Positions 1 to 53,464 of a stretch of 53,464 bases of DNA are shown here, piece by piece. A model generated the notes under the pieces. The model did no database searches. It saw only the letters and a list, made by a program, of their open reading frames with translations, and had not been told where the DNA came from. A program made the translations under genes and the position numbers. Source of the DNA: Nitrospirota bacterium (GTDB lineage: Bacteria; Nitrospirota; Nitrospiria; Nitrospirales; NS-4); contig VBOD01000107.1 of NCBI GenBank assembly GCA_005877615.1, forward strand, positions 1 to 53,464, read 5' to 3'. Positions within the stretch are counted from its first letter, which is position 1. The number at the start of each line of letters is the position of its first letter.

Positions 1-391
1 CATCCCGGAGATCGAACAGGAGCTCGGCGTGACCGTCTCGTTCACCCCGCATCTGGTGCCCATGACGCGGGGAATCCTCAGCACCGCGTACGTGCGCCTG
101 CGGGAGGCCCGCACCACGGAACAGCTGACGGCACTGTATCGAGACTTCTACAAGAACGAGCCGTTCGTGCGGGTGTTGGACCCGGGACAATCGCCGAATC
201 CGCTGCATACCCGCGGCGCCAACTTCTGCGAGGTCTCGGCCTTCGTCGACCCGCGGACCGGCACGGCCACGCTGATGGCCGCTCTCGACAATCTGGTCAA
301 GGGCGCAGCCGGCCAGGCCATCCAAGCGTTCAACCTCATGCAGGGATGGGACGAAACGCTGGGACTTCAGGACTCCGGCCTCTATCCATAA
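1..391 (+). CDS. argC: N-acetyl-gamma-glutamyl-phosphate reductase, C-terminal part
   Basis: Partial gene; the open frame runs in from the left edge (frame 2), so the GTG at 29 in the ORF track is internal. The readable part begins IPEIEQELG and continues FTPHLVPMTRGILSTAYV, the conserved C-terminal stretch of ArgC, which reduces N-acetylglutamyl phosphate to the semialdehyde in arginine synthesis using NADPH. The active-site cysteine would lie upstream of the window. It ends 19 nt before argJ, the next-but-one step for the same acetylated intermediates, so the two are probably co-transcribed. Confident family call; the N-terminus cannot be seen. Confidence 0.95.
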   Translation, partial: IPEIEQELGVTVSFTPHLVPMTRGILSTAYVRLREARTTEQLTALYRDFYKNEPFVRVLDPGQSPNPLHTRGANFCEVSAFVDPRTGTATLMAALDNLVKGAAGQAIQAFNLMQGWDETLGLQDSGLYP

Positions 392-410
392 AGATCCAAG
401 AAGGATCGCG

Positions 411-1619
<1,209 letters not shown>

Positions 1620-1634
1620 GCGACAATATTTCGC

Positions 1635-1663
1635 TTGAAAAGCCCGTGGTCGCGTGCTAGTTT
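1635..1663 (+). promoter_or_regulatory. Sigma-70 type promoter of the rpsB operon
   Basis: TTGAAA, a 17-nt spacer, then TAGTTT, with the -10 box extended by TGC directly upstream. It is placed just after argJ and would start a transcript near 1670, giving a leader of about 185 nt before rpsB. Seen by eye; no transcript data. Confidence 0.55.
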
Positions 1664-1669
1664 TCACAG

Positions 1670-1854
1670 GCTTGGTTGGAGTGGTCGCGGTGACGGTCGT
1701 TCCTGCTGGCCGTGAAGCCGGCGGTCATTATCCACAATCTCGGAACGTCCGCCCTAGCGGACGGGATATCGGCGCCCTAAGGACCTGAAAAATCCTCCCG
1801 CTCTGCTTTCCCGATCAGGGCGGGTCGCGCCGGTACAAGAAAGGGGGTGACGGG
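1670..1854 (+). promoter_or_regulatory. Long structured leader upstream of rpsB (possible autoregulation site)
   Basis: The 235-nt gap between argJ and rpsB has no convincing ORF. It holds a perfect hairpin, GTCCGC-CCTA-GCGGAC (1747-1762), and a second stem, GCTGGC/GCCGGC, near 1706-1722. No T tract follows the first hairpin, so it is not a classic terminator. S2 operons in several bacteria are autoregulated through leader RNA; that this leader does so is inference. Confidence 0.3.
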
Positions 1855-2622
1855 ATGGGCGTGATCACGATCAAGGAACTCCTGGAGGCCGGCGTGCACT
1901 TCGGCCACCAGACCAATCGATGGAACCCGAAGATGAAGCGGTACATCTTCGGGGAGCGCAACGGCATTTACATCATCGACCTGCAACAGACCCTCGCGCG
2001 GTTCGAGGCCGCCTACGATTTCGTCCGGCAGACCATCGCCCAAGGCGACTCCGCCCTCTTCGTCGGCACCAAGCGACAGACCAGCACGATCGTCGAAGAA
2101 GAAGCCAAGCGTTGCCAGATGTTCAACGTCTCGCAGCGCTGGCTGGGCGGCATGCTCACGAACTTCAACACGATCCGTAAGAGCATCGAAAAGTTGCGCA
2201 AGATCGAGGCCGCGGCGAGCGACGGTACGTTCGAGCGCCTGCCCAAGAAGGAAGTCGCGAAGCTGGAAAAGGAACGGCTGCGGCTCGAAGCGAGCCTGGG
2301 CGGCATCAAGGGCATGAACACCCTGCCCGGCTTCATCTACGTGGCCGACACGCGTGGCGAGCGCATCGCCATCCTGGAGGCGAACCGGCTGGACATCCCC
2401 GTCGTCGCCATCGTGGACACCAACTGCGACCCCGACGGGATTGATTACCCCATCCCGGGCAACGACGACGCGATCCGCTCCGTCAAGTTTATCACCTCCA
2501 AGATCGCTGACGCCGTAATCGAAGGGCTGCACCTGCGCGCCCAGCGCGCCGAGGAAGAGAAGCCCGGGGCCATGTCCCCGGCAGACTTGCGGGCCGTCCA
2601 GGCCGCCGGCGCCGGAGTCTAA
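1855..2622 (+). CDS. rpsB: 30S ribosomal protein S2
   Basis: 255 aa, the usual S2 size. It starts [20 protein letters not shown], with the hallmark GVHFGHQ-RWNPKM region, and carries the second S2 signature in [12 protein letters not shown] and [27 protein letters not shown]2 joins the 30S subunit late and helps bind S1. The ATG at 1855 follows AAAGGGGGTGA. First gene of rpsB-tsf-pyrH-frr, a conserved bacterial order. Confidence 0.98.
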
Positions 2623-2664
2623 CGCCAGACCCGCAACCCGAAGTCAGCAAGGAATCGGAGGACC

Positions 2665-3264
2665 ATGGCAGGAGACAGCGCACTCGTCAAGCAACTCCGG
2701 CAGAAGACCGGAGCCGGCATCATGGACTGCAAGCAGGCCCTGGTGGAAAACGGAGACGACATCAGCAAGGCCATCGACTGGCTGCGGCAAAAAGGCCTGG
2801 CCGTGGCCGGGAAGAAGGCCGGACGCGCCACGAACGAAGGCGTGATCGCCTCCTACATCCACCCTGGCAGCAAGGTCGGGGTGTTGATCGAGGTCAACTG
2901 CGAAACCGATTTCGTGGCCCGGAACGACGAATTTCAGGCCCTGGTCCGCGACCTGACCCTCCAGATCGCTGCGTCCAAGCCCCTGTACGTCCGGCGGGAG
3001 GACGTCCCGCAGTCCGTGATCGACAAAGAACTGGAAATCTATCGAGGCCAGGCGAAAGAGTTGGGCAAGCCCCAAGCCGCGTGGGAGAAGATCGCCACAG
3101 GCAAGCTGGAAAAATTCTATCAGGACACGTGCTTGATGGAGCAGCTCTTCATCAAGGACCCGAGTCTGAAGATCGCCGACCTGATCAAGCAGAAGATCGC
3201 CAAGATCGGCGAGAACATCACCGTCCGGCGCTTCACCCGGTTCCAACTCGGTGAGGAGGAATGA
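2665..3264 (+). CDS. tsf: Elongation factor Ts
   Basis: 199 aa. EF-Ts exchanges GDP for GTP on EF-Tu. The N-terminal UBA-like domain (residues 1-45: [20 protein letters not shown]) and the core motif [16 protein letters not shown] are clear. The protein is shorter than the E. coli form (about 280 aa) and matches the compact class that lacks most of the duplicated core half; this is a known variant, not a truncation, because the C-terminal [13 protein letters not shown] is present. The ATG follows GGAGG. Its end overlaps the pyrH start by 4 nt. Confidence 0.97.
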
Positions 3265-3992
3265 GCCAGCCGGCGTACAAGCGCATCCTCCTGAAAATCA
3301 GCGGAGAAGTGCTTGCTGGCGAGCAGTCTTTCGGGATCGACTCGCGGATGATCGACTACATCGCCTCGGAGATCGCGGAGGTAGCCGCGATGGGCGTCGA
3401 GGTCGCGGTGGTCATCGGTGGGGGGAACATTTTCCGTGGGCTCGACGCCGCCGACGGCGGCATGGAGCGGGCGTCGGCCGATTACATGGGCATGCTGGCC
3501 ACCATGCTCAACGCGCTCGCCCTGCAGAACGCGCTCGAGAAACGGGATGTGGTCACCCGCGTCCAGTCCGCCATCGAAATGCGCCAACTGGCCGAAGGCT
3601 ACATCCGCCGGCGCGCGATCCGACACCTGGAAAAGAAGCGCGTGGTCATTTTCGCGGCGGGCACTGGCAACCCGTATTTCTCCACTGACACGGCCGCCGC
3701 GCTTCGCGCGATGGAGATCGGCGCCGAGATCATCCTCAAGGGTACCAAGGTCTCCGGCATCTACGACGACGATCCCATGAAGAATCCCCGCGCGACCAAA
3801 TACACAAAGCTGTCCTTCCTCACCGTCATCGACAAGCGCCTCAAAGTCATGGACTCGACCGCCATCTCCCTGTGCATGGACCACAACCTCCCCATCATCG
3901 TGTTCAACGTCAAGGAGAAGGGCAACATCAAGCGCATTGTCCAGGGAGAGCAACTCGGCACATTGGTCACAGACGAAGCCGCCCCAGCGTAG
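3261..3992 (+). CDS. pyrH: UMP kinase
   Basis: 243 aa amino-acid-kinase-fold enzyme that phosphorylates UMP to UDP. Motifs include [14 protein letters not shown] at the N-terminus, [11 protein letters not shown] (phosphate loop), the [10 protein letters not shown] segment and the DDDP lid near residue 170. The ATG overlaps the tsf stop (ATGA), suggesting translational coupling. It is hexameric and allosteric in bacteria by family knowledge. Confidence 0.98.
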
Positions 3993-4008
3993 CGCCCCGA
4001 GGGACACC

Positions 4009-4566
4009 ATGGAATTCCCGCAGAAGAAAAAAGCCACGGAGAAAATGGAGGGCCAGATCGACCACCTGCGGCACGAGATGGCCGCGATCCGCACGGGCCG
4101 TGCCTCGATCGGCCTCCTGGATCACGTCCGGGTGGACTACTACGGCACGCCCACGCCCCTCAAGCAGGTCGCCTCGCTGGCCGCGCCCGAGAACCGACTC
4201 CTCACCGTCCAGCCATTCGACCCCAAGATGATCAAGGACATCGAGAAGGCGATTCTGGCCTCTGACCTCGGCCTGACCCCGACGAACGACGGCAAGCTCA
4301 TCCGCCTCCCGATCCCGCCGCTCACCGAGGAGCGCCGCAAGGAGCTGGTGAAGCTCGCGAAGAAGATCGCGGAGGAAATCCGGGTCCACATCCGCAACAT
4401 CCGGCGGGACGTGCTCGAGGAGATCAAGAAGGCCCAGAAGGCCTCCCAGATGACCGAGGACGAGGTCAAGAAGGCCCACGACGAGCTCCAGAAACTGACA
4501 GATGCGTACATCACCAAAGTGGACGAGACCCTCAAGAAGAAGGAGGCGGAGATCACCGAAATTTGA
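4009..4566 (+). CDS. frr: Ribosome recycling factor
   Basis: 185 aa from the ATG at 4009; the longer ORF-track start at 3937 lies inside pyrH and is rejected because RRF proteins start just before the KATEKMEGQIDHLRHEMAAIRTGRAS helix. RRF splits post-termination ribosomes together with EF-G. Visible features are the RTGRAS motif, LLDHVRVDYYGTPTPLKQVA and the charged three-helix C-terminal half. It lies 16 nt after pyrH and overlaps the alr start by 4 nt. Confidence 0.97.
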   Translation: MEFPQKKKATEKMEGQIDHLRHEMAAIRTGRASIGLLDHVRVDYYGTPTPLKQVASLAAPENRLLTVQPFDPKMIKDIEKAILASDLGLTPTNDGKLIRLPIPPLTEERRKELVKLAKKIAEEIRVHIRNIRRDVLEEIKKAQKASQMTEDEVKKAHDELQKLTDAYITKVDETLKKKEAEITEI

Positions 4567-5666
4567 ATTCCACCGTCGTCGAGATTTCCCTGCCCGCCCT
4601 CCGCCATAACCTCCGTCAAGTCGCGCGTCGCGTCGGGACGGTATCCATCATCGCCGTCGTCAAGGCCAACGCGTACGGCCACGGGGTCGTGCCCGTCACG
4701 CGCACGCTCCTGACAGCCGGGGCGCACCAACTGGGCGTCGCCACGGTGGCGGAAGGCCAGGAGCTCCGGCACGCCGGCATCACCGCTCCGATCCTGGTGA
4801 TGGGCGGCATCTTCCCGGACGACGTGCCGCTTCTCCAGGAGCTCAATCTGACGCCGGTGCTGCCCTCGCGGGACGCCATCCTGATGGCTGCCCGCCTCGT
4901 GAAATCCCGTTCCGCGCCCCTGCCCGTCCACCTCAAAGTGGACACCGGGATGAGCCGCCTGGGACTCGCGCAGGAAGAATTCCTGGGCATCCTCCGCTCC
5001 AGCTGGCCTCCAACCCTGCGCCTCGATGGCCTGATGAGCCATCTCGCCTCGGCTGACTCGCACGACGGTGCGTCGGCCGAAAACCAACTGGCCCGCTTCC
5101 GCGAGCTGCTCGACGCGGCGAAGTCAGCTGGCCTGGCGGTGCCGGCTGCGCACATCGCCAACAGCGCCGCCATCCTGCGCTTCCCGGCGAGCTACTTCGA
5201 CCTCGTGCGTCCCGGCCTCATGCTGTACGGGTACGTCAACGGGCCGTCGGCCGCAGCCGATCTCCGTCCCGCGCTCTCGTGGAAGACCCACATCGTGCAG
5301 GTCAAACACGTCGGCGCGGGCCAGCCGGTCAGCTACGGCGGGACGTTCGTCACATCGCGTCCCTCGACCCTGGCCATCCTGCCGGTCGGCTACGCCGATG
5401 GGTACAGCCGCGCCCTGTCCAACAGGGGGCACGTGCTGGTCGGCGGCAGGGCGGTTCCGATCGTCGGGCGGGTCTGCATGGACCTCACGGTGGTAGACGT
5501 GACGGCCCTCCCGGAGGCCCGTCCCGGCGACGAGGCAATGCTGTTGGGCAGGCAGGGCGCCGCTGCGATCACAGCGGATGACCTGGCCGCGTGGCAGGAC
5601 ACCATCAGCTACGAAGTCCTCTGCCAGATCAGCCCCCGCCTCCCGCGCGTCTATCTGGAAGACTGA
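4563..5666 (+). CDS. alr: Alanine racemase
   Basis: 367 aa, PLP-dependent fold-type III enzyme making D-alanine for peptidoglycan. The PLP lysine is in VVKANAYGHG (residues 32-41), the catalytic tyrosine region is GQPVSYGGTF, and the C-terminal domain has GRVCMDLTVVDVT. The start is a TTG that overlaps the frr stop (TTGA); no ATG fits, since the racemase begins immediately with STVVEISLPALRHNLRQV. Placing alr at the end of the rpsB-frr run is less usual than the other gene order and links wall precursor supply to the translation operon. Confidence 0.96.
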   Translation: MNSTVVEISLPALRHNLRQVARRVGTVSIIAVVKANAYGHGVVPVTRTLLTAGAHQLGVATVAEGQELRHAGITAPILVMGGIFPDDVPLLQELNLTPVLPSRDAILMAARLVKSRSAPLPVHLKVDTGMSRLGLAQEEFLGILRSSWPPTLRLDGLMSHLASADSHDGASAENQLARFRELLDAAKSAGLAVPAAHIANSAAILRFPASYFDLVRPGLMLYGYVNGPSAAADLRPALSWKTHIVQVKHVGAGQPVSYGGTFVTSRPSTLAILPVGYADGYSRALSNRGHVLVGGRAVPIVGRVCMDLTVVDVTALPEARPGDEAMLLGRQGAAAITADDLAAWQDTISYEVLCQISPRLPRVYLED

Positions 5667-5706
5667 TCCCCGCGCCCCATCTTGCCACGTCCGGATAAAA
5701 CCGGTA

Positions 5707-5715
5707 TGGTATAGT
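5707..5715 (+). promoter_or_regulatory. Extended -10 promoter of mlaEFD
   Basis: TGGTATAGT in the 81-nt alr-mlaE gap reads as an extended -10 box (TGnTATAAT class). No good -35 box at 17 nt. Transcription would start near 5722, leaving a 26-nt leader with an AAAGGGG ribosome site before mlaE. Confidence 0.45.
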
Positions 5716-5747
5716 CACGTCCGTCATTTCCCTGAAAGGGGCCGCGA

Positions 5748-6527
5748 ATGACCTCGTCAGTGCTCCGTCTCGACGACACGCTCAAAGGCTACGTCTTAAC
5801 AGTCCAAGAATTTGCGCAGCTCTGCGCGGCCGCGTTCGCTGGCGCCTTCCGGCGTCCCTGGTACCTCCGGGATACGCTCTACCACATGGACCAGATCGGA
5901 GTGGGCTCTCTTTTCATCGTCCTCCTGACTGGGATTTTCACCGGCATGGTCCTGGCGTTGCAGGGGGCTATCCAGCTCGAGCCGTACGGCGCGGTCCAGT
6001 ACATCTCCCGTCTGATCAGCACGTCCGTCGTACGGGAACTCGGCCCGGTGCTCGCCGCCCTCATGATCGCCGGACGGGTCGGTTCCGGCATCGCCTCCGA
6101 GCTGGCGTCCATGCAAGTCACCGAGCAGATCGACGCGCTCAGGGCCGAAGGGACGGACCCCATCAAGAAACTGGTCACCCCGCGACTGGTGGCCTCGGTG
6201 ATCATGGTCCCTGTGCTGACCGTCATCACCAACGGGATCGCATTGCTCGGTGGGTTCGTGATCGCCCACTTCTACTTGAGCATCGACCCCTACTTTTATT
6301 GGACGTGGGCGTTTGAGGCCTTGCGCCTCCACGACCTGATTTACGGTCTCATCAAACCGACCGTCTTCGGCTTCATCATCTGTATGGTCGGCTGCTACGC
6401 CGGCCTCAACACGGCCGGCGGGACTGTGGGAGTCGGTCAGTCGACGACCCAAGCGATGGTCACTTCCTCCATCCTCATTCTCATGACCGACTTTTTCATG
6501 ACCAAGGTGTTCGTCTTTCTCGGTTGA
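5748..6527 (+). CDS. mlaE: ABC transporter permease MlaE (lipid asymmetry / MCE system)
   Basis: 259 aa inner-membrane permease of the MlaE/YrbE family. It has an N-terminal amphipathic part and about five hydrophobic segments, with the family signature VVRELGPVLAALMIAGRVGSGIASELASMQVTEQIDAL in the centre. It works with MlaF and MlaD to move phospholipids between inner and outer membrane, implying a diderm envelope. First gene of a three-gene operon; the next start is 7 nt downstream. Confidence 0.96.
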   Translation: MTSSVLRLDDTLKGYVLTVQEFAQLCAAAFAGAFRRPWYLRDTLYHMDQIGVGSLFIVLLTGIFTGMVLALQGAIQLEPYGAVQYISRLISTSVVRELGPVLAALMIAGRVGSGIASELASMQVTEQIDALRAEGTDPIKKLVTPRLVASVIMVPVLTVITNGIALLGGFVIAHFYLSIDPYFYWTWAFEALRLHDLIYGLIKPTVFGFIICMVGCYAGLNTAGGTVGVGQSTTQAMVTSSILILMTDFFMTKVFVFLG

Positions 6528-6534
6528 GGCGCGC

Positions 6535-7344
6535 GTGATCCGGTTCACCAACGTGTGCATGATGTTTCACGGCCGGCCGGTCCTCAAGGATTTCACCATG
6601 GAGGTTCCTTCCGGACACACGGTGGTGATCCTGGGGGGCAGCGGCGGCGGCAAGACGACCGTGCTGCGCCTGATCCTGGGCCTGCTCCGCCCGGACTCCG
6701 GCTCCATCCGCGTCGACGGGCGGGAAATCGTCGGGCTTCCCGAACGAAACATGGTTGCGATCCGTGCCCACATGGCGATGGTCTTCCAAGGATCCGCGCT
6801 GTTCGACTCACTCACCGTCCGCGAGAACGTGGGCTATCGTCTCTACGAGGAGCAGTCCCTTCCGGACGATGCCATCGAACGGAAGATCGTCGAATCATTG
6901 TGTTTCGTCGGGCTGGAAGACACGCTCGAGAAGATGCCGGCCGAACTCAGCGGCGGCATGCGCAAGCGGGTCGCGATCGCGCGTGCCCTGGCCTGCAGTC
7001 CGGAGGTGATCCTCTATGATGAACCGACGGCAGGACTGGATCCGATCAACACCCACCTGATCAACGAGTTGATCTGCCGGCTTCAGAAAGAGGAGTGCCT
7101 CACGCAGGTGGTGGTCACGCACGACCTCGACACGGCCTATCGCGTTGCGGACCGGCTGATCATGATCCACCGGGGAGAAAAACTCTTCGACGGCACCTTG
7201 GACATGCTGAAAACCGCGGACGACCCGCGCATCCGGACCTTCCTCCGCCCGCATGAGATCCTGGCGACGCCGGGATGCTTCCCAGATAAGGACGGAGGGA
7301 TTCGTGTGGTCGCACCGACCATGGACGAGGAGACACCGGCATGA
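6535..7344 (+). CDS. mlaF: ABC transporter ATP-binding protein MlaF
   Basis: 269 aa ATPase. Walker A is GGSGGGKTT (residues 35-43), the signature is LSGGMRKRVAIARAL, Walker B is VILYDEPTAGLDP and the H-loop is VVTHDLDTA. The LSGGM variant is typical of MlaF/Ttg2A ATPases of MCE systems. It starts at a GTG and overlaps mlaD by 4 nt, so the subunits are probably translationally coupled. Confidence 0.96.
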   Translation: MIRFTNVCMMFHGRPVLKDFTMEVPSGHTVVILGGSGGGKTTVLRLILGLLRPDSGSIRVDGREIVGLPERNMVAIRAHMAMVFQGSALFDSLTVRENVGYRLYEEQSLPDDAIERKIVESLCFVGLEDTLEKMPAELSGGMRKRVAIARALACSPEVILYDEPTAGLDPINTHLINELICRLQKEECLTQVVVTHDLDTAYRVADRLIMIHRGEKLFDGTLDMLKTADDPRIRTFLRPHEILATPGCFPDKDGGIRVVAPTMDEETPA

Positions 7345-8321
7345 GGCCCCGCGCACAGGTGCGTTGGTTGCAGCTCAAGGTCGGCCTGGTCATCATCGCC
7401 GCCGTCGCCGGGATACTGGTCGCCATCATGAACCTCAATGAGGGCATGGGGCTCTTCCGTCAGCAAGCGACCTTCCGCGCCCTGGTGGATGACAGTCATG
7501 GCATCAAGGTCGGGGCGCCCGTCCGTCTCAACGGGGTGGACACGGGCAATATCATCCGCATCGCCATCGACAGCAGCAGCGGCAAAGTGTCGCTCACCTT
7601 CACCATCAACCAGGACATCGTCCCGCTCCTGCGCCGCGATGCCGCCGTGCTGATCCGACCGATGGGGCTGCTCGGGGACAAATATCTGGAACTCCTCCCC
7701 GGCACCCCCAAGGAGCCGCCTCTCCAGAATGGTTCGGTCCTCACCGGGCAAGCCGAGAGCGACATTACCGGCCTGGCCGACAGTGCGACGGCCACGCTGG
7801 AGAACGTGAATCGCAGCCTCAAGGACCTCCAGACGATTCTCACTGGCTTGAAGGAAGGCAAAGGCACCGCGGGCAAGCTCGTGACCGACCCGGCCCTCTT
7901 CGACCACACGACGACGCTCCTCCGCAAGGCGGAGGCAATCTCCGACAAGGCTTCCCAACTGCTCGCCAGGATCGAAAAGGGAGAAGGCACTCTGGGCCAG
8001 TTGGTCATGGACCGGGCGTTCTATGACCGGGCCGCGGCGGCCGTGGATGAACTGCAGAAGGTGGCCGCTTTGCTCAACCAGCCCAACGGCAGCCTGGGAC
8101 GGCTGGCACGCGACCCGTCGTTGTATCAGCGATTGGAGGGCATCACCACGAAAAGCGAGGCCTTGGTCGGGAAGATCGAGCGTGGCGACGGCACCCTCGG
8201 CAAGCTGGTCACCCAGGACCAGCTTTATCAACGGGCCGACAAGGTGTTGACCGAGATGGAGACTCTGCTGGCAGACGTCAAGAAGAATCCGACCAAGTAC
8301 TTCAAGTTCTCCGTGTTCTAG
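7341..8321 (+). CDS. mlaD: MCE-domain substrate-binding protein MlaD, with C-terminal repeats
   Basis: 326 aa. An N-terminal membrane anchor (residues 10-32, LQLKVGLVIIAAVAGILVAIM) precedes one MCE domain (about 40-120: FRALVDDSHGIKVGAPVRLNGVDTGNI...LLGDKYLELLPG). The MCE domain forms a hexameric lipid-carrying ring in characterised relatives. The C-terminal half holds four related units around 'GxGTLGKLVxDxxLYxRA' (EGKGTAGKLV, GEGTLGQLV, PNGSLGRLA, GDGTLGKLV), spaced about 45-60 residues and helical between. The protein ends NPTKYFKFSVF, a tail I recall from similar proteins. No mlaC or mlaB lies nearby. Confidence 0.94.
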   Translation: MRPRAQVRWLQLKVGLVIIAAVAGILVAIMNLNEGMGLFRQQATFRALVDDSHGIKVGAPVRLNGVDTGNIIRIAIDSSSGKVSLTFTINQDIVPLLRRDAAVLIRPMGLLGDKYLELLPGTPKEPPLQNGSVLTGQAESDITGLADSATATLENVNRSLKDLQTILTGLKEGKGTAGKLVTDPALFDHTTTLLRKAEAISDKASQLLARIEKGEGTLGQLVMDRAFYDRAAAAVDELQKVAALLNQPNGSLGRLARDPSLYQRLEGITTKSEALVGKIERGDGTLGKLVTQDQLYQRADKVLTEMETLLADVKKNPTKYFKFSVF

Positions 8322-8332
8322 CCAGCAGTCAT

Positions 8333-8641
8333 TTAGGTCTTCAGTTTCCGTCCCAGACGCTTCTCCACGCTTGCGACCTTGGCGTGCAGGCGCCCCTGGG
8401 CCCCCTTGCGGTAGTCCACCTTGATCGAACACGAGATGCGGTTGCAGTCTTTCTTCATCCGCTCGAAGCACTGCTTCACGACCCCCAACACGTCGTCCCA
8501 GTCGCCTTCCAGGACCGTCCCCATCGGGTTGAGCCGGTAGTCCACTCCGCTCTTGTCCACGATCTCCAGCGACCGGGCCACGTACTTGCCGACGCTCTCC
8601 CCTTTCCCCAACGGCGACATGCTGAACTCCAGAAGCACCAT
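8333..8641 (-). CDS. MTH1187-family thiamine-binding protein (DUF77)
   Basis: 102 aa. It starts MVLLEFSMSPLGKGESVGKYVARSLEIVDKSGVDYRLNPMGTVLEGDWDDV, matching the MTH1187/YkoF-like ferredoxin-fold family, of which some members bind thiamine. Small cytoplasmic protein. It faces mlaD tail to tail with an 11-nt gap. The exact role is unproven in most bacteria; the family assignment is strong, the ligand is inferred. Confidence 0.85.
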   Translation of the reverse strand: MVLLEFSMSPLGKGESVGKYVARSLEIVDKSGVDYRLNPMGTVLEGDWDDVLGVVKQCFERMKKDCNRISCSIKVDYRKGAQGRLHAKVASVEKRLGRKLKT

Positions 8642-8662
8642 CGCTCACGTTCCTTTCTTTGA

Positions 8663-8713
8663 GGGGACTGGCTACTTTTCTTCTTTGCGTCCCAAGAAAA
8701 GTTGCCTGTCCCC
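8663..8713. repeat. REP-like inverted repeat, imperfect copy
   Basis: Arms GGGGACTGGCTACTTTTCTT (8663-8682) and AAGAAAAGTTGCCTGTCCCC (8694-8713) match as an inverted repeat at 18 of 20 positions with an 11-nt loop. The perfect copy of the same sequence family lies at 10656-10697. It sits just upstream of the thiamine-binding protein start on the minus strand. Confidence 0.8.
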
Positions 8714-8835
8714 GTTTTCTGTCTCTCAGATACACCACTTCGCCCCAGAAAACCAGGCCCATCCGAACCCTCGCCCCTTCACCCCTACCGAAATTTTCCT
8801 CCCGGTTTTACCTTTTGCTGACCTCCCGAGTCTTA

Positions 8836-8864
8836 TTGACAAGACAGTCGGAGCGGCTTACTGT
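8836..8864 (+). promoter_or_regulatory. Near-consensus sigma-70 promoter
   Basis: TTGACA, 17 nt, TACTGT. It would start transcripts near 8871, 16 nt before the ATG of the coiled-coil gene. One of the best -35/-10 pairs in the window. Confidence 0.65.
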
Positions 8865-8886
8865 TCAACGTCACGGCGGAGGCGGC

Positions 8887-9300
8887 ATGGATCAGGAACT
8901 TGTTCAGTACCTCGAAGAGCGATTTGACCGCCAGGAGCAACGACTCAACGCTCGATTCGATCGGATTGAACAACGACTAGACGGGCACGACCAGCGGTTC
9001 GAGCAGATCGACCGGCGATTCGAGGGGATTGACCGCCGCTTTGATGAAGTAAATGACCGGATCGAAGAGGTCAAGCGCCACAGCGGCGTCCTGATCGAAG
9101 ACCTTCGTTACCAGGTCCGGCTTGTGGCCGAGGGGTTCGCGACCTTCGTGGAAGGGCGATATGCTCAGGACCAGACTCGTATTGACGAACGCTTCAACGA
9201 AACCCAGGCGTTGCTCCGCACATCGTTCGAGCACCTCACTCGGCAAGACGACCAGCTCCGCCAGCGCGTGGAGAACCTCGAACAGAGGGATCAGAGTTAG
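8887..9300 (+). CDS. Coiled-coil protein of unknown function
   Basis: 137 aa from the ATG at 8887, which follows GGAGG and the promoter at 8836-8864; the ORF-track start at 8659 reads through the repeat and promoter and is rejected. Residues 8-60 are a regular heptad series (RFDRIEQRLDGHDQRFEQIDRRFEGIDRRFDEVNDRIEEV), followed by a second helical part with a similar charge pattern. No signal peptide or membrane segment. Such proteins are common and uncharacterised. It is the first gene of the repeat-rich island and reads toward the J-domain/ERCC4 gene, but 437 nt separate them. Confidence 0.75.
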   Translation: MDQELVQYLEERFDRQEQRLNARFDRIEQRLDGHDQRFEQIDRRFEGIDRRFDEVNDRIEEVKRHSGVLIEDLRYQVRLVAEGFATFVEGRYAQDQTRIDERFNETQALLRTSFEHLTRQDDQLRQRVENLEQRDQS

Positions 9301-9349
9301 GTCCCTCTTCGCCCAGCAGCCTCCGCAAATCTTGCAGAAGTCACATCAG

Positions 9350-9449
9350 CTCCTCTCCCCTGACAGGAGAGCCCTCCCGTTATCCCTCCCCCCTTGCGGG
9401 GGTCACACCATCCCCTCTCCCCTGGCGGGAGAGGGTCAGGGTGAGGGGG
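9350..9449. repeat. CCCTCTCCC / GGGAGAGGG palindromic repeat cluster
   Basis: The clear unit is 9412-9449: CCCCTCTCCCCTGGCGGGAGAGGGTCAGGGTGAGGGGG, an imperfect hairpin with GGCG at its turn. It is preceded by degenerate copies (CTCTCCCCTGACAGGAGAG and CCCTCCCCCCTTGCGGGGG). This type of element is widespread in intergenic DNA of many bacteria. Non-coding. Confidence 0.75.
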
Positions 9450-9455
9450 CATTTT

Positions 9456-9502
9456 CATTGCGAGCGTAGCACCGCGTCATCGCGAGCGCAGCGAAGCAAT
9501 CT
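9456..9502. repeat. ATTGCGAGCG-AGCGAAGCAATCT repeat
   Basis: CATTGCGAGCGTAGCACCGCG followed by TCATCGCGAGCGCAGCGAAGCAATCT: two direct copies of an 'ATTGCGAGCGnAGCg' unit, the second with the GAAGCAATC end that pairs with the ATTGCGAG start. I recognise this as a dispersed repeat type found in several phyla. Lies within the gene-poor 9301-9737 interval. Confidence 0.7.
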
Positions 9503-9737
9503 AACAGCAGGGATTCGGATCTGAAGACAGAGGCGGGAAGAAGCGAAGGGGGAAATGGCGGCTGACTCTGAAATTAAAGAAGAAAGGCTAGAGGTTTTCA
9601 GCGATGATGAAATCGCGAAGGGTTATACACTTGATACCTAGTGCATCGCAGACGTCTGGAATATGACCCCTACCCATTCGGAAATGGAGCCAGTCCCCTG
9701 CTTCTGCTACACTTCCTTGCCATAACCGGAGACATCC
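9503..9737. other. Gene-poor remnant DNA before the J-domain/ERCC4 gene
   Basis: Lower in GC than the surroundings. It contains a 28-codon ORF (9555-9641, MAADSEIKEERLEVFSDDEIAKGYTLDT) that looks like the leftover of a small gene, and one arm of the REP-like family (minus strand GGGGACTGGCTCCATTTCC, about 9682-9699). An extended -10 box, TGCTACACT, at 9705-9713 may drive the next gene. Nothing else convincing. Confidence 0.4.
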
Positions 9738-10598
9738 ATGCGGGAAGAACGCCTACCGTACTATTACGAGGTGCTCGAGCTCCGACCCTCCGCATCGAAC
9801 GCTGAGATCAAAAAAGCCTGGCTTGAACTGGTGCAGGTCTGGCATCCCGATCGCTTTCACCATTCATCCAACCTGCACCGTAAAGCCGAAGCCCGAACAC
9901 AAATGATCAACCAGGCCTACCAAACCCTCAGCGACCCCTTGGCACGCGCACGTTATGATGCCATCACACGAAAAGCAGCCGCGTCCAAGCCACCCTCGCG
10001 CCCATCGCCTCCACCACGCCCTCAACCCACCCCTCGACCCCGCCAGGAATTCAGAGGTCCCCAATCCCTCATCATCCTCTCTCGGCCGGGTCAACCTAAA
10101 ATCCCGGTGCCCGCGATTCAAATGCTCGTCGACAGCAATGAGCACAGCCCCTACGACTTTCGCCGTCTCGTTCGAATCGCCGGGACCATTCGCCAAACAC
10201 TTCCCGCCGGTGACTATGCCATTGCTGAAGCCCCAGGACTGTTTTGCGTGGAGCGCAAGCCCGTGGCAGAGCTGTATGCGTCGACCTCGACTTCATCCGA
10301 TAACCGCGCTCGATTTCTGCGCGAACTCGAACGACTCCTCCCGTTCCCTTATCGGTTTATGATGATCGAAGGCCGGATCGACCAGGCCCAGGGAAAAGGG
10401 CGTTTAAGCGAATATCTCAAAAACGGAGTGATGGATTTCCTGGATGCCATCACGCTGAAATATGGGATCCAGGTTATTTTTGCAGATACCCGTGAAGAGG
10501 CGGAAGAACGCGTCGCGAATCTCGCGGCCATGCACTATGCATACTTCTATGCCGAACAAGAGGGACTTGGGCGTTCTCTCAGTGAGAACGATTTATAA
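9738..10598 (+). CDS. J-domain / ERCC4 (XPF-type) nuclease fusion protein
   Basis: 286 aa with two recognisable domains. Residues 6-75 form a DnaJ J-domain (PYYYEVLELRPSASNAEIKKAWLELV) with the essential HPD at 36-38 and the C-terminal LSDPLARARYD; J-domains stimulate Hsp70 ATPases. A proline-rich linker spans about 83-102. Residues 127-275 match an ERCC4 nuclease: D132 and E135 in VDSNEHSPYDF, GD at 158-159, VERK at 171-174, and a following RARFLRELERL helix. The canonical ERKxxxD is ERKxxxE here (E178). No helix-hairpin-helix or helicase domain is attached. Flanked on both sides by dispersed repeats; no dnaK nearby. Domains are confident; the biological role is unknown. Confidence 0.85.
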   Translation: MREERLPYYYEVLELRPSASNAEIKKAWLELVQVWHPDRFHHSSNLHRKAEARTQMINQAYQTLSDPLARARYDAITRKAAASKPPSRPSPPPRPQPTPRPRQEFRGPQSLIILSRPGQPKIPVPAIQMLVDSNEHSPYDFRRLVRIAGTIRQTLPAGDYAIAEAPGLFCVERKPVAELYASTSTSSDNRARFLRELERLLPFPYRFMMIEGRIDQAQGKGRLSEYLKNGVMDFLDAITLKYGIQVIFADTREEAEERVANLAAMHYAYFYAEQEGLGRSLSENDL

Positions 10599-10655
10599 AC
10601 GAAGAGGACGCGCTAGCCGATGGCACAGAATTGGGGTTCGCCGGGGGTTAAGAAG

Positions 10656-10697
10656 GGGGACAGGCTACTTTTCAAAGTCGAAAAGTAGCCTGTCCCC
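10656..10697. repeat. REP-like perfect inverted repeat
   Basis: GGGGACAGGCTACTTTTC (10656-10673), 6-nt loop AAAGTC, then the exact reverse complement (10680-10697). It touches the stop codon (10698-10700) of the siroheme gene on the minus strand, so it could also end that transcript. Same family as 8663-8713. Elements of this sequence type are, from general knowledge, mobilised by RAYT (Y1) transposases; none is in the window. Confidence 0.85.
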
Positions 10698-11327
10698 TTA
10701 CATCCCTTTCTGCTCGGCTTTCTTCTCGACCTTGGGAAATTCTATCTTCGCGTGAAGCTTGACCTTTGCTACCGCATCTCGCAGTAATTGCTGCCGCTTT
10801 TCAATATGAGGCTCGGTCGATTGGAGGTGCGCGCGGTACGCATCCAGCCATTCCAAAAACACCTCGAAGCGCTCGTCGAACAGGGGCTCAAGGTCCTCAC
10901 GCAACCGTTTGGCCAGGGCGGGCGACACGCCGCTCGTGCTGATCGCGATCCGGAGGGGGCCCCTGGCCACTAGCGCGGGCATCGTGAAGGTCGAATACTC
11001 CGGCTGGTCGGTGGAGCAGAGCAGGAAGCCCTTCTGCTTAGCCAGATTGTAGAGATCACGGCTCAAGACGTCGTCGGTTAGGACCGTGTTGATCACGAGC
11101 CAGATCCCCCCGTCCACATCGGAGGCCTTGAAGCGCCGGCCCCTATGTAGGACTCTCGCCGAGGCCGCAAGGACCTTGAGCTCCTCGGACAGCGTGGGGC
11201 TGATGACCGTCACCCTGGCGCCGGCTTCGAGGAGCCGGTTGGTCTTCTCCGTCGCTTCATCGCCGCCACCCACCACGATGCACGGCCGGTCTTTCACATC
11301 AAGATTGATCTGGAAGCCAAATTTCAT
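10698..11327 (-). CDS. Precorrin-2 dehydrogenase / sirohydrochlorin ferrochelatase-type protein
   Basis: 209 aa, the stand-alone N-terminal CysG/Met8/SirC type. The NAD-binding motif is IVVGGGDEATEKTNRLLEAGARVTVISP (residues 17-44), followed by the family segments LVINTVLTDD, LLCSTDQPEYSTFTMPALVARGPLRIAISTSGVSPALAKRLREDLE. It oxidises precorrin-2 on the way to siroheme (or heme d1/other tetrapyrroles). Its start is 77 nt from the divergently transcribed gene at 11405. Whether it also chelates iron is unclear. Confidence 0.92.
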   Translation of the reverse strand: MKFGFQINLDVKDRPCIVVGGGDEATEKTNRLLEAGARVTVISPTLSEELKVLAASARVLHRGRRFKASDVDGGIWLVINTVLTDDVLSRDLYNLAKQKGFLLCSTDQPEYSTFTMPALVARGPLRIAISTSGVSPALAKRLREDLEPLFDERFEVFLEWLDAYRAHLQSTEPHIEKRQQLLRDAVAKVKLHAKIEFPKVEKKAEQKGM

Positions 11328-11369
11328 GGTGTGCGCATCTTAGCTTACTGCAACAGATAGGTAAATACA

Positions 11370-11398
11370 TTGTCGCGAGAGACCACGTCAGTTATAAT
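11370..11398 (+). promoter_or_regulatory. Consensus promoter giving a leaderless mRNA
   Basis: TTGTCG, exactly 17 nt, TATAAT (11393-11398). The GTG start codon at 11405 is 7 nt after the -10 box, the usual distance to +1, so the mRNA should begin at or next to the start codon. No ribosome site fits in the space. Confidence 0.65.
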
Positions 11399-11404
11399 CC
11401 CGGC

Positions 11405-11848
11405 GTGAACAAGAAGCAGCTCGTGCCGTTGCTCTTCATCGGGATCCTCTTGCTTGCCGGCGTGGCGGCCTGGCAGGGTGTCCTCCGCGGCGGCAAGGAA
11501 GCCGCCAGTTCGATCGCCGGGGTTGTCACGATCGACCCGGCTCTGGCCTCCAAGGTAGCCCCCACCGACGTGCTCTTCGTGATCGTCAAAAGGCCGAGCG
11601 GGCCGCCGCGACCCCTCGCCGCCGTCCGGATCGACCACCCGAAATTCCCCCAGCCTTTCGAGGTGACCAATGCCGACGTGATGCTCCAGGGCTCCGAGCT
11701 CAAAGGGGTAGTGTCCATCATCGCCCGGCTGGACAAGGACGGCAACGCCGGTCCGGCGCAACCCGGTGACATCGAGGGAGAGTACGCCAAGAACCCGACC
11801 ATGGTGGGCGCCAAAAACGTCGAGATCGTCCTCAACACGGTCAAGTAA
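11405..11848 (+). CDS. Membrane-anchored CcmI/CycH C-terminal-domain protein
   Basis: 147 aa. One N-terminal transmembrane segment (LVPLLFIGILLLAGVAAWQGVL) is followed by a domain reading GVVTIDPALASKVAPTDVLFVIVKRPSGPPRPLAAVRIDHPKFPQPFEVTNADVM, the pattern of the C-terminal region of the cytochrome c biogenesis factor CcmI/CycH. In CcmI this domain sits behind TPR repeats and handles apocytochrome; here it stands alone without TPRs. It starts at GTG under a leaderless promoter. Family resemblance is good, function inferred only. Confidence 0.7.
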   Translation: MNKKQLVPLLFIGILLLAGVAAWQGVLRGGKEAASSIAGVVTIDPALASKVAPTDVLFVIVKRPSGPPRPLAAVRIDHPKFPQPFEVTNADVMLQGSELKGVVSIIARLDKDGNAGPAQPGDIEGEYAKNPTMVGAKNVEIVLNTVK

Positions 11849-11884
11849 CAAAAAAGGGGAGAACGCCGCTCGGCGCCCTCCCCC
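11849..11884 (-). terminator. Rho-independent terminator of the HNH gene
   Basis: Read on the minus strand: GGGGAGGG-CGCCGAGCGGCG-TTCTCCCC then TTTTTT. GC stem plus U tract, directly after the HNH stop codon and before the convergent 11405 gene. On the plus strand the A tract precedes the stem. Confidence 0.75.
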
Positions 11885-11905
11885 TGCGCACAGAGCACAA
11901 GACCG

Positions 11906-12451
11906 TTACGGCTCGGGGATGTCCGAGTCCAGTTCCACGTTCCAGTAGAGGTAGTCCCGCCAGCTCTCCGGAGTGTTCCGGACCCCGATCGTGATCGTCA
12001 CTACCGGGTTCCACTTCGGCTTGAGCGGCTTCCGCATCAACTGCATGCCCGCCTCCTCCGGCATCCGCCCGCTCTTCCGATTGTTGCACCCCCAGCAAGC
12101 CGTGACAATGTTCTCCCAGGTCTTTTTCCCGCCCTTCGCGATCGGAATCACATGATCGAAGGTGAGGTCCTCCGTCCGGAACTTGTGCCGGCAGTATTGG
12201 CAGCGGTTCCCGTCCCGGGTGAAGATATTGATCCGGGAGAACTTCACGGAGCGGTGGGCTTCGCGGATCCTGACCAACTTCAACAGCCGCATAACCGCGG
12301 GCAGCTTGAAGGAGATCGAGACCCCGTGGATCTCACGATCATAGACCTCCAGCACCTCGACCTTCCCCTGCCAGAGCAGGGTGATGGCCTTCTGCCAATT
12401 CACCACGCGGAGTGGTTCGTAGGTGGCGTTCAAAAGTAGAGTCAGCTCCAT
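11906..12451 (-). CDS. HNH endonuclease family protein
   Basis: 181 aa. The HNH/zinc-finger part is NRCQYCRHKFRTEDLTFDHVIPIAKGGKKTWENIVTACWGCNNRKSGRMPEEAGM: two CxxC pairs (CQYC, CWGC), the DH of the catalytic motif and the NRK. The N-terminal half starts MELTLLLNATYEPLRVVNWQKAITLLWQGKVEVLE, a conserved feature of a widespread chromosomal HNH family of unknown role (not a restriction or homing enzyme by context). Has its own terminator. No partner methylase or defence gene adjacent. Confidence 0.88.
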   Translation of the reverse strand: MELTLLLNATYEPLRVVNWQKAITLLWQGKVEVLEVYDREIHGVSISFKLPAVMRLLKLVRIREAHRSVKFSRINIFTRDGNRCQYCRHKFRTEDLTFDHVIPIAKGGKKTWENIVTACWGCNNRKSGRMPEEAGMQLMRKPLKPKWNPVVTITIGVRNTPESWRDYLYWNVELDSDIPEP

Positions 12452-12638
12452 AGACCCCCTTTCACCAATGACGACGTCCGACCAATTCTGCCCCCGCGCG
12501 AGGGGCGGCCCCTATGATGCAGGTTCGTATAGCACAGTTGGTGGGAGAAAATCCAGCCTCTTCCCGCAGCTGCGAGGGTCCAGCAGCCGGGGCCCACTTC
12601 GCCTTGAAGTCGTGTCTGCCGCCGATTACAATTCGGCC

Positions 12639-12950
12639 ATGCCGACCTTCATTCATGTCGCGGACCTCAAAGACATTCCTCCCGGCACGGCCAAGGTCGT
12701 CGCGGTGCAGAACGTGGAGGTGGCGCTGTTCAACCTTGAGGGATCGATCTACGCCATCGACAACATGTGCCAACACGCTGGGGGGCCCTTGGGCGAGGGC
12801 AAGATCACGGGCGACATCGTGATCTGTCCCTGGCACGGGTACCGCTATCACATCAAGACCGGCCAGTACGTCAAAAACCCGGAGATGAGCGTTGCCTGCT
12901 ACCCGGTGAAGGTCGAAGACGGCAAGATCTCGGTCGCGGTCGCGCCATGA
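12639..12950 (+). CDS. Rieske [2Fe-2S] ferredoxin
   Basis: 103 aa from the ATG at 12639 (MPTFIHVADLKDIPPGTAKVV); the earlier ORF-track start has no matching homologous sequence. Cluster ligands are intact: CQHAGG and CPWHGYRYH. Small soluble Rieske proteins of this size carry electrons for dioxygenases, nitrite reductases or other oxidoreductases; none lies beside it, so the partner is unknown. Its stop overlaps the start of the DUF3105 gene (ATGA). Confidence 0.92.
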   Translation: MPTFIHVADLKDIPPGTAKVVAVQNVEVALFNLEGSIYAIDNMCQHAGGPLGEGKITGDIVICPWHGYRYHIKTGQYVKNPEMSVACYPVKVEDGKISVAVAP

Positions 12951-13468
12951 GGCTTCTCCTCCTCACCGTTCTCACCATGGCATGGCTGGCATGGTCTGCG
13001 TCCTCCCAGCCTGGCGACTTGCCCGGCAAAGAGGTGCCTGATCTCGGGAACGTCCACATCCAGCGTCTGGGCGACCCGCATGTGCCCTACAACAGCGACC
13101 CGCCCACGTCGGGGCCACACATGCCGGGTATCGCCCCGTGGGGCTTCTACGACAAGCCCATTCCCAAGGAATACCAAGTCCACAACCTGGAGGACGGCGG
13201 CGTGGTCATCCAGTACAACTGCCCGCGGGGATGCCCCGACCTGCTCAAAAAGCTTGAGGGTGTTTTCCTGAAATACAAGAAGCGGGCGGAAAAAGAGAAG
13301 CGCTACATGCACCTGATCGTTGCGCCATACCCCGACATGAACGCCCGGATCACCCTCACGGCCTGGACGCGGATCGACACGCTCGCCGGGTTCGACGAAG
13401 TCCGCATCGACCGCTTCATCGAGGCCTACGTCGGGATCGATCACCACAAAAAAGAAGGCGCGAAGTAG
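12947..13468 (+). CDS. DUF3105 exported protein
   Basis: 173 aa. A hydrophobic N-terminus (LLLLTVLTMAWLAWSASS) looks like a signal peptide. The body carries the DUF3105 hallmarks YNSDPPTSGPHMPGIAPWGFYD and VHNLEDGGVVIQYNCP, with histidines and cysteines that could hold a metal. Function of the family is not established. It overlaps the Rieske gene by 4 nt, suggesting joint expression and perhaps a redox or metal task in the periplasm (inference). Confidence 0.85.
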   Translation: MRLLLLTVLTMAWLAWSASSQPGDLPGKEVPDLGNVHIQRLGDPHVPYNSDPPTSGPHMPGIAPWGFYDKPIPKEYQVHNLEDGGVVIQYNCPRGCPDLLKKLEGVFLKYKKRAEKEKRYMHLIVAPYPDMNARITLTAWTRIDTLAGFDEVRIDRFIEAYVGIDHHKKEGAK

Positions 13469-13481
13469 CCCTCCGGGGCGT

Positions 13482-13907
13482 TCACGGCGGCATCACGTCA
13501 CCTGCCGGCCTCGACAGCGGGATCACGGTCTGGGGGGAAAGCCGCACCCGCCACAGATAGTCCCACTCAATCCAGCGGTGCTTCTCGTCACCAGGCAGCC
13601 GCACCACGACCCGCACCAGATACCCGTTCCGCTTGTCCGCCCGTACCGTCCAGTCCCCGACCACGGGTGTCCGGTCGTCCTTCCGGCTAGCCTTTACGAT
13701 GGCGTCAATGGCCTGACGGATCGTCGGGGTTGAGCGGGCCGGATGGGTCTGTACCAGCGCGAGCGCCTGGGCAGCGCGAGGATCGGCCATCGGGTCCAGC
13801 GGCTTCCATATCACATATGCCGCGACGCCGACGAGGAGAAGCACGACCGCCCCCCACTCGACCCAGACGATGGCGCGGGCGCGAGGCCTCGCATCGCGTT
13901 CATCCAT
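13482..13907 (-). CDS. Hypothetical membrane-anchored protein
   Basis: 141 aa from the ATG at 13907, which follows an AGGGGAGGG ribosome site; the track start at 13931 is less likely. One transmembrane helix near residues 18-36 (IVWVEWGAVVLLLVGVAAYVIW), then a soluble domain DPMADPRAAQALALVQTHPARSTPTIRQAIDAIVKASRK...YLVRVVVRLPGDEKHRWIEWDYLWRV. The 'HRWIEWDYLWRV' end looks like a beta sheet of a PepSY-like or DUF fold, but I do not recognise it. Convergent with the DUF3105 gene. Confidence 0.75.
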   Translation of the reverse strand: MDERDARPRARAIVWVEWGAVVLLLVGVAAYVIWKPLDPMADPRAAQALALVQTHPARSTPTIRQAIDAIVKASRKDDRTPVVGDWTVRADKRNGYLVRVVVRLPGDEKHRWIEWDYLWRVRLSPQTVIPLSRPAGDVMPP

Positions 13908-13924
13908 GTGCCCCCTCCCCTGAC

Positions 13925-13952
13925 TTGACAAGCCGAAAGACCATTCTGTACA
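13925..13952 (+). promoter_or_regulatory. Promoter of the GGCT-like gene
   Basis: TTGACA (13925-13930), 16 nt, TGTACA. A start near 13959 leaves almost no leader before the GTG at 13963. The same box lies just upstream of the divergent gene's ribosome site. Confidence 0.4.
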
Positions 13953-13962
13953 AGTAGCACCG

Positions 13963-14424
13963 GTGAAATACTTTATCTACAGCGAGACTCTGCACCAGAA
14001 CCAATTGAAAGGGCGTGCGCCGGAAGCCACCTTCCTGTTCCGCGCGTACCTGCCCGATCATACCCTGACCTTTCCGCGCTGGTCGTCGCAGTGGCGGTGC
14101 GGACTGGCCAGCATCACCCCGTCCGTCAGCGACCGGGTCTGGGGAGCGGTCTTCGAAATTACACCGGAAGACCTCAAGATCATCGACCAGTACGGCGACG
14201 AGGTGCCGTCGGGCGCCTTCCGCCATTGCACTATCAACGTCTACCCGGAGCACGAGGCCGAGCAGGTCCCGCAGAAGGAGATGGTCACGACCCACGTGGC
14301 CACGCCGGCCGGCAAGTTCAAGCCGCAGGACCATTATATTGACTTCGTCATTGCCGGGATCAAACACTGGAAACTCCCCCAGGAATGCATTGACTGGTGG
14401 GAGGACCAGCGGCCACGACGCTAG
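13963..14424 (+). CDS. Gamma-glutamylcyclotransferase-like (GGCT/AIG2) protein
   Basis: 153 aa, GTG start. It begins MKYFIYSETLHQNQLKGRAPEA, like the YGSNL strand of the GGCT fold with a Y-S variant, followed by RVWGAVFEITPEDLKIIDQYGDE, the conserved VWG.vy.i....l..LD segment. GGCT-fold enzymes cleave gamma-glutamyl amides to 5-oxoproline, though many members have other or unknown substrates. The usual catalytic glutamate is probably in the QYGDEVP region, but I cannot place it with certainty. Followed after 27 nt by a ferredoxin gene. Confidence 0.75.
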   Translation: MKYFIYSETLHQNQLKGRAPEATFLFRAYLPDHTLTFPRWSSQWRCGLASITPSVSDRVWGAVFEITPEDLKIIDQYGDEVPSGAFRHCTINVYPEHEAEQVPQKEMVTTHVATPAGKFKPQDHYIDFVIAGIKHWKLPQECIDWWEDQRPRR

Positions 14425-14451
14425 GAACGAACCCCGCAAAGGAGCCTCATC

Positions 14452-14778
14452 ATGCCGAAGCCCAAGTACCACATCCTCGTGTGCAAAAACACCCGTCCCC
14501 CCGGCCATCCCAAGGGTTCCTGCGGAGAGAAGGGCGCCATGGGCGTCCTCAACCAGTTCAACTTCGGGATGATGGAGCGCAATCTGCTCGGCCAGGTCAT
14601 CGTGACCCCAACGGACTGCTTGGGTCCCTGCCAGTTGGGACCCACCGTGGTCGTCTACCCAGACGGCGTCTGGTACAAGAACGTGACCGAAGCTGATGTC
14701 GCCACCATCCTCGACGAGCATATCGGCAAGGGCAAGCCGGTCGATCGCCTCAAATTACCGGATGAGGTCTGGGGATAG
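14452..14778 (+). CDS. Thioredoxin-like [2Fe-2S] ferredoxin
   Basis: 108 aa. The sequence YHILVCKNTRPPGHPKGSCGEKGA...VIVTPTDCLGPCQLGPTVVVYPDGVWYKNVTEADVATILDEHI has the four-cysteine arrangement of thioredoxin-fold ferredoxins (C...C...CxxxC), the same fold as NuoE. Such proteins shuttle electrons; the partner is not evident. The ATG at 14452 follows AAAGGAG. The downstream moaB reading frame may begin inside its 3' end. Confidence 0.9.
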   Translation: MPKPKYHILVCKNTRPPGHPKGSCGEKGAMGVLNQFNFGMMERNLLGQVIVTPTDCLGPCQLGPTVVVYPDGVWYKNVTEADVATILDEHIGKGKPVDRLKLPDEVWG

Positions 14779-15313
14779 CCAGCCCGAGCCAGTGGCGCGC
14801 CGCGAGAAAGCGTCTCACCAGGAGCACAAGGCGGTCGCGCCAAGGTCTGTCTCCTGCATGGTGATCACCTGCAGCGATACTCGGACGCCCGAGACCGACA
14901 CCAGCGGCGCGCTGATCATGAACGCCTTGAGGGAACGCGGCCACTCGATCGCATCCTACCACCTCGTCAAGGACGAGCCGTCGGTCATCAGGAAGCTGAT
15001 CAAGCAGGGTGCGAAGGACCGCCACGTCCAGGCGATCATCGTGAACGGCGGAACGGGAATCTCGCGGCGGGATTCCACGTTCGAAGCGATCGACGGCCTC
15101 TTGGAAAAACGATTGGACGGATTCGGCGAGATCTTCCGCTATCTCAGCTACCAGGACATCGGTTCCGCGGCGATCATGAGTCGCGCCACGGCGGGCCTCT
15201 ACAAGGGCACGGTTGTGATCTCGATCCCCGGTTCGGAAAAAGCCGCCCTCCTAGCGATGGACAAACTCATCCTCAACGAACTGGGTCACATAGTCCATGA
15301 AATGAAAAAGTGA
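14762..15313 (+). CDS. moaB: Molybdopterin adenylyltransferase-like protein MoaB/Mog
   Basis: 183 aa from the ATG at 14762, overlapping the ferredoxin end by 17 nt; a GTG at 14792 is an alternative, and neither has a good ribosome site. The MPT-binding fold is clear: SVSCMVITCSDTRTPETDTSGALIMNALRERGH, IIVNGGTGISRRDSTFEAID, GFGEIFRYLSYQDIGSAAIMSRATAGLYKGTVVISIPGSEKAALLAMDKLILNELGHI. It acts in molybdenum or tungsten cofactor assembly, adenylating molybdopterin. No other moa/moe gene lies in the window. Confidence 0.88.
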   Translation: MRSGDSQPEPVARREKASHQEHKAVAPRSVSCMVITCSDTRTPETDTSGALIMNALRERGHSIASYHLVKDEPSVIRKLIKQGAKDRHVQAIIVNGGTGISRRDSTFEAIDGLLEKRLDGFGEIFRYLSYQDIGSAAIMSRATAGLYKGTVVISIPGSEKAALLAMDKLILNELGHIVHEMKK

Positions 15314-15316
15314 CTT

Positions 15317-15718
15317 CTAATCCTGGGTGATCCTCGGTTCTGAGACCCGCTTAAAGTACACCAGCAAATCCCGCACCGAGAGCAACCCCACGATCTTCCC
15401 GGCATCGGTCACGGCCAGGTGGCGCACGCCCAGATCCGCCATCATGTCATGGGCGTCCTGCGGCGTCCGATGGATGTCGATCGAGGCGACCGGCGCCGAC
15501 ATGATGGCCTCCACCTTCTCCTTGCCAAGGTCGGCTCCCTTGGCCACGGCCTTGCGGACGATGTCGGTCTCCGTCACGATTCCCACGATCTGCCCGCCCC
15601 GTTCCACCAGCAACGACCCCACCTTCTCCGCCTGCATCCGGCGCGCCACCTCTTGCACGGACACACTGTGAAGAATCGTCTTGAGGTTTTTGGTCATCGC
15701 TTCGCGGAGGGTTTGCAT
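15317..15718 (-). CDS. Two-CBS-domain protein
   Basis: 133 aa made of two CBS domains: residues 8-62 (MTKNLKTILHSVSVQEVARRMQAEKVGSLLVERGGQIVGIVTETDIVRKAVAKG) and 69-125 (IMSAPVASIDIHRTPQDAHDMMADLGVRHLAVTDAGKIVGLLSVRDLLVYFK). CBS pairs bind adenine nucleotides and usually regulate a partner protein; as a stand-alone unit the partner is unknown. It sits tail to tail with moaB, 3 nt apart. Confidence 0.93.
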   Translation of the reverse strand: MQTLREAMTKNLKTILHSVSVQEVARRMQAEKVGSLLVERGGQIVGIVTETDIVRKAVAKGADLGKEKVEAIMSAPVASIDIHRTPQDAHDMMADLGVRHLAVTDAGKIVGLLSVRDLLVYFKRVSEPRITQD

Positions 15719-15769
15719 GGGTTCCTCCTGTGAGTACTGGATTTATTCCATTCTAGCACGATATGCGGG

Positions 15770-16798
15770 TTACGGAGTCAGCACGATCTTCCCGAAGAGC
15801 TTGCGCTCGAGCATCCGTTCGTGGGCCGCGCGGACGTCCTGGAGAGGCAGCACCGAATCGATCACGGCCCGGATCCGCCCCTCGCCCATCCACTTGGCCA
15901 CGGCCAGCAGCTCGTGCCGCGTGCCCATGAACGAGCCCATGACGGTGGTCTGCCGCATGTAGAGGTAGCGTAGGTCAATCCGCACCTCAGGCCCCGACGT
16001 GGCGCCGCAGGTGACGAGCCGGCCGCCCTTGGCCAGCGAGCGGAGGCTTTGCTCCCACGTGGCCGGCCCGATGTGCTCGATGACCACGTCCACGCCGCGC
16101 CCGCCCGTCGCGCGCTTGACGCCGTCCGCGATCACGTCCCGCGTGTGGTTCAGCACGACATCCGCTCCTAGCCCCTGCGCCTTCTCGACCTTGTCGTCCG
16201 CGCCCACCGTCGTGATCACCCGCGCGCCGGCGGCCTTCGCCATCTGCACCGCCATGCTGCCGACGCCGCTGCTGGCCCCCAGCACCAGCACATCCTCCGC
16301 CGGCTGCAGCCGGGCAAGACCGAACAGCATGTGCCAGGCGGTGACTGCCGTCAGGGGGAACGCCGCGGCCTGCTCGAACGAAAGCGAGCCGGGGACTGGA
16401 ATCACATTGAGGGCTGGCACCTTCACAAACTCCGCCAGCCCGCCGTCCACCTGGGAGCCGAGGATGCGGTACGTGGTACAGAGGTTGTCCTGCCCGCCCA
16501 GGCAGAACTCGCACCGCCAGCACGAGAGCCCCGGTGCGATGAACACGCGGTCGCCCGGTTTCAGGCCCGTCCCCTCGCCCCCGACACGCTCCACCACACC
16601 GGCGACGTCGCACCCGCCGATATGGGGCAGCGGGACCTGAAAGGCCGGGATGCCCTGGCGGATCCAGATATCGAGATGGTTCAAGGCGCAGGCCTTGACC
16701 CGGACCAGGATCTCGCCCGAGGCCAGCTTGGGCTCCGGAGCGTCTTCATACCGGAGCACCTCTGGCCCGCCGTGCTGGTGAAAGCGCGCCGCCTTCAT
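15770..16798 (-). CDS. Zinc-binding MDR alcohol dehydrogenase / quinone oxidoreductase
   Basis: 342 aa. An N-terminal GroES-like domain carries ALNHLDIWIRQG and the structural zinc cysteines CWRCEFCLGGQDNLC (near residues 93-107). The Rossmann part has VLVLGASSGVGSMAVQMAKAAGARVITTVGADDK. The GCDVAGVV segment replaces the catalytic-zinc GHE motif, and there is no cysteine at the usual catalytic position, pointing to a reductase of the quinone-oxidoreductase side of the family. Substrate unknown. It is followed on the same strand, 4 nt away, by phzF upstream. Confidence 0.9.
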   Translation of the reverse strand: MKAARFHQHGGPEVLRYEDAPEPKLASGEILVRVKACALNHLDIWIRQGIPAFQVPLPHIGGCDVAGVVERVGGEGTGLKPGDRVFIAPGLSCWRCEFCLGGQDNLCTTYRILGSQVDGGLAEFVKVPALNVIPVPGSLSFEQAAAFPLTAVTAWHMLFGLARLQPAEDVLVLGASSGVGSMAVQMAKAAGARVITTVGADDKVEKAQGLGADVVLNHTRDVIADGVKRATGGRGVDVVIEHIGPATWEQSLRSLAKGGRLVTCGATSGPEVRIDLRYLYMRQTTVMGSFMGTRHELLAVAKWMGEGRIRAVIDSVLPLQDVRAAHERMLERKLFGKIVLTP

Positions 16799-16802
16799 CC
16801 CG

Positions 16803-17732
16803 TCAGAACGTCACGGACCCTTCGATCACCATGACAGCGCGCCCCCCCACGGTGACGTACTCGATCTCATCGTCATCTGAGTGGACATGCACGGTCAGGC
16901 GGGACGGGCGGTCGATCTCATAGCCCTGCTCGCAGATGATCTCGGTCGTCGGACCAACGTCCACCACCCCGTGCTTGACGAGGTACGCGCCGAGGGCGCC
17001 GCTCGCAGATCCCGTGGCCGGATCCTCGAGCACTCCGACTGGCGAGGCGAACATCCGGGTATGCACCGTGGACTGTTCCTCCACCGTGACCGTCGTGAAC
17101 AGCATGACGCCCTGGGCTTTATGCTGCTCGCAGACGCTGTTGAGCAGCGCGATGTTGGGGCTGGCCTTGGACACCGCCGTGAGGGTGCGGACCGGCACGA
17201 TCATCACCGGAAACCCCGTGGACACGACCTCCACCGGCAGGCCGGTGCCAGTGATCTGGGTCTTGGGCACCGAGATGGCCTTGGCGACTTCGAAAAGGTC
17301 CCGCAACGGCTCCACCATCCCAATGAACTCCGGCTTGGGCTGGTTCATCATGATCTGCCGGACATGCCCGTCCCGCACCGTCAGCTCGAGGGGGAACACG
17401 CCGACGCTGGTCTCCTGATGGATGCGGGTGACCGGTTCCTGCAGCCGCAGGACGCCGAGATGCGCGAGCACGTAGAAGGCGCCGATGACCGGATGGCCTG
17501 CGAACGGAATCTCCCGCGCGGGGGTGAAGAACCGGAGCCGGTATTCGGCGGAGGGATCGGTCGGCGGGAGCACGAAGACAGTTTCAGAGAGGTTCATCTC
17601 CCGGGCGATCTTCTGCATCTCCCAGGCGTCCAGATGGCCCGCGTCCGGGATCACAGCCACCGGATTGCCCCCGAACACGGTGTCGGTGAACACATCCGCC
17701 TGGTAGAACTTGACGGTGCGCCGTTCGGACAT
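16803..17732 (-). CDS. PhzF-family isomerase/epimerase
   Basis: 309 aa, the full two-lobed PhzF/DapF fold. Motifs: FGGNPVAVIPDAGHL, NLSETVFVLPP (with the catalytic glutamate by family analogy), REIPFAGHPVIGAFYVL, and near the C-terminus EDPATGSASGALGAYLV. Relatives isomerise small acids; most are uncharacterised. It lies 4 nt upstream of the MDR oxidoreductase and is probably co-transcribed, so both may act on the same metabolite (inference). Confidence 0.92.
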   Translation of the reverse strand: MSERRTVKFYQADVFTDTVFGGNPVAVIPDAGHLDAWEMQKIAREMNLSETVFVLPPTDPSAEYRLRFFTPAREIPFAGHPVIGAFYVLAHLGVLRLQEPVTRIHQETSVGVFPLELTVRDGHVRQIMMNQPKPEFIGMVEPLRDLFEVAKAISVPKTQITGTGLPVEVVSTGFPVMIVPVRTLTAVSKASPNIALLNSVCEQHKAQGVMLFTTVTVEEQSTVHTRMFASPVGVLEDPATGSASGALGAYLVKHGVVDVGPTTEIICEQGYEIDRPSRLTVHVHSDDDEIEYVTVGGRAVMVIEGSVTF

Positions 17733-17775
17733 GCGCCACCCCCGAAGCGGCTTACTCTATGGGATACCCCCGTAA

Positions 17776-17806
17776 TTGTCAACGCGGCCAACGGGTATGC
17801 TAGAAT
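17776..17806 (+). promoter_or_regulatory. Extended -10 promoter for the 17820-18872 pair
   Basis: TTGTCA, 19 nt, then TGC-TAGAAT (17801-17806), an extended -10 box. Transcription would begin near 17813, after the first in-frame ATG (17805), so the real start codon must be 17820 or 17823, leaving a leader of 10 nt or less. Confidence 0.5.
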
Positions 17807-17819
17807 GCGCCGCATCATT

Positions 17820-18059
17820 ATGATGAAGCCGCCGCCGCCGAAAGACGTGACGTTCGACCAGATCAATCGGATCCTGGAGGTGACGGACGCGCTTGCGCTG
17901 GATCGCGAGTGGATCGAGATTCCCTTGAGCGCCGCGAGCCCCGGCAAGATCCACAAACTCCCCAACGGCAAGATCGAGATCGTCGTGGACGCCGAGATGC
18001 CCTTCGAGGAATGGCTCGCCGCAGCCAGGCAGCAACTTCGACAGGTCGCCGGGTGCTAA
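17820..18059 (+). CDS. Small protein of unknown function upstream of the nucleotidyltransferase
   Basis: 79 aa from the ATG at 17820 (MMKPPPPKDVTFDQINRILEVTDALALDREWIEIPLSAASPGKIHKLPNGKIEIVVDAEMPFEEWLAAARQQLRQVAGC). It reads like a compact fold with an N-terminal helix, two strands (EWIEIPL, KIEIVVDA) and a final amphipathic helix. The 1178-nt ORF listed in the track runs antisense through phzF and is a shadow. The stop codon touches the ATG of the nucleotidyltransferase, so the pair is very likely an operon. I do not recognise the family. Confidence 0.75.
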   Translation: MMKPPPPKDVTFDQINRILEVTDALALDREWIEIPLSAASPGKIHKLPNGKIEIVVDAEMPFEEWLAAARQQLRQVAGC

Positions 18060-18872
18060 ATGGATGACGGCACGATCGAGCTCGGTGCACCGCAGACGCC
18101 ATCGGACGGCTCATCCGACGCGACGCCGCAGAGCGAACCGCCTCCGCCGACGGATGCAGCGCCCGCACCGGCGAAAGACGAATCCGCTGCGGAGACCACT
18201 CAGGTCATTGCGAAGGCGGTCCGGTACGTCAAGGCGAAACGCGGGGGGGACTTGGCCGCCATCATCCTGGCTGGCTCGGCCGCACGGGACGCCATGACGA
18301 GCCACAGCGATGTGGACCTGCTGGTCCTGGTTCTGGGCTCGGACAACAGTCACGAGCTGGTCCGGATCCTCTCCCGCATCGTCGAGATCCGCTATCTCGG
18401 CATCTCCGAGGCCGAGGAGCAGGTCAATACGTCGCCGCGCCTGCCCATCATCCTGCGCAAGGCCCGTGTCCTCTATGAACTCGAAGCGGCCGGATCGCAA
18501 TTATTACAGAAGGCCCATGCCCGCTTCCGGCAGGGGCCACCCTCTTCGACAATTCACGAGAAGATCCGGCTCCGCGCGACCGTTCTCCACTGGCTGGGGA
18601 AGGTGGAAGACCAACAGGCCGACCCGGCGATCGCCCGACATCTCCTCTCGATCTTTCTCGATGAAGCCATGAGCGCCTTCTACCAACTGCGCGGGTTGTG
18701 GCCGGCCTCACCCGTCGAACACCTCCGCTTCATCAGCCAGCGCGACCAAGTCATGGGGGACCTCCTGCAACAGGCCTTCACGGCCACCGACCTCGTCGAC
18801 CAACTGGCGACGGCCCGGCGCATCGCCGACCATCTGTTCAAGGACATCCCCGCCCCGGCCAGGATTGATTAG
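18060..18872 (+). CDS. MNT-type nucleotidyltransferase-domain protein
   Basis: 270 aa. Residues 1-45 are disordered and rich in Pro, Ala and Ser. The nucleotidyltransferase core is LAAIILAGSAARDAMTSHSDVDLLVLVLG (residues 65-95), with the GS and DxD metal-binding pattern of the pol-beta superfamily. The C-terminal half is all-helical (KIRLRATVLHWLGKVEDQQ...FLDEAMSAFYQLRGLWPASPVEHLRFISQRD), like a helical substrate domain. Substrate unknown; the family includes antibiotic adenylyltransferases and MNT toxin-system enzymes. The ATG directly follows the stop of the small upstream gene. Confidence 0.82.
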   Translation: MDDGTIELGAPQTPSDGSSDATPQSEPPPPTDAAPAPAKDESAAETTQVIAKAVRYVKAKRGGDLAAIILAGSAARDAMTSHSDVDLLVLVLGSDNSHELVRILSRIVEIRYLGISEAEEQVNTSPRLPIILRKARVLYELEAAGSQLLQKAHARFRQGPPSSTIHEKIRLRATVLHWLGKVEDQQADPAIARHLLSIFLDEAMSAFYQLRGLWPASPVEHLRFISQRDQVMGDLLQQAFTATDLVDQLATARRIADHLFKDIPAPARID

Positions 18873-18876
18873 CCCC

Positions 18877-18922
18877 CCTCCCTCACCCTCCCCCTCTGAG
18901 GGGGGAGGGAAGGGTGAGGGTG
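18877..18922. repeat. CCCTCACCCTCCCCCTC palindromic repeat inside a gene end
   Basis: CCTCCCTCACCCTCCCCCTC-TGA-GGGGGGAGGGAAGGGTGAGGG, an imperfect inverted repeat. It separates two convergent genes and supplies the last dozen codons of the SGNH hydrolase (TLTLPSPLRGGG). Confidence 0.75.
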
Positions 18923-19506
18923 GTGTTGAACACCTGCTCAAACAGCAGCCGCGCGAGCAGGTCGTAGCCGGCCTTCGTGAGATGCAACCCGTCGTTCGAA
19001 TACGGAGCCGCCAGCCGGTGGGTGCCCGGCTCGGCCGTCGCGGTGAAGAGATCGATACAGGGCAGGTTCCTGCGGGCGCAAGAGTCGGCGATCAGCACGT
19101 TCAGCTCATGCCGCCGCGGAATGTGGTCGTCGAATCCGCGGATGGACGGCACCGTCACCGCTGCCACCCGGATGCCGGCCTTGGCGGCGCGCTCATACAT
19201 CGCGGTGAGGTTGCGCATGATCTCCGCCGGCTGGAGGTTCCAGCCCAGATCGTTGGTCCCTCCGAGGATGACCACCCAGGCAGGCCGGTGGCACGCCACG
19301 TCGCGCTCGAAGCGTTCGTCCATCTCCGCCGTCAACTCTCCGCAGACCGCGCTGATCTGGACCCGCGCGCGATCTCCAAGCCGCTCCGCCAAGAAACGGC
19401 CGTAGGGCGTCTCCTGGTAGTCGGGACATTCAGCGGTGGGCGATTGGAACCCGGCGGTAAGGCTGTCGCCGAAGCAAATGATGAGGGGAAGCGTGGGGGC
19501 GGGCAC
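18883..19506 (-). CDS. SGNH/GDSL hydrolase (arylesterase TesA-like)
   Basis: 207 aa. The four SGNH blocks are present: LIICFGDSLTAGF (nucleophile Ser), VCGEL (Gly), VVILGGTNDLG (Asn) and YSNDGLHLTKAGYD (Asp and His). It hydrolyses esters or thioesters of small lipids; no signal peptide is visible, so it may be cytoplasmic, unlike most TesA proteins. The C-terminal tail VFNTTLTLPSPLRGGG comes from a palindromic repeat and is probably not part of the fold. Confidence 0.9.
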   Translation of the reverse strand: MPAPTLPLIICFGDSLTAGFQSPTAECPDYQETPYGRFLAERLGDRARVQISAVCGELTAEMDERFERDVACHRPAWVVILGGTNDLGWNLQPAEIMRNLTAMYERAAKAGIRVAAVTVPSIRGFDDHIPRRHELNVLIADSCARRNLPCIDLFTATAEPGTHRLAAPYSNDGLHLTKAGYDLLARLLFEQVFNTTLTLPSPLRGGG

Positions 19507-19516
19507 GCGGCTAGAG

Positions 19517-19924
19517 CTAGTTGGTCTTGTCGTCGCTGCCCTCTGGTAAAGCAGTCCCGACCTGGGCGGTCACGACCCCGGCGAAATTCACCTGGATGTT
19601 CATTTTATAGTTGGAGCTCTCGTCCAGGGTCCCGACATGCCGCTCCACGGGCTCCGACTCGTACTTGAACTTGATGATGACGTCGGTGGTATCGCGGAGA
19701 CGGGGCGTCTTGAGGTTCTTGGTCGCGTTCTTCCTGATGGTCCCCAGCGGGTGCGACTCCGACCAGACGACCAGTGTCACATCCGAAAGGTCCTTGCCCG
19801 AGTTGTTCTGCACGGTGATGTGTGTATCGGTCGTTGTCCAGAACTGGAACCGCGGCGGGATGCTGTTCCGGCTTACCCACACAAGGAACACCACCAGCAC
19901 AAAAATCAGGTACTCTTTCTTCAT
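19517..19924 (-). CDS. Hypothetical membrane-anchored protein
   Basis: 135 aa from the ATG at 19924, which follows an AAAGGGAG ribosome site; the track start two codons earlier is a GTG overlapping that site. N-terminal anchor KKEYLIFVLVVFLVWVSRNSIP, then a beta-rich domain (FQFWTTTDTHITVQNNSGKDLSDVTLVVWSESHPLGTIRKNATKNLKTPRLRDTTDVIIKFKYES) like an Ig-like or FxLYD-type fold exposed outside the membrane. No function known. It lies 10 nt upstream of the SGNH hydrolase on the same strand. Confidence 0.75.
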   Translation of the reverse strand: MKKEYLIFVLVVFLVWVSRNSIPPRFQFWTTTDTHITVQNNSGKDLSDVTLVVWSESHPLGTIRKNATKNLKTPRLRDTTDVIIKFKYESEPVERHVGTLDESSNYKMNIQVNFAGVVTAQVGTALPEGSDDKTN

Positions 19925-20011
19925 CGGCACTCCCTTTCACCAAAGGGCCGCGCAACGCTACAGGCTTCACAGTATACAGAGTTACGGGACAGGGTCAACC
20001 CTAATATGAAT

Positions 20012-20980
20012 TCAAGGTTCACGGTACCGTCGCACGAGGGGATTCAGCTCGCGAGCTTTGTTGATCAAGACCTCCCCTGCCTCCTGCTGGCCCAGAAACT
20101 TGAGACACGCCCCTTTCAGGGCGTAGCCTTCGGCCCCGTCCGGAACCTGGCTGAGGTACGCGTTGGTATAGGCGACCGCCGCTGGGAAGTCCTGGTCCAG
20201 GAAGGCCACCTCGGCCTGTGCGAAGTCCACCCACCGCCGCAGGAGCACGGCCTCCGCTCCTCCCATGCCGCGATCCAGGAGTTGCCGGACCGTGGCAAAC
20301 CTGCTCCGCGCCAGGTCACGGCGCCCGTTATAGTACAGATCCAGGCGGGCCTGGAGGTAATGGGCGCGGAGGTTGTCCCGTTCCAGCACGAATGCGCGTG
20401 CGACGAACGAACGGGCCTTGTCAACATCCCCGTAGGCCAGCGGCGGCAGGTAGGGCGCCGCCATGTAGTACTCGGCCTGCCCGAGCAACGCCCCGACATG
20501 CTCCGGCGCCTGTGCCAGGACCTGCTCGTACAGATCCAGCGCGACCATAATCGCGCGCCGGCTCTTGATCACGCCGTCCAGAATGGAGTGACGGGAGTAC
20601 CACGCCAGGGCGGCCTTCAAGGCGTAAGCGCGAGCGCTCCAGTACAGGCAATCGAGTCGCTGTTGCGGCACGCTCTGATCCCCGCCCACGCGGGACAGGC
20701 ACGCGTCGAACATCGACAACGCTCGGTCGGGATCATAGAGCAGGAAGTGGGCCAGCCCTAGGAGGTAGGGTGTCTCGCTGTCGGTGAGTGGGTCCGCCCA
20801 CATGCCTTCGAGATGGCGCAGGGCCAGGCCGGGGTCTTTCCGGTCGAAGAGCGCGCTGCGCGCCGCCTGGACGGCCTCTTGATGAGGTTTTGTATGGTGC
20901 GCATCGGCCGGAGTGGCCGGGCCGAGCGTCCCGCACAGAAGCCACGCGCACGATGCGGAAACCGCCCGCGCCATCATGGC
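20012..20980 (-). CDS. TPR-repeat exported protein
   Basis: About 322 aa from the ATG at 20980, chosen because it gives a signal peptide (MARAVSASCAWLLCGTLGPATPADA); an ATG at 21004 that overlaps the upstream stop is possible. The body is helical TPR-like pairs: PGLALRHLEGMWADPLTDSETPYLLGLAHFLLYDPDRALSMFDACL, LDLYEQVLAQAPEHVGALLGQAEYYMA, VDKARSFVARAFVLERDNLRAHYLQARLDLYYN, and FPAAVAYTNAYLSQVPDGAEGYALKGACLKFLGQ. Probable periplasmic scaffold. Last gene of the rhodanese-OPT cluster. Confidence 0.8.
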   Translation of the reverse strand, partial: AMMARAVSASCAWLLCGTLGPATPADAHHTKPHQEAVQAARSALFDRKDPGLALRHLEGMWADPLTDSETPYLLGLAHFLLYDPDRALSMFDACLSRVGGDQSVPQQRLDCLYWSARAYALKAALAWYSRHSILDGVIKSRRAIMVALDLYEQVLAQAPEHVGALLGQAEYYMAAPYLPPLAYGDVDKARSFVARAFVLERDNLRAHYLQARLDLYYNGRRDLARSRFATVRQLLDRGMGGAEAVLLRRWVDFAQAEVAFLDQDFPAAVAYTNAYLSQVPDGAEGYALKGACLKFLGQQEAGEVLINKARELNPLVRRYREP

Positions 20981-20990
20981 GCAACCGCGC

Positions 20991-21320
20991 TCAGTACTTG
21001 TCATAGGTCTTGATGCGCCCGTCACCGCAATCGATTTCCATGACCACATCGTCGCGCACGTTCACGACTGCCCGGATGGGCTTCTCGGCAAGGAACGGGG
21101 TGGTGAACGTGAGTGCCACGCGCGTCTTGGCCTGGTTGGCCATGATAGTGGTCGGCGCTCCCAGGATCTGAACGAGGTCCGCCCGCTGACCACCCGGCTC
21201 CAGGACGCCACAAGCCTTGAGATTGACCTCGCCCTGTTGGTGTGTTCGCCAGACCCACGCGCCCGCCAGCGCGACCACGCACGTGAGCGCCAGGATCAGC
21301 CCGCCCCGACGGCGCGTCAC
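20991..21320 (-). CDS. Small membrane-anchored protein
   Basis: About 109 aa from a GTG at 21320 with GGGAGCGAGAG upstream; the 150-aa track version runs into the transporter gene and has an unlikely Cys/Arg-rich start. The protein has a single anchor (RRGGLILALTCVVALAGAWVW) and a domain with CGVLEPGGQRADLVQILGAPTTIMANQAKTRVALTFTTPFLAEKPIRAVVNVRDDVVMEIDCGDGRI. The 'LVQILGAP..' part resembles SmpA/BamE-type small lipoprotein folds, which I treat as a weak hint. Its stop overlaps the possible 21004 start of the TPR gene. Confidence 0.6.
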   Translation of the reverse strand: MTRRRGGLILALTCVVALAGAWVWRTHQQGEVNLKACGVLEPGGQRADLVQILGAPTTIMANQAKTRVALTFTTPFLAEKPIRAVVNVRDDVVMEIDCGDGRIKTYDKY

Positions 21321-21399
21321 TGACAGGACTCTCGCTCCCACAGCTGCAACGACCACTCGAGCATGTTCGTCAGATGGTACAGGAGTGAGAAGCCTCTCA

Positions 21400-23352
21400 T
21401 CAACGACTCCGTGCGGTCGCCGTTCGGTGCAACAGCACGGCAACCGCCGCCAGCACGGCCAGCCCCGGCCATCCCCCCAGCGGCGGTGTCTCGAAGAGCT
21501 GCAAGTGATCCGTGCCCAGCGTCGGCCAGAGCCCGCTCAGGGCGATCGGCACTGCTAGCAGGATCCCCATGAGCGCTTCGCCGGTCACGAGACCGGCGGC
21601 GAACAGCAGCCCTCGCGGGCTCCCTGCCGCCGCGGGCTCGCCTGCTCTTCGCCTCGCCAACGCTGCGACCAGGCCGCCGGCCAGAATCGCTGCGGAGAGC
21701 TTCAGCGGGAGGTACATGCCCAAGGCGACCGCGAGCACCGGCATCCGGAAGTCAGAGCCGCACGCCGCCAGCCGCCGGTCCACTAGGAGAACGACGATAC
21801 TGATGGCCGCGCCCAAGCCGACCAACTCCCACGGAAGCGTGCCCCCGAACACGCCGCGCGCCAGGCTGGCCATGAGCATGGCCTGCGGCGCGCTCAAGGG
21901 GTGGGGATGATCCGCTGTCACCTCGCCGATCCCGTACTTGGCCTGCAGCAGGACCAGCACCGGCACGATCACCACCGCGGCAGTCGCCACCCCGACCACT
22001 TGCATGATTTGCTGCTTCCACGGCGTGGATCCCACGACGTAACCCGTCTTGAGGTCCTGCAGGTTGTCTCCGCCCATCGCCGCCGCGCAACACACGACCG
22101 CGCCGATCAGGAGCGCTGCCGCCGGGCCGGCCGGATGGTCGCCCCCCATCACCGGCACCAGCACCAAGGCCGTCAGCCCGATCGTTGCGATCGTCACCCC
22201 AGACACGGGATTGCTCGAGCTGCCCACGAGTCCCGCCATGTAGGCGGCCACGGCGGAAAAGAGAAACGCCGCGCCAGCCATAAGCACCGTCATCACCAGG
22301 GCGACGATGCCGTCGCGCACGACCGCGTGATAAATGAGCGCCATCGGCACCAGCACCAGCCCGAACGGCACCAGCACCCAGAGCAGCGGCGCGTCATAGT
22401 CAGTTCGGGGGATGCCGTTCCCGTACCGACGCCTGCCGGTTGAGGCGTCACGATAGGCAGCGACCGACCGCCGCACCCCTTCCACCAAAGGTCTGCGAAG
22501 CTGGATAAGGGTCCAGAGCCCGCCGACGAGCATGGCGCCGATGCCGACGTACCGGATGCGGGTGCTGCCGATGGACTTGGCCGCTTCGATCGCCGCCACA
22601 TTTTCCGGGGCGCCTGCCCACGCTCCGTACAATGGCAGCAGTACGAGCCAGCCCAGCGCCCCGCCCAGGAACACCACGCTGGCCGTATTCGGGCCGATAA
22701 TGAAGCCAACCGCCAGCAGGGCCGGCGAGAGATTGACGCCGCCATAGACCACAGATCGTCCCACGCGCGCGGCGCCCTCCAAGGCCTCCGCCCAGAGCCG
22801 CAGGCCACTCTCGCCCAGCTTGACAAGCCCGCCGATGATCGCCGCCGAGAGCAGCGTGCGAAAGCCGGCCACTGCCGTCTCCCCGCCCGATCCGACCTTG
22901 AGGACTTCGGCCGTCGCGATCCCTTCTGGGTAGCGAAGTCGCTCGGTCACGATCAGGACGCGCCGCAAGGGGATCGTGAACAGCACGCCTAGGAGCCCCC
23001 CCACCATGGCGATGGCCGCGGTTTGGCCGTAGTCGAAGCTCGTCCAATAGCCGATGAGGAGAAGGGCAGGGATGGTGAAGATCACGCCGGCGGCGAGGGC
23101 TTCGCCCGAGGAGGCAGCCGTCTGCACGATGTTGTTCTCGAGGATGTTCGACTCTCGGAAGAGACGGAGCACCGCCATCGAGATCACCGCCGCCGGAATG
23201 GACGCCGACACCGTCATCCCGGCGAACAGGCCAAGGTAGGCGTTGGCCCCGGTCAGCACGGCGGCGAGCACGACCGAGAGGACCACGGCTTTGAGCGTGA
23301 TCTCCGGAAGGACGACCTCCGGCGGGACGACTGGGCCCGGATCAGAACTCAT
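21400..23352 (-). CDS. OPT-family oligopeptide / metal-chelate transporter
   Basis: 650 aa from the ATG at 23352 (MSSDPGPVVPPEVVLPEITLKAVVLSVVLAAVLTGANAYLGLFAGMTVSASIPAAVISMAVLR); the track start at 23661 reads antisense-like Arg-rich sequence through the rhodanese gene. About 14 hydrophobic segments. OPT hallmarks are NAYLGLFAGMTVSASIPAAVISM, NNIVQTAASSGEALAAGVIFTIPALLLIGYW and GGDNLQDLKTGYVVGSTPWKQQ. Bacterial members move peptides or metal chelates across the inner membrane. Its ATG overlaps the rhodanese stop (ATGA), an unusual pairing. Confidence 0.92.
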   Translation of the reverse strand: MSSDPGPVVPPEVVLPEITLKAVVLSVVLAAVLTGANAYLGLFAGMTVSASIPAAVISMAVLRLFRESNILENNIVQTAASSGEALAAGVIFTIPALLLIGYWTSFDYGQTAAIAMVGGLLGVLFTIPLRRVLIVTERLRYPEGIATAEVLKVGSGGETAVAGFRTLLSAAIIGGLVKLGESGLRLWAEALEGAARVGRSVVYGGVNLSPALLAVGFIIGPNTASVVFLGGALGWLVLLPLYGAWAGAPENVAAIEAAKSIGSTRIRYVGIGAMLVGGLWTLIQLRRPLVEGVRRSVAAYRDASTGRRRYGNGIPRTDYDAPLLWVLVPFGLVLVPMALIYHAVVRDGIVALVMTVLMAGAAFLFSAVAAYMAGLVGSSSNPVSGVTIATIGLTALVLVPVMGGDHPAGPAAALLIGAVVCCAAAMGGDNLQDLKTGYVVGSTPWKQQIMQVVGVATAAVVIVPVLVLLQAKYGIGEVTADHPHPLSAPQAMLMASLARGVFGGTLPWELVGLGAAISIVVLLVDRRLAACGSDFRMPVLAVALGMYLPLKLSAAILAGGLVAALARRRAGEPAAAGSPRGLLFAAGLVTGEALMGILLAVPIALSGLWPTLGTDHLQLFETPPLGGWPGLAVLAAVAVLLHRTATARSR

Positions 23353-23720
23353 CCCTTCTCGATCGGATTCCCCGCCTCGCGCCAGGCCCGGATGCCTCCG
23401 TCCATCGACGAGACATTGGTGTAGCCCATCTTCCGGAGGTTGTCGGCGGCCAGCGCGGACCGGAACCCCCCGCCGCAGTATAGGACGATCTCGGCGTGCT
23501 TGTCCGGGATCACGGTCTCGATGTCCCGCTCGAGGATACCGCGTCCTAGATGCACGGCGCCCTTGGCATGGTCGGTCGCGAACTCGTTGTCTTCGCGCAC
23601 GTCGATGAAGTGGAACCGCTCGCCACGGTCCAGCTTGGCCTTCACCTCGGCGATCGCGCATTCCTTAATGTGCGTCTTTGCTTCTTCGACCAGTTTCAGA
23701 AACCCCGGATTGTGCTTCAT
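23349..23720 (-). CDS. Rhodanese-domain sulfurtransferase
   Basis: 123 aa single rhodanese domain. Features: FHFIDVREDNEFATDHAKGAVHLGRGILERDIE, the active-site loop YCGGGFRSALAADNLRKMG (Cys near residue 81) and MDGGIRAWREAGNPIEKG. It carries sulfane sulfur. First gene of the minus-strand cluster; the OPT transporter start overlaps its stop. Confidence 0.93.
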   Translation of the reverse strand: MKHNPGFLKLVEEAKTHIKECAIAEVKAKLDRGERFHFIDVREDNEFATDHAKGAVHLGRGILERDIETVIPDKHAEIVLYCGGGFRSALAADNLRKMGYTNVSSMDGGIRAWREAGNPIEKG

Positions 23721-23798
23721 CGTTCCCTCACGTCTTCAATACCACAAGCCCTTGTGAACGTGAGCTTACCCGAACATTCGGCGGAAGGCAAAATGGCC

Positions 23799-23828
23799 TT
23801 GTCAATCATCGGACGGTTCGGGTAGACT
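23799..23828 (+). promoter_or_regulatory. Promoter of the 23854 gene
   Basis: TTGTCA, 18 nt, TAGACT. The gene's GAGGAGG ribosome site follows at 23842. Divergent from the rhodanese gene. Confidence 0.55.
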
Positions 23829-23853
23829 GACGCGGTTTTTCGAGGAGGACCGC

Positions 23854-24204
23854 ATGGCGACACACAAGATCACACTGACCCGGTACGGAATCGCCGAGGT
23901 GCTCAAGTGGTGCATCGAGCGCAATCACAAAAACATTCCCGGAACGGACAGTGCCGCGTTTCAACGGATGCAGGCGGAACTGAAGAAGAAGCCGGACTCG
24001 TCGGATTACTTCACCCTTCACCAGTTCTGGAAAGAGCCGGTGACCATCGAGTTTACGGACGAAGAGATCCACACCGTGGACCGCTGCCTGTACGACAACC
24101 CCAACGCCGAGAACAATCAGAACCCCGCGATCCGGTACCGCTTCTGGGTCGCCACAGAGACCGCCAAGGAAGCGGAAACGCAGATGGAGAAGAAAGGGCA
24201 TTGA
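23854..24204 (+). CDS. Small protein of unknown function
   Basis: 116 aa, MATHKITLTRYGIAEVLKWCIERNHKNIPGTDSAAFQRMQAELKKKPDSSDYFTLHQFWKEPVTIEFTDEEIHTVDRCLYDNPNAENNQNPAIRYRFWVATETAKEAETQMEKKGH. Good ribosome site and promoter, so a real gene. Hydrophilic and cytoplasmic. No motif I can name. It overlaps the next gene by 1 nt (TGATG), so it is probably translated together with the cytochrome. Confidence 0.8.
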   Translation: MATHKITLTRYGIAEVLKWCIERNHKNIPGTDSAAFQRMQAELKKKPDSSDYFTLHQFWKEPVTIEFTDEEIHTVDRCLYDNPNAENNQNPAIRYRFWVATETAKEAETQMEKKGH

Positions 24205-24569
24205 TGCTGCTCCCTGCCGCAGTGGCACTCGCCCTGTGTCTGGCCGTAACCCACGCGGCGGCCGCCGATGCGCCAGCCGTCAAGCCGCCCCCCGACCTCA
24301 GCAAAGGAGAGGCCCTCTTCAACAGCCGTTGCGCGGCGTGCCACGGCATCGGCGCCAAGGGGACTCCCGTCGGACCTCCGTTCCTCGACAAGATCTACGA
24401 ACCCAACCATCACGCGGATAGCGCCTTCTATCACGCACCTGAGATGGGGGTGCGCGCCCATCACTGGAAGTTCGGCGACATGCCGAAGATCCCAGGCGTC
24501 ACCCGGGACGATCTCGCCCAGATCATCGCGTACATCCGGTGGCTTCAAAAGCAGGCCGGCATCTTCTAG
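24204..24569 (+). CDS. Class I c-type cytochrome
   Basis: 121 aa from the ATG at 24204. Signal peptide MLLPAAVALALCLAVTHAAAADAPA; heme site CAACH near residue 43 in LFNSRCAACHGIGAKG; Met ligand probably in FGDMPKIPGVTRDDLAQIIAYIRWLQ, the typical C-terminal helix. Periplasmic one-heme electron carrier. Translationally linked to the small upstream protein. Its redox partner is unknown. Confidence 0.93.
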   Translation: MLLPAAVALALCLAVTHAAAADAPAVKPPPDLSKGEALFNSRCAACHGIGAKGTPVGPPFLDKIYEPNHHADSAFYHAPEMGVRAHHWKFGDMPKIPGVTRDDLAQIIAYIRWLQKQAGIF

Positions 24570-24598
24570 CAGCGCGCCGCGTCCACGCCCGTCACGGG

Positions 24599-25297
24599 GT
24601 GCCCCCTCCGTCCGCCTTCACCCGCAAAGAATGGGCGGTGATCCGAAAGCACCGGACTCCGAAGCAAGTTCAACGTCTTCTCGATTCCCTCCCCTATAAC
24701 TGGGAGAAACCCAAGGACACGCTCCGCTCGTTTCGGGGCGTGATCGCCACCGGGATCGCGCATTGCCTGGAAGCCGCCATCACGGCCGCAGTGATCCTGG
24801 AGCAGCGCGGCTATCCCCCGCTCATGCTGAGCCTCGAGTCGGCAGACAAGCTCGACCACGTCCTGTATCTCTTCAAGCAGAACGGGCGCTGGGGGACCAT
24901 CGCCCGGTCGCGCGAGGCGGGCCTGCACGGGCGCAAGCCGGTCTTCCGTTCTGTCCGAGATCTGGTCCTGACCTATGTGGAGCCCTACGTGGATTTCACC
25001 GGCCGACTGACCGGGTACGGCGTGGGGAACCTGTATGACCTCGGCCACTACGACTGGCGGTTCTCACCGAGGAACATCTGGAAGGTCGAACAGTATCTTC
25101 TCAAGATGCCGCACAAGAAGTATCGCATGTCGAAGCGGCGCTACGAGCAGGTGTTGCGGCGCTACAAGGCCTTCCGCGCCGACGATCCGGACGCCCCCGT
25201 GAACTACTACGACAGCCGCCCGACCTGGATGGGCAACCCAAACTTCCCTTCACCACCGATCCCGAAGAAGGTGTTACGGGAACTCAGGTCGTCCTGA
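24599..25297 (+). CDS. Transglutaminase-like protein
   Basis: About 232 aa from a GTG at 24599; a GTG at 24539 (track) lies inside the cytochrome and one at 24638 is also possible. The conserved part is TPKQVQRLLDSLPYNWEKPKDTLRSFRGVIATGIAHCLEAAITAAVILEQRGYPPLMLSLESADKLDHVLYLFKQNGRWGTIARSREAGLHGRKPVFRSVRDLVLTYVEPYVD. The Cys of IAHCLEAA and His of DHVLYLF are placed like the first two members of a transglutaminase catalytic triad. I know this as a widespread uncharacterised family; catalysis is inferred. Confidence 0.75.
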   Translation: MPPPSAFTRKEWAVIRKHRTPKQVQRLLDSLPYNWEKPKDTLRSFRGVIATGIAHCLEAAITAAVILEQRGYPPLMLSLESADKLDHVLYLFKQNGRWGTIARSREAGLHGRKPVFRSVRDLVLTYVEPYVDFTGRLTGYGVGNLYDLGHYDWRFSPRNIWKVEQYLLKMPHKKYRMSKRRYEQVLRRYKAFRADDPDAPVNYYDSRPTWMGNPNFPSPPIPKKVLRELRSS

Positions 25298-25357
25298 GCG
25301 CGTCGCCGAATCTCTTCTCTGACATCCTTTGACATGTTTCCTCAACTACATCAGACC

Positions 25358-25375
25358 TTGGCATCGCATTTGCTT
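25358..25375 (+). promoter_or_regulatory. Sigma-54 type promoter
   Basis: TTGGCATCGCATTTGCTT: GG and GC are 12 nt apart (first base to first base), matching TGGCAY-N5-TTGCW. Transcription would start near 25385, 47 nt before the TPR gene. No other -10/-35 pair in this gap fits as well. Confidence 0.5.
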
Positions 25376-25431
25376 GTGTACTGTGGTAGCGTAGTTAGGA
25401 ACACCATCGAAAGACAGGTCACAGTAATGCG

Positions 25432-26502
25432 GTGAGAGGCAAAAGATTCACAGCCATCTTGGGCGCCTGCGTGCTGTCGTTCTTGGTCTCGGAAGTCCCC
25501 GCGCAGAATGTGTTGCTATCGGAGTGGCACGTGGACAGCGGCAAGCGAGCCGTGAAGGAACGCCACTTTGATGAAGCGGAACAACATTATTTCGCCGCCC
25601 TCAAGGAGGCGGCCGGCGCCCCGGGCACCCGTGTGACCGACAGTATTGCCTCACTGGCAGATCTGTACCTCACAGAAGGAAAGCCAGCGGCGGCGGAGCG
25701 CCTCTTCAGACGGGCGCTCGCCCTCCAAGAGCGAATGTTGGGGCGGGAGCATCCGGCCGTCGCCGAGACGCTGAAGAGCTGGGCGGCCCTGCATGCCGAT
25801 CACGGGCAGGACGAGACGGCCGAGCGTCTCTACACGCAGGCGCTCGCCATCCAGGAGAAAACGCTGGGGCCTGAGCACCCGGACGTGGCGACGAGTCTGA
25901 ACCACCTGGCGATCCTGTACAAAGGCCGCGGGAAGTATGACCTGGCTGAACGCCTGTACGCGCGGGCCCTTGCCATTCAAGAAAAGGCACTGGGGCCCGA
26001 GCATCTGGACATGGCTGATACCCTGAACAATCTGGCGGTCCTCTACAAAACCCAAAAGCGGTATGCAGAGGCAGAGGATCTCTACAGGCGTGCGCTAGCG
26101 ATCCAAGAGCATCACCTTGGGCGAGAGCACCCGGACGTGGCGGTCAGCCTGAGCAACCTGGCCAACCTCTATTTCGTCCTGGGGTGGTACCACGAGGCAG
26201 AGCCGCTGCATGAGCGCGCATTGGCGATCCGCGAGAAACGCCTCGGGCCTGAGCACCCGGACGTGGCGACGAGTCTGAACCACCTGGCGATCCTGTATAA
26301 CCATCAGGGGAAACACGCCGAAGCGGAGTCTCTCTTCAAGCGGGCGTTGACGATCCGGGAGAAAAGCCTGGGACCAGAGCATCCCAAGGTGGCCGCCACT
26401 CTGGAGAACTATGCGGCGTTGCTGTGGGCGATGGAACGCCCGGAGGAGGCTGAACAATTCGCGGCGCGGGCCAAGGCGATCCGGAGCAAGCAAGGGTCCT
26501 AG
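25432..26502 (+). CDS. Exported TPR protein (kinesin light chain-like repeats)
   Basis: 356 aa, GTG start; the ATG at 25427 hits a stop at once. Signal peptide FTAILGACVLSFLVSEVPAQ. Then about seven 42-residue TPR units with the KLC-like core 'AERLYxRALAIQEKxLGPEHPDVATSLNxLAxLY' (from about residue 85 to 350). Such repeats bind peptides or partner proteins. Two units are nearly identical (GPEHPDVATSLNHLAILY occurs twice), suggesting recent duplication. Likely periplasmic scaffold; preceded by a sigma-54-like promoter. Confidence 0.88.
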   Translation: MRGKRFTAILGACVLSFLVSEVPAQNVLLSEWHVDSGKRAVKERHFDEAEQHYFAALKEAAGAPGTRVTDSIASLADLYLTEGKPAAAERLFRRALALQERMLGREHPAVAETLKSWAALHADHGQDETAERLYTQALAIQEKTLGPEHPDVATSLNHLAILYKGRGKYDLAERLYARALAIQEKALGPEHLDMADTLNNLAVLYKTQKRYAEAEDLYRRALAIQEHHLGREHPDVAVSLSNLANLYFVLGWYHEAEPLHERALAIREKRLGPEHPDVATSLNHLAILYNHQGKHAEAESLFKRALTIREKSLGPEHPKVAATLENYAALLWAMERPEEAEQFAARAKAIRSKQGS

Positions 26503-26508
26503 CTCAGG

Positions 26509-26748
26509 TTATTCCCGACGTGCAGGCTCACCCGAAGATTCTCGTCCTGCCTTTCGCATTCGTCGCGTTGCCACTACCGCGATCAGCAAGCTGAACAGCC
26601 ACCACAGCCCAAGCCCGGTCAAGGCGAATGAATCCGACAGTCCCTGGCTAAACGTTTCGTACTTTTGCATGATGAACGCGGTGAAATCCAAGCTCCCTAT
26701 GACAAAGACAAGAACGGCGAGGAAGTAGTAGAACCGGCTACCTTTCAT
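26509..26748 (-). CDS. Small two-helix membrane protein
   Basis: 79 aa from the second ATG (26748; MKGSRFYYFLAVLVFVIGSLDFTAFIMQKYETFSQGLSDSFALTGLGLWWLFSLLIAVVATRRMRK). The AAGGAG site lies 12 nt before this ATG and directly against the earlier ATG at 26760, so either start is possible. Two hydrophobic helices with an Arg-rich tail. Function unknown. Convergent with the TPR gene. Confidence 0.7.
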   Translation of the reverse strand: MKGSRFYYFLAVLVFVIGSLDFTAFIMQKYETFSQGLSDSFALTGLGLWWLFSLLIAVVATRRMRKAGRESSGEPARRE

Positions 26749-26784
26749 GCTATGCAGCATCTCCTTTTATCTTTTCCATCCTCC

Positions 26785-27531
26785 TCACCTACCTTGGAGT
26801 TCAGCGCCGGCCGCTTCGTCCACCAGCCATCGCAGCCGCTCCGGTCCGGGTTGGATACACTTGGCTGGATACTGCTCGGGGGACGCCGTCCCTTCCAACA
26901 CTTCCCGAAGGGCAGGCGCTTTGCGACGGCCTGCCACCATGAAGAGCACCTGATGCCCTGCGTTTAACACCGGCAGGGTCACCGTCAGGCGCCGAGGCGG
27001 CGGCTTGGGCGCATCCAGCACGGGCGCCACCCACTGCGATTGTTCCTTAAGCACCGGCGATCCCGGAAACAGCGAGGCCGTGTGCCCGTCCGACCCCATG
27101 CCGAGCAGCACCAAATCAAAACGCGGGAACGCCCCGAAGGACGCGCGTAGCTCGCCCTCATACGCCGCTGCGGCGGCATTCAAGCCCTCCGCTTCCGCCT
27201 TCATCCGGTGTATGGATGATTCCGCAATCCCTAAGGGACGAAACAGCACCTCATTGGCCATGCGATAGTTGCTCTGCGGATGATCGGGCGGCACGGCCCG
27301 CTCATCCCCGAAGAAGAAGGCGACGCGGTCCCAGTCCACCCGCGACCGATACTCGGCGGAGGCCAGGACAGTATACAAGGTCTTCGGCGTCGTCCCGCCG
27401 GCCAGCAAGACATGAAACGGACGGCGTGCTCTCGCCGCCTGCGCCGCCAGCTTCACGAAAAGCTCGGCGGCCGCCCGCGCGATCGCGGCTACGTCCTTTA
27501 CCACTTCCACTCTGCACGCGGTCATCGGCAT
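26785..27531 (-). CDS. pgl: 6-Phosphogluconolactonase
   Basis: About 248 aa from the ATG at 27531 (MPMTACRVEVVKDVAAIARAAAELF); the track start at 27579 overlaps the upstream gene. DevB/SOL family motifs: HVLLAGGTTPKTLYTVLA, FFFGDERAVPPDHPQSNYRMANEVLF, DLVLLGMGSDGHTASLFPGSPVL. It hydrolyses 6-phosphogluconolactone in the oxidative pentose phosphate pathway. No zwf or gnd beside it. Sits 9 nt behind the radical SAM gene. Confidence 0.95.
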   Translation of the reverse strand: MPMTACRVEVVKDVAAIARAAAELFVKLAAQAARARRPFHVLLAGGTTPKTLYTVLASAEYRSRVDWDRVAFFFGDERAVPPDHPQSNYRMANEVLFRPLGIAESSIHRMKAEAEGLNAAAAAYEGELRASFGAFPRFDLVLLGMGSDGHTASLFPGSPVLKEQSQWVAPVLDAPKPPPRRLTVTLPVLNAGHQVLFMVAGRRKAPALREVLEGTASPEQYPAKCIQPGPERLRWLVDEAAGAELQGR

Positions 27532-27539
27532 ATTCCGTC

Positions 27540-29735
27540 TCAGACCAGGAGCAGTCCGGCGGTCCGAGCCTGTTGCCACGGGGCCGACCTGGCCAGCGCA
27601 TCGAAGCCGTGCGGCCCTCCCAGTGGATACGCCTCGCGGACTTCTCTGAGCGAGGGGTATCCTTCGCCTCGCTTCTCCCGTGTGGGCGTCGCGGATCGGA
27701 TGAGGTCCAGCAGCCAGTCTGCCTTCTCAGAAGAGAGTCGCACCTCGACGTCTTCGGTCTGATTGGGGAGGATGACTCGGCTCCGGTCATGCCCGTACGA
27801 TTCATTCACCGGCGCGCCCCCGATCCAGACGAACCGACGTTCTGCCGTTGGATCATCGAGAACGGGCGTCTCTTCCAGCACCCGCACAACCCAATTGCGC
27901 GGCACCTTCGGTCGCGGGACCGGGTGGTCGAACCATTGCCGGACATCGGCCATCAATCCTTCCCCACGCATATAAAAGGAGAGGGCGGCTCTCAATCCGA
28001 CGCCGAGCCACTCTGGCGCTTTCTCCGCGGGATCGTCGTGGGTGAGATCGTTCTCCGCAAAGCCGCCGAACGACGGCCCCGTGATGCGGATGCCGTGGGC
28101 CGTTGGATCCAAACCGATTGGACTGTGAGCGGTCGCCACGAACCGGTGCCAGAATGCCGATTGGATCAGTCCGTGCGCGAACAGTTGCCGCACGCGCTCG
28201 AGGGTCTCCACGGTCTCTACGATGGTTTCGCCCGGGAACCCGTACATGAGATAGGCATGCACCATGATGCCGGCGGTCTGGAACGCCGCCGCCACGCGCG
28301 CGGCCTGGGCGACGGTGATCCCCTTCTTCATGGCGTCAAGGAGCCGATCGGACGCCGCTTCAAGTCCTGCAGTGACGGCGACGCATCCAGACGCGGCGAG
28401 CAGGCGGCAGAGGTCCCGCGTGAAGACCGGCTCGAAGCGGATGTTCCCCCACCACGTGATCGCCACTCCCCGTTCCAATAGACATAACGCCAGGCCCTTG
28501 AGCCCCGCCGGTGGCGCCGCCTCGTCCACGAAGTGGAACCCCCGTCTCCCTGTCTCTGCGATCAGCGCCTCGATGCGGTCGGTCAAGATCTCGCTCGGCG
28601 TGGCCTCGTACCGGCCGATGTAGTCCAGGCCGACATCGCAGAAGGTGCACTGCTTCCAATAGCATCCGTGCGCCACTGTCAGCTTGTTCCAGTGCCCGTC
28701 TGACCACAGACGGTGCATGGGATTCAGCACGTCAAGCACGGAGAGATACCGGTCCAGCGCCAGCCCGGCGTAGGTCGGCGTGCCGATCTCGGCCATGCCG
28801 AATTCGGGATCGCGGGCCCCGTCCCGCCACACGACACGCCCCTCCGACCGCAGGAAGGTCCGTCGCAACTCAGCCTCGTCGCGCTTGCCGGCGAGGTGCT
28901 CCAGGAGACAGAGCAGGGGCCGCTCGCCGTCATCTAGCGTCACGTAGTCCACGTAGTCGAACAGACGCGGCTCTTGGAGACGGCGCAGTTCCGTGTTCAC
29001 GTAACCGCCACCGAGCACGATTCGCACAGCAGGCCGCCGCGCTTTCACAGCCTGGGCGATTCGGAGCGCGCCATAGAGGTTGCCAGGGAACGGGACCGTC
29101 AGCCCGAGAAGGGTCGGAGCGACCCCCTCCACGTGCCCCCAGACGGCGTCCAGCAGCATCTCGTCCGTCAGGCTGGGCGGCTCGGCGAGAGCACGCGCCA
29201 CCGCATCGAATGAGGCGGCCGAGACGCCGACGTGCTCCGCATAGCGGCTCAGCGCGAACTGGGGCGACACGGTTTCATGAATCAGATCGGCCAGGTCCTC
29301 CAGATAGAGCGTGGCGAGATACCGGGCCCGGTCCGTCGCGCCCAGTGTTCCGAAGGCGCCGCTCTGCTCGTCAGCATGGGCAAACCGTGGGCCTTGCGGG
29401 AGGAAGCCCCCCTGACAGATCCGAGGCGCCAGCGTCGGATCCTGTCCTTGGAGAAACCAGATCACGGCGTCAATCGAGTTGAGGTAGGCCTGTTCCAACG
29501 CCAGCATCTGCTCGGCTTCGCCCGGCAGGTCTCCCGGCATGGCACGGACACGGTCGAACACGCGCGACAGACCGTCGCGGGAGAGCAACGCGAGGACCAT
29601 CTCGATCCCGACATCGGCCTGCGTCACGTCAGAGCCATGCCGCTTGAGAAAGCCGGTCAAGTAGGCTGTGGAGGGATAGGGCGTGTTGAGCTGGGTCAGC
29701 GGCGGGATCAGCAGGAGGAGACGCGGGGCGCTCAT
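27540..29735 (-). CDS. B12-binding-domain radical SAM protein
   Basis: 731 aa. The N-terminal part (1-300) starts LLLLIPPLTQLNTPYPSTAYLTGFLKRHG, as in cobalamin-binding radical SAM proteins, and includes VRIVLGGGYVNTELRRLQEPRLFDYVDYVTLDDGERPLL. The radical SAM core follows with the cluster motif HGCYWKQCTFCDVGLDYIGRYE near residue 360, then FVDEAAPPAGLKGLALCLLERGVAITWWGNIRFEP and AYLMYGFPGET. A C-terminal domain of about 150 aa is unique. Substrate unknown; similar large proteins are frequent in environmental bacteria. The end of the downstream pseudouridine synthase gene overlaps its start by 4 nt. Confidence 0.9.
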   Translation of the reverse strand: MSAPRLLLLIPPLTQLNTPYPSTAYLTGFLKRHGSDVTQADVGIEMVLALLSRDGLSRVFDRVRAMPGDLPGEAEQMLALEQAYLNSIDAVIWFLQGQDPTLAPRICQGGFLPQGPRFAHADEQSGAFGTLGATDRARYLATLYLEDLADLIHETVSPQFALSRYAEHVGVSAASFDAVARALAEPPSLTDEMLLDAVWGHVEGVAPTLLGLTVPFPGNLYGALRIAQAVKARRPAVRIVLGGGYVNTELRRLQEPRLFDYVDYVTLDDGERPLLCLLEHLAGKRDEAELRRTFLRSEGRVVWRDGARDPEFGMAEIGTPTYAGLALDRYLSVLDVLNPMHRLWSDGHWNKLTVAHGCYWKQCTFCDVGLDYIGRYEATPSEILTDRIEALIAETGRRGFHFVDEAAPPAGLKGLALCLLERGVAITWWGNIRFEPVFTRDLCRLLAASGCVAVTAGLEAASDRLLDAMKKGITVAQAARVAAAFQTAGIMVHAYLMYGFPGETIVETVETLERVRQLFAHGLIQSAFWHRFVATAHSPIGLDPTAHGIRITGPSFGGFAENDLTHDDPAEKAPEWLGVGLRAALSFYMRGEGLMADVRQWFDHPVPRPKVPRNWVVRVLEETPVLDDPTAERRFVWIGGAPVNESYGHDRSRVILPNQTEDVEVRLSSEKADWLLDLIRSATPTREKRGEGYPSLREVREAYPLGGPHGFDALARSAPWQQARTAGLLLV

Positions 29736-30550
29736 GACGCAGTCACCATTACACCCGCCCGCCCCGACTCCGCCAAGACGGAGTCTTTCCCCGTCGCACC
29801 CGCCCGCCCCGACCGCGCCGACACGCGGTCTTTCCCCGGTGTTTCCTGACGGAGGCCGACGGCGGTTAACAACTCGTCGCGTTCCTTAGGCGTGAGGTGC
29901 CGCCATTTCCCGACCGGCAGATCGCCCAGGCGAATGTGCATGATACGGGTACGGACAAGCGTGACGACTCGGTATCCGTGCGCCGAGCACATGCGGCGAA
30001 TCTGGCGGTTGCGCCCTTCCGTCAGCGTGATCCGGAACGTGGTCGCCTCCACCTTCTTCGTCCGGCACGGTCGGGTCTTCTCTCTTAGCACCAGGACCCC
30101 CTTCTCCAGGTGTTTCAGAAAGGACAGCGGGTACGGACGATCCACGGTGACCACGTATTCCCGCTCGTGTCCGAACTCCGCCCGTAGGATGCGGTTGACG
30201 ATGTCGCCGTCGTTGGTGAGCAGGATCAAGCCCGAGGAGTCCTTGTCTAGGCGACCAATGGGGAAGATGCGCTCGGGATAGCCGACGGCGTGCACGATGT
30301 TCCCGGCCACGTGGGATTCCGTGGTGCAGGTCACGCCGACCGGCTTGTGGTACGCCAGGTACGCCAGCGGAGGCCGGCGGGACACCGCATGTCCGTCCAC
30401 GGTCACCACGTCCGCATCAGTTACCTGATCGCCCAAGATCGCCACACGCCCGTTGATCCGGACGCGCCCTTCTTCGATCATCCGATCCGCAGCACGACGG
30501 GAGCAGCACCCTTGTTCGGTGAAGAACTTGTTGATGCGGACCGTGCTCAT
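29732..30550 (-). CDS. rRNA pseudouridine synthase of the RsuA/RluB/RluF family
   Basis: 272 aa. An N-terminal S4 domain (VRINKFFTEQGCCSRRAADRMIEEGRVRINGRVAILGDQV) precedes the synthase with the catalytic Asp in FPIGRLDKDSSGLILLTNDGD and the conserved EGRNRQIRRMCSAHGYRVVTLVRTRI. It isomerises a uridine of 23S or 16S rRNA; the exact site is not decided, though the motifs look RluF/RluB-like. The last 35 residues (PGKDRVSARSGRAGATGKDSVLAESGRAGVMVTAS) are two in-frame copies of a 45-bp repeat and lie outside the normal fold. Confidence 0.9.
   Translation of the reverse strand: MSTVRINKFFTEQGCCSRRAADRMIEEGRVRINGRVAILGDQVTDADVVTVDGHAVSRRPPLAYLAYHKPVGVTCTTESHVAGNIVHAVGYPERIFPIGRLDKDSSGLILLTNDGDIVNRILRAEFGHEREYVVTVDRPYPLSFLKHLEKGVLVLREKTRPCRTKKVEATTFRITLTEGRNRQIRRMCSAHGYRVVTLVRTRIMHIRLGDLPVGKWRHLTPKERDELLTAVGLRQETPGKDRVSARSGRAGATGKDSVLAESGRAGVMVTAS
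29752..29841. repeat. In-frame 45-bp tandem hairpin element, two copies
   Basis: Units 29752-29796 and 29797-29841 share CACCCGCCCGCCCCGAC...TCTTTCCCC. Each holds a perfect 7-bp hairpin: GACTCCG-CCAAGA-CGGAGTC in the first and GACCGCG-CCGACA-CGCGGTC in the second. Two stem positions differ between units and both changes are compensated. On the minus strand the units encode 15 residues each at the C-terminus of the pseudouridine synthase. Confidence 0.85.
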
Positions 30551-30641
30551 GTGCAGACGACCCGTGCCAGGAAGCCATCTCCAGAAGAGAGCATAGGCTC
30601 AGCAGTGTAAGCCGAACGGGAGGAGATTTCAAACCGTGAGG

Positions 30642-30971
30642 CTAGGTGAAAAGGAGTTCGCTGAACTCGGACATGAACCCGTAGTACAGCGGCGCGAAGT
30701 GCGTCAGACCGTCGGGGCTCGTCTCCTTTAACCTCTTGAAAAAGAATACTTGTTGCCGCGGGTCCACCTGCTCGAGCAGCTTGCCGAGGTTGGCAATCGA
30801 GTAGCTGCCAGCCGGGACGCTCAGGACGTAGTGGACGAGGCGCTCGACGAACTGCTCGGCGACATACGGACTCGTGATCAAGCCGTCGGGGATTTTGCCC
30901 GTCGCCAGCATCTCCTGAAACGGCACCGCCTGGGCTGCGAACGGGACGGTCGCAGGCTGGGAGTTCGACAT
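30642..30971 (-). CDS. Small hypothetical protein
   Basis: 109 aa from the ATG at 30971, 5 nt after AGAGG; the track start two codons earlier is a GTG. Sequence includes VPFQEMLATGKIPDGLITSPYVAEQFVERLVHYVLSVPAGSYSIANLGKLLEQVDPRQQVFFFKRLKE. No membrane segment or known motif. The gap to the pseudouridine synthase start is 91 nt on the same strand. Divergent from the phosphodiesterase gene. Confidence 0.7.
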   Translation of the reverse strand: MSNSQPATVPFAAQAVPFQEMLATGKIPDGLITSPYVAEQFVERLVHYVLSVPAGSYSIANLGKLLEQVDPRQQVFFFKRLKETSPDGLTHFAPLYYGFMSEFSELLFT

Positions 30972-31144
30972 TGCCACCTCTACATCAACGAAAAAGCAAA
31001 ACTGCGGCCACTCTACAAAAGGGTCGGACCAGAGTCAAGGACGGTGGGGTCTGTCCAGCGGCGACTTTCTGGATTTCGCTGTGGCAATCCTTCCGATGCT
31101 TGTGTAGAATGCCGTCGCTTTGTGCTCATTCAAGGGAGCGCTGT

Positions 31145-32110
31145 ATGACAGTCCGCGTGCCCGCTCAGTGGTTGTTTAGGCTCGTTCTCATCGGCGCCGG
31201 GCTGGTGGGTCTGCAGGCGCCGCCAGCTGCCGCGGCGCCCGTCTTCGCCGACAACGTTGTGGTAATCATGGTGGACGGGTTGCGGCCCGACGCGCTCAAG
31301 CACGCCAAGGTGCCGACCTTGGATGGGCTGATCAAGCGAGGAGCCTCCACCATGAAGGCGCGGACCGTCGAGCCCAGCCTCACGCTGCCGGCCTTCGCAT
31401 CGATGATGAGCGGCCTGCCCGTCGACCAGCACGGGGTGGACTGGAACGAGTACGATCCCCCGCGCGGCTTTATCAAGTCCCCGACCCTGTTTGAGATCGC
31501 CTCGTTCAACGGCAGCAAGTGGGGCGCGGCGTTCCTCAATAAGGAGAAGCTGCTGCACGTGATCAAACAAGATCGCCGGCTACTGTTGAACGTGTGCAGC
31601 AGCAACGAGCCGGGCTGCAACGCCAAGAAGATCACCGGCGACGTGATCGCATCGTACAAGACCGCGACCGAAGGCAAGCCCGCCCTGTTCGTCGTTCAGC
31701 TGGCCGACGCCGATACGGCCGGCCACGACCAGGGCTGGATGAGCAAGCCCTATCTGAAGGCGGTGGAGGAAGTCGATCGGGCGATCGGGACCCTGATCAA
31801 GGGATTTAAGGACCTGGGACTCTACGACCGGACCACGTTTATCGTCACCACCGACCACGGGGGCCATGCCACGACCCATGGCACCACGATGGCCGAAGAC
31901 ATGACCATCCCCTGGATCGCGGCAGGGCCAGGGATCAAGGCCGGGTATGCGATCAAGCAGCCGGTCTCGCTGATCGACACCGCCGCGACCGTCATGCGCG
32001 CGTTCGGCATCACCGACTACTATGTGGAATGGAAGAGCCGACCGATCGAGGAGATCTTCGTGGACAGGGCGGGGGCGACAGCGCCCTCAGGAGCCGAGAA
32101 GCCTAGTTGA
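31145..32110 (+). CDS. Exported alkaline-phosphatase-superfamily phosphodiesterase
   Basis: 321 aa from the ATG at 31145, which gives a signal peptide (FRLVLIGAGLVGLQAPPAAAA); the track start adds unrelated sequence. Metal-binding motifs of the nucleotide pyrophosphatase/phosphodiesterase family: VVVIMVDGLRPD (first Asp), PSLTLPAFASMMSG (nucleophile Thr), ADADTAGHDQGW, IVTTDHGGHATTHG, ending with IDTAATVMRAFGI. Periplasmic hydrolase of phosphoesters or phosphonates; substrate unknown. It overlaps the convergent M23 gene by 8 nt. Confidence 0.92.
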   Translation: MTVRVPAQWLFRLVLIGAGLVGLQAPPAAAAPVFADNVVVIMVDGLRPDALKHAKVPTLDGLIKRGASTMKARTVEPSLTLPAFASMMSGLPVDQHGVDWNEYDPPRGFIKSPTLFEIASFNGSKWGAAFLNKEKLLHVIKQDRRLLLNVCSSNEPGCNAKKITGDVIASYKTATEGKPALFVVQLADADTAGHDQGWMSKPYLKAVEEVDRAIGTLIKGFKDLGLYDRTTFIVTTDHGGHATTHGTTMAEDMTIPWIAAGPGIKAGYAIKQPVSLIDTAATVMRAFGITDYYVEWKSRPIEEIFVDRAGATAPSGAEKPS

Positions 32111-33035
32111 TGATGTACTTGATCGGGTCGGCGGCGGCGCCGTGGACCTCGATTTCGTAATGGAGGTGGGGACCGGTCGAGAGGCCCGAGTTCCCGACCT
32201 CTCCGATGATGTCTCCCCGCTTCACGGTCTGGCCCGTCCTCACCCTCACCTTGGACAGGTGCCCGTAAAGCGTCTTGAAGCCGTAGCCGTGAGACAACAC
32301 GACCACGTGCCCCAGGCTCTTCTCAGGTCCGGCCGCGATGACGAACCCGGCCGCCGGCGCTTTGACCGGCGTGCTCATCGGCGCGGAAATATCCAACCCG
32401 CTGTGCATCGTGTCTTCTCCCGTAAAAGGAGACACGCGGCGCCCGAACCCTGAAGAGACCCAGCCACGGACCGGCCAGATCGAAGGCGTGGACGCCCACT
32501 GCGCACGCCGCTGACCGACGATTCCGGTCAGTTCATGCAGGTACCGCTCTTGGATGACCGCTTCCTCCTTGAGCCACGTCAGCTTCTGCTGCAATGGCAC
32601 CACGACCTCCGACAGCGATTCGCCCTCGCCTCCCATACCGCCCGCGGAGTGGGGAACCACTCGGGACTCCTCCTTACCGCCCAATCCAAGAGGAGACGGC
32701 GGGATTTTGGGCGGGTCCAAGCCCAGCATGACGCGCAGCCGGACATTCACTTCCCGCATGTTGGACAGTTGCTTGCGCAGATCTTCCATTGCCGAGGAGA
32801 GGGCGGTGGCCTGATGGCGATGCTGGCTTGCCTCGGACCGCAAGGTCTCGAGTTCCCAGATCTCCCCACTACGGGTGACGTACTGGACGAGGAAGAGAGC
32901 TTCCAGGACAACCGCGACCACGGTCGCGAGCAGCAGCACACGGACGGTGCGCCGCCTGATGCTGAACCGGCGCGGACGCGAGGTCGCGCTCGGGAAGACG
33001 ACGATATGGAATTCCTGGTCCGCCCTCTTACTCAA
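32103..33035 (-). CDS. M23 family metallopeptidase with coiled coil
   Basis: About 310 aa from a TTG at 33035 after AGAGAGG (MSKRADQEFHIVVFPSATSRPRRF); the track ATG at 33089 is an alternative. One membrane segment (VRVLLLATVVAVVLEALFLVQYV), then a coiled coil (ELETLRSEASQHRHQATALSSAMEDLRKQLSNMREVNVRLRVML), then a Gly/Pro-rich insert, and the LytM domain: GRRVSPFTGEDTMHSGLDISAPMSTPV and NSGLSTGPHLHYEIEVHGAAADPI, with the zinc ligands H...D and HLH. Peptidoglycan endopeptidase or amidase activator type. Confidence 0.9.
   Translation of the reverse strand: MSKRADQEFHIVVFPSATSRPRRFSIRRRTVRVLLLATVVAVVLEALFLVQYVTRSGEIWELETLRSEASQHRHQATALSSAMEDLRKQLSNMREVNVRLRVMLGLDPPKIPPSPLGLGGKEESRVVPHSAGGMGGEGESLSEVVVPLQQKLTWLKEEAVIQERYLHELTGIVGQRRAQWASTPSIWPVRGWVSSGFGRRVSPFTGEDTMHSGLDISAPMSTPVKAPAAGFVIAAGPEKSLGHVVVLSHGYGFKTLYGHLSKVRVRTGQTVKRGDIIGEVGNSGLSTGPHLHYEIEVHGAAADPIKYIIN
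32622..32712. repeat. Possible repeat-derived insert within the M23 gene
   Basis: Encodes PPSPLGLGGKEESRVVPHSAGGMGGEGES between two coiled-coil parts. The centre is a perfect hairpin, GAGTGG-GGAA-CCACTC, and the flanks carry CTCC/GGAG-rich arms. The composition is unlike the surrounding coiled coil. Confidence 0.4.
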
Positions 33036-33185
33036 TCTAGGTTGCCTCTCTAGGAAATCCCGCCACTCCTGCAAGATAAGTAGGGGCAAAGGACTACCAC
33101 AACGACCGGCCCGATGTCAATAAGAGCGGCTCCGCTGTCATGCAAAGCGTGTGGTTGTCAAGCGAAATCGCGTGTCTGGCTAGGC

Positions 33186-33530
33186 TCAGGTGGATTCGGC
33201 CACCCACCGGAGGTAATCGGAAGACCCCACAAGGATTGGGAGGGCGATGATCTCCGGGACGCTATAACTATGGAGCTGCGTGACGACGGTCGCGAGTTCT
33301 CGAAACCGCGCGCGCCGAGTTTTCGCCACCAGGAGGAGTTCGTCTTCCTCGGAGAACTTACCCTGCCAGATGAAGAACGATCGTACCTGGGACACAATGT
33401 TCACACACGCTGCAAGCCGGTCCTCGACCAGGCGCCTAGCGATGCGTTCCGCTTCCTCGCGCGAGGCCACCGTGATCAGGACCACGAGGGCGTCCTCCCC
33501 TTCGACGGCCTTCATCTGTTTTCCCCCCAT
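33186..33530 (-). CDS. cutA: CutA divalent-cation tolerance protein
   Basis: 114 aa. CutA signatures: VVLITVASREEAERIARRLVEDRLAACVNIVSQVRSFFIWQGKFSEEDELLLVAKTRRARFRELATVVTQLHSYSVPEIIALPI. Trimeric ferredoxin-like fold protein linked to copper tolerance in E. coli; its real job is unsettled. Start 33530 follows AGGTGA; an ATG five codons in (33515) is also possible. Confidence 0.95.
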   Translation of the reverse strand: MGGKQMKAVEGEDALVVLITVASREEAERIARRLVEDRLAACVNIVSQVRSFFIWQGKFSEEDELLLVAKTRRARFRELATVVTQLHSYSVPEIIALPILVGSSDYLRWVAEST

Positions 33531-33598
33531 CGTCTCACCTCGCTTTCACGCCTGTGCAGCCGCATCCCGAGAACCCACGCCTTTGCGTACTGCGTCGG

Positions 33599-33628
33599 TT
33601 GACAGCACGAAGAGGCTGCGCTTACTAT
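33599..33628 (+). promoter_or_regulatory. Sigma-70 promoter of the rhodanese gene
   Basis: TTGACA, 18 nt, TACTAT, followed by AAGAGGAGGG as ribosome site. Start near 33635. Confidence 0.6.
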
Positions 33629-33654
33629 CCTTCTGCAAGAGGAGGGTCCGCGCC

Positions 33655-33975
33655 ATGGGTTTCACCATCACGGTCCAGGAGTTGAAAGAAAAACTCGATC
33701 GGGGAGAAAAGTTCGTCCTGATCGATGTCCGGGAACCTTGGGAATACAACATCTGCAAAATCCCGGGCGCTCAGCTCATTCCGCTCGGCACGCTGGCTAC
33801 CGAGTACAAGAAGCTCGATCCGAGCGCCGAAATCGTCCTGCACTGCCACATGGGAATGCGCAGCATGGACGCGACCCAATTCCTCCAGCAGCAAGGGTTC
33901 AAGAACGTGAAGAACCTCACCGGCGGTATCAACGCCTGGTCCCTGCAAATCGACCCGTCCGTGCCGAGATATTAG
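33655..33975 (+). CDS. Rhodanese-domain protein
   Basis: 106 aa from the ATG at 33655 after GAGGAGGG; the longer track ORF runs antisense to cutA. Single rhodanese domain: FVLIDVREPWEYNICKIPGAQLIPLGTLATEYKKLDPSAEIVLHCHMGMRSMDATQFLQQQGFKNVKNLTGGINAW. The active loop CHMGMRS is of the MoeB/MOCS3 C-terminal type, which takes part in sulfur delivery. Own promoter. Convergent with the epimerase cluster. Confidence 0.92.
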   Translation: MGFTITVQELKEKLDRGEKFVLIDVREPWEYNICKIPGAQLIPLGTLATEYKKLDPSAEIVLHCHMGMRSMDATQFLQQQGFKNVKNLTGGINAWSLQIDPSVPRY

Positions 33976-33985
33976 AAGATAGCCA

Positions 33986-34921
33986 TCACGCCGACTTGAC
34001 TGTTTTCCTGTAATACTCCACGGTCCTCTCGAGGCCGTCCTTCAGCGAGACTCTCGGCTCCCAATCCAACTCCTGGGTGAGCCGGGATGCGTCCAGCGCG
34101 ATCCTCATCTGCTCGCCTCGCTTTTCCGGCCCGTGGATCTCGTGGACGGAGGGATTGATCAGGCCCGCCAGCATCGCGAACAGCTCGTTGATGGTCGTTT
34201 CCTTCCCCGTCCCCACGTTGTAGATCCCGTGGGCGGCCTTGTTCATGGCGGCCATGTTGGCCTCGACCACGTCGTCCACGTAAATGAAATCGCGCGTCTG
34301 CCGGCCGTTGCCGTTGATGATCGGCTGCTCGCCGAGCAGCATCTTCTGCGCGAAGATGCCCACGACCCCCGCCTCGCCGTGTGGGTCCTGGCGAGGCCCG
34401 TAGACGTTGCCGTACCTCAGGCTCGCGTACTCCAGACCGTCGGCGTCGCGGAAGTACCGCAGGTATTCGTCCCCCATCGCCTTGCTGATGCCGTAGGGGG
34501 AGGCCGGACGAGTCGGGTGGGACTCCGACACCGGCAACGACTCCGGCTCCCCGTACACTGCCCCGCCGGAGGAGGCGAAGATCATCTTGCGCACGCCGTA
34601 CTTGATCGCCTGCCGCAGGACGTTGAGCATTCCCAAAATGTTGACGTCGGCGTCGAACCTCGGGTCCAGCACGGACCGACGCACGTCCATCTGCGCCGCG
34701 TGGTGCGACACGACTGCTGGACGTTCCCGGCGGAAGACCCGCTCCAGCCACCACCCTCGAATGTCGCACCGGTAGAACCTGGCGGCGCGGTTGACATGCC
34801 GCCGCTTGCCCGTGGACAGGTTGTCGACGACCACAACTTCATAGCCCTCTTGGACGAGCCGGTCCACGACGTGCGACCCGATGAAGCCAGCCCCGCCCGT
34901 GATCAGAACCTTCATCTTCAC
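33986..34921 (-). CDS. NAD-dependent UDP-glucose 4-epimerase-like protein
   Basis: 311 aa from the GTG at 34921, placed 9 nt after AGGAGG; the ATG at 34915 is also possible, while the track start at 35080 lies inside the upstream gene. Extended SDR: VLITGGAGFIGSHVVDRLVQEGYEVVVVDNLSTGKRRHV (NAD site), ASSGGAVYGE and SPYGISKAMGDEYLRYF (YxxxK), then RYGNVYGPRQDPHGEAGVVGIFAQ and TRDFIYVDDVVEANMAAM. Makes an NDP-sugar for surface polysaccharide. It overlaps the upstream epimerase by 4 nt. Confidence 0.9.
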   Translation of the reverse strand: MKMKVLITGGAGFIGSHVVDRLVQEGYEVVVVDNLSTGKRRHVNRAARFYRCDIRGWWLERVFRRERPAVVSHHAAQMDVRRSVLDPRFDADVNILGMLNVLRQAIKYGVRKMIFASSGGAVYGEPESLPVSESHPTRPASPYGISKAMGDEYLRYFRDADGLEYASLRYGNVYGPRQDPHGEAGVVGIFAQKMLLGEQPIINGNGRQTRDFIYVDDVVEANMAAMNKAAHGIYNVGTGKETTINELFAMLAGLINPSVHEIHGPEKRGEQMRIALDASRLTQELDWEPRVSLKDGLERTVEYYRKTVKSA

Positions 34922-35901
34922 GAAACCACACCTCCTGACCCGGCGGCCGACCGGTACCACCGGACGAAGGCGGGGATGCCCTCCTTGATCGTCGTGCGCG
35001 GGGCGTAGCCCAGGAGGCTGATGGCCTTCCCGATGTCGGCGAAGGTGACCGGCACGTCGCCCGCCTGCAGGGGCCGCCACTCGATGCGGGCCGGCTTGCC
35101 AACGGCTTCTTCGATTAGCCGGATGACCTCCTGCAGCTCAACAACGTGGGAGACGCCCAGGTTCACCACTTCGAACGCGTGCGGGCGGTCCAGCGCGGCC
35201 AGGATCCCTGCGACTGCGTCGTCCACATAGGTGAAGTCCCGGCGCGCCGACCCGTCTCCGAAGACCGGCACAGGGCTGCCTTCCTCCACGAGTCGGACGA
35301 AATGATGGATCGCCATCTCTGGCCGCTGCCGCGGACCATAGACCGTGAACAGACGTACGCAGGTGATCGGGATCCCGTACAGGGCGGCATAGGTCCGGCA
35401 CAGGTGCTCCCCCGCAAGCTTGGTGGCGGCGTACGGCGAGATGGGCTTCAGCTCGCTTTCCGACTCGCGGAACGGAATCCGTTCGCAGGCCCCATAGACC
35501 GACGACGACGACGCGAAGATGAAGTTCTGGATCCCCTTGTCCTTGCAGACTTCCAGAAGTTGCAGGGTCCCGCGGACATTGACCTCTTCGTAGAGCAATG
35601 GCATGTGCAGGGACGGGCGCACACCCGCGCGGGCAGCCGCATGGAAGACTCGGCTGATCGGGCGACTGGCAAACACCCGCGCCAGGGCCCCGGGGTCCCG
35701 GATGTCCCCTTCGATGAGGGTGAACCGGTCGGAGCGGCGCGCCTCGGACAGGTTCCGGCGCTTGACCGCCGGATCGTAGTAATCATCAAAGTTGTCCAGG
35801 CACACCACGGCGTGGCCACGGGCTAACAACGCATCAACAGCGTGCGACCCGATGAATCCGGCGCCGCCCGTGACCAACACCGCCCCGTCGCCGTCCTTCA
35901 C
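34918..35901 (-). CDS. UDP-glucuronate 4-epimerase-like NAD-dependent epimerase
   Basis: 327 aa. NAD site VLVTGGAGFIGSHAVDALLARGHAVVCLDNFDDYYDPAVKRRNL, the NFDDYYDP..K pattern typical of UDP-glucuronate epimerases; then FHAAARAGVRPSL, ASSSSVYGACERIPF, SPYAATKLAGEHLCRTY (YxxxK) and FTVYGPRQRPEMAIHHFV. Soluble, part of surface sugar supply. Two consecutive epimerases suggest that both UDP-Gal(NAc) and UDP-GalA are made. The gap to tlyA upstream is 45 nt on the same strand. Confidence 0.9.
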   Translation of the reverse strand: MKDGDGAVLVTGGAGFIGSHAVDALLARGHAVVCLDNFDDYYDPAVKRRNLSEARRSDRFTLIEGDIRDPGALARVFASRPISRVFHAAARAGVRPSLHMPLLYEEVNVRGTLQLLEVCKDKGIQNFIFASSSSVYGACERIPFRESESELKPISPYAATKLAGEHLCRTYAALYGIPITCVRLFTVYGPRQRPEMAIHHFVRLVEEGSPVPVFGDGSARRDFTYVDDAVAGILAALDRPHAFEVVNLGVSHVVELQEVIRLIEEAVGKPARIEWRPLQAGDVPVTFADIGKAISLLGYAPRTTIKEGIPAFVRWYRSAAGSGGVVS

Positions 35902-35946
35902 GTGTGTAGCCCGTCCCTTCCCGCAATCGTTGCGCGCATCCAGCGA

Positions 35947-36681
35947 TCAGACGCCAGGCCGTAGCCAGACCACGTACTCGACGTTTCCCTTCTGACCGGC
36001 GATCGGCGAGCGCACCTCGCCCTTCCATTTCCACTGCTGCGCTTCCACAGCCGTGCGGACCTTCCGGACGGCCTCCTGCCGCAGACTCTCATCACGGACG
36101 ATGCCGCCCTTTCCGACCTTGCCCTTGCCGAGTTCGAACTGTGGTTTGACCAAGGCCACCACCTGGCCCTCTTCTTTGAGACACCGACGCACGGCCGGGA
36201 GGATGAGCGCGAGCGAGATGAAGGAAACGTCAATGGTGGCCAGGTCAATGGGCTCAGGCACCCGTGAGCGGTCCAGGTAGCGCGCGTTGCACCGTTCGAC
36301 CACGACCACCCGGGGGTCTTGCCGGAGGCGCCAGGCCAGTTGGCCGTAGCCGACATCCACCGCATAGACGCGCGCGGCGCCGCGCTGCAAGAGACAGTCC
36401 GTGAACCCACCCGTCGAGGCGCCGACATCCAAGGCGACCAGGCCCTCCGGATTGATGCCGAACGCGTCCAGGCCCGCTGCCAGCTTGAGCCCGCCACGCC
36501 CCACGTACGGGTGCTCCGGCTCGGTGATCTCGATCGGGGCGCCAGCAGGAATGGGTTGGGAGGCCCGGCTGGCAACTCGGCCGGCCACGGTGACGACGCC
36601 GGCCAGGATGAGACTCTGGGCTCGCGCTCGGCTCTCCACGAGCCTGCGGCGGACCATGGCCAGATCCAACCGCTCCGCCAC
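35947..36681 (-). CDS. tlyA: TlyA-family rRNA 2'-O-methyltransferase
   Basis: 244 aa from the GTG at 36681 (MAERLDLAMVRRRLVESRARAQSLILAGVVTVAG), which aligns with the normal TlyA start; the track version adds residues that are xseB out of frame. S4 domain first (1-65), then an FtsJ-like methyltransferase: HPYVGRGGLKLAAGLDAFGINPEGLVALDVGASTGGFTDCLLQRGAARVYAVDVGYGQLAW and the late VVALVKPQFELG. Methylates rRNA riboses in characterised relatives; once called hemolysin. The GTG lies in the loop of a repeat hairpin. Confidence 0.9.
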   Translation of the reverse strand: MAERLDLAMVRRRLVESRARAQSLILAGVVTVAGRVASRASQPIPAGAPIEITEPEHPYVGRGGLKLAAGLDAFGINPEGLVALDVGASTGGFTDCLLQRGAARVYAVDVGYGQLAWRLRQDPRVVVVERCNARYLDRSRVPEPIDLATIDVSFISLALILPAVRRCLKEEGQVVALVKPQFELGKGKVGKGGIVRDESLRQEAVRKVRTAVEAQQWKWKGEVRSPIAGQKGNVEYVVWLRPGV

Positions 36682-36698
36682 GACGGAGTCTTTTCCCG
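36672..36698. repeat. Third copy of the GACGGAGTCTTTTCCC hairpin element, at the tlyA start
   Basis: GCTCCG-CCACGA-CGGAGTCTTTTCCC matches the 29752 unit in its hairpin loop side and TCTTTCCCC tail. It begins directly after the xseB stop (36701-36703, minus strand) and includes the tlyA start codon (complement of 36679-36681) in the hairpin loop. Confidence 0.7.
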
Positions 36699-36700
36699 GG

Positions 36701-36967
36701 TCAGTCTTCGACGCCGCTGTTGTCCTGGCCAGCTTCAGAGAACTCCTCAAGGTCAAACGTTCGGGTACGCTTCTTGCCGTCCTTATCCTTGACGAGGACC
36801 TCCACCTTGCGCTCGGCTTCCTCAAGCATTTTGAGACAGACCTTGGAGAGCTTGATGCCCTCCTCGAAGATCCGCATGGAGTCTTCAAGCGGCAATTCGC
36901 CGCGCTCCAGTTCGGCGACGATCGCTTCCAACCGGGCCAGCGCTTCTTCGAATTTGACCGTGGCCAC
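36701..36967 (-). CDS. xseB: Exodeoxyribonuclease VII small subunit
   Basis: 88 aa. Conserved start MATVKFEEALARLEAIVAELERGELPLEDSMRIFEEGIKLSKVCLKMLEEAERKVEVLVKD, the whole XseB domain, with an acidic tail (FDLEEFSEAGQDNSGVED). Pairs with XseA to degrade single-stranded DNA. 23 nt downstream of xseA. Confidence 0.96.
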   Translation of the reverse strand: MATVKFEEALARLEAIVAELERGELPLEDSMRIFEEGIKLSKVCLKMLEEAERKVEVLVKDKDGKKRTRTFDLEEFSEAGQDNSGVED

Positions 36968-36990
36968 TCTTCCGCTCCTTCAACCGCGCA

Positions 36991-38361
36991 TTATACGCCG
37001 CCGGGCTTCCGAATCAACTCGTTGGCGGTCTTCTGGACCTCGCACAACAGCTCGCCGGCGGCCAGCCGTACATGCACGACCTCGCCGGGCGCGACGGCGG
37101 AGGCTGCCCGCAAGACGGTCAGCTCCGGCCACCGCCGCGTGATGCTGTACCCACGTCCCAGGATCGCGAGGGGGCTCAAGGCATGGAGCGTCCCGATGGA
37201 TTCTTCTAAGGAGCGCCGCCACAATTCAAGCGCCACCGTCATCCGCTGCTGGAGCCTCATCCGCAGGTGAGGCAACAGGGTCAAGCCCCGCTGGATCAGC
37301 TGGAGGGGGCTCCGCAGCAGTACGTCCTGCCGGAGGGCCTCGACCGCCGACCGCAAGTCTTTCAGGCGGTTCACCTGAGTCAGGCGCAGTCGCATTTCCA
37401 GCTCGTCTCGGCGCTGCATGGCGCGCGCCACGAGCGCGGTCGGATCGAGGAGGCCGCGTCGCTCGGCTTCCACACGCGCGTACAGATCCCGGAGGACGGT
37501 CCGGACGGCATGCACGGAGCGGTCCCCATAGCCGACGACCCGCTCGAGGAGGTCGGCCCGGTCTCGCACCACCAGTTCGGCGGCCGCCGACGGCGTGGGG
37601 GCTCGCATGTCGGCGACGAAGTCGGCGATCGTAAAATCGATCTCGTGCCCCACGGCCGATACGACGGGAACGCGCGACGCCGCGACGGCCCGGGCGACGA
37701 TCTCCTCGTTGAACGGCCAGAGGTCCTCGAGCGATCCGCCGCCGCGCCCCACGATCAGGACGTCAAAGCCGCCCATCTCGTTAAGCTCCTCGATGGCGCG
37801 GGCGATCTCGCCGGCCGCGCTCTCGCCCTGCACCGCGACGGGATCGAGCACGATGGTGATGCCGGGGTCGCGCTTATGGGCGACCTGCACGATGTCCCGG
37901 ATCGCCGCGCCCGTGGGTGAGGTGACCACTCCGATCCGGCGCGGAAGGAACGGCAACGGTCGCTTGCGTGCCTGGTCGAACAGACCCTCCGCCGCCAGCC
38001 GTGCTTTGAGCTGCTCGAAGGCAAGCTGGAGCGCTCCAACGCCCTTCGGCTCGGCATACTCCACGATGACCTGATAGTCGCCCCTAGGTTCGTAGACCGT
38101 CAGCCGGCCCCGACAGACGAGCTGCAACCCGTCCTGCAAGGCGAACCGCTGGGAGCGTCCGACGGACCGGAACAGGACCGCGCGAATCTGACTGGAGGCG
38201 TCTTTCAGCGTGAAGTAGGCGTGTCCGGAGGTCGGGATGCGGAGATTGGAGACCTCCCCTTCCACCCAGACGTCAGAGAAGGCGGACTCGATGTGGACTC
38301 GCAGGAGGGCCGTGAGGGCAGAGACGGTGTAGAGCGTTCGCGGAGGAGGCCCGCCGGTCAT
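36991..38361 (-). CDS. xseA: Exodeoxyribonuclease VII large subunit
   Basis: 456 aa. N-terminal OB fold (LYTVSALTALLRVHIESAFSDVWVEGEVSNLRIPTSGHAYFTLKDASSQIRAVLF), then the catalytic part with IGVVTSPTGAAIRDIVQVAHKRDP, DVLIVGRGGGSLEDLWPFNEEIVARAV and VSAVGHEIDFTIADFVADMRAPTPSAAAEL, then a long helical domain. Digests single-stranded DNA into short pieces. Starts 4 nt after ymdB on the same strand. Confidence 0.97.
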   Translation of the reverse strand: MTGGPPPRTLYTVSALTALLRVHIESAFSDVWVEGEVSNLRIPTSGHAYFTLKDASSQIRAVLFRSVGRSQRFALQDGLQLVCRGRLTVYEPRGDYQVIVEYAEPKGVGALQLAFEQLKARLAAEGLFDQARKRPLPFLPRRIGVVTSPTGAAIRDIVQVAHKRDPGITIVLDPVAVQGESAAGEIARAIEELNEMGGFDVLIVGRGGGSLEDLWPFNEEIVARAVAASRVPVVSAVGHEIDFTIADFVADMRAPTPSAAAELVVRDRADLLERVVGYGDRSVHAVRTVLRDLYARVEAERRGLLDPTALVARAMQRRDELEMRLRLTQVNRLKDLRSAVEALRQDVLLRSPLQLIQRGLTLLPHLRMRLQQRMTVALELWRRSLEESIGTLHALSPLAILGRGYSITRRWPELTVLRAASAVAPGEVVHVRLAAGELLCEVQKTANELIRKPGGV

Positions 38362-38365
38362 GCGA

Positions 38366-39145
38366 TCAATCCATTATCCGCAAGCGTTCGATCGAGAGGG
38401 CCTTGCCTACCGTCGTGTCCACGTCGAGCAGCACCGCCGAAAAGACGCACGGGCCCGGGGCCACTTCGAAGCGGCGCGGCATCTGGGAGAGGAACTTCTC
38501 GATGGCGATCTCCTTCTTGATCCCGATCACGGACTCGGTCGGCCCGACCATGCCGACGTCGGTGAGGTAGGCCGTGCCCTTGGGCAGGATCCGCTCGTCG
38601 GCCGTCTGAACGTGCGTGTGGGTCCCGAACACCCCGCTGACCTCACCGTCCAGGTACCAGCCCATCGCCATCTTCTCGGAGGTCGCCTCTGCGTGCATGT
38701 CCACGATCACGGTCCGCGCCTCCTGCTTGACCGCCTCGACCTCGTGCCGGACGACCCGGAACGGGCAGTCCACCGTCGGCATGGACACCCGCCCCATCAC
38801 CTGCACCACGCCGACCTTCTCGCCTGCGGTGGTCGTCACCACGACGCTGCCGAATCCCGGCACCCCCTTGGGATAGTTGGCGGGGCGCAACAGCCGTGGC
38901 TCGTCTTTGATGTAGTCGATGATCTCCTTCTTGTCCCAGATGTGATTGCCGCTCGTGAGCACGTGCACACCCGCCGCAAACAACTCCCGCGCCACGTCCG
39001 GCGTGACGCCGAATCCCCCGGCGGCGTTTTCCGCGTTGGCGATGACGCAGTCCACCCCACGTTCACGGACGAGCCGCGGCACCTGCCGGGCCACGGTCTT
39101 GCGCCCCGGCTCGCCTATGACGTCGCCGATGAAGAGAATTTTCAT
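38366..39145 (-). CDS. YmdB-family metallophosphoesterase
   Basis: 259 aa, full length. Metal-binding motifs: MKILFIGDVIGEPGRKTV, CVIANAENAAGGFGVTP, VLTSGNHIWDKKE, VDMHAEATSEKMAMGWYLDG and GVFGTHTHVQTADE. Relatives act as 2',3'-cyclic-nucleotide 2'-phosphodiesterases and shape gene expression in Bacillus. Directly downstream of rny, the usual pairing. Confidence 0.95.
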   Translation of the reverse strand: MKILFIGDVIGEPGRKTVARQVPRLVRERGVDCVIANAENAAGGFGVTPDVARELFAAGVHVLTSGNHIWDKKEIIDYIKDEPRLLRPANYPKGVPGFGSVVVTTTAGEKVGVVQVMGRVSMPTVDCPFRVVRHEVEAVKQEARTVIVDMHAEATSEKMAMGWYLDGEVSGVFGTHTHVQTADERILPKGTAYLTDVGMVGPTESVIGIKKEIAIEKFLSQMPRRFEVAPGPCVFSAVLLDVDTTVGKALSIERLRIMD

Positions 39146-40720
39146 TTACTTGGCTATGTCCGTATAACGGCTTTCACGGATGACCGTGACCTTGATCTGG
39201 CCGGGATACGTCAGCTCCTGCTCGATCTTGCGGGCCAGGTCGCGGGACAGGACGGCGCATTCTACGTCCGTGATCGCATCTTGCTTCACGATCACCCGGA
39301 TCTCCCGGCCGGCTTGGATGGCGTAGGCCTTGTCCACGCCCTTGTAGTCCACGGCCAGCTTCTCCAGCTTCTCGAGGCGCTTGATGTAGGCCTCGACAGT
39401 CTCCCGCCGCGCCCCCGGCCGCGCCGCCGACAGCGATTCCGCCGCCGCCACGAGCACCGTTTCGGGACAGATCGGCTCGACCTGCTCGTGGTGCGCAGCG
39501 ATGGCGTTGACCACCCGGGGCTCTTCCCCGTACTTCTTGGCGAAGTCCGCGCCGATGATGGCGTGCGGGCCTTCCTCCTCCTGGCTCAGCGCCTTGCCCA
39601 TGTCGTGCATCAGCGCGCCGCGCCGCGAGAGCCTGACATCCAGCTCCAGCTCCGAGGCCATGATCCCGCAGATGTAGGCCGCCTCCCGCGCGTGGTAGAG
39701 GTTGTTCTGCCCGTAGCTCGTCCGGAACTTGAGCTTGCCCAGGAGCTTCACGATCTCCGGATGGATGTTGGTGATCCCCAGCTCGAAGAGCACCTTCTCG
39801 GCCTCCTCAAGCATCATCTTGTCGAGGTCTTTCTTGACCTTCTCGACCACCTCTTCTATGCGGGTCGGGTGGATGCGTCCGTCCGCCATCAGCCGCTCTA
39901 GCGACACCTTCGCGATCTCCCGGCGCAGCGGATCGAAGCCTGAGATCAGGACCGCCTCGGGCGTTTCATCCACGACCAGATCGATGCCCGTCGCGGCCTC
40001 CAGTGCTCGGATGTTCCGGCCCTCCCGGCCGATGATCCGTCCCTTCATCCCGTCGCTCGGGAGCGGCACCACCGAGATCGTCGCCTCCGCCACGTAGTCC
40101 CGCGTGATGCGCTGGATGGACCGGGTAATGATCTCCTTGGCTTCCCGATCGGCAATCTCCTTGGTCTCGTCCTGGATCCGCTTGATCATCTTGGCGGCCT
40201 CGAACTTGGCCCCACTCTCCACCTGCTGCAAGAGCGACGCCTTGGCCTCGTCGGCCGTCATGCCCGAGGCGTATTCGAGCGCCTTGGTGTGGTCCTGGAT
40301 CAGGCGGGCCACGTCGGCCTCTTTTTCCTCCAACGCCTTCTCCCGGACTGCCACCGTCTTCTCTCTTTTCTGGAACTCTGCCTCGCGCCGGTCGAAATTG
40401 GACATCCGGCGGTCCAGGGACTCCTCTTTCTGGACCAACCGTTTCTCCAATGCGAGGATCTCGTTGCGCTGAGCCTGCATCTCCTTGTCGAGCTCGGCCC
40501 TCGCCTGGACGATCATGTCCTTGGCTTCGAGCTGAGCTTCGCGCGCCCGCGTGGAGGCCTCTTTCTCTGCCGCCCGGACGACCTGGGCCGAGCGATCCTC
40601 CGCCTCACGGAGGCGTGAGGCGACTACCTTGCCCCGAATGAGCCAGAGCATGCCGGCGCCCAGGGCCGCTCCGGTGACCACCGCAACAATCACAACGGCC
40701 AATTCTGAAATGGTGTCCAC
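39146..40720 (-). CDS. rny: Ribonuclease Y
   Basis: 524 aa. N-terminal membrane helix (LAVVIVAVVTGAALGAGMLWLIRG), long coiled coil (residues 30-200), KH domain GMKGRIIGREGRNIRALEAATGIDLVVDETPEAVLISGFDPLRREIA, and HD domain with LSRRGALMHDMGKAL. Membrane-bound endoribonuclease that starts mRNA decay, as in Firmicutes. Stop codon adjoins the ymdB start. Confidence 0.97.
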   Translation of the reverse strand: MDTISELAVVIVAVVTGAALGAGMLWLIRGKVVASRLREAEDRSAQVVRAAEKEASTRAREAQLEAKDMIVQARAELDKEMQAQRNEILALEKRLVQKEESLDRRMSNFDRREAEFQKREKTVAVREKALEEKEADVARLIQDHTKALEYASGMTADEAKASLLQQVESGAKFEAAKMIKRIQDETKEIADREAKEIITRSIQRITRDYVAEATISVVPLPSDGMKGRIIGREGRNIRALEAATGIDLVVDETPEAVLISGFDPLRREIAKVSLERLMADGRIHPTRIEEVVEKVKKDLDKMMLEEAEKVLFELGITNIHPEIVKLLGKLKFRTSYGQNNLYHAREAAYICGIMASELELDVRLSRRGALMHDMGKALSQEEEGPHAIIGADFAKKYGEEPRVVNAIAAHHEQVEPICPETVLVAAAESLSAARPGARRETVEAYIKRLEKLEKLAVDYKGVDKAYAIQAGREIRVIVKQDAITDVECAVLSRDLARKIEQELTYPGQIKVTVIRESRYTDIAK

Positions 40721-41214
40721 CTCCCTTCACGCCGGAACGATGACAGCTCCACGCCCCGCCGGACAGAGCCATCGCCTACGGCATTCGTGTCGTGGGAGCG
40801 GAAATGGAAGGGTGTCGGCGGAAGGAGGACGGAAAGGCGATTACAGAAGCGAGCTAATTGCCCGGCAGGTCGCAACCGGCAGAGAGGAAGGGTTGTCAGG
40901 GAGATGCGTCAGCCCTTGCATGTACATGAGCGTCTGTGTCGCACATTCCTCGTTCCGAGACCAAATACCCCGTTCCCCTCGGGCTTTCCAGAGCCAAACA
41001 GTATTCTTCATGCTTCAGGCTCGAGCCCTGTCCGCATCCTGTCGTGTCGACTGCACCGGTCAGATCTTACGAAAACTGCTCGTCCTCTTGAATCGTCTTG
41101 TTCGGCCTTGCCACAAGCCCTACAACTTGTAGGGCATTCCACCGACGGGAGCATTCCGTTCCCGTCCGAGCGCCAGTGTAGCAAACCGCCTACAGGCTTG
41201 CAAGAAAAAAAGCC
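40721..41214 (-). other. 494-nt gap between zapA and rny with several stem-loops
   Basis: No convincing ORF on either strand. Besides the candidate RNA listed separately, the minus strand has GACGGGA-N9-TCCCGTC near 41145-41167 and a perfect palindrome GCCCTACAAGTTGTAGGGC (41117-41135), plus GCAAGCC/GGTTTGC at 41182-41202 after a T tract. These could end zapA transcripts. Unusually long gap for this block. Confidence 0.5.
40897..41041 (-). ncRNA. Candidate structured small RNA (6S-like position)
   Basis: On the minus strand the ends can pair: CAGG-A-TGCG-GA-CAG at the 5' side with CTG-A-CGCA-TCTC-CCTG at the 3' side. Inside are further stems, such as GGCT-CTGGAA-AGCC flanked by AATAC/GTATT, and CTCG-GAA-CGAG. 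A TAAGAT box with a weak -35 lies about 25 nt before the 5' end. The 6S RNA gene neighbours zapA in many Proteobacteria; the match here is by position and general shape only, not by sequence. Confidence 0.3.
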
Positions 41215-41496
41215 CTACCTGGCGCCGCCGAGCGTCTCTTCAATCGAACTGATGAGACTGTCAGCCAACTGCTCCACCTTCTCGTGCTGAAACTTGCGCG
41301 CCTGATGGAGTTGGTGCGCCAGGTTCAGGGCCGCCAGGATGGCGACCTTGGCGGGTGTGGCCACTTTCATCCCCCCGGCCAGGGTCCGCATCTGCTCGTC
41401 GACTTCCCTGGCCAGCTCGTTGACGTACGCCTGGTCGGCGTCCCCCCGGATCGCGTACCGCTGGCCGTAGATCTCGACCTCAAATCTCTGGCTCAC
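41215..41496 (-). CDS. zapA: Cell division protein ZapA
   Basis: 93 aa. MSQRFEVEIYGQRYAIRGDADQAYVNELAREVDEQMRTLAGGMKVATPAKVAILAALNLAHQLHQARK is the ZapA pattern: small globular head, then a coiled-coil helix. It bundles FtsZ filaments. Downstream of the ZapB-like gene by 22 nt. Confidence 0.92.
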   Translation of the reverse strand: MSQRFEVEIYGQRYAIRGDADQAYVNELAREVDEQMRTLAGGMKVATPAKVAILAALNLAHQLHQARKFQHEKVEQLADSLISSIEETLGGAR

Positions 41497-41518
41497 CGTC
41501 GTCCTCCGTTCATGAGCG

Positions 41519-41779
41519 TCAGCTCTTGCTTGTCTGCCGGTCGTCTTCCCGATGCTCGATGAGCGCCAGCTCGCCCAGAATCTTCCGCAGTCGGCCCCGG
41601 AGCCACTCCCGCTCCTTCTCCCACCGGCGGGAGTCGGCCACGTGGCGCGCCAGCTTGGCGTCCGCCTCGCGGAGGCGGGATTCTAGCTGCACTGCCCGTC
41701 GCTTCAGCCCGGTGGTATGCTTGATGAGCTCCTTGACCTTCGCCTCAAGGGAGGCCATCTTATCCACGTCCGTCAGCAC
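41519..41779 (-). CDS. ZapB-like coiled-coil protein
   Basis: 86 aa (or 79 aa from an internal ATG at 41758, MASLEAKVKELIKHTTGLKRRAVQLESRLREADAKLARHVADSRRWEKEREWLRGRLRKILGELALIEHRED). Almost wholly coiled coil. Its place directly before zapA and its size suggest a ZapB-type partner at the division ring; this is context-based. The end of the transglycosylase gene overlaps its start. Confidence 0.75.
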   Translation of the reverse strand: MLTDVDKMASLEAKVKELIKHTTGLKRRAVQLESRLREADAKLARHVADSRRWEKEREWLRGRLRKILGELALIEHREDDRQTSKS

Positions 41780-44043
41780 CCCTTCTCAAAAAACGACGCC
41801 GCGCACTCGAGCCCACTCACCCGCTTGTATTCCCGGTAGCTCCGCAGGACCCGCTTCACGTAGAGCCGGGTCTCCGTATAGGGGATCGACTCGATGAACT
41901 CATCCGGATCGCCACCGCCAAATTGCTGCGCCCATTTGGCCACGACATCGGGGCCGGCATTGTACGCCGCGATCGTATAGATCGGATTATGGTTGAATTT
42001 CTCCGCCAAATGTCCCAGGTACCGGCTTCCGAGCTTGATGTTGTAGGTGGCGTCGAACAAACGTTCCCGGTTGAACGCCTCGCCGCCCAGTCGGTTTGCG
42101 ACCATCTCCCCGGTCTGGAGCGTCACCTGCATCAGTCCCAGCGCGCCAGCCGGCGACACCGCTGCCGGATTGTACGTGCTCTCTTCCCGGATGATCGCGG
42201 CCACGAGGTGCGGGTCCACGCCGTGATCCGCCACCGTCTGGATCACCGGCAAGAGTCCCTGCGGGTAGGCCAATTCCCAGAACGCGGGGGACACGCCGGT
42301 CACGCCGCGGTCAATCACATCAGGGAAGAACAGTTGGACCAATTTCAGGGCGCGATGGTACTCCCCGACCTCTTTGAAGAGGCCAGCCAGCCACAGAATA
42401 GCCCCCCGGTCTCCGCCGATCCGGCCGGGCAGCACGCCCAGCTCTTCACCCGCCTCGCGCAGCAGGCCCACCATGCGAAGTTCCACGGCGCGCTGGTAGT
42501 GCACGTCGTTCGTGACGGTCTTGTCCTGAGGATCCAACCCGGGGAACGAGTTGCCGCCTCCGTCGCCTCCGACGGCATTGGGCATCGCGGCCACGCCCGC
42601 ACGTATTCGTGCTGTGTGGCAGTAATAGGTCAACGGGCCCTCCTTGCACAGCGCCTCGAACAGCGCGGCCGCCTTCTGTGGCTCGCCGGCCTTCTCCAGA
42701 CTCCGCCCTTTCCAATAAAGCGCCGCCAAGCGGACGGGACCGTCCGGTTGGAGCCGAACGGCCTGATCAAAGGAGTGCATGGCTTCCTCATAGCGCCCGT
42801 TCTTGTAGAGCAGCCACCCGGCGCGCCAATGTCCTTCCGCGGCCAGGCTCTCCGGCATCTCCCTTCGCCCGACTTGCTGATAGGTCTGGATCGCCTGATC
42901 CAGCCGTCCGCGATCCACATGTTGGGCGGCCAGCATCAACAAGAACTTCGCCTTCGCCTCGCCTGAGAGATGTCCGGCTTCGACCTCGCGCGCGAGGGCC
43001 AGGAATGGCTCATCCAGCCCCAGCCGCAGGAAGATCCTGGCCAGCCAGTTGATGGCCTCCTGAGCGAACCCGTTCGTCCCGCTTTTCACCAATTGCTCGA
43101 AGCTGCCGCGGGCGTCGTCATAGCGTTTGAGTCGCACCTGCGCGATCCCAAGCGTCAACCTGGCCCGTTCCCGGTGCGTCCCGCCGGGCGTCCCCTTGAG
43201 CACCTCTTCGCAGGCCTTCACCGCCTTGGGATACTGCCCGGCGTCGAACAGCGTCTTGGCGCGCACCCAGCGCTCTTCCGCCGTCAATTCGGGAATTGCG
43301 ACGTCTTCGCTCCGCAGCCGCTCCAGTCGCGCCGCAGCGTCGTCGGCTTGAGGGGAAGCCGCATACTGGGTCCAAATGCGCCGGTAGGTCGCGACCGCGC
43401 TGGCAGTGTCCCCAGCCTTCTGCATGCACTCGCCGTGGCGCAAGAGCACGACAGGCGCCAAGGCATGGCTACTGTACCCCGACAGAAACTGAGCCTGCCG
43501 CTCCCGCGCGCGCCGGCAGTCGTCGGCCAGGAACCACGCCTCGGTTGCCCGCGCCAGGGCCGTGGACCTGAGGAGACTGTCCGGGTAGCTCTCGACCAGC
43601 AAGTCAAAGGCCGTCGCGGCTCCGTTGTAGTCGCCGCTCTTCATCCCGGCCTCACCGAGGTAGAAGTATGCGTAATCGCCTAACGCAGGCAGATGCAACG
43701 GCGCGGCCACAAGGTAGGGAATCGCTTGCCGATCGCCTTGTTCCTGGTACCACTTCCCCAACAGCAGTTCGGCGCGACCGGCCCACGGTGTGCCCGAAAA
43801 TTGATCGATGAGCCCCTGCAGGAGACGAGTCGCTGTATCCTGGTCCTGCTGACTCAACGCTTGGACGGCCTGGGCCAGACAGGTAACAGGCTCCGCACAC
43901 TGAGCGCTGCCCGGCAGGTCAGCAGAAACGGCTGTGCCGAGGACGAGGACAACGCCGGCGGCAGCAGGCAGTGCGCCCAGCCGAAAGACACGAGACAGAA
44001 ATGTAAAGGAGGACATGAGGGTTGTCACAGAACGTGCAATCAT
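41773..44043 (-). CDS. Soluble lytic murein transglycosylase with TPR-like domain
   Basis: 756 aa from the ATG at 44043 (MIARSVTTLMSSFTFLSRVFRLGALPAAAGVVLVLGTAVSADLP, a signal peptide); the track start lies upstream of the promoter. A long superhelical TPR region (60-560) is followed by the SLT domain: VDPHLVAAIIREESTYNPAAVSPAGALGLMQVTLQTGEMVANRLGG (catalytic Glu in REES), YNIKLGSRYLGHLAEKF and AIAAYNAGP-like TIAAYNAGPDVVAKW. Cleaves peptidoglycan glycan strands in the periplasm. Leaderless-type promoter. Confidence 0.94.
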   Translation of the reverse strand: MIARSVTTLMSSFTFLSRVFRLGALPAAAGVVLVLGTAVSADLPGSAQCAEPVTCLAQAVQALSQQDQDTATRLLQGLIDQFSGTPWAGRAELLLGKWYQEQGDRQAIPYLVAAPLHLPALGDYAYFYLGEAGMKSGDYNGAATAFDLLVESYPDSLLRSTALARATEAWFLADDCRRARERQAQFLSGYSSHALAPVVLLRHGECMQKAGDTASAVATYRRIWTQYAASPQADDAAARLERLRSEDVAIPELTAEERWVRAKTLFDAGQYPKAVKACEEVLKGTPGGTHRERARLTLGIAQVRLKRYDDARGSFEQLVKSGTNGFAQEAINWLARIFLRLGLDEPFLALAREVEAGHLSGEAKAKFLLMLAAQHVDRGRLDQAIQTYQQVGRREMPESLAAEGHWRAGWLLYKNGRYEEAMHSFDQAVRLQPDGPVRLAALYWKGRSLEKAGEPQKAAALFEALCKEGPLTYYCHTARIRAGVAAMPNAVGGDGGGNSFPGLDPQDKTVTNDVHYQRAVELRMVGLLREAGEELGVLPGRIGGDRGAILWLAGLFKEVGEYHRALKLVQLFFPDVIDRGVTGVSPAFWELAYPQGLLPVIQTVADHGVDPHLVAAIIREESTYNPAAVSPAGALGLMQVTLQTGEMVANRLGGEAFNRERLFDATYNIKLGSRYLGHLAEKFNHNPIYTIAAYNAGPDVVAKWAQQFGGGDPDEFIESIPYTETRLYVKRVLRSYREYKRVSGLECAASFFEKGC

Positions 44044-44050
44044 GACGCGG

Positions 44051-44059
44051 ATTATACCA
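44051..44059 (-). promoter_or_regulatory. Extended -10 promoter, leaderless start of the transglycosylase
   Basis: Minus strand TGGTATAAT, a perfect -10 hexamer with a TGn extension; the ATG at 44043 follows 7 nt after it. The weak -35 is expected for extended -10 promoters. Confidence 0.6.
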
Positions 44060-44116
44060 CACGGCGTTACGACTTCCGAGGAGTCTGTGAGAAGAACCGT
44101 CCCCAAGATTCCTGGC

Positions 44117-44146
44117 TTGCCGCCTATCCGGATGCTGTGTTAGGCT
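44117..44146 (+). promoter_or_regulatory. Weak promoter directly before rlmN
   Basis: TTGCCG, 18 nt, TAGGCT, ending 9 nt before the rlmN ATG. Start near 44153, so almost no leader. Low confidence because both boxes deviate. Confidence 0.3.
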
Positions 44147-44155
44147 CTCTCCGCA

Positions 44156-45268
44156 ATGTCCCTGATAGACCTCATCGCCTTGAGCGCAGACGAAGTAGCC
44201 GCGCTGGTGCGCGACTGGGGCTGGCCCCGCTACCGAGCCCGGCAGACCCTCCGCTGGCTCTACCAGGCCCGCATCACGGACATCGGCGCCATGACGGACC
44301 TCTCCCACTCCGACCGGACGCGGCTGGCCGCGGAGGCGCGCATCGGGTCGCTCACCCCGTCCGAAGTCTTGACGTCGGAAGACGGCACGCGGAAATTCAT
44401 CTTTCCCCTGGAGGATGGAAAGCGCATCGAAAGCGTGCTCATCCCCGATACCTCCTCCCGTTCGCATGATCGCCTGACCCTGTGTCTCTCCACCCAGGTA
44501 GGCTGTTCGCTGGACTGTACGTTTTGTTTGACCGGGCAGATGGGGCTGCAGCGCAATCTCAGTGCCCATGAGATCGTGGGGCAGGTCCTGGCTGTGCAAA
44601 GAGTACTGGATAGTGAACATCACCTCACGAACCTCGTATTAATGGGCATGGGCGAGCCGCTGGCCAACGCCGCGGCGGTGGCGGAAGCCATCCATCGCCT
44701 CACCAACCAGACGTGGGGCGTCGGCTTCTCGCCACGCCGGATCACGCTGTCGACGGCCGGGCTGAGCTCACGGCTCAAGCAGGTGGCGCGCATGGGCGTC
44801 AACCTGGCGGTGTCGCTGAACGCCACGACCAACGAACAGCGGAACCGTCTCATGCCGGCGGTCAACAAGGCGTACCCGTTGGAGACCCTGCTGGCGGCCT
44901 GCCGGACCTTTCCCTTGAAACCACGCCGCCGCCTGACGTTCGAGTACGTGCTGTTGGCCGGCGCGAACGACACGGAGCAGGACGCCGCCCGGCTCGTCAA
45001 GCTGATGCGCGGCCTCCGCTGCAAGATCAACCTGATCCCGTTCAACGAATTTCCGGGCAACCCACACCGACGGCCCTCCGATGAACGCGTGCTGCGCTTC
45101 CAGGCGATCTTGACCCGGCATGGGCTGGAGGCCTACATCCGCAAGAGCAAAGGACGGGACATCCTGGGCGCCTGCGGCCAGCTCGGAACGTTGCCTGATG
45201 CGTCGGTCCTCGTGCGCCCACCCGGCACACAGAGTCCGTCCCCCATCCCGATCCATTCGCACGCGTAG
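44156..45268 (+). CDS. rlmN: 23S rRNA (adenine2503-C2)-methyltransferase RlmN
   Basis: 370 aa radical SAM methylase. Cluster motif STQVGCSLDCTFCLTGQMGLQRNLSAHEIVGQV; also NLVLMGMGEPLAN, ITLSTAGL, VSLNATTNEQRNRLMPAVNKAYPLE and, near the end, RKSKGRDILGACGQL, with the methyl-carrying cysteine. Modifies A2503 of 23S rRNA and often A37 of tRNA. The last 20 residues (PGTQSPSPIPIHSHA) are a loose tail. Confidence 0.97.
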   Translation: MSLIDLIALSADEVAALVRDWGWPRYRARQTLRWLYQARITDIGAMTDLSHSDRTRLAAEARIGSLTPSEVLTSEDGTRKFIFPLEDGKRIESVLIPDTSSRSHDRLTLCLSTQVGCSLDCTFCLTGQMGLQRNLSAHEIVGQVLAVQRVLDSEHHLTNLVLMGMGEPLANAAAVAEAIHRLTNQTWGVGFSPRRITLSTAGLSSRLKQVARMGVNLAVSLNATTNEQRNRLMPAVNKAYPLETLLAACRTFPLKPRRRLTFEYVLLAGANDTEQDAARLVKLMRGLRCKINLIPFNEFPGNPHRRPSDERVLRFQAILTRHGLEAYIRKSKGRDILGACGQLGTLPDASVLVRPPGTQSPSPIPIHSHA

Positions 45269-45286
45269 AGAATTAGGGAGCAGACC

Positions 45287-46660
45287 GTGACCGCTCTCCA
45301 GCGAATCCTGTGCGGTGTGACCGTTGCCTCTCTGCTGGCCCTCATCCCTGCCGGGCAGCAGGCGATAGCCGGCCGTCTCACGGTCCAGGAATTCACCCTG
45401 GCCAACGGCCTCAAGGTGCTGCTCGTGGAAGAACACAAGGCCCCCGTCGTCACGGTCCAGATCTGGTACAAGGTCGGCTCCCGTAACGAAGTCATGGGAC
45501 GGGCCGGCCTCTCCCACATGCTGGAACACATGATGTTCAAGGGCACCCCCAAGTACGGGAAGGGCGAATTCTCCAAGATCATCGAAAAGAACGGGGGCAA
45601 TGACAACGCATTCACCAGCCAGGACTACACGGCCTATTTCGAAAACCTGGCCGCGGACAAGCTGGAGCTCACTCTCGAAATGGAGGCGGACCGGATGAAG
45701 GGGCTCCTCCTCGACGAAAAGGAGTTTCAGTTGGAGCGTGAGGTCGTCAAGGAAGAGCGCCGCCTGCGAGTCGAGGATGTCCCAACGGCGTATCTCGTCG
45801 AACAGATGGACGCCCAGGCCTTCATGGTTCATCCCTACCACTGGCCCGTCATCGGATGGTTCAACGACCTGGACGCGATGACCCGCGAAGACCTCAAGGT
45901 CTACTACGACAAATACTATGTCCCGAACAACGCAACCCTCGTGATCGTGGGCGCCGTCAAGGCCGAGACCGCCTTGCCCTTGATCGAGAAGTATTTCGAA
46001 GGCGTTCCCAAAGGCTCCCTGCCCCAGCCGCCGTCGATCGTCGAGCCGGAGCAAAAGGGCGAACGGCGGATCGTGGTGAAGCGCGAGGCGCAACTCCCCT
46101 TCATCTACTTCGGCTACAAGGTGCCCAACTTCAAGAGCCCGGACGTGCATGCCTTGGCTGTGCTGGAGAACATCCTCTCGACCGGCAAGAGCGCGCGCCT
46201 CTACGACGCGCTCGTGTACCGGAAAAAGCTGGCCTTGCAGGTGGGGGCCGGCTACAACGAATTGGCGGCGGACCCCGAGCTCTTCACCTTCTACGCGATG
46301 GTCAAGCCCGGCGTGAAGATCGCCGACGTGGAAAAGGCCGTGCTGGCGGAGATCGAACGGCTCAAGAAGGAGCCGCCGACGGAGAAGGAACTCCAGAAAG
46401 CCAAAAACCAGGTGGAGGCTCACTACCTCTTCGAGCAGGACTCCGTCTTCCGACAGGCCATGCTGCTGGGCACGGCCGAGACCGTCGGCGCAGGCTGGCA
46501 GTACATCGCCGACTATGTGAAGAGGCTCAGAGGAGTCACCAAAGAGGACGTCCAGCGGGTCGCCCGCCACTACCTGAATGAGGACACCCGCACCGTCGGC
46601 ATCCTCATTCCCCTGCCGCCCAAATCCAAAGGAGCCCCGGCGTCGGGAGGTGCCCGATGA
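45287..46660 (+). CDS. M16 family zinc protease, active subunit
   Basis: 457 aa. Signal peptide LCGVTVASLLALIPAGQQAIAG. Inverted zinc motif HMLEHMMFKG (HxxEH) near residue 82 with the downstream glutamate in EMEADRMKGL, as in pitrilysin/processing-peptidase proteins. Two M16 lobes. Secreted peptidase. It overlaps the next M16 gene by 4 nt; such pairs form heterodimers. Confidence 0.93.
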   Translation: MTALQRILCGVTVASLLALIPAGQQAIAGRLTVQEFTLANGLKVLLVEEHKAPVVTVQIWYKVGSRNEVMGRAGLSHMLEHMMFKGTPKYGKGEFSKIIEKNGGNDNAFTSQDYTAYFENLAADKLELTLEMEADRMKGLLLDEKEFQLEREVVKEERRLRVEDVPTAYLVEQMDAQAFMVHPYHWPVIGWFNDLDAMTREDLKVYYDKYYVPNNATLVIVGAVKAETALPLIEKYFEGVPKGSLPQPPSIVEPEQKGERRIVVKREAQLPFIYFGYKVPNFKSPDVHALAVLENILSTGKSARLYDALVYRKKLALQVGAGYNELAADPELFTFYAMVKPGVKIADVEKAVLAEIERLKKEPPTEKELQKAKNQVEAHYLFEQDSVFRQAMLLGTAETVGAGWQYIADYVKRLRGVTKEDVQRVARHYLNEDTRTVGILIPLPPKSKGAPASGGAR

Positions 46661-48009
46661 TTCGCGCCACGTTCCTCATCGCAGCGCTCGCAGTCGGGAG
46701 CGTCCTGCCCGGTGCGGCCCACGCCGTCGGGATCAAACCGACTCGCGTGGTCACGGAGAATGGCATGACCGTGCTCATCGCGGACCGGCCCTCTCTCCCC
46801 ATCGTTACCGTGAACGTGCTCATCAAAGCCGGCTCGGTCTATGATCCGGACGCCAAGGCCGGCTTGTCCTACATGGTGGCCAGCACGCTCGACGAAGGCA
46901 CCACAACCCGCAGCGCGGTTCAAATCGCCGAGCAGATCGAGTTCATCGGAGGCGAGCTGTCGACCGAGGGCGGAGAAGACTCTGCGTCCGCGAAACTCCG
47001 GGTGCTGAAGAAGGACGCGGACCTCGGATTCACGCTTCTGGCCGACATCCTGATGAATCCCAAGTTCGACGCCAAGGAGGTCGCACGCGTTCGCGACGAG
47101 CTGGTGGGCTTCCTCCGGTCGGAGCAGGACGAACCGGGCACCATCGCCAGCAAAGCCTTCAACGAGATCGTGTTCAAGGGCCATCCCTACCGGCGGCCGG
47201 CCAACGGTGAGGAAAAGACCGTGACCAAGCTCGTCAGGCAGGACCTGCTCGCGTTCCACGACCGGTTCTACCGCCCGAACCGCGCCATCATGGCCATCGT
47301 CGGCGACCTCCGGGAGGCCGAGGCCATCGCTCTGGTCAAGAAGCACTTCGGCAAATGGGCGCCGAAAGAGCTTACGCTCCCGGCCTTCCCCGCCCCGGCA
47401 CCGTTGCCGAAGCCCATGCTCAAGCTGATCGACAAGGACCTCACGCAAGCGACCATCGTCCTGGGGCACGTCGGGATTGACCGGCGGAACCCGGATTTCT
47501 ACGCCGTGGCGGTGATGAACTACATCCTCGGCGGCGGCGGGTTCTCCTCGCGACTCGTGAACCGGATCCGCGACGAGCAGGGCCTGGCCTACGACGTGGA
47601 CAGCGTCTTCGAAGCGAATGTCATGCCGGGTCCTTTCGCCGTGCATGTGCAGACCCGGAATGCGGCGGCGAACCAGGCGCTTGCGAGCGTGTTCCAGGAA
47701 CTCAAGCGCATCCGGACCGACCCGGTCCGCGACCAAGAGCTGGCGGACGCCAAAGCCTACCTGATCGGGAGTTTCCCGCTGCGCATGGACACCAACGCGA
47801 AACTGGCCTCGCTGCTGAACCTCGTGGAACTGCACAGCCTCGGCCTGAGTTATTTCGACGATTATCCCAAGGCGATCGCGGCGGTGACGAACGAGGACGT
47901 GTTGCGGGTGGCCCGGAAATATCTCAACCCCGACCGCTACGCCCTGGTCGTCGTCGCCAAATTGGCCGAAGCCAAGATTGACACCAATGTCGTCTCCAAC
48001 GCGAAGTGA
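46657..48009 (+). CDS. M16 family protein, non-catalytic partner
   Basis: 450 aa. Signal peptide RATFLIAALAVGSVLPGAAHA. The HxxEH position reads AGLSYMVASTLDEGT, so zinc and catalysis are lost. The C-terminal lobe keeps the R/Y substrate-binding motif: GGGGFSSRLVNRIRDEQGLAYDVDS. Expected to form the inactive half of a heterodimer with the preceding gene. Confidence 0.93.
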   Translation: MIRATFLIAALAVGSVLPGAAHAVGIKPTRVVTENGMTVLIADRPSLPIVTVNVLIKAGSVYDPDAKAGLSYMVASTLDEGTTTRSAVQIAEQIEFIGGELSTEGGEDSASAKLRVLKKDADLGFTLLADILMNPKFDAKEVARVRDELVGFLRSEQDEPGTIASKAFNEIVFKGHPYRRPANGEEKTVTKLVRQDLLAFHDRFYRPNRAIMAIVGDLREAEAIALVKKHFGKWAPKELTLPAFPAPAPLPKPMLKLIDKDLTQATIVLGHVGIDRRNPDFYAVAVMNYILGGGGFSSRLVNRIRDEQGLAYDVDSVFEANVMPGPFAVHVQTRNAAANQALASVFQELKRIRTDPVRDQELADAKAYLIGSFPLRMDTNAKLASLLNLVELHSLGLSYFDDYPKAIAAVTNEDVLRVARKYLNPDRYALVVVAKLAEAKIDTNVVSNAK

Positions 48010-48817
48010 CGGCGGCACGGAGGCCCTTGACCGTCTCAGGACGATCATGGGCGACATGGGCTCTGTGCTCGTCGCGTTCTCCGGCGGCATCGACAGCACG
48101 CTCGTCCTGAAAGTGGCGCACGACGTGCTGGACGCGCGAGCCGTCGCAGTGACGGCGGTGTCGCCCACGTTCCCCGCGATTGAACTCGCCCTGTCCCAAA
48201 CAATCTGCAAGGAAATCGACGCCCGCCAGATCATCCACGAGACTGATCAGCTCCGTGACCCTGCGTTTGTCATGAACACCACCAGCAGGTGCTACCGGTG
48301 CAAGACGGACCTCTACTCGGCGCTGGTGCCCCTGGCCGCGCGGCTGGGGCTTGCCTATGTCGTGAACGGGGTGCAATGCGATGACCTGGGCGACGATCGC
48401 CCCGGCCTCCAGGCCGCGCGCGAGTCCAGCGTGCGGAGTCCCTTGGTGGAGGCCGCCATGGGCAAGGCAGCGGTCCGGAAGGCGGCGCGATTGCTGGGGC
48501 TGTCGAACTGGGACAAGCCTGCGGCCGCATGTCTCGCCTCGCGCATCGCCCGCGGGGAGACGATCACCGTGGAGCGGCTCAGACGGATCGAGGCCGCCGA
48601 GGAGTTCCTGCTACGCGAGGGCTTCCGTCAGGTTCGTGTGCGGGATCACGGCGGGAATGCACGGGTCGAGGTGGGGCAGGATGAACTCGTGCGGCTCTTC
48701 GAACCGATGATGCAAGACTTCATTACCAGTCGGCTCGCCGCACTGGGGTTCGCCACTGTGACGTTGGATCCTGCCGGCTACCGCCAAGGAAGCGCGAACA
48801 AGCCTCTCGTTCCGTAA
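47987..48817 (+). CDS. larE: LarE-type ATP-dependent sacrificial sulfur transferase
   Basis: 276 aa from the ATG at 47987, which lies 23 nt inside the previous gene; the track start three codons earlier is a TTG. PP-loop LVAFSGGIDSTLVLKVAHDVL, then SPTFPAIELALSQTICKEI, NTTSRCYRCKTDLYSAL, VVNGVQCDDLGDDRPGLQAARE and DKPAAACLASRIARGETITVERL. LarE supplies sulfur to the nickel-pincer cofactor of lactate racemase; many organisms carry it without larA, so the acceptor may differ. No larB/larC in the window. Confidence 0.88.
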   Translation: MSSPTRSDGGTEALDRLRTIMGDMGSVLVAFSGGIDSTLVLKVAHDVLDARAVAVTAVSPTFPAIELALSQTICKEIDARQIIHETDQLRDPAFVMNTTSRCYRCKTDLYSALVPLAARLGLAYVVNGVQCDDLGDDRPGLQAARESSVRSPLVEAAMGKAAVRKAARLLGLSNWDKPAAACLASRIARGETITVERLRRIEAAEEFLLREGFRQVRVRDHGGNARVEVGQDELVRLFEPMMQDFITSRLAALGFATVTLDPAGYRQGSANKPLVP

Positions 48818-48833
48818 GCAAGGGGACAACCCC

Positions 48834-49244
48834 TCAGGACTGTGGGTTGGTTTGCAGCAGCTCCCGCACTTTTCTGACAAAGGCCTCGATGGGGAAGGGC
48901 TTTTGGAGAAAGTTTGCCATGTCAGGATCCCGAAGCTTCTCGCGGACGATCTCAAGCGGGTAACCGGAGATGTAGAGCACTTTCATGTGCGGGCGCGAGG
49001 ATGTCACCATGGAGGCCAATTCGCGCCCGTTAATCCCGGGCATCATGACATCCGCGACCATCAAGTGGATGGGGCCTTCATGCCGTCTGGCCATCAGGAG
49101 AGCCTCGCTGTTGACACGGGCCTCCAAGACGGTGTACCCCTGCTGCTCGAGACTCTCACGAAGCAGAGCCCGGACCGACTCATCGTCGTCCACGAGCAGA
49201 ATGGTCTCCATACCCGGGTCGGCCTTTCGCGTGGTGCCACTCAT
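48834..49244 (-). CDS. Receiver-domain response regulator
   Basis: 136 aa from the ATG at 49244. Single REC domain: ETILLVDDDESVRALLRESLEQQGYTVLEA, phosphoacceptor Asp in HLMVADVMMPGINGREL, LYISGYP (Thr/Ser switch) and FLQKPFPIEAFVRKVREL (Lys). No output domain; resembles the receiver parts of hybrid kinases. Its kinase is not in the window. Convergent with larE. Confidence 0.9.
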   Translation of the reverse strand: MSGTTRKADPGMETILLVDDDESVRALLRESLEQQGYTVLEARVNSEALLMARRHEGPIHLMVADVMMPGINGRELASMVTSSRPHMKVLYISGYPLEIVREKLRDPDMANFLQKPFPIEAFVRKVRELLQTNPQS

Positions 49245-49310
49245 AGGAGTCAATCTTACCGCCACGCGGGTTCCTGTGGAAGAGGTTATTTTACAGGCCT
49301 GGGGTGTGCC

Positions 49311-49339
49311 TTGTGCACTCCGGCAGTCAGAACTAGAAT
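49311..49339 (+). promoter_or_regulatory. Promoter of the GYD gene
   Basis: TTGTGC, 17 nt, TAGAAT; start near 49346 and a leader of about 68 nt ending in AAGAGGAGGAG. Confidence 0.55.
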
Positions 49340-49413
49340 GAATGCCGCCTGAGGTCGCATGCTGTGAACCTTGAGCCCGCCAATGAAGACGGACGCCGCA
49401 AGAGGAGGAGACT

Positions 49414-49719
49414 ATGCCAATCTACGTGAGCCTGGTGAAGTTCACGCGGGAAGGGATCATGACGATGAAGGAACAGGGCATCGACCGGTCCGAGAAGGTG
49501 AAGAAGAACATTGAGGAGCTGGGCGGGAAACTAATCGCCGCCTATTATTGTCTCGGGGAATACGATGTGGTGGCCATCCTACAGTTCCCGGACAACAAGA
49601 CAGCCATGAAGGCGGCGGTCAAGAACGCCTCGCTCGGACACATCTCGATCACAACGATGCCGGCATTGCCAAGAGATGAATGGGCCACGCTGTTGCGTGA
49701 GGTCTGGAAGAAGAAATAG
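49414..49719 (+). CDS. GYD-domain protein
   Basis: 101 aa. MPIYVSLVKFTREGIMTMKEQGIDRSEKVKKNIEELGGKLIAAYYCLGEYDVVAILQFPDNKTAMKAAVKNASLGHISITTMPALP matches the GYD family (LGEYDVV gives the name region). Dimeric alpha-beta barrel-like fold, function unknown. Strong ribosome site GAGGAGGAG. Monocistronic, convergent with atpF. Confidence 0.9.
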   Translation: MPIYVSLVKFTREGIMTMKEQGIDRSEKVKKNIEELGGKLIAAYYCLGEYDVVAILQFPDNKTAMKAAVKNASLGHISITTMPALPRDEWATLLREVWKKK

Positions 49720-49725
49720 GGCTGG

Positions 49726-50235
49726 TTAGCTTTTCTCGAAGTCCTTGGCGACCGCGGTGAGGGCCTCGTCGGCCAGTCTCTTATGGTCGGCGTCCGTCAG
49801 GCTTCGCTCGAGCACTCTCTCAGCGACGCGCAGGCCCAGTTCGCCGGCGTAGCGGCGCACCTCCTCCAGCGCCGTGCGGCGCTCCTGCTCGATCTCGCGG
49901 GCGGCATTCGCCTTAATCCGCTCCGCTTCGGCCGACATCCGGCGCTCGTTCTCTTCCATCATTTGCTGCGCCCGGACCTTGGCCTGGGCAATCATCTCCT
50001 CCGCCTCTTTTTGCGCGGACCTCATCTTGGCATCGTACTCGGCCATCCGCCGTTCGGCTTCCGCCCGCTGCCGCTCCGCCGCTTCGATGGTCTCGCGAAT
50101 TTTCCGCTCCCTGGCATCGAGGTTCTCCAGAATCCACGGAAAGGCATACTTGTAAAGGATGAGGAGCAGGATGCCAAAGGAGACCCACTCCCAGAAAAGC
50201 AGCGAGGAGAAGAACTGCGTGTCAAACTGCGGCAT
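49726..50235 (-). CDS. atpF: ATP synthase F0 subunit b
   Basis: 169 aa. One N-terminal membrane helix (FFSSLLFWEWVSFGILLLILYKYAFPWI), then a long charged stalk helix (ILENLDARERKIRETIEAAERQRAEAERRMAEYDAKMRSAQKEAEEMIAQAK). Forms the peripheral stalk. Last gene of the F0 cluster; no atpH follows, so F1 genes lie elsewhere. Confidence 0.95.
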   Translation of the reverse strand: MPQFDTQFFSSLLFWEWVSFGILLLILYKYAFPWILENLDARERKIRETIEAAERQRAEAERRMAEYDAKMRSAQKEAEEMIAQAKVRAQQMMEENERRMSAEAERIKANAAREIEQERRTALEEVRRYAGELGLRVAERVLERSLTDADHKRLADEALTAVAKDFEKS

Positions 50236-50250
50236 GAGGACTTCGTCCTT

Positions 50251-50481
50251 TTATTTGCGCAGGCCCATGATGATGAAGGCAATCACAATCCCATAGAGTG
50301 CGATCGCTTCAACGAGCGCGAACCCGATCCACATATACTTGCCCACTCGGCCCTCCGCTTCCGGCTGGCGGGCCACCGCCTCGATCATCTTCCCGAAGAT
50401 GTACCCGATTCCCACACCGGCGCCGGCGAACCCGGCGGCCGCCAATCCCATTCCCAACAGTGCGGCCGATGCAGCGTCCAT
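50251..50481 (-). CDS. atpE: ATP synthase F0 subunit c
   Basis: 76 aa, two helices. GMGLAAAGFAGAGVGIGYIFGKMIEAVARQPEAEGRVGKYMWIGFALVEAIALYGIVIAFIIMG: loop ARQPE and the ion-binding Glu in ALVEAIALYG. The residue after Glu is Ala and the helix-1 Gln of sodium-type rings is absent, so protons are the likely coupling ion. Confidence 0.96.
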   Translation of the reverse strand: MDAASAALLGMGLAAAGFAGAGVGIGYIFGKMIEAVARQPEAEGRVGKYMWIGFALVEAIALYGIVIAFIIMGLRK

Positions 50482-50515
50482 TCAGCGTTCTCCTTTCTCT
50501 CCGCGAGAGAGCCTG

Positions 50516-51409
50516 CTAGTGTGCGCCTTCAGCATGCCCGTGCAGGGTGATGGCATCGCCGAGGTATACACAGGTCAATATCGTAAAAATGTAAGCCTGA
50601 ATAAAGGCAATCCCGACTTCCAGGCCATTGATGGCGATGGAAAAGGCAAACGGGAGCCAACGGCTCCAGATCACGGTCAGGATAACTGGTATCAGAATGC
50701 ACATCCCGACAAGGCCCCACGTGCCTGTCGCAGCGATTACCCGACGCCGTCCCACAACCAATACAACCATGAGGATCAGGAGTCCGATTTTGACTGCCAG
50801 CGGGGCCGCTATCAAAGGAATTGAGACAACCATCCCAAAAAGGACAGCGAGAATCGTGTGCCCCGCCGTCATGTTGGCGAAGAGCCGGACCGCCAGTGAG
50901 AGCGGCCGCGCCAATTGGCTGACGAGTTCGATCGGCACCATGAGGGGAAGCAGCAACACGGGAGTCCCCGCCGGCATCAGGATCCCGAGAAACTTGATGC
51001 CGTGTAGCACGAACCCGACAACTATGCTCATGCTATACACGAACAACGCGAATGCTGCCGTGACAACGATCTGGCTGGTCACGGTGTACGAACCTGGGAT
51101 CAGCCCGAGGATGTTACAGAACAGAATGAACACGAACAGGGTCGCCACAAATGGAAAGAACTTCATACCTTTCTCACCCATCGTGTCCATGATCATATTC
51201 CTGATGAACTCCACCAAGATCTCGGCAAGGCTCTGCAGTCTCGTCGGGACGATCCGCTGCTGTCTGGCTGCAATGATCAGTAGGGAGGAGGCCAGGACGA
51301 TGATGATCCACATCATCACCACGGCTTTGTTTGGAGAAATATCCAGCCCGAACAGCGACAGCGACCCATAGGGGTGCAGTTCAAACGGGTGGAGGGGGTT
51401 GCTTTCCAT
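50516..51409 (-). CDS. atpB: ATP synthase F0 subunit a
   Basis: 297 aa. Several membrane helices; the essential arginine is in RPLSLAVRLFANMTAGHTILAVLFG. N-terminal DISPNKAVVMMWIIIVLASSLLII and EFIRNMIMDTMGEKGMKFFPFVATLFVFILFCNILGLIPG are typical. Forms the proton half-channels with the c ring. Confidence 0.96.
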   Translation of the reverse strand: MESNPLHPFELHPYGSLSLFGLDISPNKAVVMMWIIIVLASSLLIIAARQQRIVPTRLQSLAEILVEFIRNMIMDTMGEKGMKFFPFVATLFVFILFCNILGLIPGSYTVTSQIVVTAAFALFVYSMSIVVGFVLHGIKFLGILMPAGTPVLLLPLMVPIELVSQLARPLSLAVRLFANMTAGHTILAVLFGMVVSIPLIAAPLAVKIGLLILMVVLVVGRRRVIAATGTWGLVGMCILIPVILTVIWSRWLPFAFSIAINGLEVGIAFIQAYIFTILTCVYLGDAITLHGHAEGAH

Positions 51410-51412
51410 CGC

Positions 51413-51622
51413 TCAAAGACGTGACGCAGTCCGATACACGTTCAATAGACCCGCCGACATACCCAGGAAGACACCAATGATGATCCCGAACGGACTGGAG
51501 CTGAAATACGAGTCGGCCAGGTACCCCAAGCCGCCGCCAACGATCAGGGCGGCCACCAGCTCGACGCCGATCCGTGCGGCGATCGCGAGGCCTTTCCGGA
51601 ACGCATCGGGCTCATCTGCCAT
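51413..51622 (-). CDS. AtpZ/AtpI-like ATP synthase accessory protein
   Basis: 69 aa. MADEPDAFRKGLAIAARIGVELVAALIVGGGLGYLADSYFSSSPFGIIIGVFLGMSAGLLNVYRTASRL: two helices with the GGGLGYLAD...P.G..IG...G pattern of AtpZ. Related proteins help ring assembly or Mg2+ supply. First gene of the F0 operon, 3 nt before atpB. Confidence 0.9.
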   Translation of the reverse strand: MADEPDAFRKGLAIAARIGVELVAALIVGGGLGYLADSYFSSSPFGIIIGVFLGMSAGLLNVYRTASRL

Positions 51623-51684
51623 ACAAATTGACAGCGCCTGCGGTTTCCAGCGGCGCCCTTATCGCCCGGTGAAAAATCGGGCGC

Positions 51685-51713
51685 CATCTAAACAGAATCG
51701 CTGAGGGAAGTCA
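51685..51713 (-). promoter_or_regulatory. Promoter of the atpZ-B-E-F operon
   Basis: Minus strand TTGACT, 17 nt, TTAGAT. It is followed by a CGCCCG-ATTTTTCA-CCGGGCG hairpin in the leader (about 51661-51682). Confidence 0.55.
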
Positions 51714-51728
51714 AGGTTGCCGGATGCC

Positions 51729-51758
51729 TTGCTGGGGCCGTAACAGGTGGGTTAAGAT
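51729..51758 (+). promoter_or_regulatory. Promoter of the pabB-like gene
   Basis: TTGCTG, 18 nt, TAAGAT; start near 51765, leader about 20 nt to the GTG at 51785. Divergent from the atp promoter, with the two -35 regions about 16 nt apart. Confidence 0.5.
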
Positions 51759-51784
51759 GCCGCACACACCGAGGGCTCCTCACA

Positions 51785-53257
51785 GTGTTTCGAACCTCAC
51801 GCGAAACCTTCCTGAAGGCTTCCCCGCCCATCCCGCTGGCGACCGTCCTGCCGCTCCCGTCCTGCTCGACATTCGAGCTCTACCAACGCCTGGCTGGGGA
51901 CGGGCGCTGCCCCGTGCTGCTGGAGAGCGGCCAGGGACCCGGCGGTGTCGCCCCGGGACAGCGGTACTCGATCATCGGCGCTGATCCCGCGCTCCTGTTT
52001 CGCGGCACCGGGTCACACGTGGGCTGGTGCGCAAGAGGCGAGGAATGGATCATCCGTGCCGGGGATCCACTGGCGGCGCTTCGGGATCTGCTCACTCGCA
52101 TGGCCGTCCCCCGCCCTTCCGAGTTCCCTCCATTCTATGGCGGCGCCGTCGGCTATTTCGGCTATGACGTGGCCCGCTGGTTTGAGCGTCTCCCCCATCC
52201 TCCGCCCGATGACCTAGGTCTCCCAGATCTGGAGCTCGCCTTCCTCGACCTCGTGGCGGTCGTGGACCATCACCAGAAAGAGTTGTGGCTCATCTTCTGT
52301 CCCTTTGGGGAGCGCTTCATCAAGGAGTCGCGTGAGGAACTCTATGAAGAAGGGCAGGCTCGGCTGCTGGCGCTAGAGACCCGGCTGACAAGGTTGCGGC
52401 CCGTCTTGCCCGACACGAACCATCAGGTTGTGCCGCACGTGACGCCCGGCATGTCAGAGGCCGACTATACGGATCGGGTGCGACGGTGCCTCGACTACAT
52501 TGCAGCCGGAGACACCTATCAGGCCAATCTGTCCCATCGATTCGCCGTCGGTTTGGGTGGGCGGTCGCCGCGCTCCATCTACCGCCGCCTGCGTGAGATC
52601 AATCCCGCGCCCTTCGCCGCCTTGCTTGAACTGCCGGACGTCACGCTGGTCAGTTGCTCGCCGGAACGGCTCGTGCGGATCAGCGGGATCGAGGCGGAAA
52701 CCCGGCCGATCGCCGGCACCCGCCCGCGCGGCGCCTCCACGGACGAGGACCGCCTCCTGATCGAAGACCTGCTGATGAGCCCGAAAGAGCGAGCCGAGCA
52801 CATCATGCTCGTGGACCTGGAACGCAACGACCTGGGGCGCGTGTGTACCTTTGGCAGCGTCCGCGTGGATGAGTTCATGGTCATCGAGCGCTATTCGCAC
52901 GTGAGCCACATCGTGACCAACATCCGCGGCCGGCTCGCGCCAGGCAAGGACGCGCTGGACGTGCTCCGCGCGGTCTTCCCGGGGGGAACCGTGACGGGCG
53001 TGCCCAAGGTCCGCTGCATGGAGATCATCGACGAACTGGAGCCGGTCCGCCGCGGGCCTTACACCGGCTCCATCGGTTATCTCAGCCCGAGCGGTGACCT
53101 GGACCTGAATATCATCATCCGGACGTTGGTCATCGCAGGCGAGCGCGCCTACCTCCAGGTGGGCGCCGGCATCGTCGCGGACTCCGACCCGGCGCGTGAG
53201 TATCAGGAGACGTTGTACAAAGCTGAAGCGCTGCTGAAGGCCCTGAGAGAATCCTGA
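51785..53257 (+). CDS. pabB: Aminodeoxychorismate / anthranilate synthase component I
   Basis: 490 aa, GTG start. Chorismate-binding enzyme: TYQANLSHRF, PIAGTRPRGAS, MLVDLERNDLGRV, GGTVTGVPKVRCMEIIDELEPVRRGPYTGSIGYLSPSGDLDLNIIIRTLVI. The DLNIIIRT end and the following class IV aminotransferase gene favour PabB (4-aminobenzoate/folate). The PIAGT motif has Ala where E. coli PabB has the nucleophilic Lys (PIKGT) and is the TrpE form. So the exact product, aminodeoxychorismate or anthranilate, is not settled. Confidence 0.8.
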   Translation: MFRTSRETFLKASPPIPLATVLPLPSCSTFELYQRLAGDGRCPVLLESGQGPGGVAPGQRYSIIGADPALLFRGTGSHVGWCARGEEWIIRAGDPLAALRDLLTRMAVPRPSEFPPFYGGAVGYFGYDVARWFERLPHPPPDDLGLPDLELAFLDLVAVVDHHQKELWLIFCPFGERFIKESREELYEEGQARLLALETRLTRLRPVLPDTNHQVVPHVTPGMSEADYTDRVRRCLDYIAAGDTYQANLSHRFAVGLGGRSPRSIYRRLREINPAPFAALLELPDVTLVSCSPERLVRISGIEAETRPIAGTRPRGASTDEDRLLIEDLLMSPKERAEHIMLVDLERNDLGRVCTFGSVRVDEFMVIERYSHVSHIVTNIRGRLAPGKDALDVLRAVFPGGTVTGVPKVRCMEIIDELEPVRRGPYTGSIGYLSPSGDLDLNIIIRTLVIAGERAYLQVGAGIVADSDPAREYQETLYKAEALLKALRES

Positions 53258-53260
53258 GCG

Positions 53261-53464
53261 ATGTGGATTTATCTGAATAACCGGTTCGTGTCGAAGGAGG
53301 AGGCGAAGATCTCGGTCTTCGATCACGGCTTCCTGTACGGCGACGGCGTCTTCGAGACCCTGCGGAGCTATGGAGGAAAGGTCTTCATGTTGAGCGAGCA
53401 CATCGCTCGCCTGGAACAGTCGGCGGCCCGCCTTCATATCCCCATGCCGGTCAAGCGCAGCCGG
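53261..53464 (+). CDS. Class IV aminotransferase / aminodeoxychorismate lyase, N-terminal part
   Basis: First 68 codons; runs off the right edge. MWIYLNNRFVSKEEAKISVFDHGFLYGDGVFETLRSYGGKVFMLSEHIARLEQSAARLHI is the start of the PabC/IlvE/DAAT fold (FDHGFLYGDGVFE). Behind a pabB-like gene, 3 nt apart, PabC is the best guess; IlvE cannot be excluded. The PLP lysine lies outside the window. Confidence 0.85.
   Translation, partial: MWIYLNNRFVSKEEAKISVFDHGFLYGDGVFETLRSYGGKVFMLSEHIARLEQSAARLHIPMPVKRSR

Follow-up and report, generated by a model that had tools for sequence, protein, structure and literature searches.

The window analysed here, a stretch of 53,464 nucleotides from the assembly of a Nitrospirota bacterium, carries on its reverse strand a gene (29732..30550) for an RluF-like 23S rRNA pseudouridine synthase of 272 aa with S4 and PseudoU_synth_2 domains, followed on the same strand by a gene for a B12-binding-type radical SAM protein (27540..29735) whose ATG overlaps the rluF stop codon (ATGA). 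The 3' end of rluF contains two tandem units with a period of 45 nt that are 78% identical and together encode, in frame, 30 residues near the RluF C-terminus (region TPGKDRVSARSGRAGATGKDSVLAESGRAGV); comparison with homologues places this tail after the catalytic domain. Unit A, the first in gene direction, occupies 29795..29839 of the reverse strand (covariance-model match 29797-29839, 64.8 bits) and is composed of CCGGGGAAAG-ACCGCG, a loop, and CGCGGTC-GGGGCGGGCGGGTG plus CG; unit B occupies 29750..29794 of the same strand (match 29752-29794, 64.5 bits) and is composed of ACGGGGAAAG-ACTCCG, a loop, and CGGAGTC-GGGGCGGGCGGGTG plus TA, the tandem period supporting both units. Both thus take the form (C/A)CGGGGAAAG - arm - 6-nt loop - arm - GGGGCGGGCGGGTG plus two bases. 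In unit A the hairpin GACCGCG/CGCGGTC spans 29811..29830 (arms 29811-29817 and 29824-29830, loop 29818-29823) and the conserved G-rich 3' tail lies at 29797..29810 of the reverse strand; in unit B the hairpin GACTCCG/CGGAGTC spans 29766..29785 (arms 29766-29772 and 29779-29785, loop 29773-29778) and the tail lies at 29752..29765, again on the reverse strand. Both hairpins were delimited from the sequence and from covariation over 104 copies, and the tails from the list of copies. An earlier note on this DNA had reported the two tandem 45-bp units at the end of the pseudouridine synthase gene and hairpins differing at two base pairs, each changed on both sides; both observations hold, with the net units lying 2 nt off the span it gave.

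The two units exceed what chance would produce: a covariance model derived from nine copies detects both of them in the window at E ~5e-15. The nine copies include the two window units, so that the independent evidence comes from the other ~100 copies found elsewhere. When folded in isolation, the window hairpins have unremarkable energies (z -0.9 to -2.1); the signal is covariation across copies. The site, when searched, gave no tRNA gene and no RNA gene of another kind, and the element has no Rfam match.

On the coding strand, the family consensus reads CGGGAAAAG - 7-bp stem - 6-nt loop - stem - GGGGCGGGCGGGTG. The three G-tracts of the tail are kept in 98 of the 104 copies, and all four G-tracts (the 5' GGG and the three tail GGG) in 94 of them; the element termini are CGGG and GGGTG, and its two ends do not form inverted repeats. 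Further copies, for which the earlier note had proposed to look, were recovered by a DNA search of the window genome assembly (1.82 Mb, 131 contigs, 90.5% complete), and the nine-copy covariance model finds ~15 copies in this genome and between 8 and 65 copies per genome in the eight genomes of the window family (f1) that were searched. In a second family (f2, apparently Nitrospiraceae), most genomes carry copies. At E<=1e-5, copies were detected in 68 of 296 sampled genomes from the phylum, all of them members of these two families; no other family of the phylum gave a match at this threshold. When the exact DNA pattern was matched against all GTDB genomes, where most matches are unrelated and GC-rich, Nitrospirae/Nitrospira records were among those recovered; we infer that the host group is Nitrospirales, bacteria of the nitrite-oxidizer type. 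A third copy in the window (36667..36699, reverse strand; 16.1 bits, E 0.033), recognized with the covariance model and by alignment with locus L250, is decayed, with its tail mostly deleted, and sits between genes that we named XseB-like and TlyA-like by reading their open reading frames; at the orthologous site, genome G002 has two full tandem units.

To compare occupied and unoccupied sites, the flanks on either side of filled copies were joined, used as queries against sister genomes, and then aligned to the matches; once 45 bp are removed, alignments of ~360-400 bases are gap-free against the empty alleles. Clean 45-bp differences were found in uvrA (filled in G002, L253; empty in G001, G003, and G006, L372, L379, and L356), in era (filled in G003, L287; empty in G002, G000, G001, G006, and G007, L352, L377, L378, L375, and L380), in a gene for a ferredoxin/metallo-beta-lactamase-fold (MBL-fold) protein (filled in G002, L254; empty in G003, G007, and G006, L367, L363, and L368), in the citrate synthase gene (filled in G001, L270; empty in G002, L258), and in a gene for a YCF48-like protein (filled in the window genome, L071; empty in G006, L381). 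Neither target duplication nor target loss was seen at the filled/empty junctions. Of 77 distinct sites, 99% have an A directly after the inserted unit, and this target A is already there in most well-aligned empty alleles. Clean 45-bp differences between sister genomes occur between genes as well as inside them. Comparison of sister genomes suggests movement of the element; we infer the polarity, insertion, from the sister species, and precise loss may have occurred at single sites.

At rluF itself, the window gene is longer by exactly 30 codons than its close homologues in G001 and G003, which, as the earlier note had anticipated, lack the tail, and the G007 gene, from another genus, has 15 additional codons compared with that of G006 at the same site as in the window; altogether the tail is absent in three relatives (L025, L026, and L028). 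The overlap of the rluF stop with the radical SAM start is present in filled and empty alleles alike. This site is thus filled in two genera (window and L027 of G007) and empty in sister species of both, which implies either one old insertion that was lost repeatedly or two separate hits. Some orthologous sites are occupied in more than one genus, which indicates that many copies are old.

Most copies are intergenic, and most lie at or past gene ends, many of them just after stop codons; roughly one fifth to one quarter of 104 sampled copies look intragenic, an estimate that is based on codon score rather than annotation. Copies inside genes are read in at least five of the six reading frames and lie in both orientations. 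On average, 5.6 of the 6 frames of a copy are open; a copy inside a gene is predicted to add 15 residues in frame. Further intragenic or gene-end insertions, for some of which the empty site was examined, were found in rimO, recO (two genomes; named by sequence reading, without a family hit), dnaE, dprA, and genes for homoserine dehydrogenase, CusB-type adaptors, M20 and M28 peptidases, and a phosphate-binding-type protein. The peptide TGKxxVSAxxGRAG recurs in unrelated proteins. As in protein-coding palindromic elements, in-frame copies thus occur in unrelated open reading frames, and the proteins of relatives lack exactly the inserted residues.

Copies are also combined with each other and with other repeats. 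Direct tandem copies with a 45-bp period occur in the window and at L250, L251, and L252, and nested insertion into the hairpin loop is of two kinds. In one, the element is nested in the loop of another copy (L062, L060, L263, L265, L267, L290, and L264), and the occurrence of this composite at many loci suggests that the composite itself probably spreads; in the other, an unrelated hairpin lies in the loop, with a model span of 73 nt and a unit of ~75 bp (L054, L059, and L261). One orthologous site has three different arrangements in three sister genomes (L059, L290, and L251). Such tandem and nested arrangements are what one would expect of a mobile unit. The 45-bp element of f2 genomes is often embedded in larger mosaic intergenic repeats of ~100-320 bp (L035, L041, and L412-L418); L041 includes a version of the mosaic repeat without the 45-bp element, with ends GGATGCTGAAAAAG and CTTTTTGAGCATCC. 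A search for an autonomous partner in higher-copy genomes found the G011 element inside such ~100-320 bp mosaics and recognized no transposase.

The 104 family copies show that the family keeps the hairpin while the sequence of the stem varies. Stem cells are paired in 97.0% of cases compared with 77.3% in shuffles, six of the seven stem pairs covary, i.e., are changed on both sides, and 115 double-changed stem cells were observed against 24 expected; sliding of the partner abolishes the covariation signal, and 48 different arm pairs occur among the 104 copies. As the alignments of copies were fitted to the covariance model, and are thus biased towards structure, it is relevant that an alignment of nine sequences made with MAFFT, which is not fitted to the model, gives 95.2% stem pairing; in the f2 copies, an independent set, 94.5% of stem cells are paired. 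The earlier note had interpreted the two stem differences in the window as compensatory changes that keep a structure. The arms do covary across the family; the window changes, however, are differences between copies of a mobile family with many stem variants, and such covariation does not by itself establish compensation within rluF. At one orthologous intergenic site, which precedes a gene read from its sequence as an IlvH-like small subunit gene, G000 (L055) has GGACGCG/CGCGTCC and G006 (L301) has GGCCGCG/CGCGGCC, a double stem change that may have been compensatory within a single locus.

Taken with the clean insertions, these data indicate that the feature in the window is very probably a tandem pair of copies of a palindromic 45-bp element that is mobile but non-autonomous and, within the phylum, specific to two Nitrospirales families. 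Covariation of the stem, the position of many copies directly past stop codons, and, in antisense direction, a stem followed by TTT(T)CCC would also be compatible with a functional RNA or terminator that is not mobile and is kept by selection on RNA structure. The presence of copies within coding sequence, in either orientation and in several frames, orthologous sites that are often empty, the lack of an Rfam match, and the sense-strand position of the window copies within an apparent operon make this explanation very unlikely; in addition, the inner six pairs contain 9 G-T and 4 A-C mismatches, no clear excess of the former, and there is thus no strong RNA-strand signature. Only marginally less improbable is that the RluF C-terminal tail arose as an adaptive extension of the protein and includes repeats by coincidence. 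While insertion at the same site in the genera of the window and of G007 and the preservation of frame are consistent with adaptation, the tail is absent in three relatives, two of which belong to the same genus, and its TGKxxVSAxxGRAG peptide is not confined to RluF. A greater, though still small, probability attaches to the paired stem differences having arisen through hairpin-templated repair (quasi-palindrome correction) and local tandem duplication, with no selection for the hairpin. The tandem pairs of G002 (L250 and L251) are near-identical, which indicates that local duplication happens, and both window units begin with the unusual GGGGAAAG; dispersal and clean insertion at unrelated loci are left unexplained by these processes. 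They are compatible with a mobile element, and hairpin-templated repair could have produced, and may account for, part of the stem covariation without selection for recognition. A classical MITE of the DDE type was rejected, as the junctions show no target-site duplication and the ends are not terminal inverted repeats.

That the 45-bp element is mobile and inserts cleanly is much firmer than any mechanism of its transposition. Its length, hairpin, dispersal, and location at gene ends resemble those of an ordinary REP family mobilized by a RAYT (TnpA-REP) transposase, and Y1_Tnp genes occur in many of these genomes. Such mobilization nevertheless appears improbable, as neither GTAG/GTGG nor CGTC tags the termini of the consensus, no significant copy lies within ~1.5 kb of any of ~50 Y1_Tnp loci in relatives, and several copy-bearing genomes, including the 100% complete G026 as well as G260, G031, G052, G005, and the window genome, gave no Y1_Tnp match; furthermore, a Y1_Tnp fragment in G002 is flanked by a different, GTAG-type palindrome (L094). 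No mobilizing gene was identified in these searches. The absence of REP tags, the lack of Y1_Tnp adjacency, and the fact that CGTC repeats are likewise without a dedicated transposase lead us to prefer single-strand, hairpin-recognized transposition by some putative enzyme as the most likely mechanism, to which we assign slightly less than an even chance. Under this model, the element would move as single-stranded DNA, would be recognized through its hairpin and conserved flanks (CGGGNAAG on one side and GGGGCGGGCGGGTG on the other), and would be cut and joined next to an A by an HUH/Y1-type enzyme or equivalent. Insertions would survive at tolerated protein sites, because their length is divisible by three and their sequence is stop-poor in all frames; in rluF the C-terminal tail would be lengthened while translational coupling to the next gene stayed as it was, and a benefit to the host need not be assumed. 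More speculatively, and in our view rather unlikely, the element may represent a class of miniature single-stranded-DNA transposons that is independent of RAYT and uses an undescribed enzyme, spreads through genes because its unit is a multiple of three (45; nested ~75 and 90), has loops that are themselves targets, and is recognized, perhaps, as a quadruplex-duplex hybrid, with the hairpin placing the 5' GGG beside the tail's three GGG tracts.

The best-known protein-coding palindromic repeats are those of Rickettsia, which lives inside cells and has a decaying genome. Rickettsia palindromic elements (RPEs; Ogata et al. 2000/2002, cited in PMC10969869 and PMC3733652) are described as in-frame, translated insertions in housekeeping genes including truB. 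Like these, the present element is palindromic, dispersed, and found in frame in unrelated housekeeping genes including one for a pseudouridine synthase; unlike these, it is 45 bp rather than ~150 bp long (PMC10969869), has no CGTC terminus, is GC-rich in sequence, occurs in a different phylum (Nitrospirota), and still has most of its copies between genes, and its net 45-bp insertions are resolved by empty sites. RPE-4 and RPE-6 belong to the CGTC super-family, which has an unpaired CGTC at one repeat terminus (PMC3733652), whereas CGTC-like letters occur here only at the stem/loop junction. The resemblance to RPEs proposed in the earlier note is thus borne out by the clean filled/empty pairs in other genes, but does not extend to the terminal tag of RPE-4/RPE-6. 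REPs of the GTAG and CGTC super-families are stem-loops near gene 3' ends that are sometimes intragenic, with targets that include replication/repair and tRNA pseudouridine synthase genes, and CGTC repeats, including two Rickettsia families, have no dedicated transposase (Di Nocera et al. 2013, PMC3733652). The Nitrospirales element is likewise a short stem-loop located near gene 3' ends and sometimes in open reading frames, overlaps with these REPs in target classes, and, like CGTC repeats, has no dedicated transposase that we could find; it differs in having no terminal tag, a long G-rich tail of 14 nt, and direct tandem and nested arrangements instead of the HH/TT dimers typical of GTAG/CGTC REPs. 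REP/RAYT systems use a GT[AG]G guide tetranucleotide (PMC6006769); the present hairpin also has conserved foot sequences, and a single-stranded substrate is presumed by analogy, but there is no GT[AG]G guide at its foot and no element-flanked Y1 transposase gene was found. Short, palindromic, and present in many copies with a common consensus, the element is a REP in the broad sense; it behaves like RPEs and intragenic REPs and lacks the defining tags of both super-families.

We found no description of this repeat family in the literature searched, which comprised open-licence papers; Di Nocera et al. 2013 (PMC3733652) do not mention Nitrospira, and the part of PMC12306157 that reports RepRanger counts of REPs in the Nitrospira moscoviensis genome, and hence REP-like palindromes there too, gives a genome-wide count without family, consensus, or intragenic insertion. 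An unrelated, shorter element does in Nitrospirales what Rickettsia repeats do, and empty sister sites give its insertion at base level. Its targets again include replication/repair genes (uvrA, recO, dnaE, and dprA) and a pseudouridine synthase gene, as for other families (PMC3733652). Within a single clade, it becomes testable which agent mobilizes palindromes that have no tag and whether such insertions give rise to new segments of proteins.

Other repeats were encountered in the same genomes. At 10656-10697, the window has a perfect palindrome with 18-bp arms (GGGGACAGGCTACTTTTC and GAAAAGTAGCCTGTCCCC) whose ends fit the GGGGWSAS motif of inverted repeats beside RAYT-like genes (PMC3733652), and L094 of G002 holds a similar palindrome. 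The different palindrome in L094 that flanks the Y1_Tnp fragment (GTAGGGGCACGGCATGCCGTGCCCCTAC, at ~1044-1071 and 1663-1692) apparently represents, together with that fragment, a GTAG-type REP/RAYT remnant that coexists with the 45-bp family. Finally, a stretch of ~57 bp in the upstream flank of L272 (query 2166-2222) matches more than 20 places across G000-G007 and is probably another dispersed repeat family.
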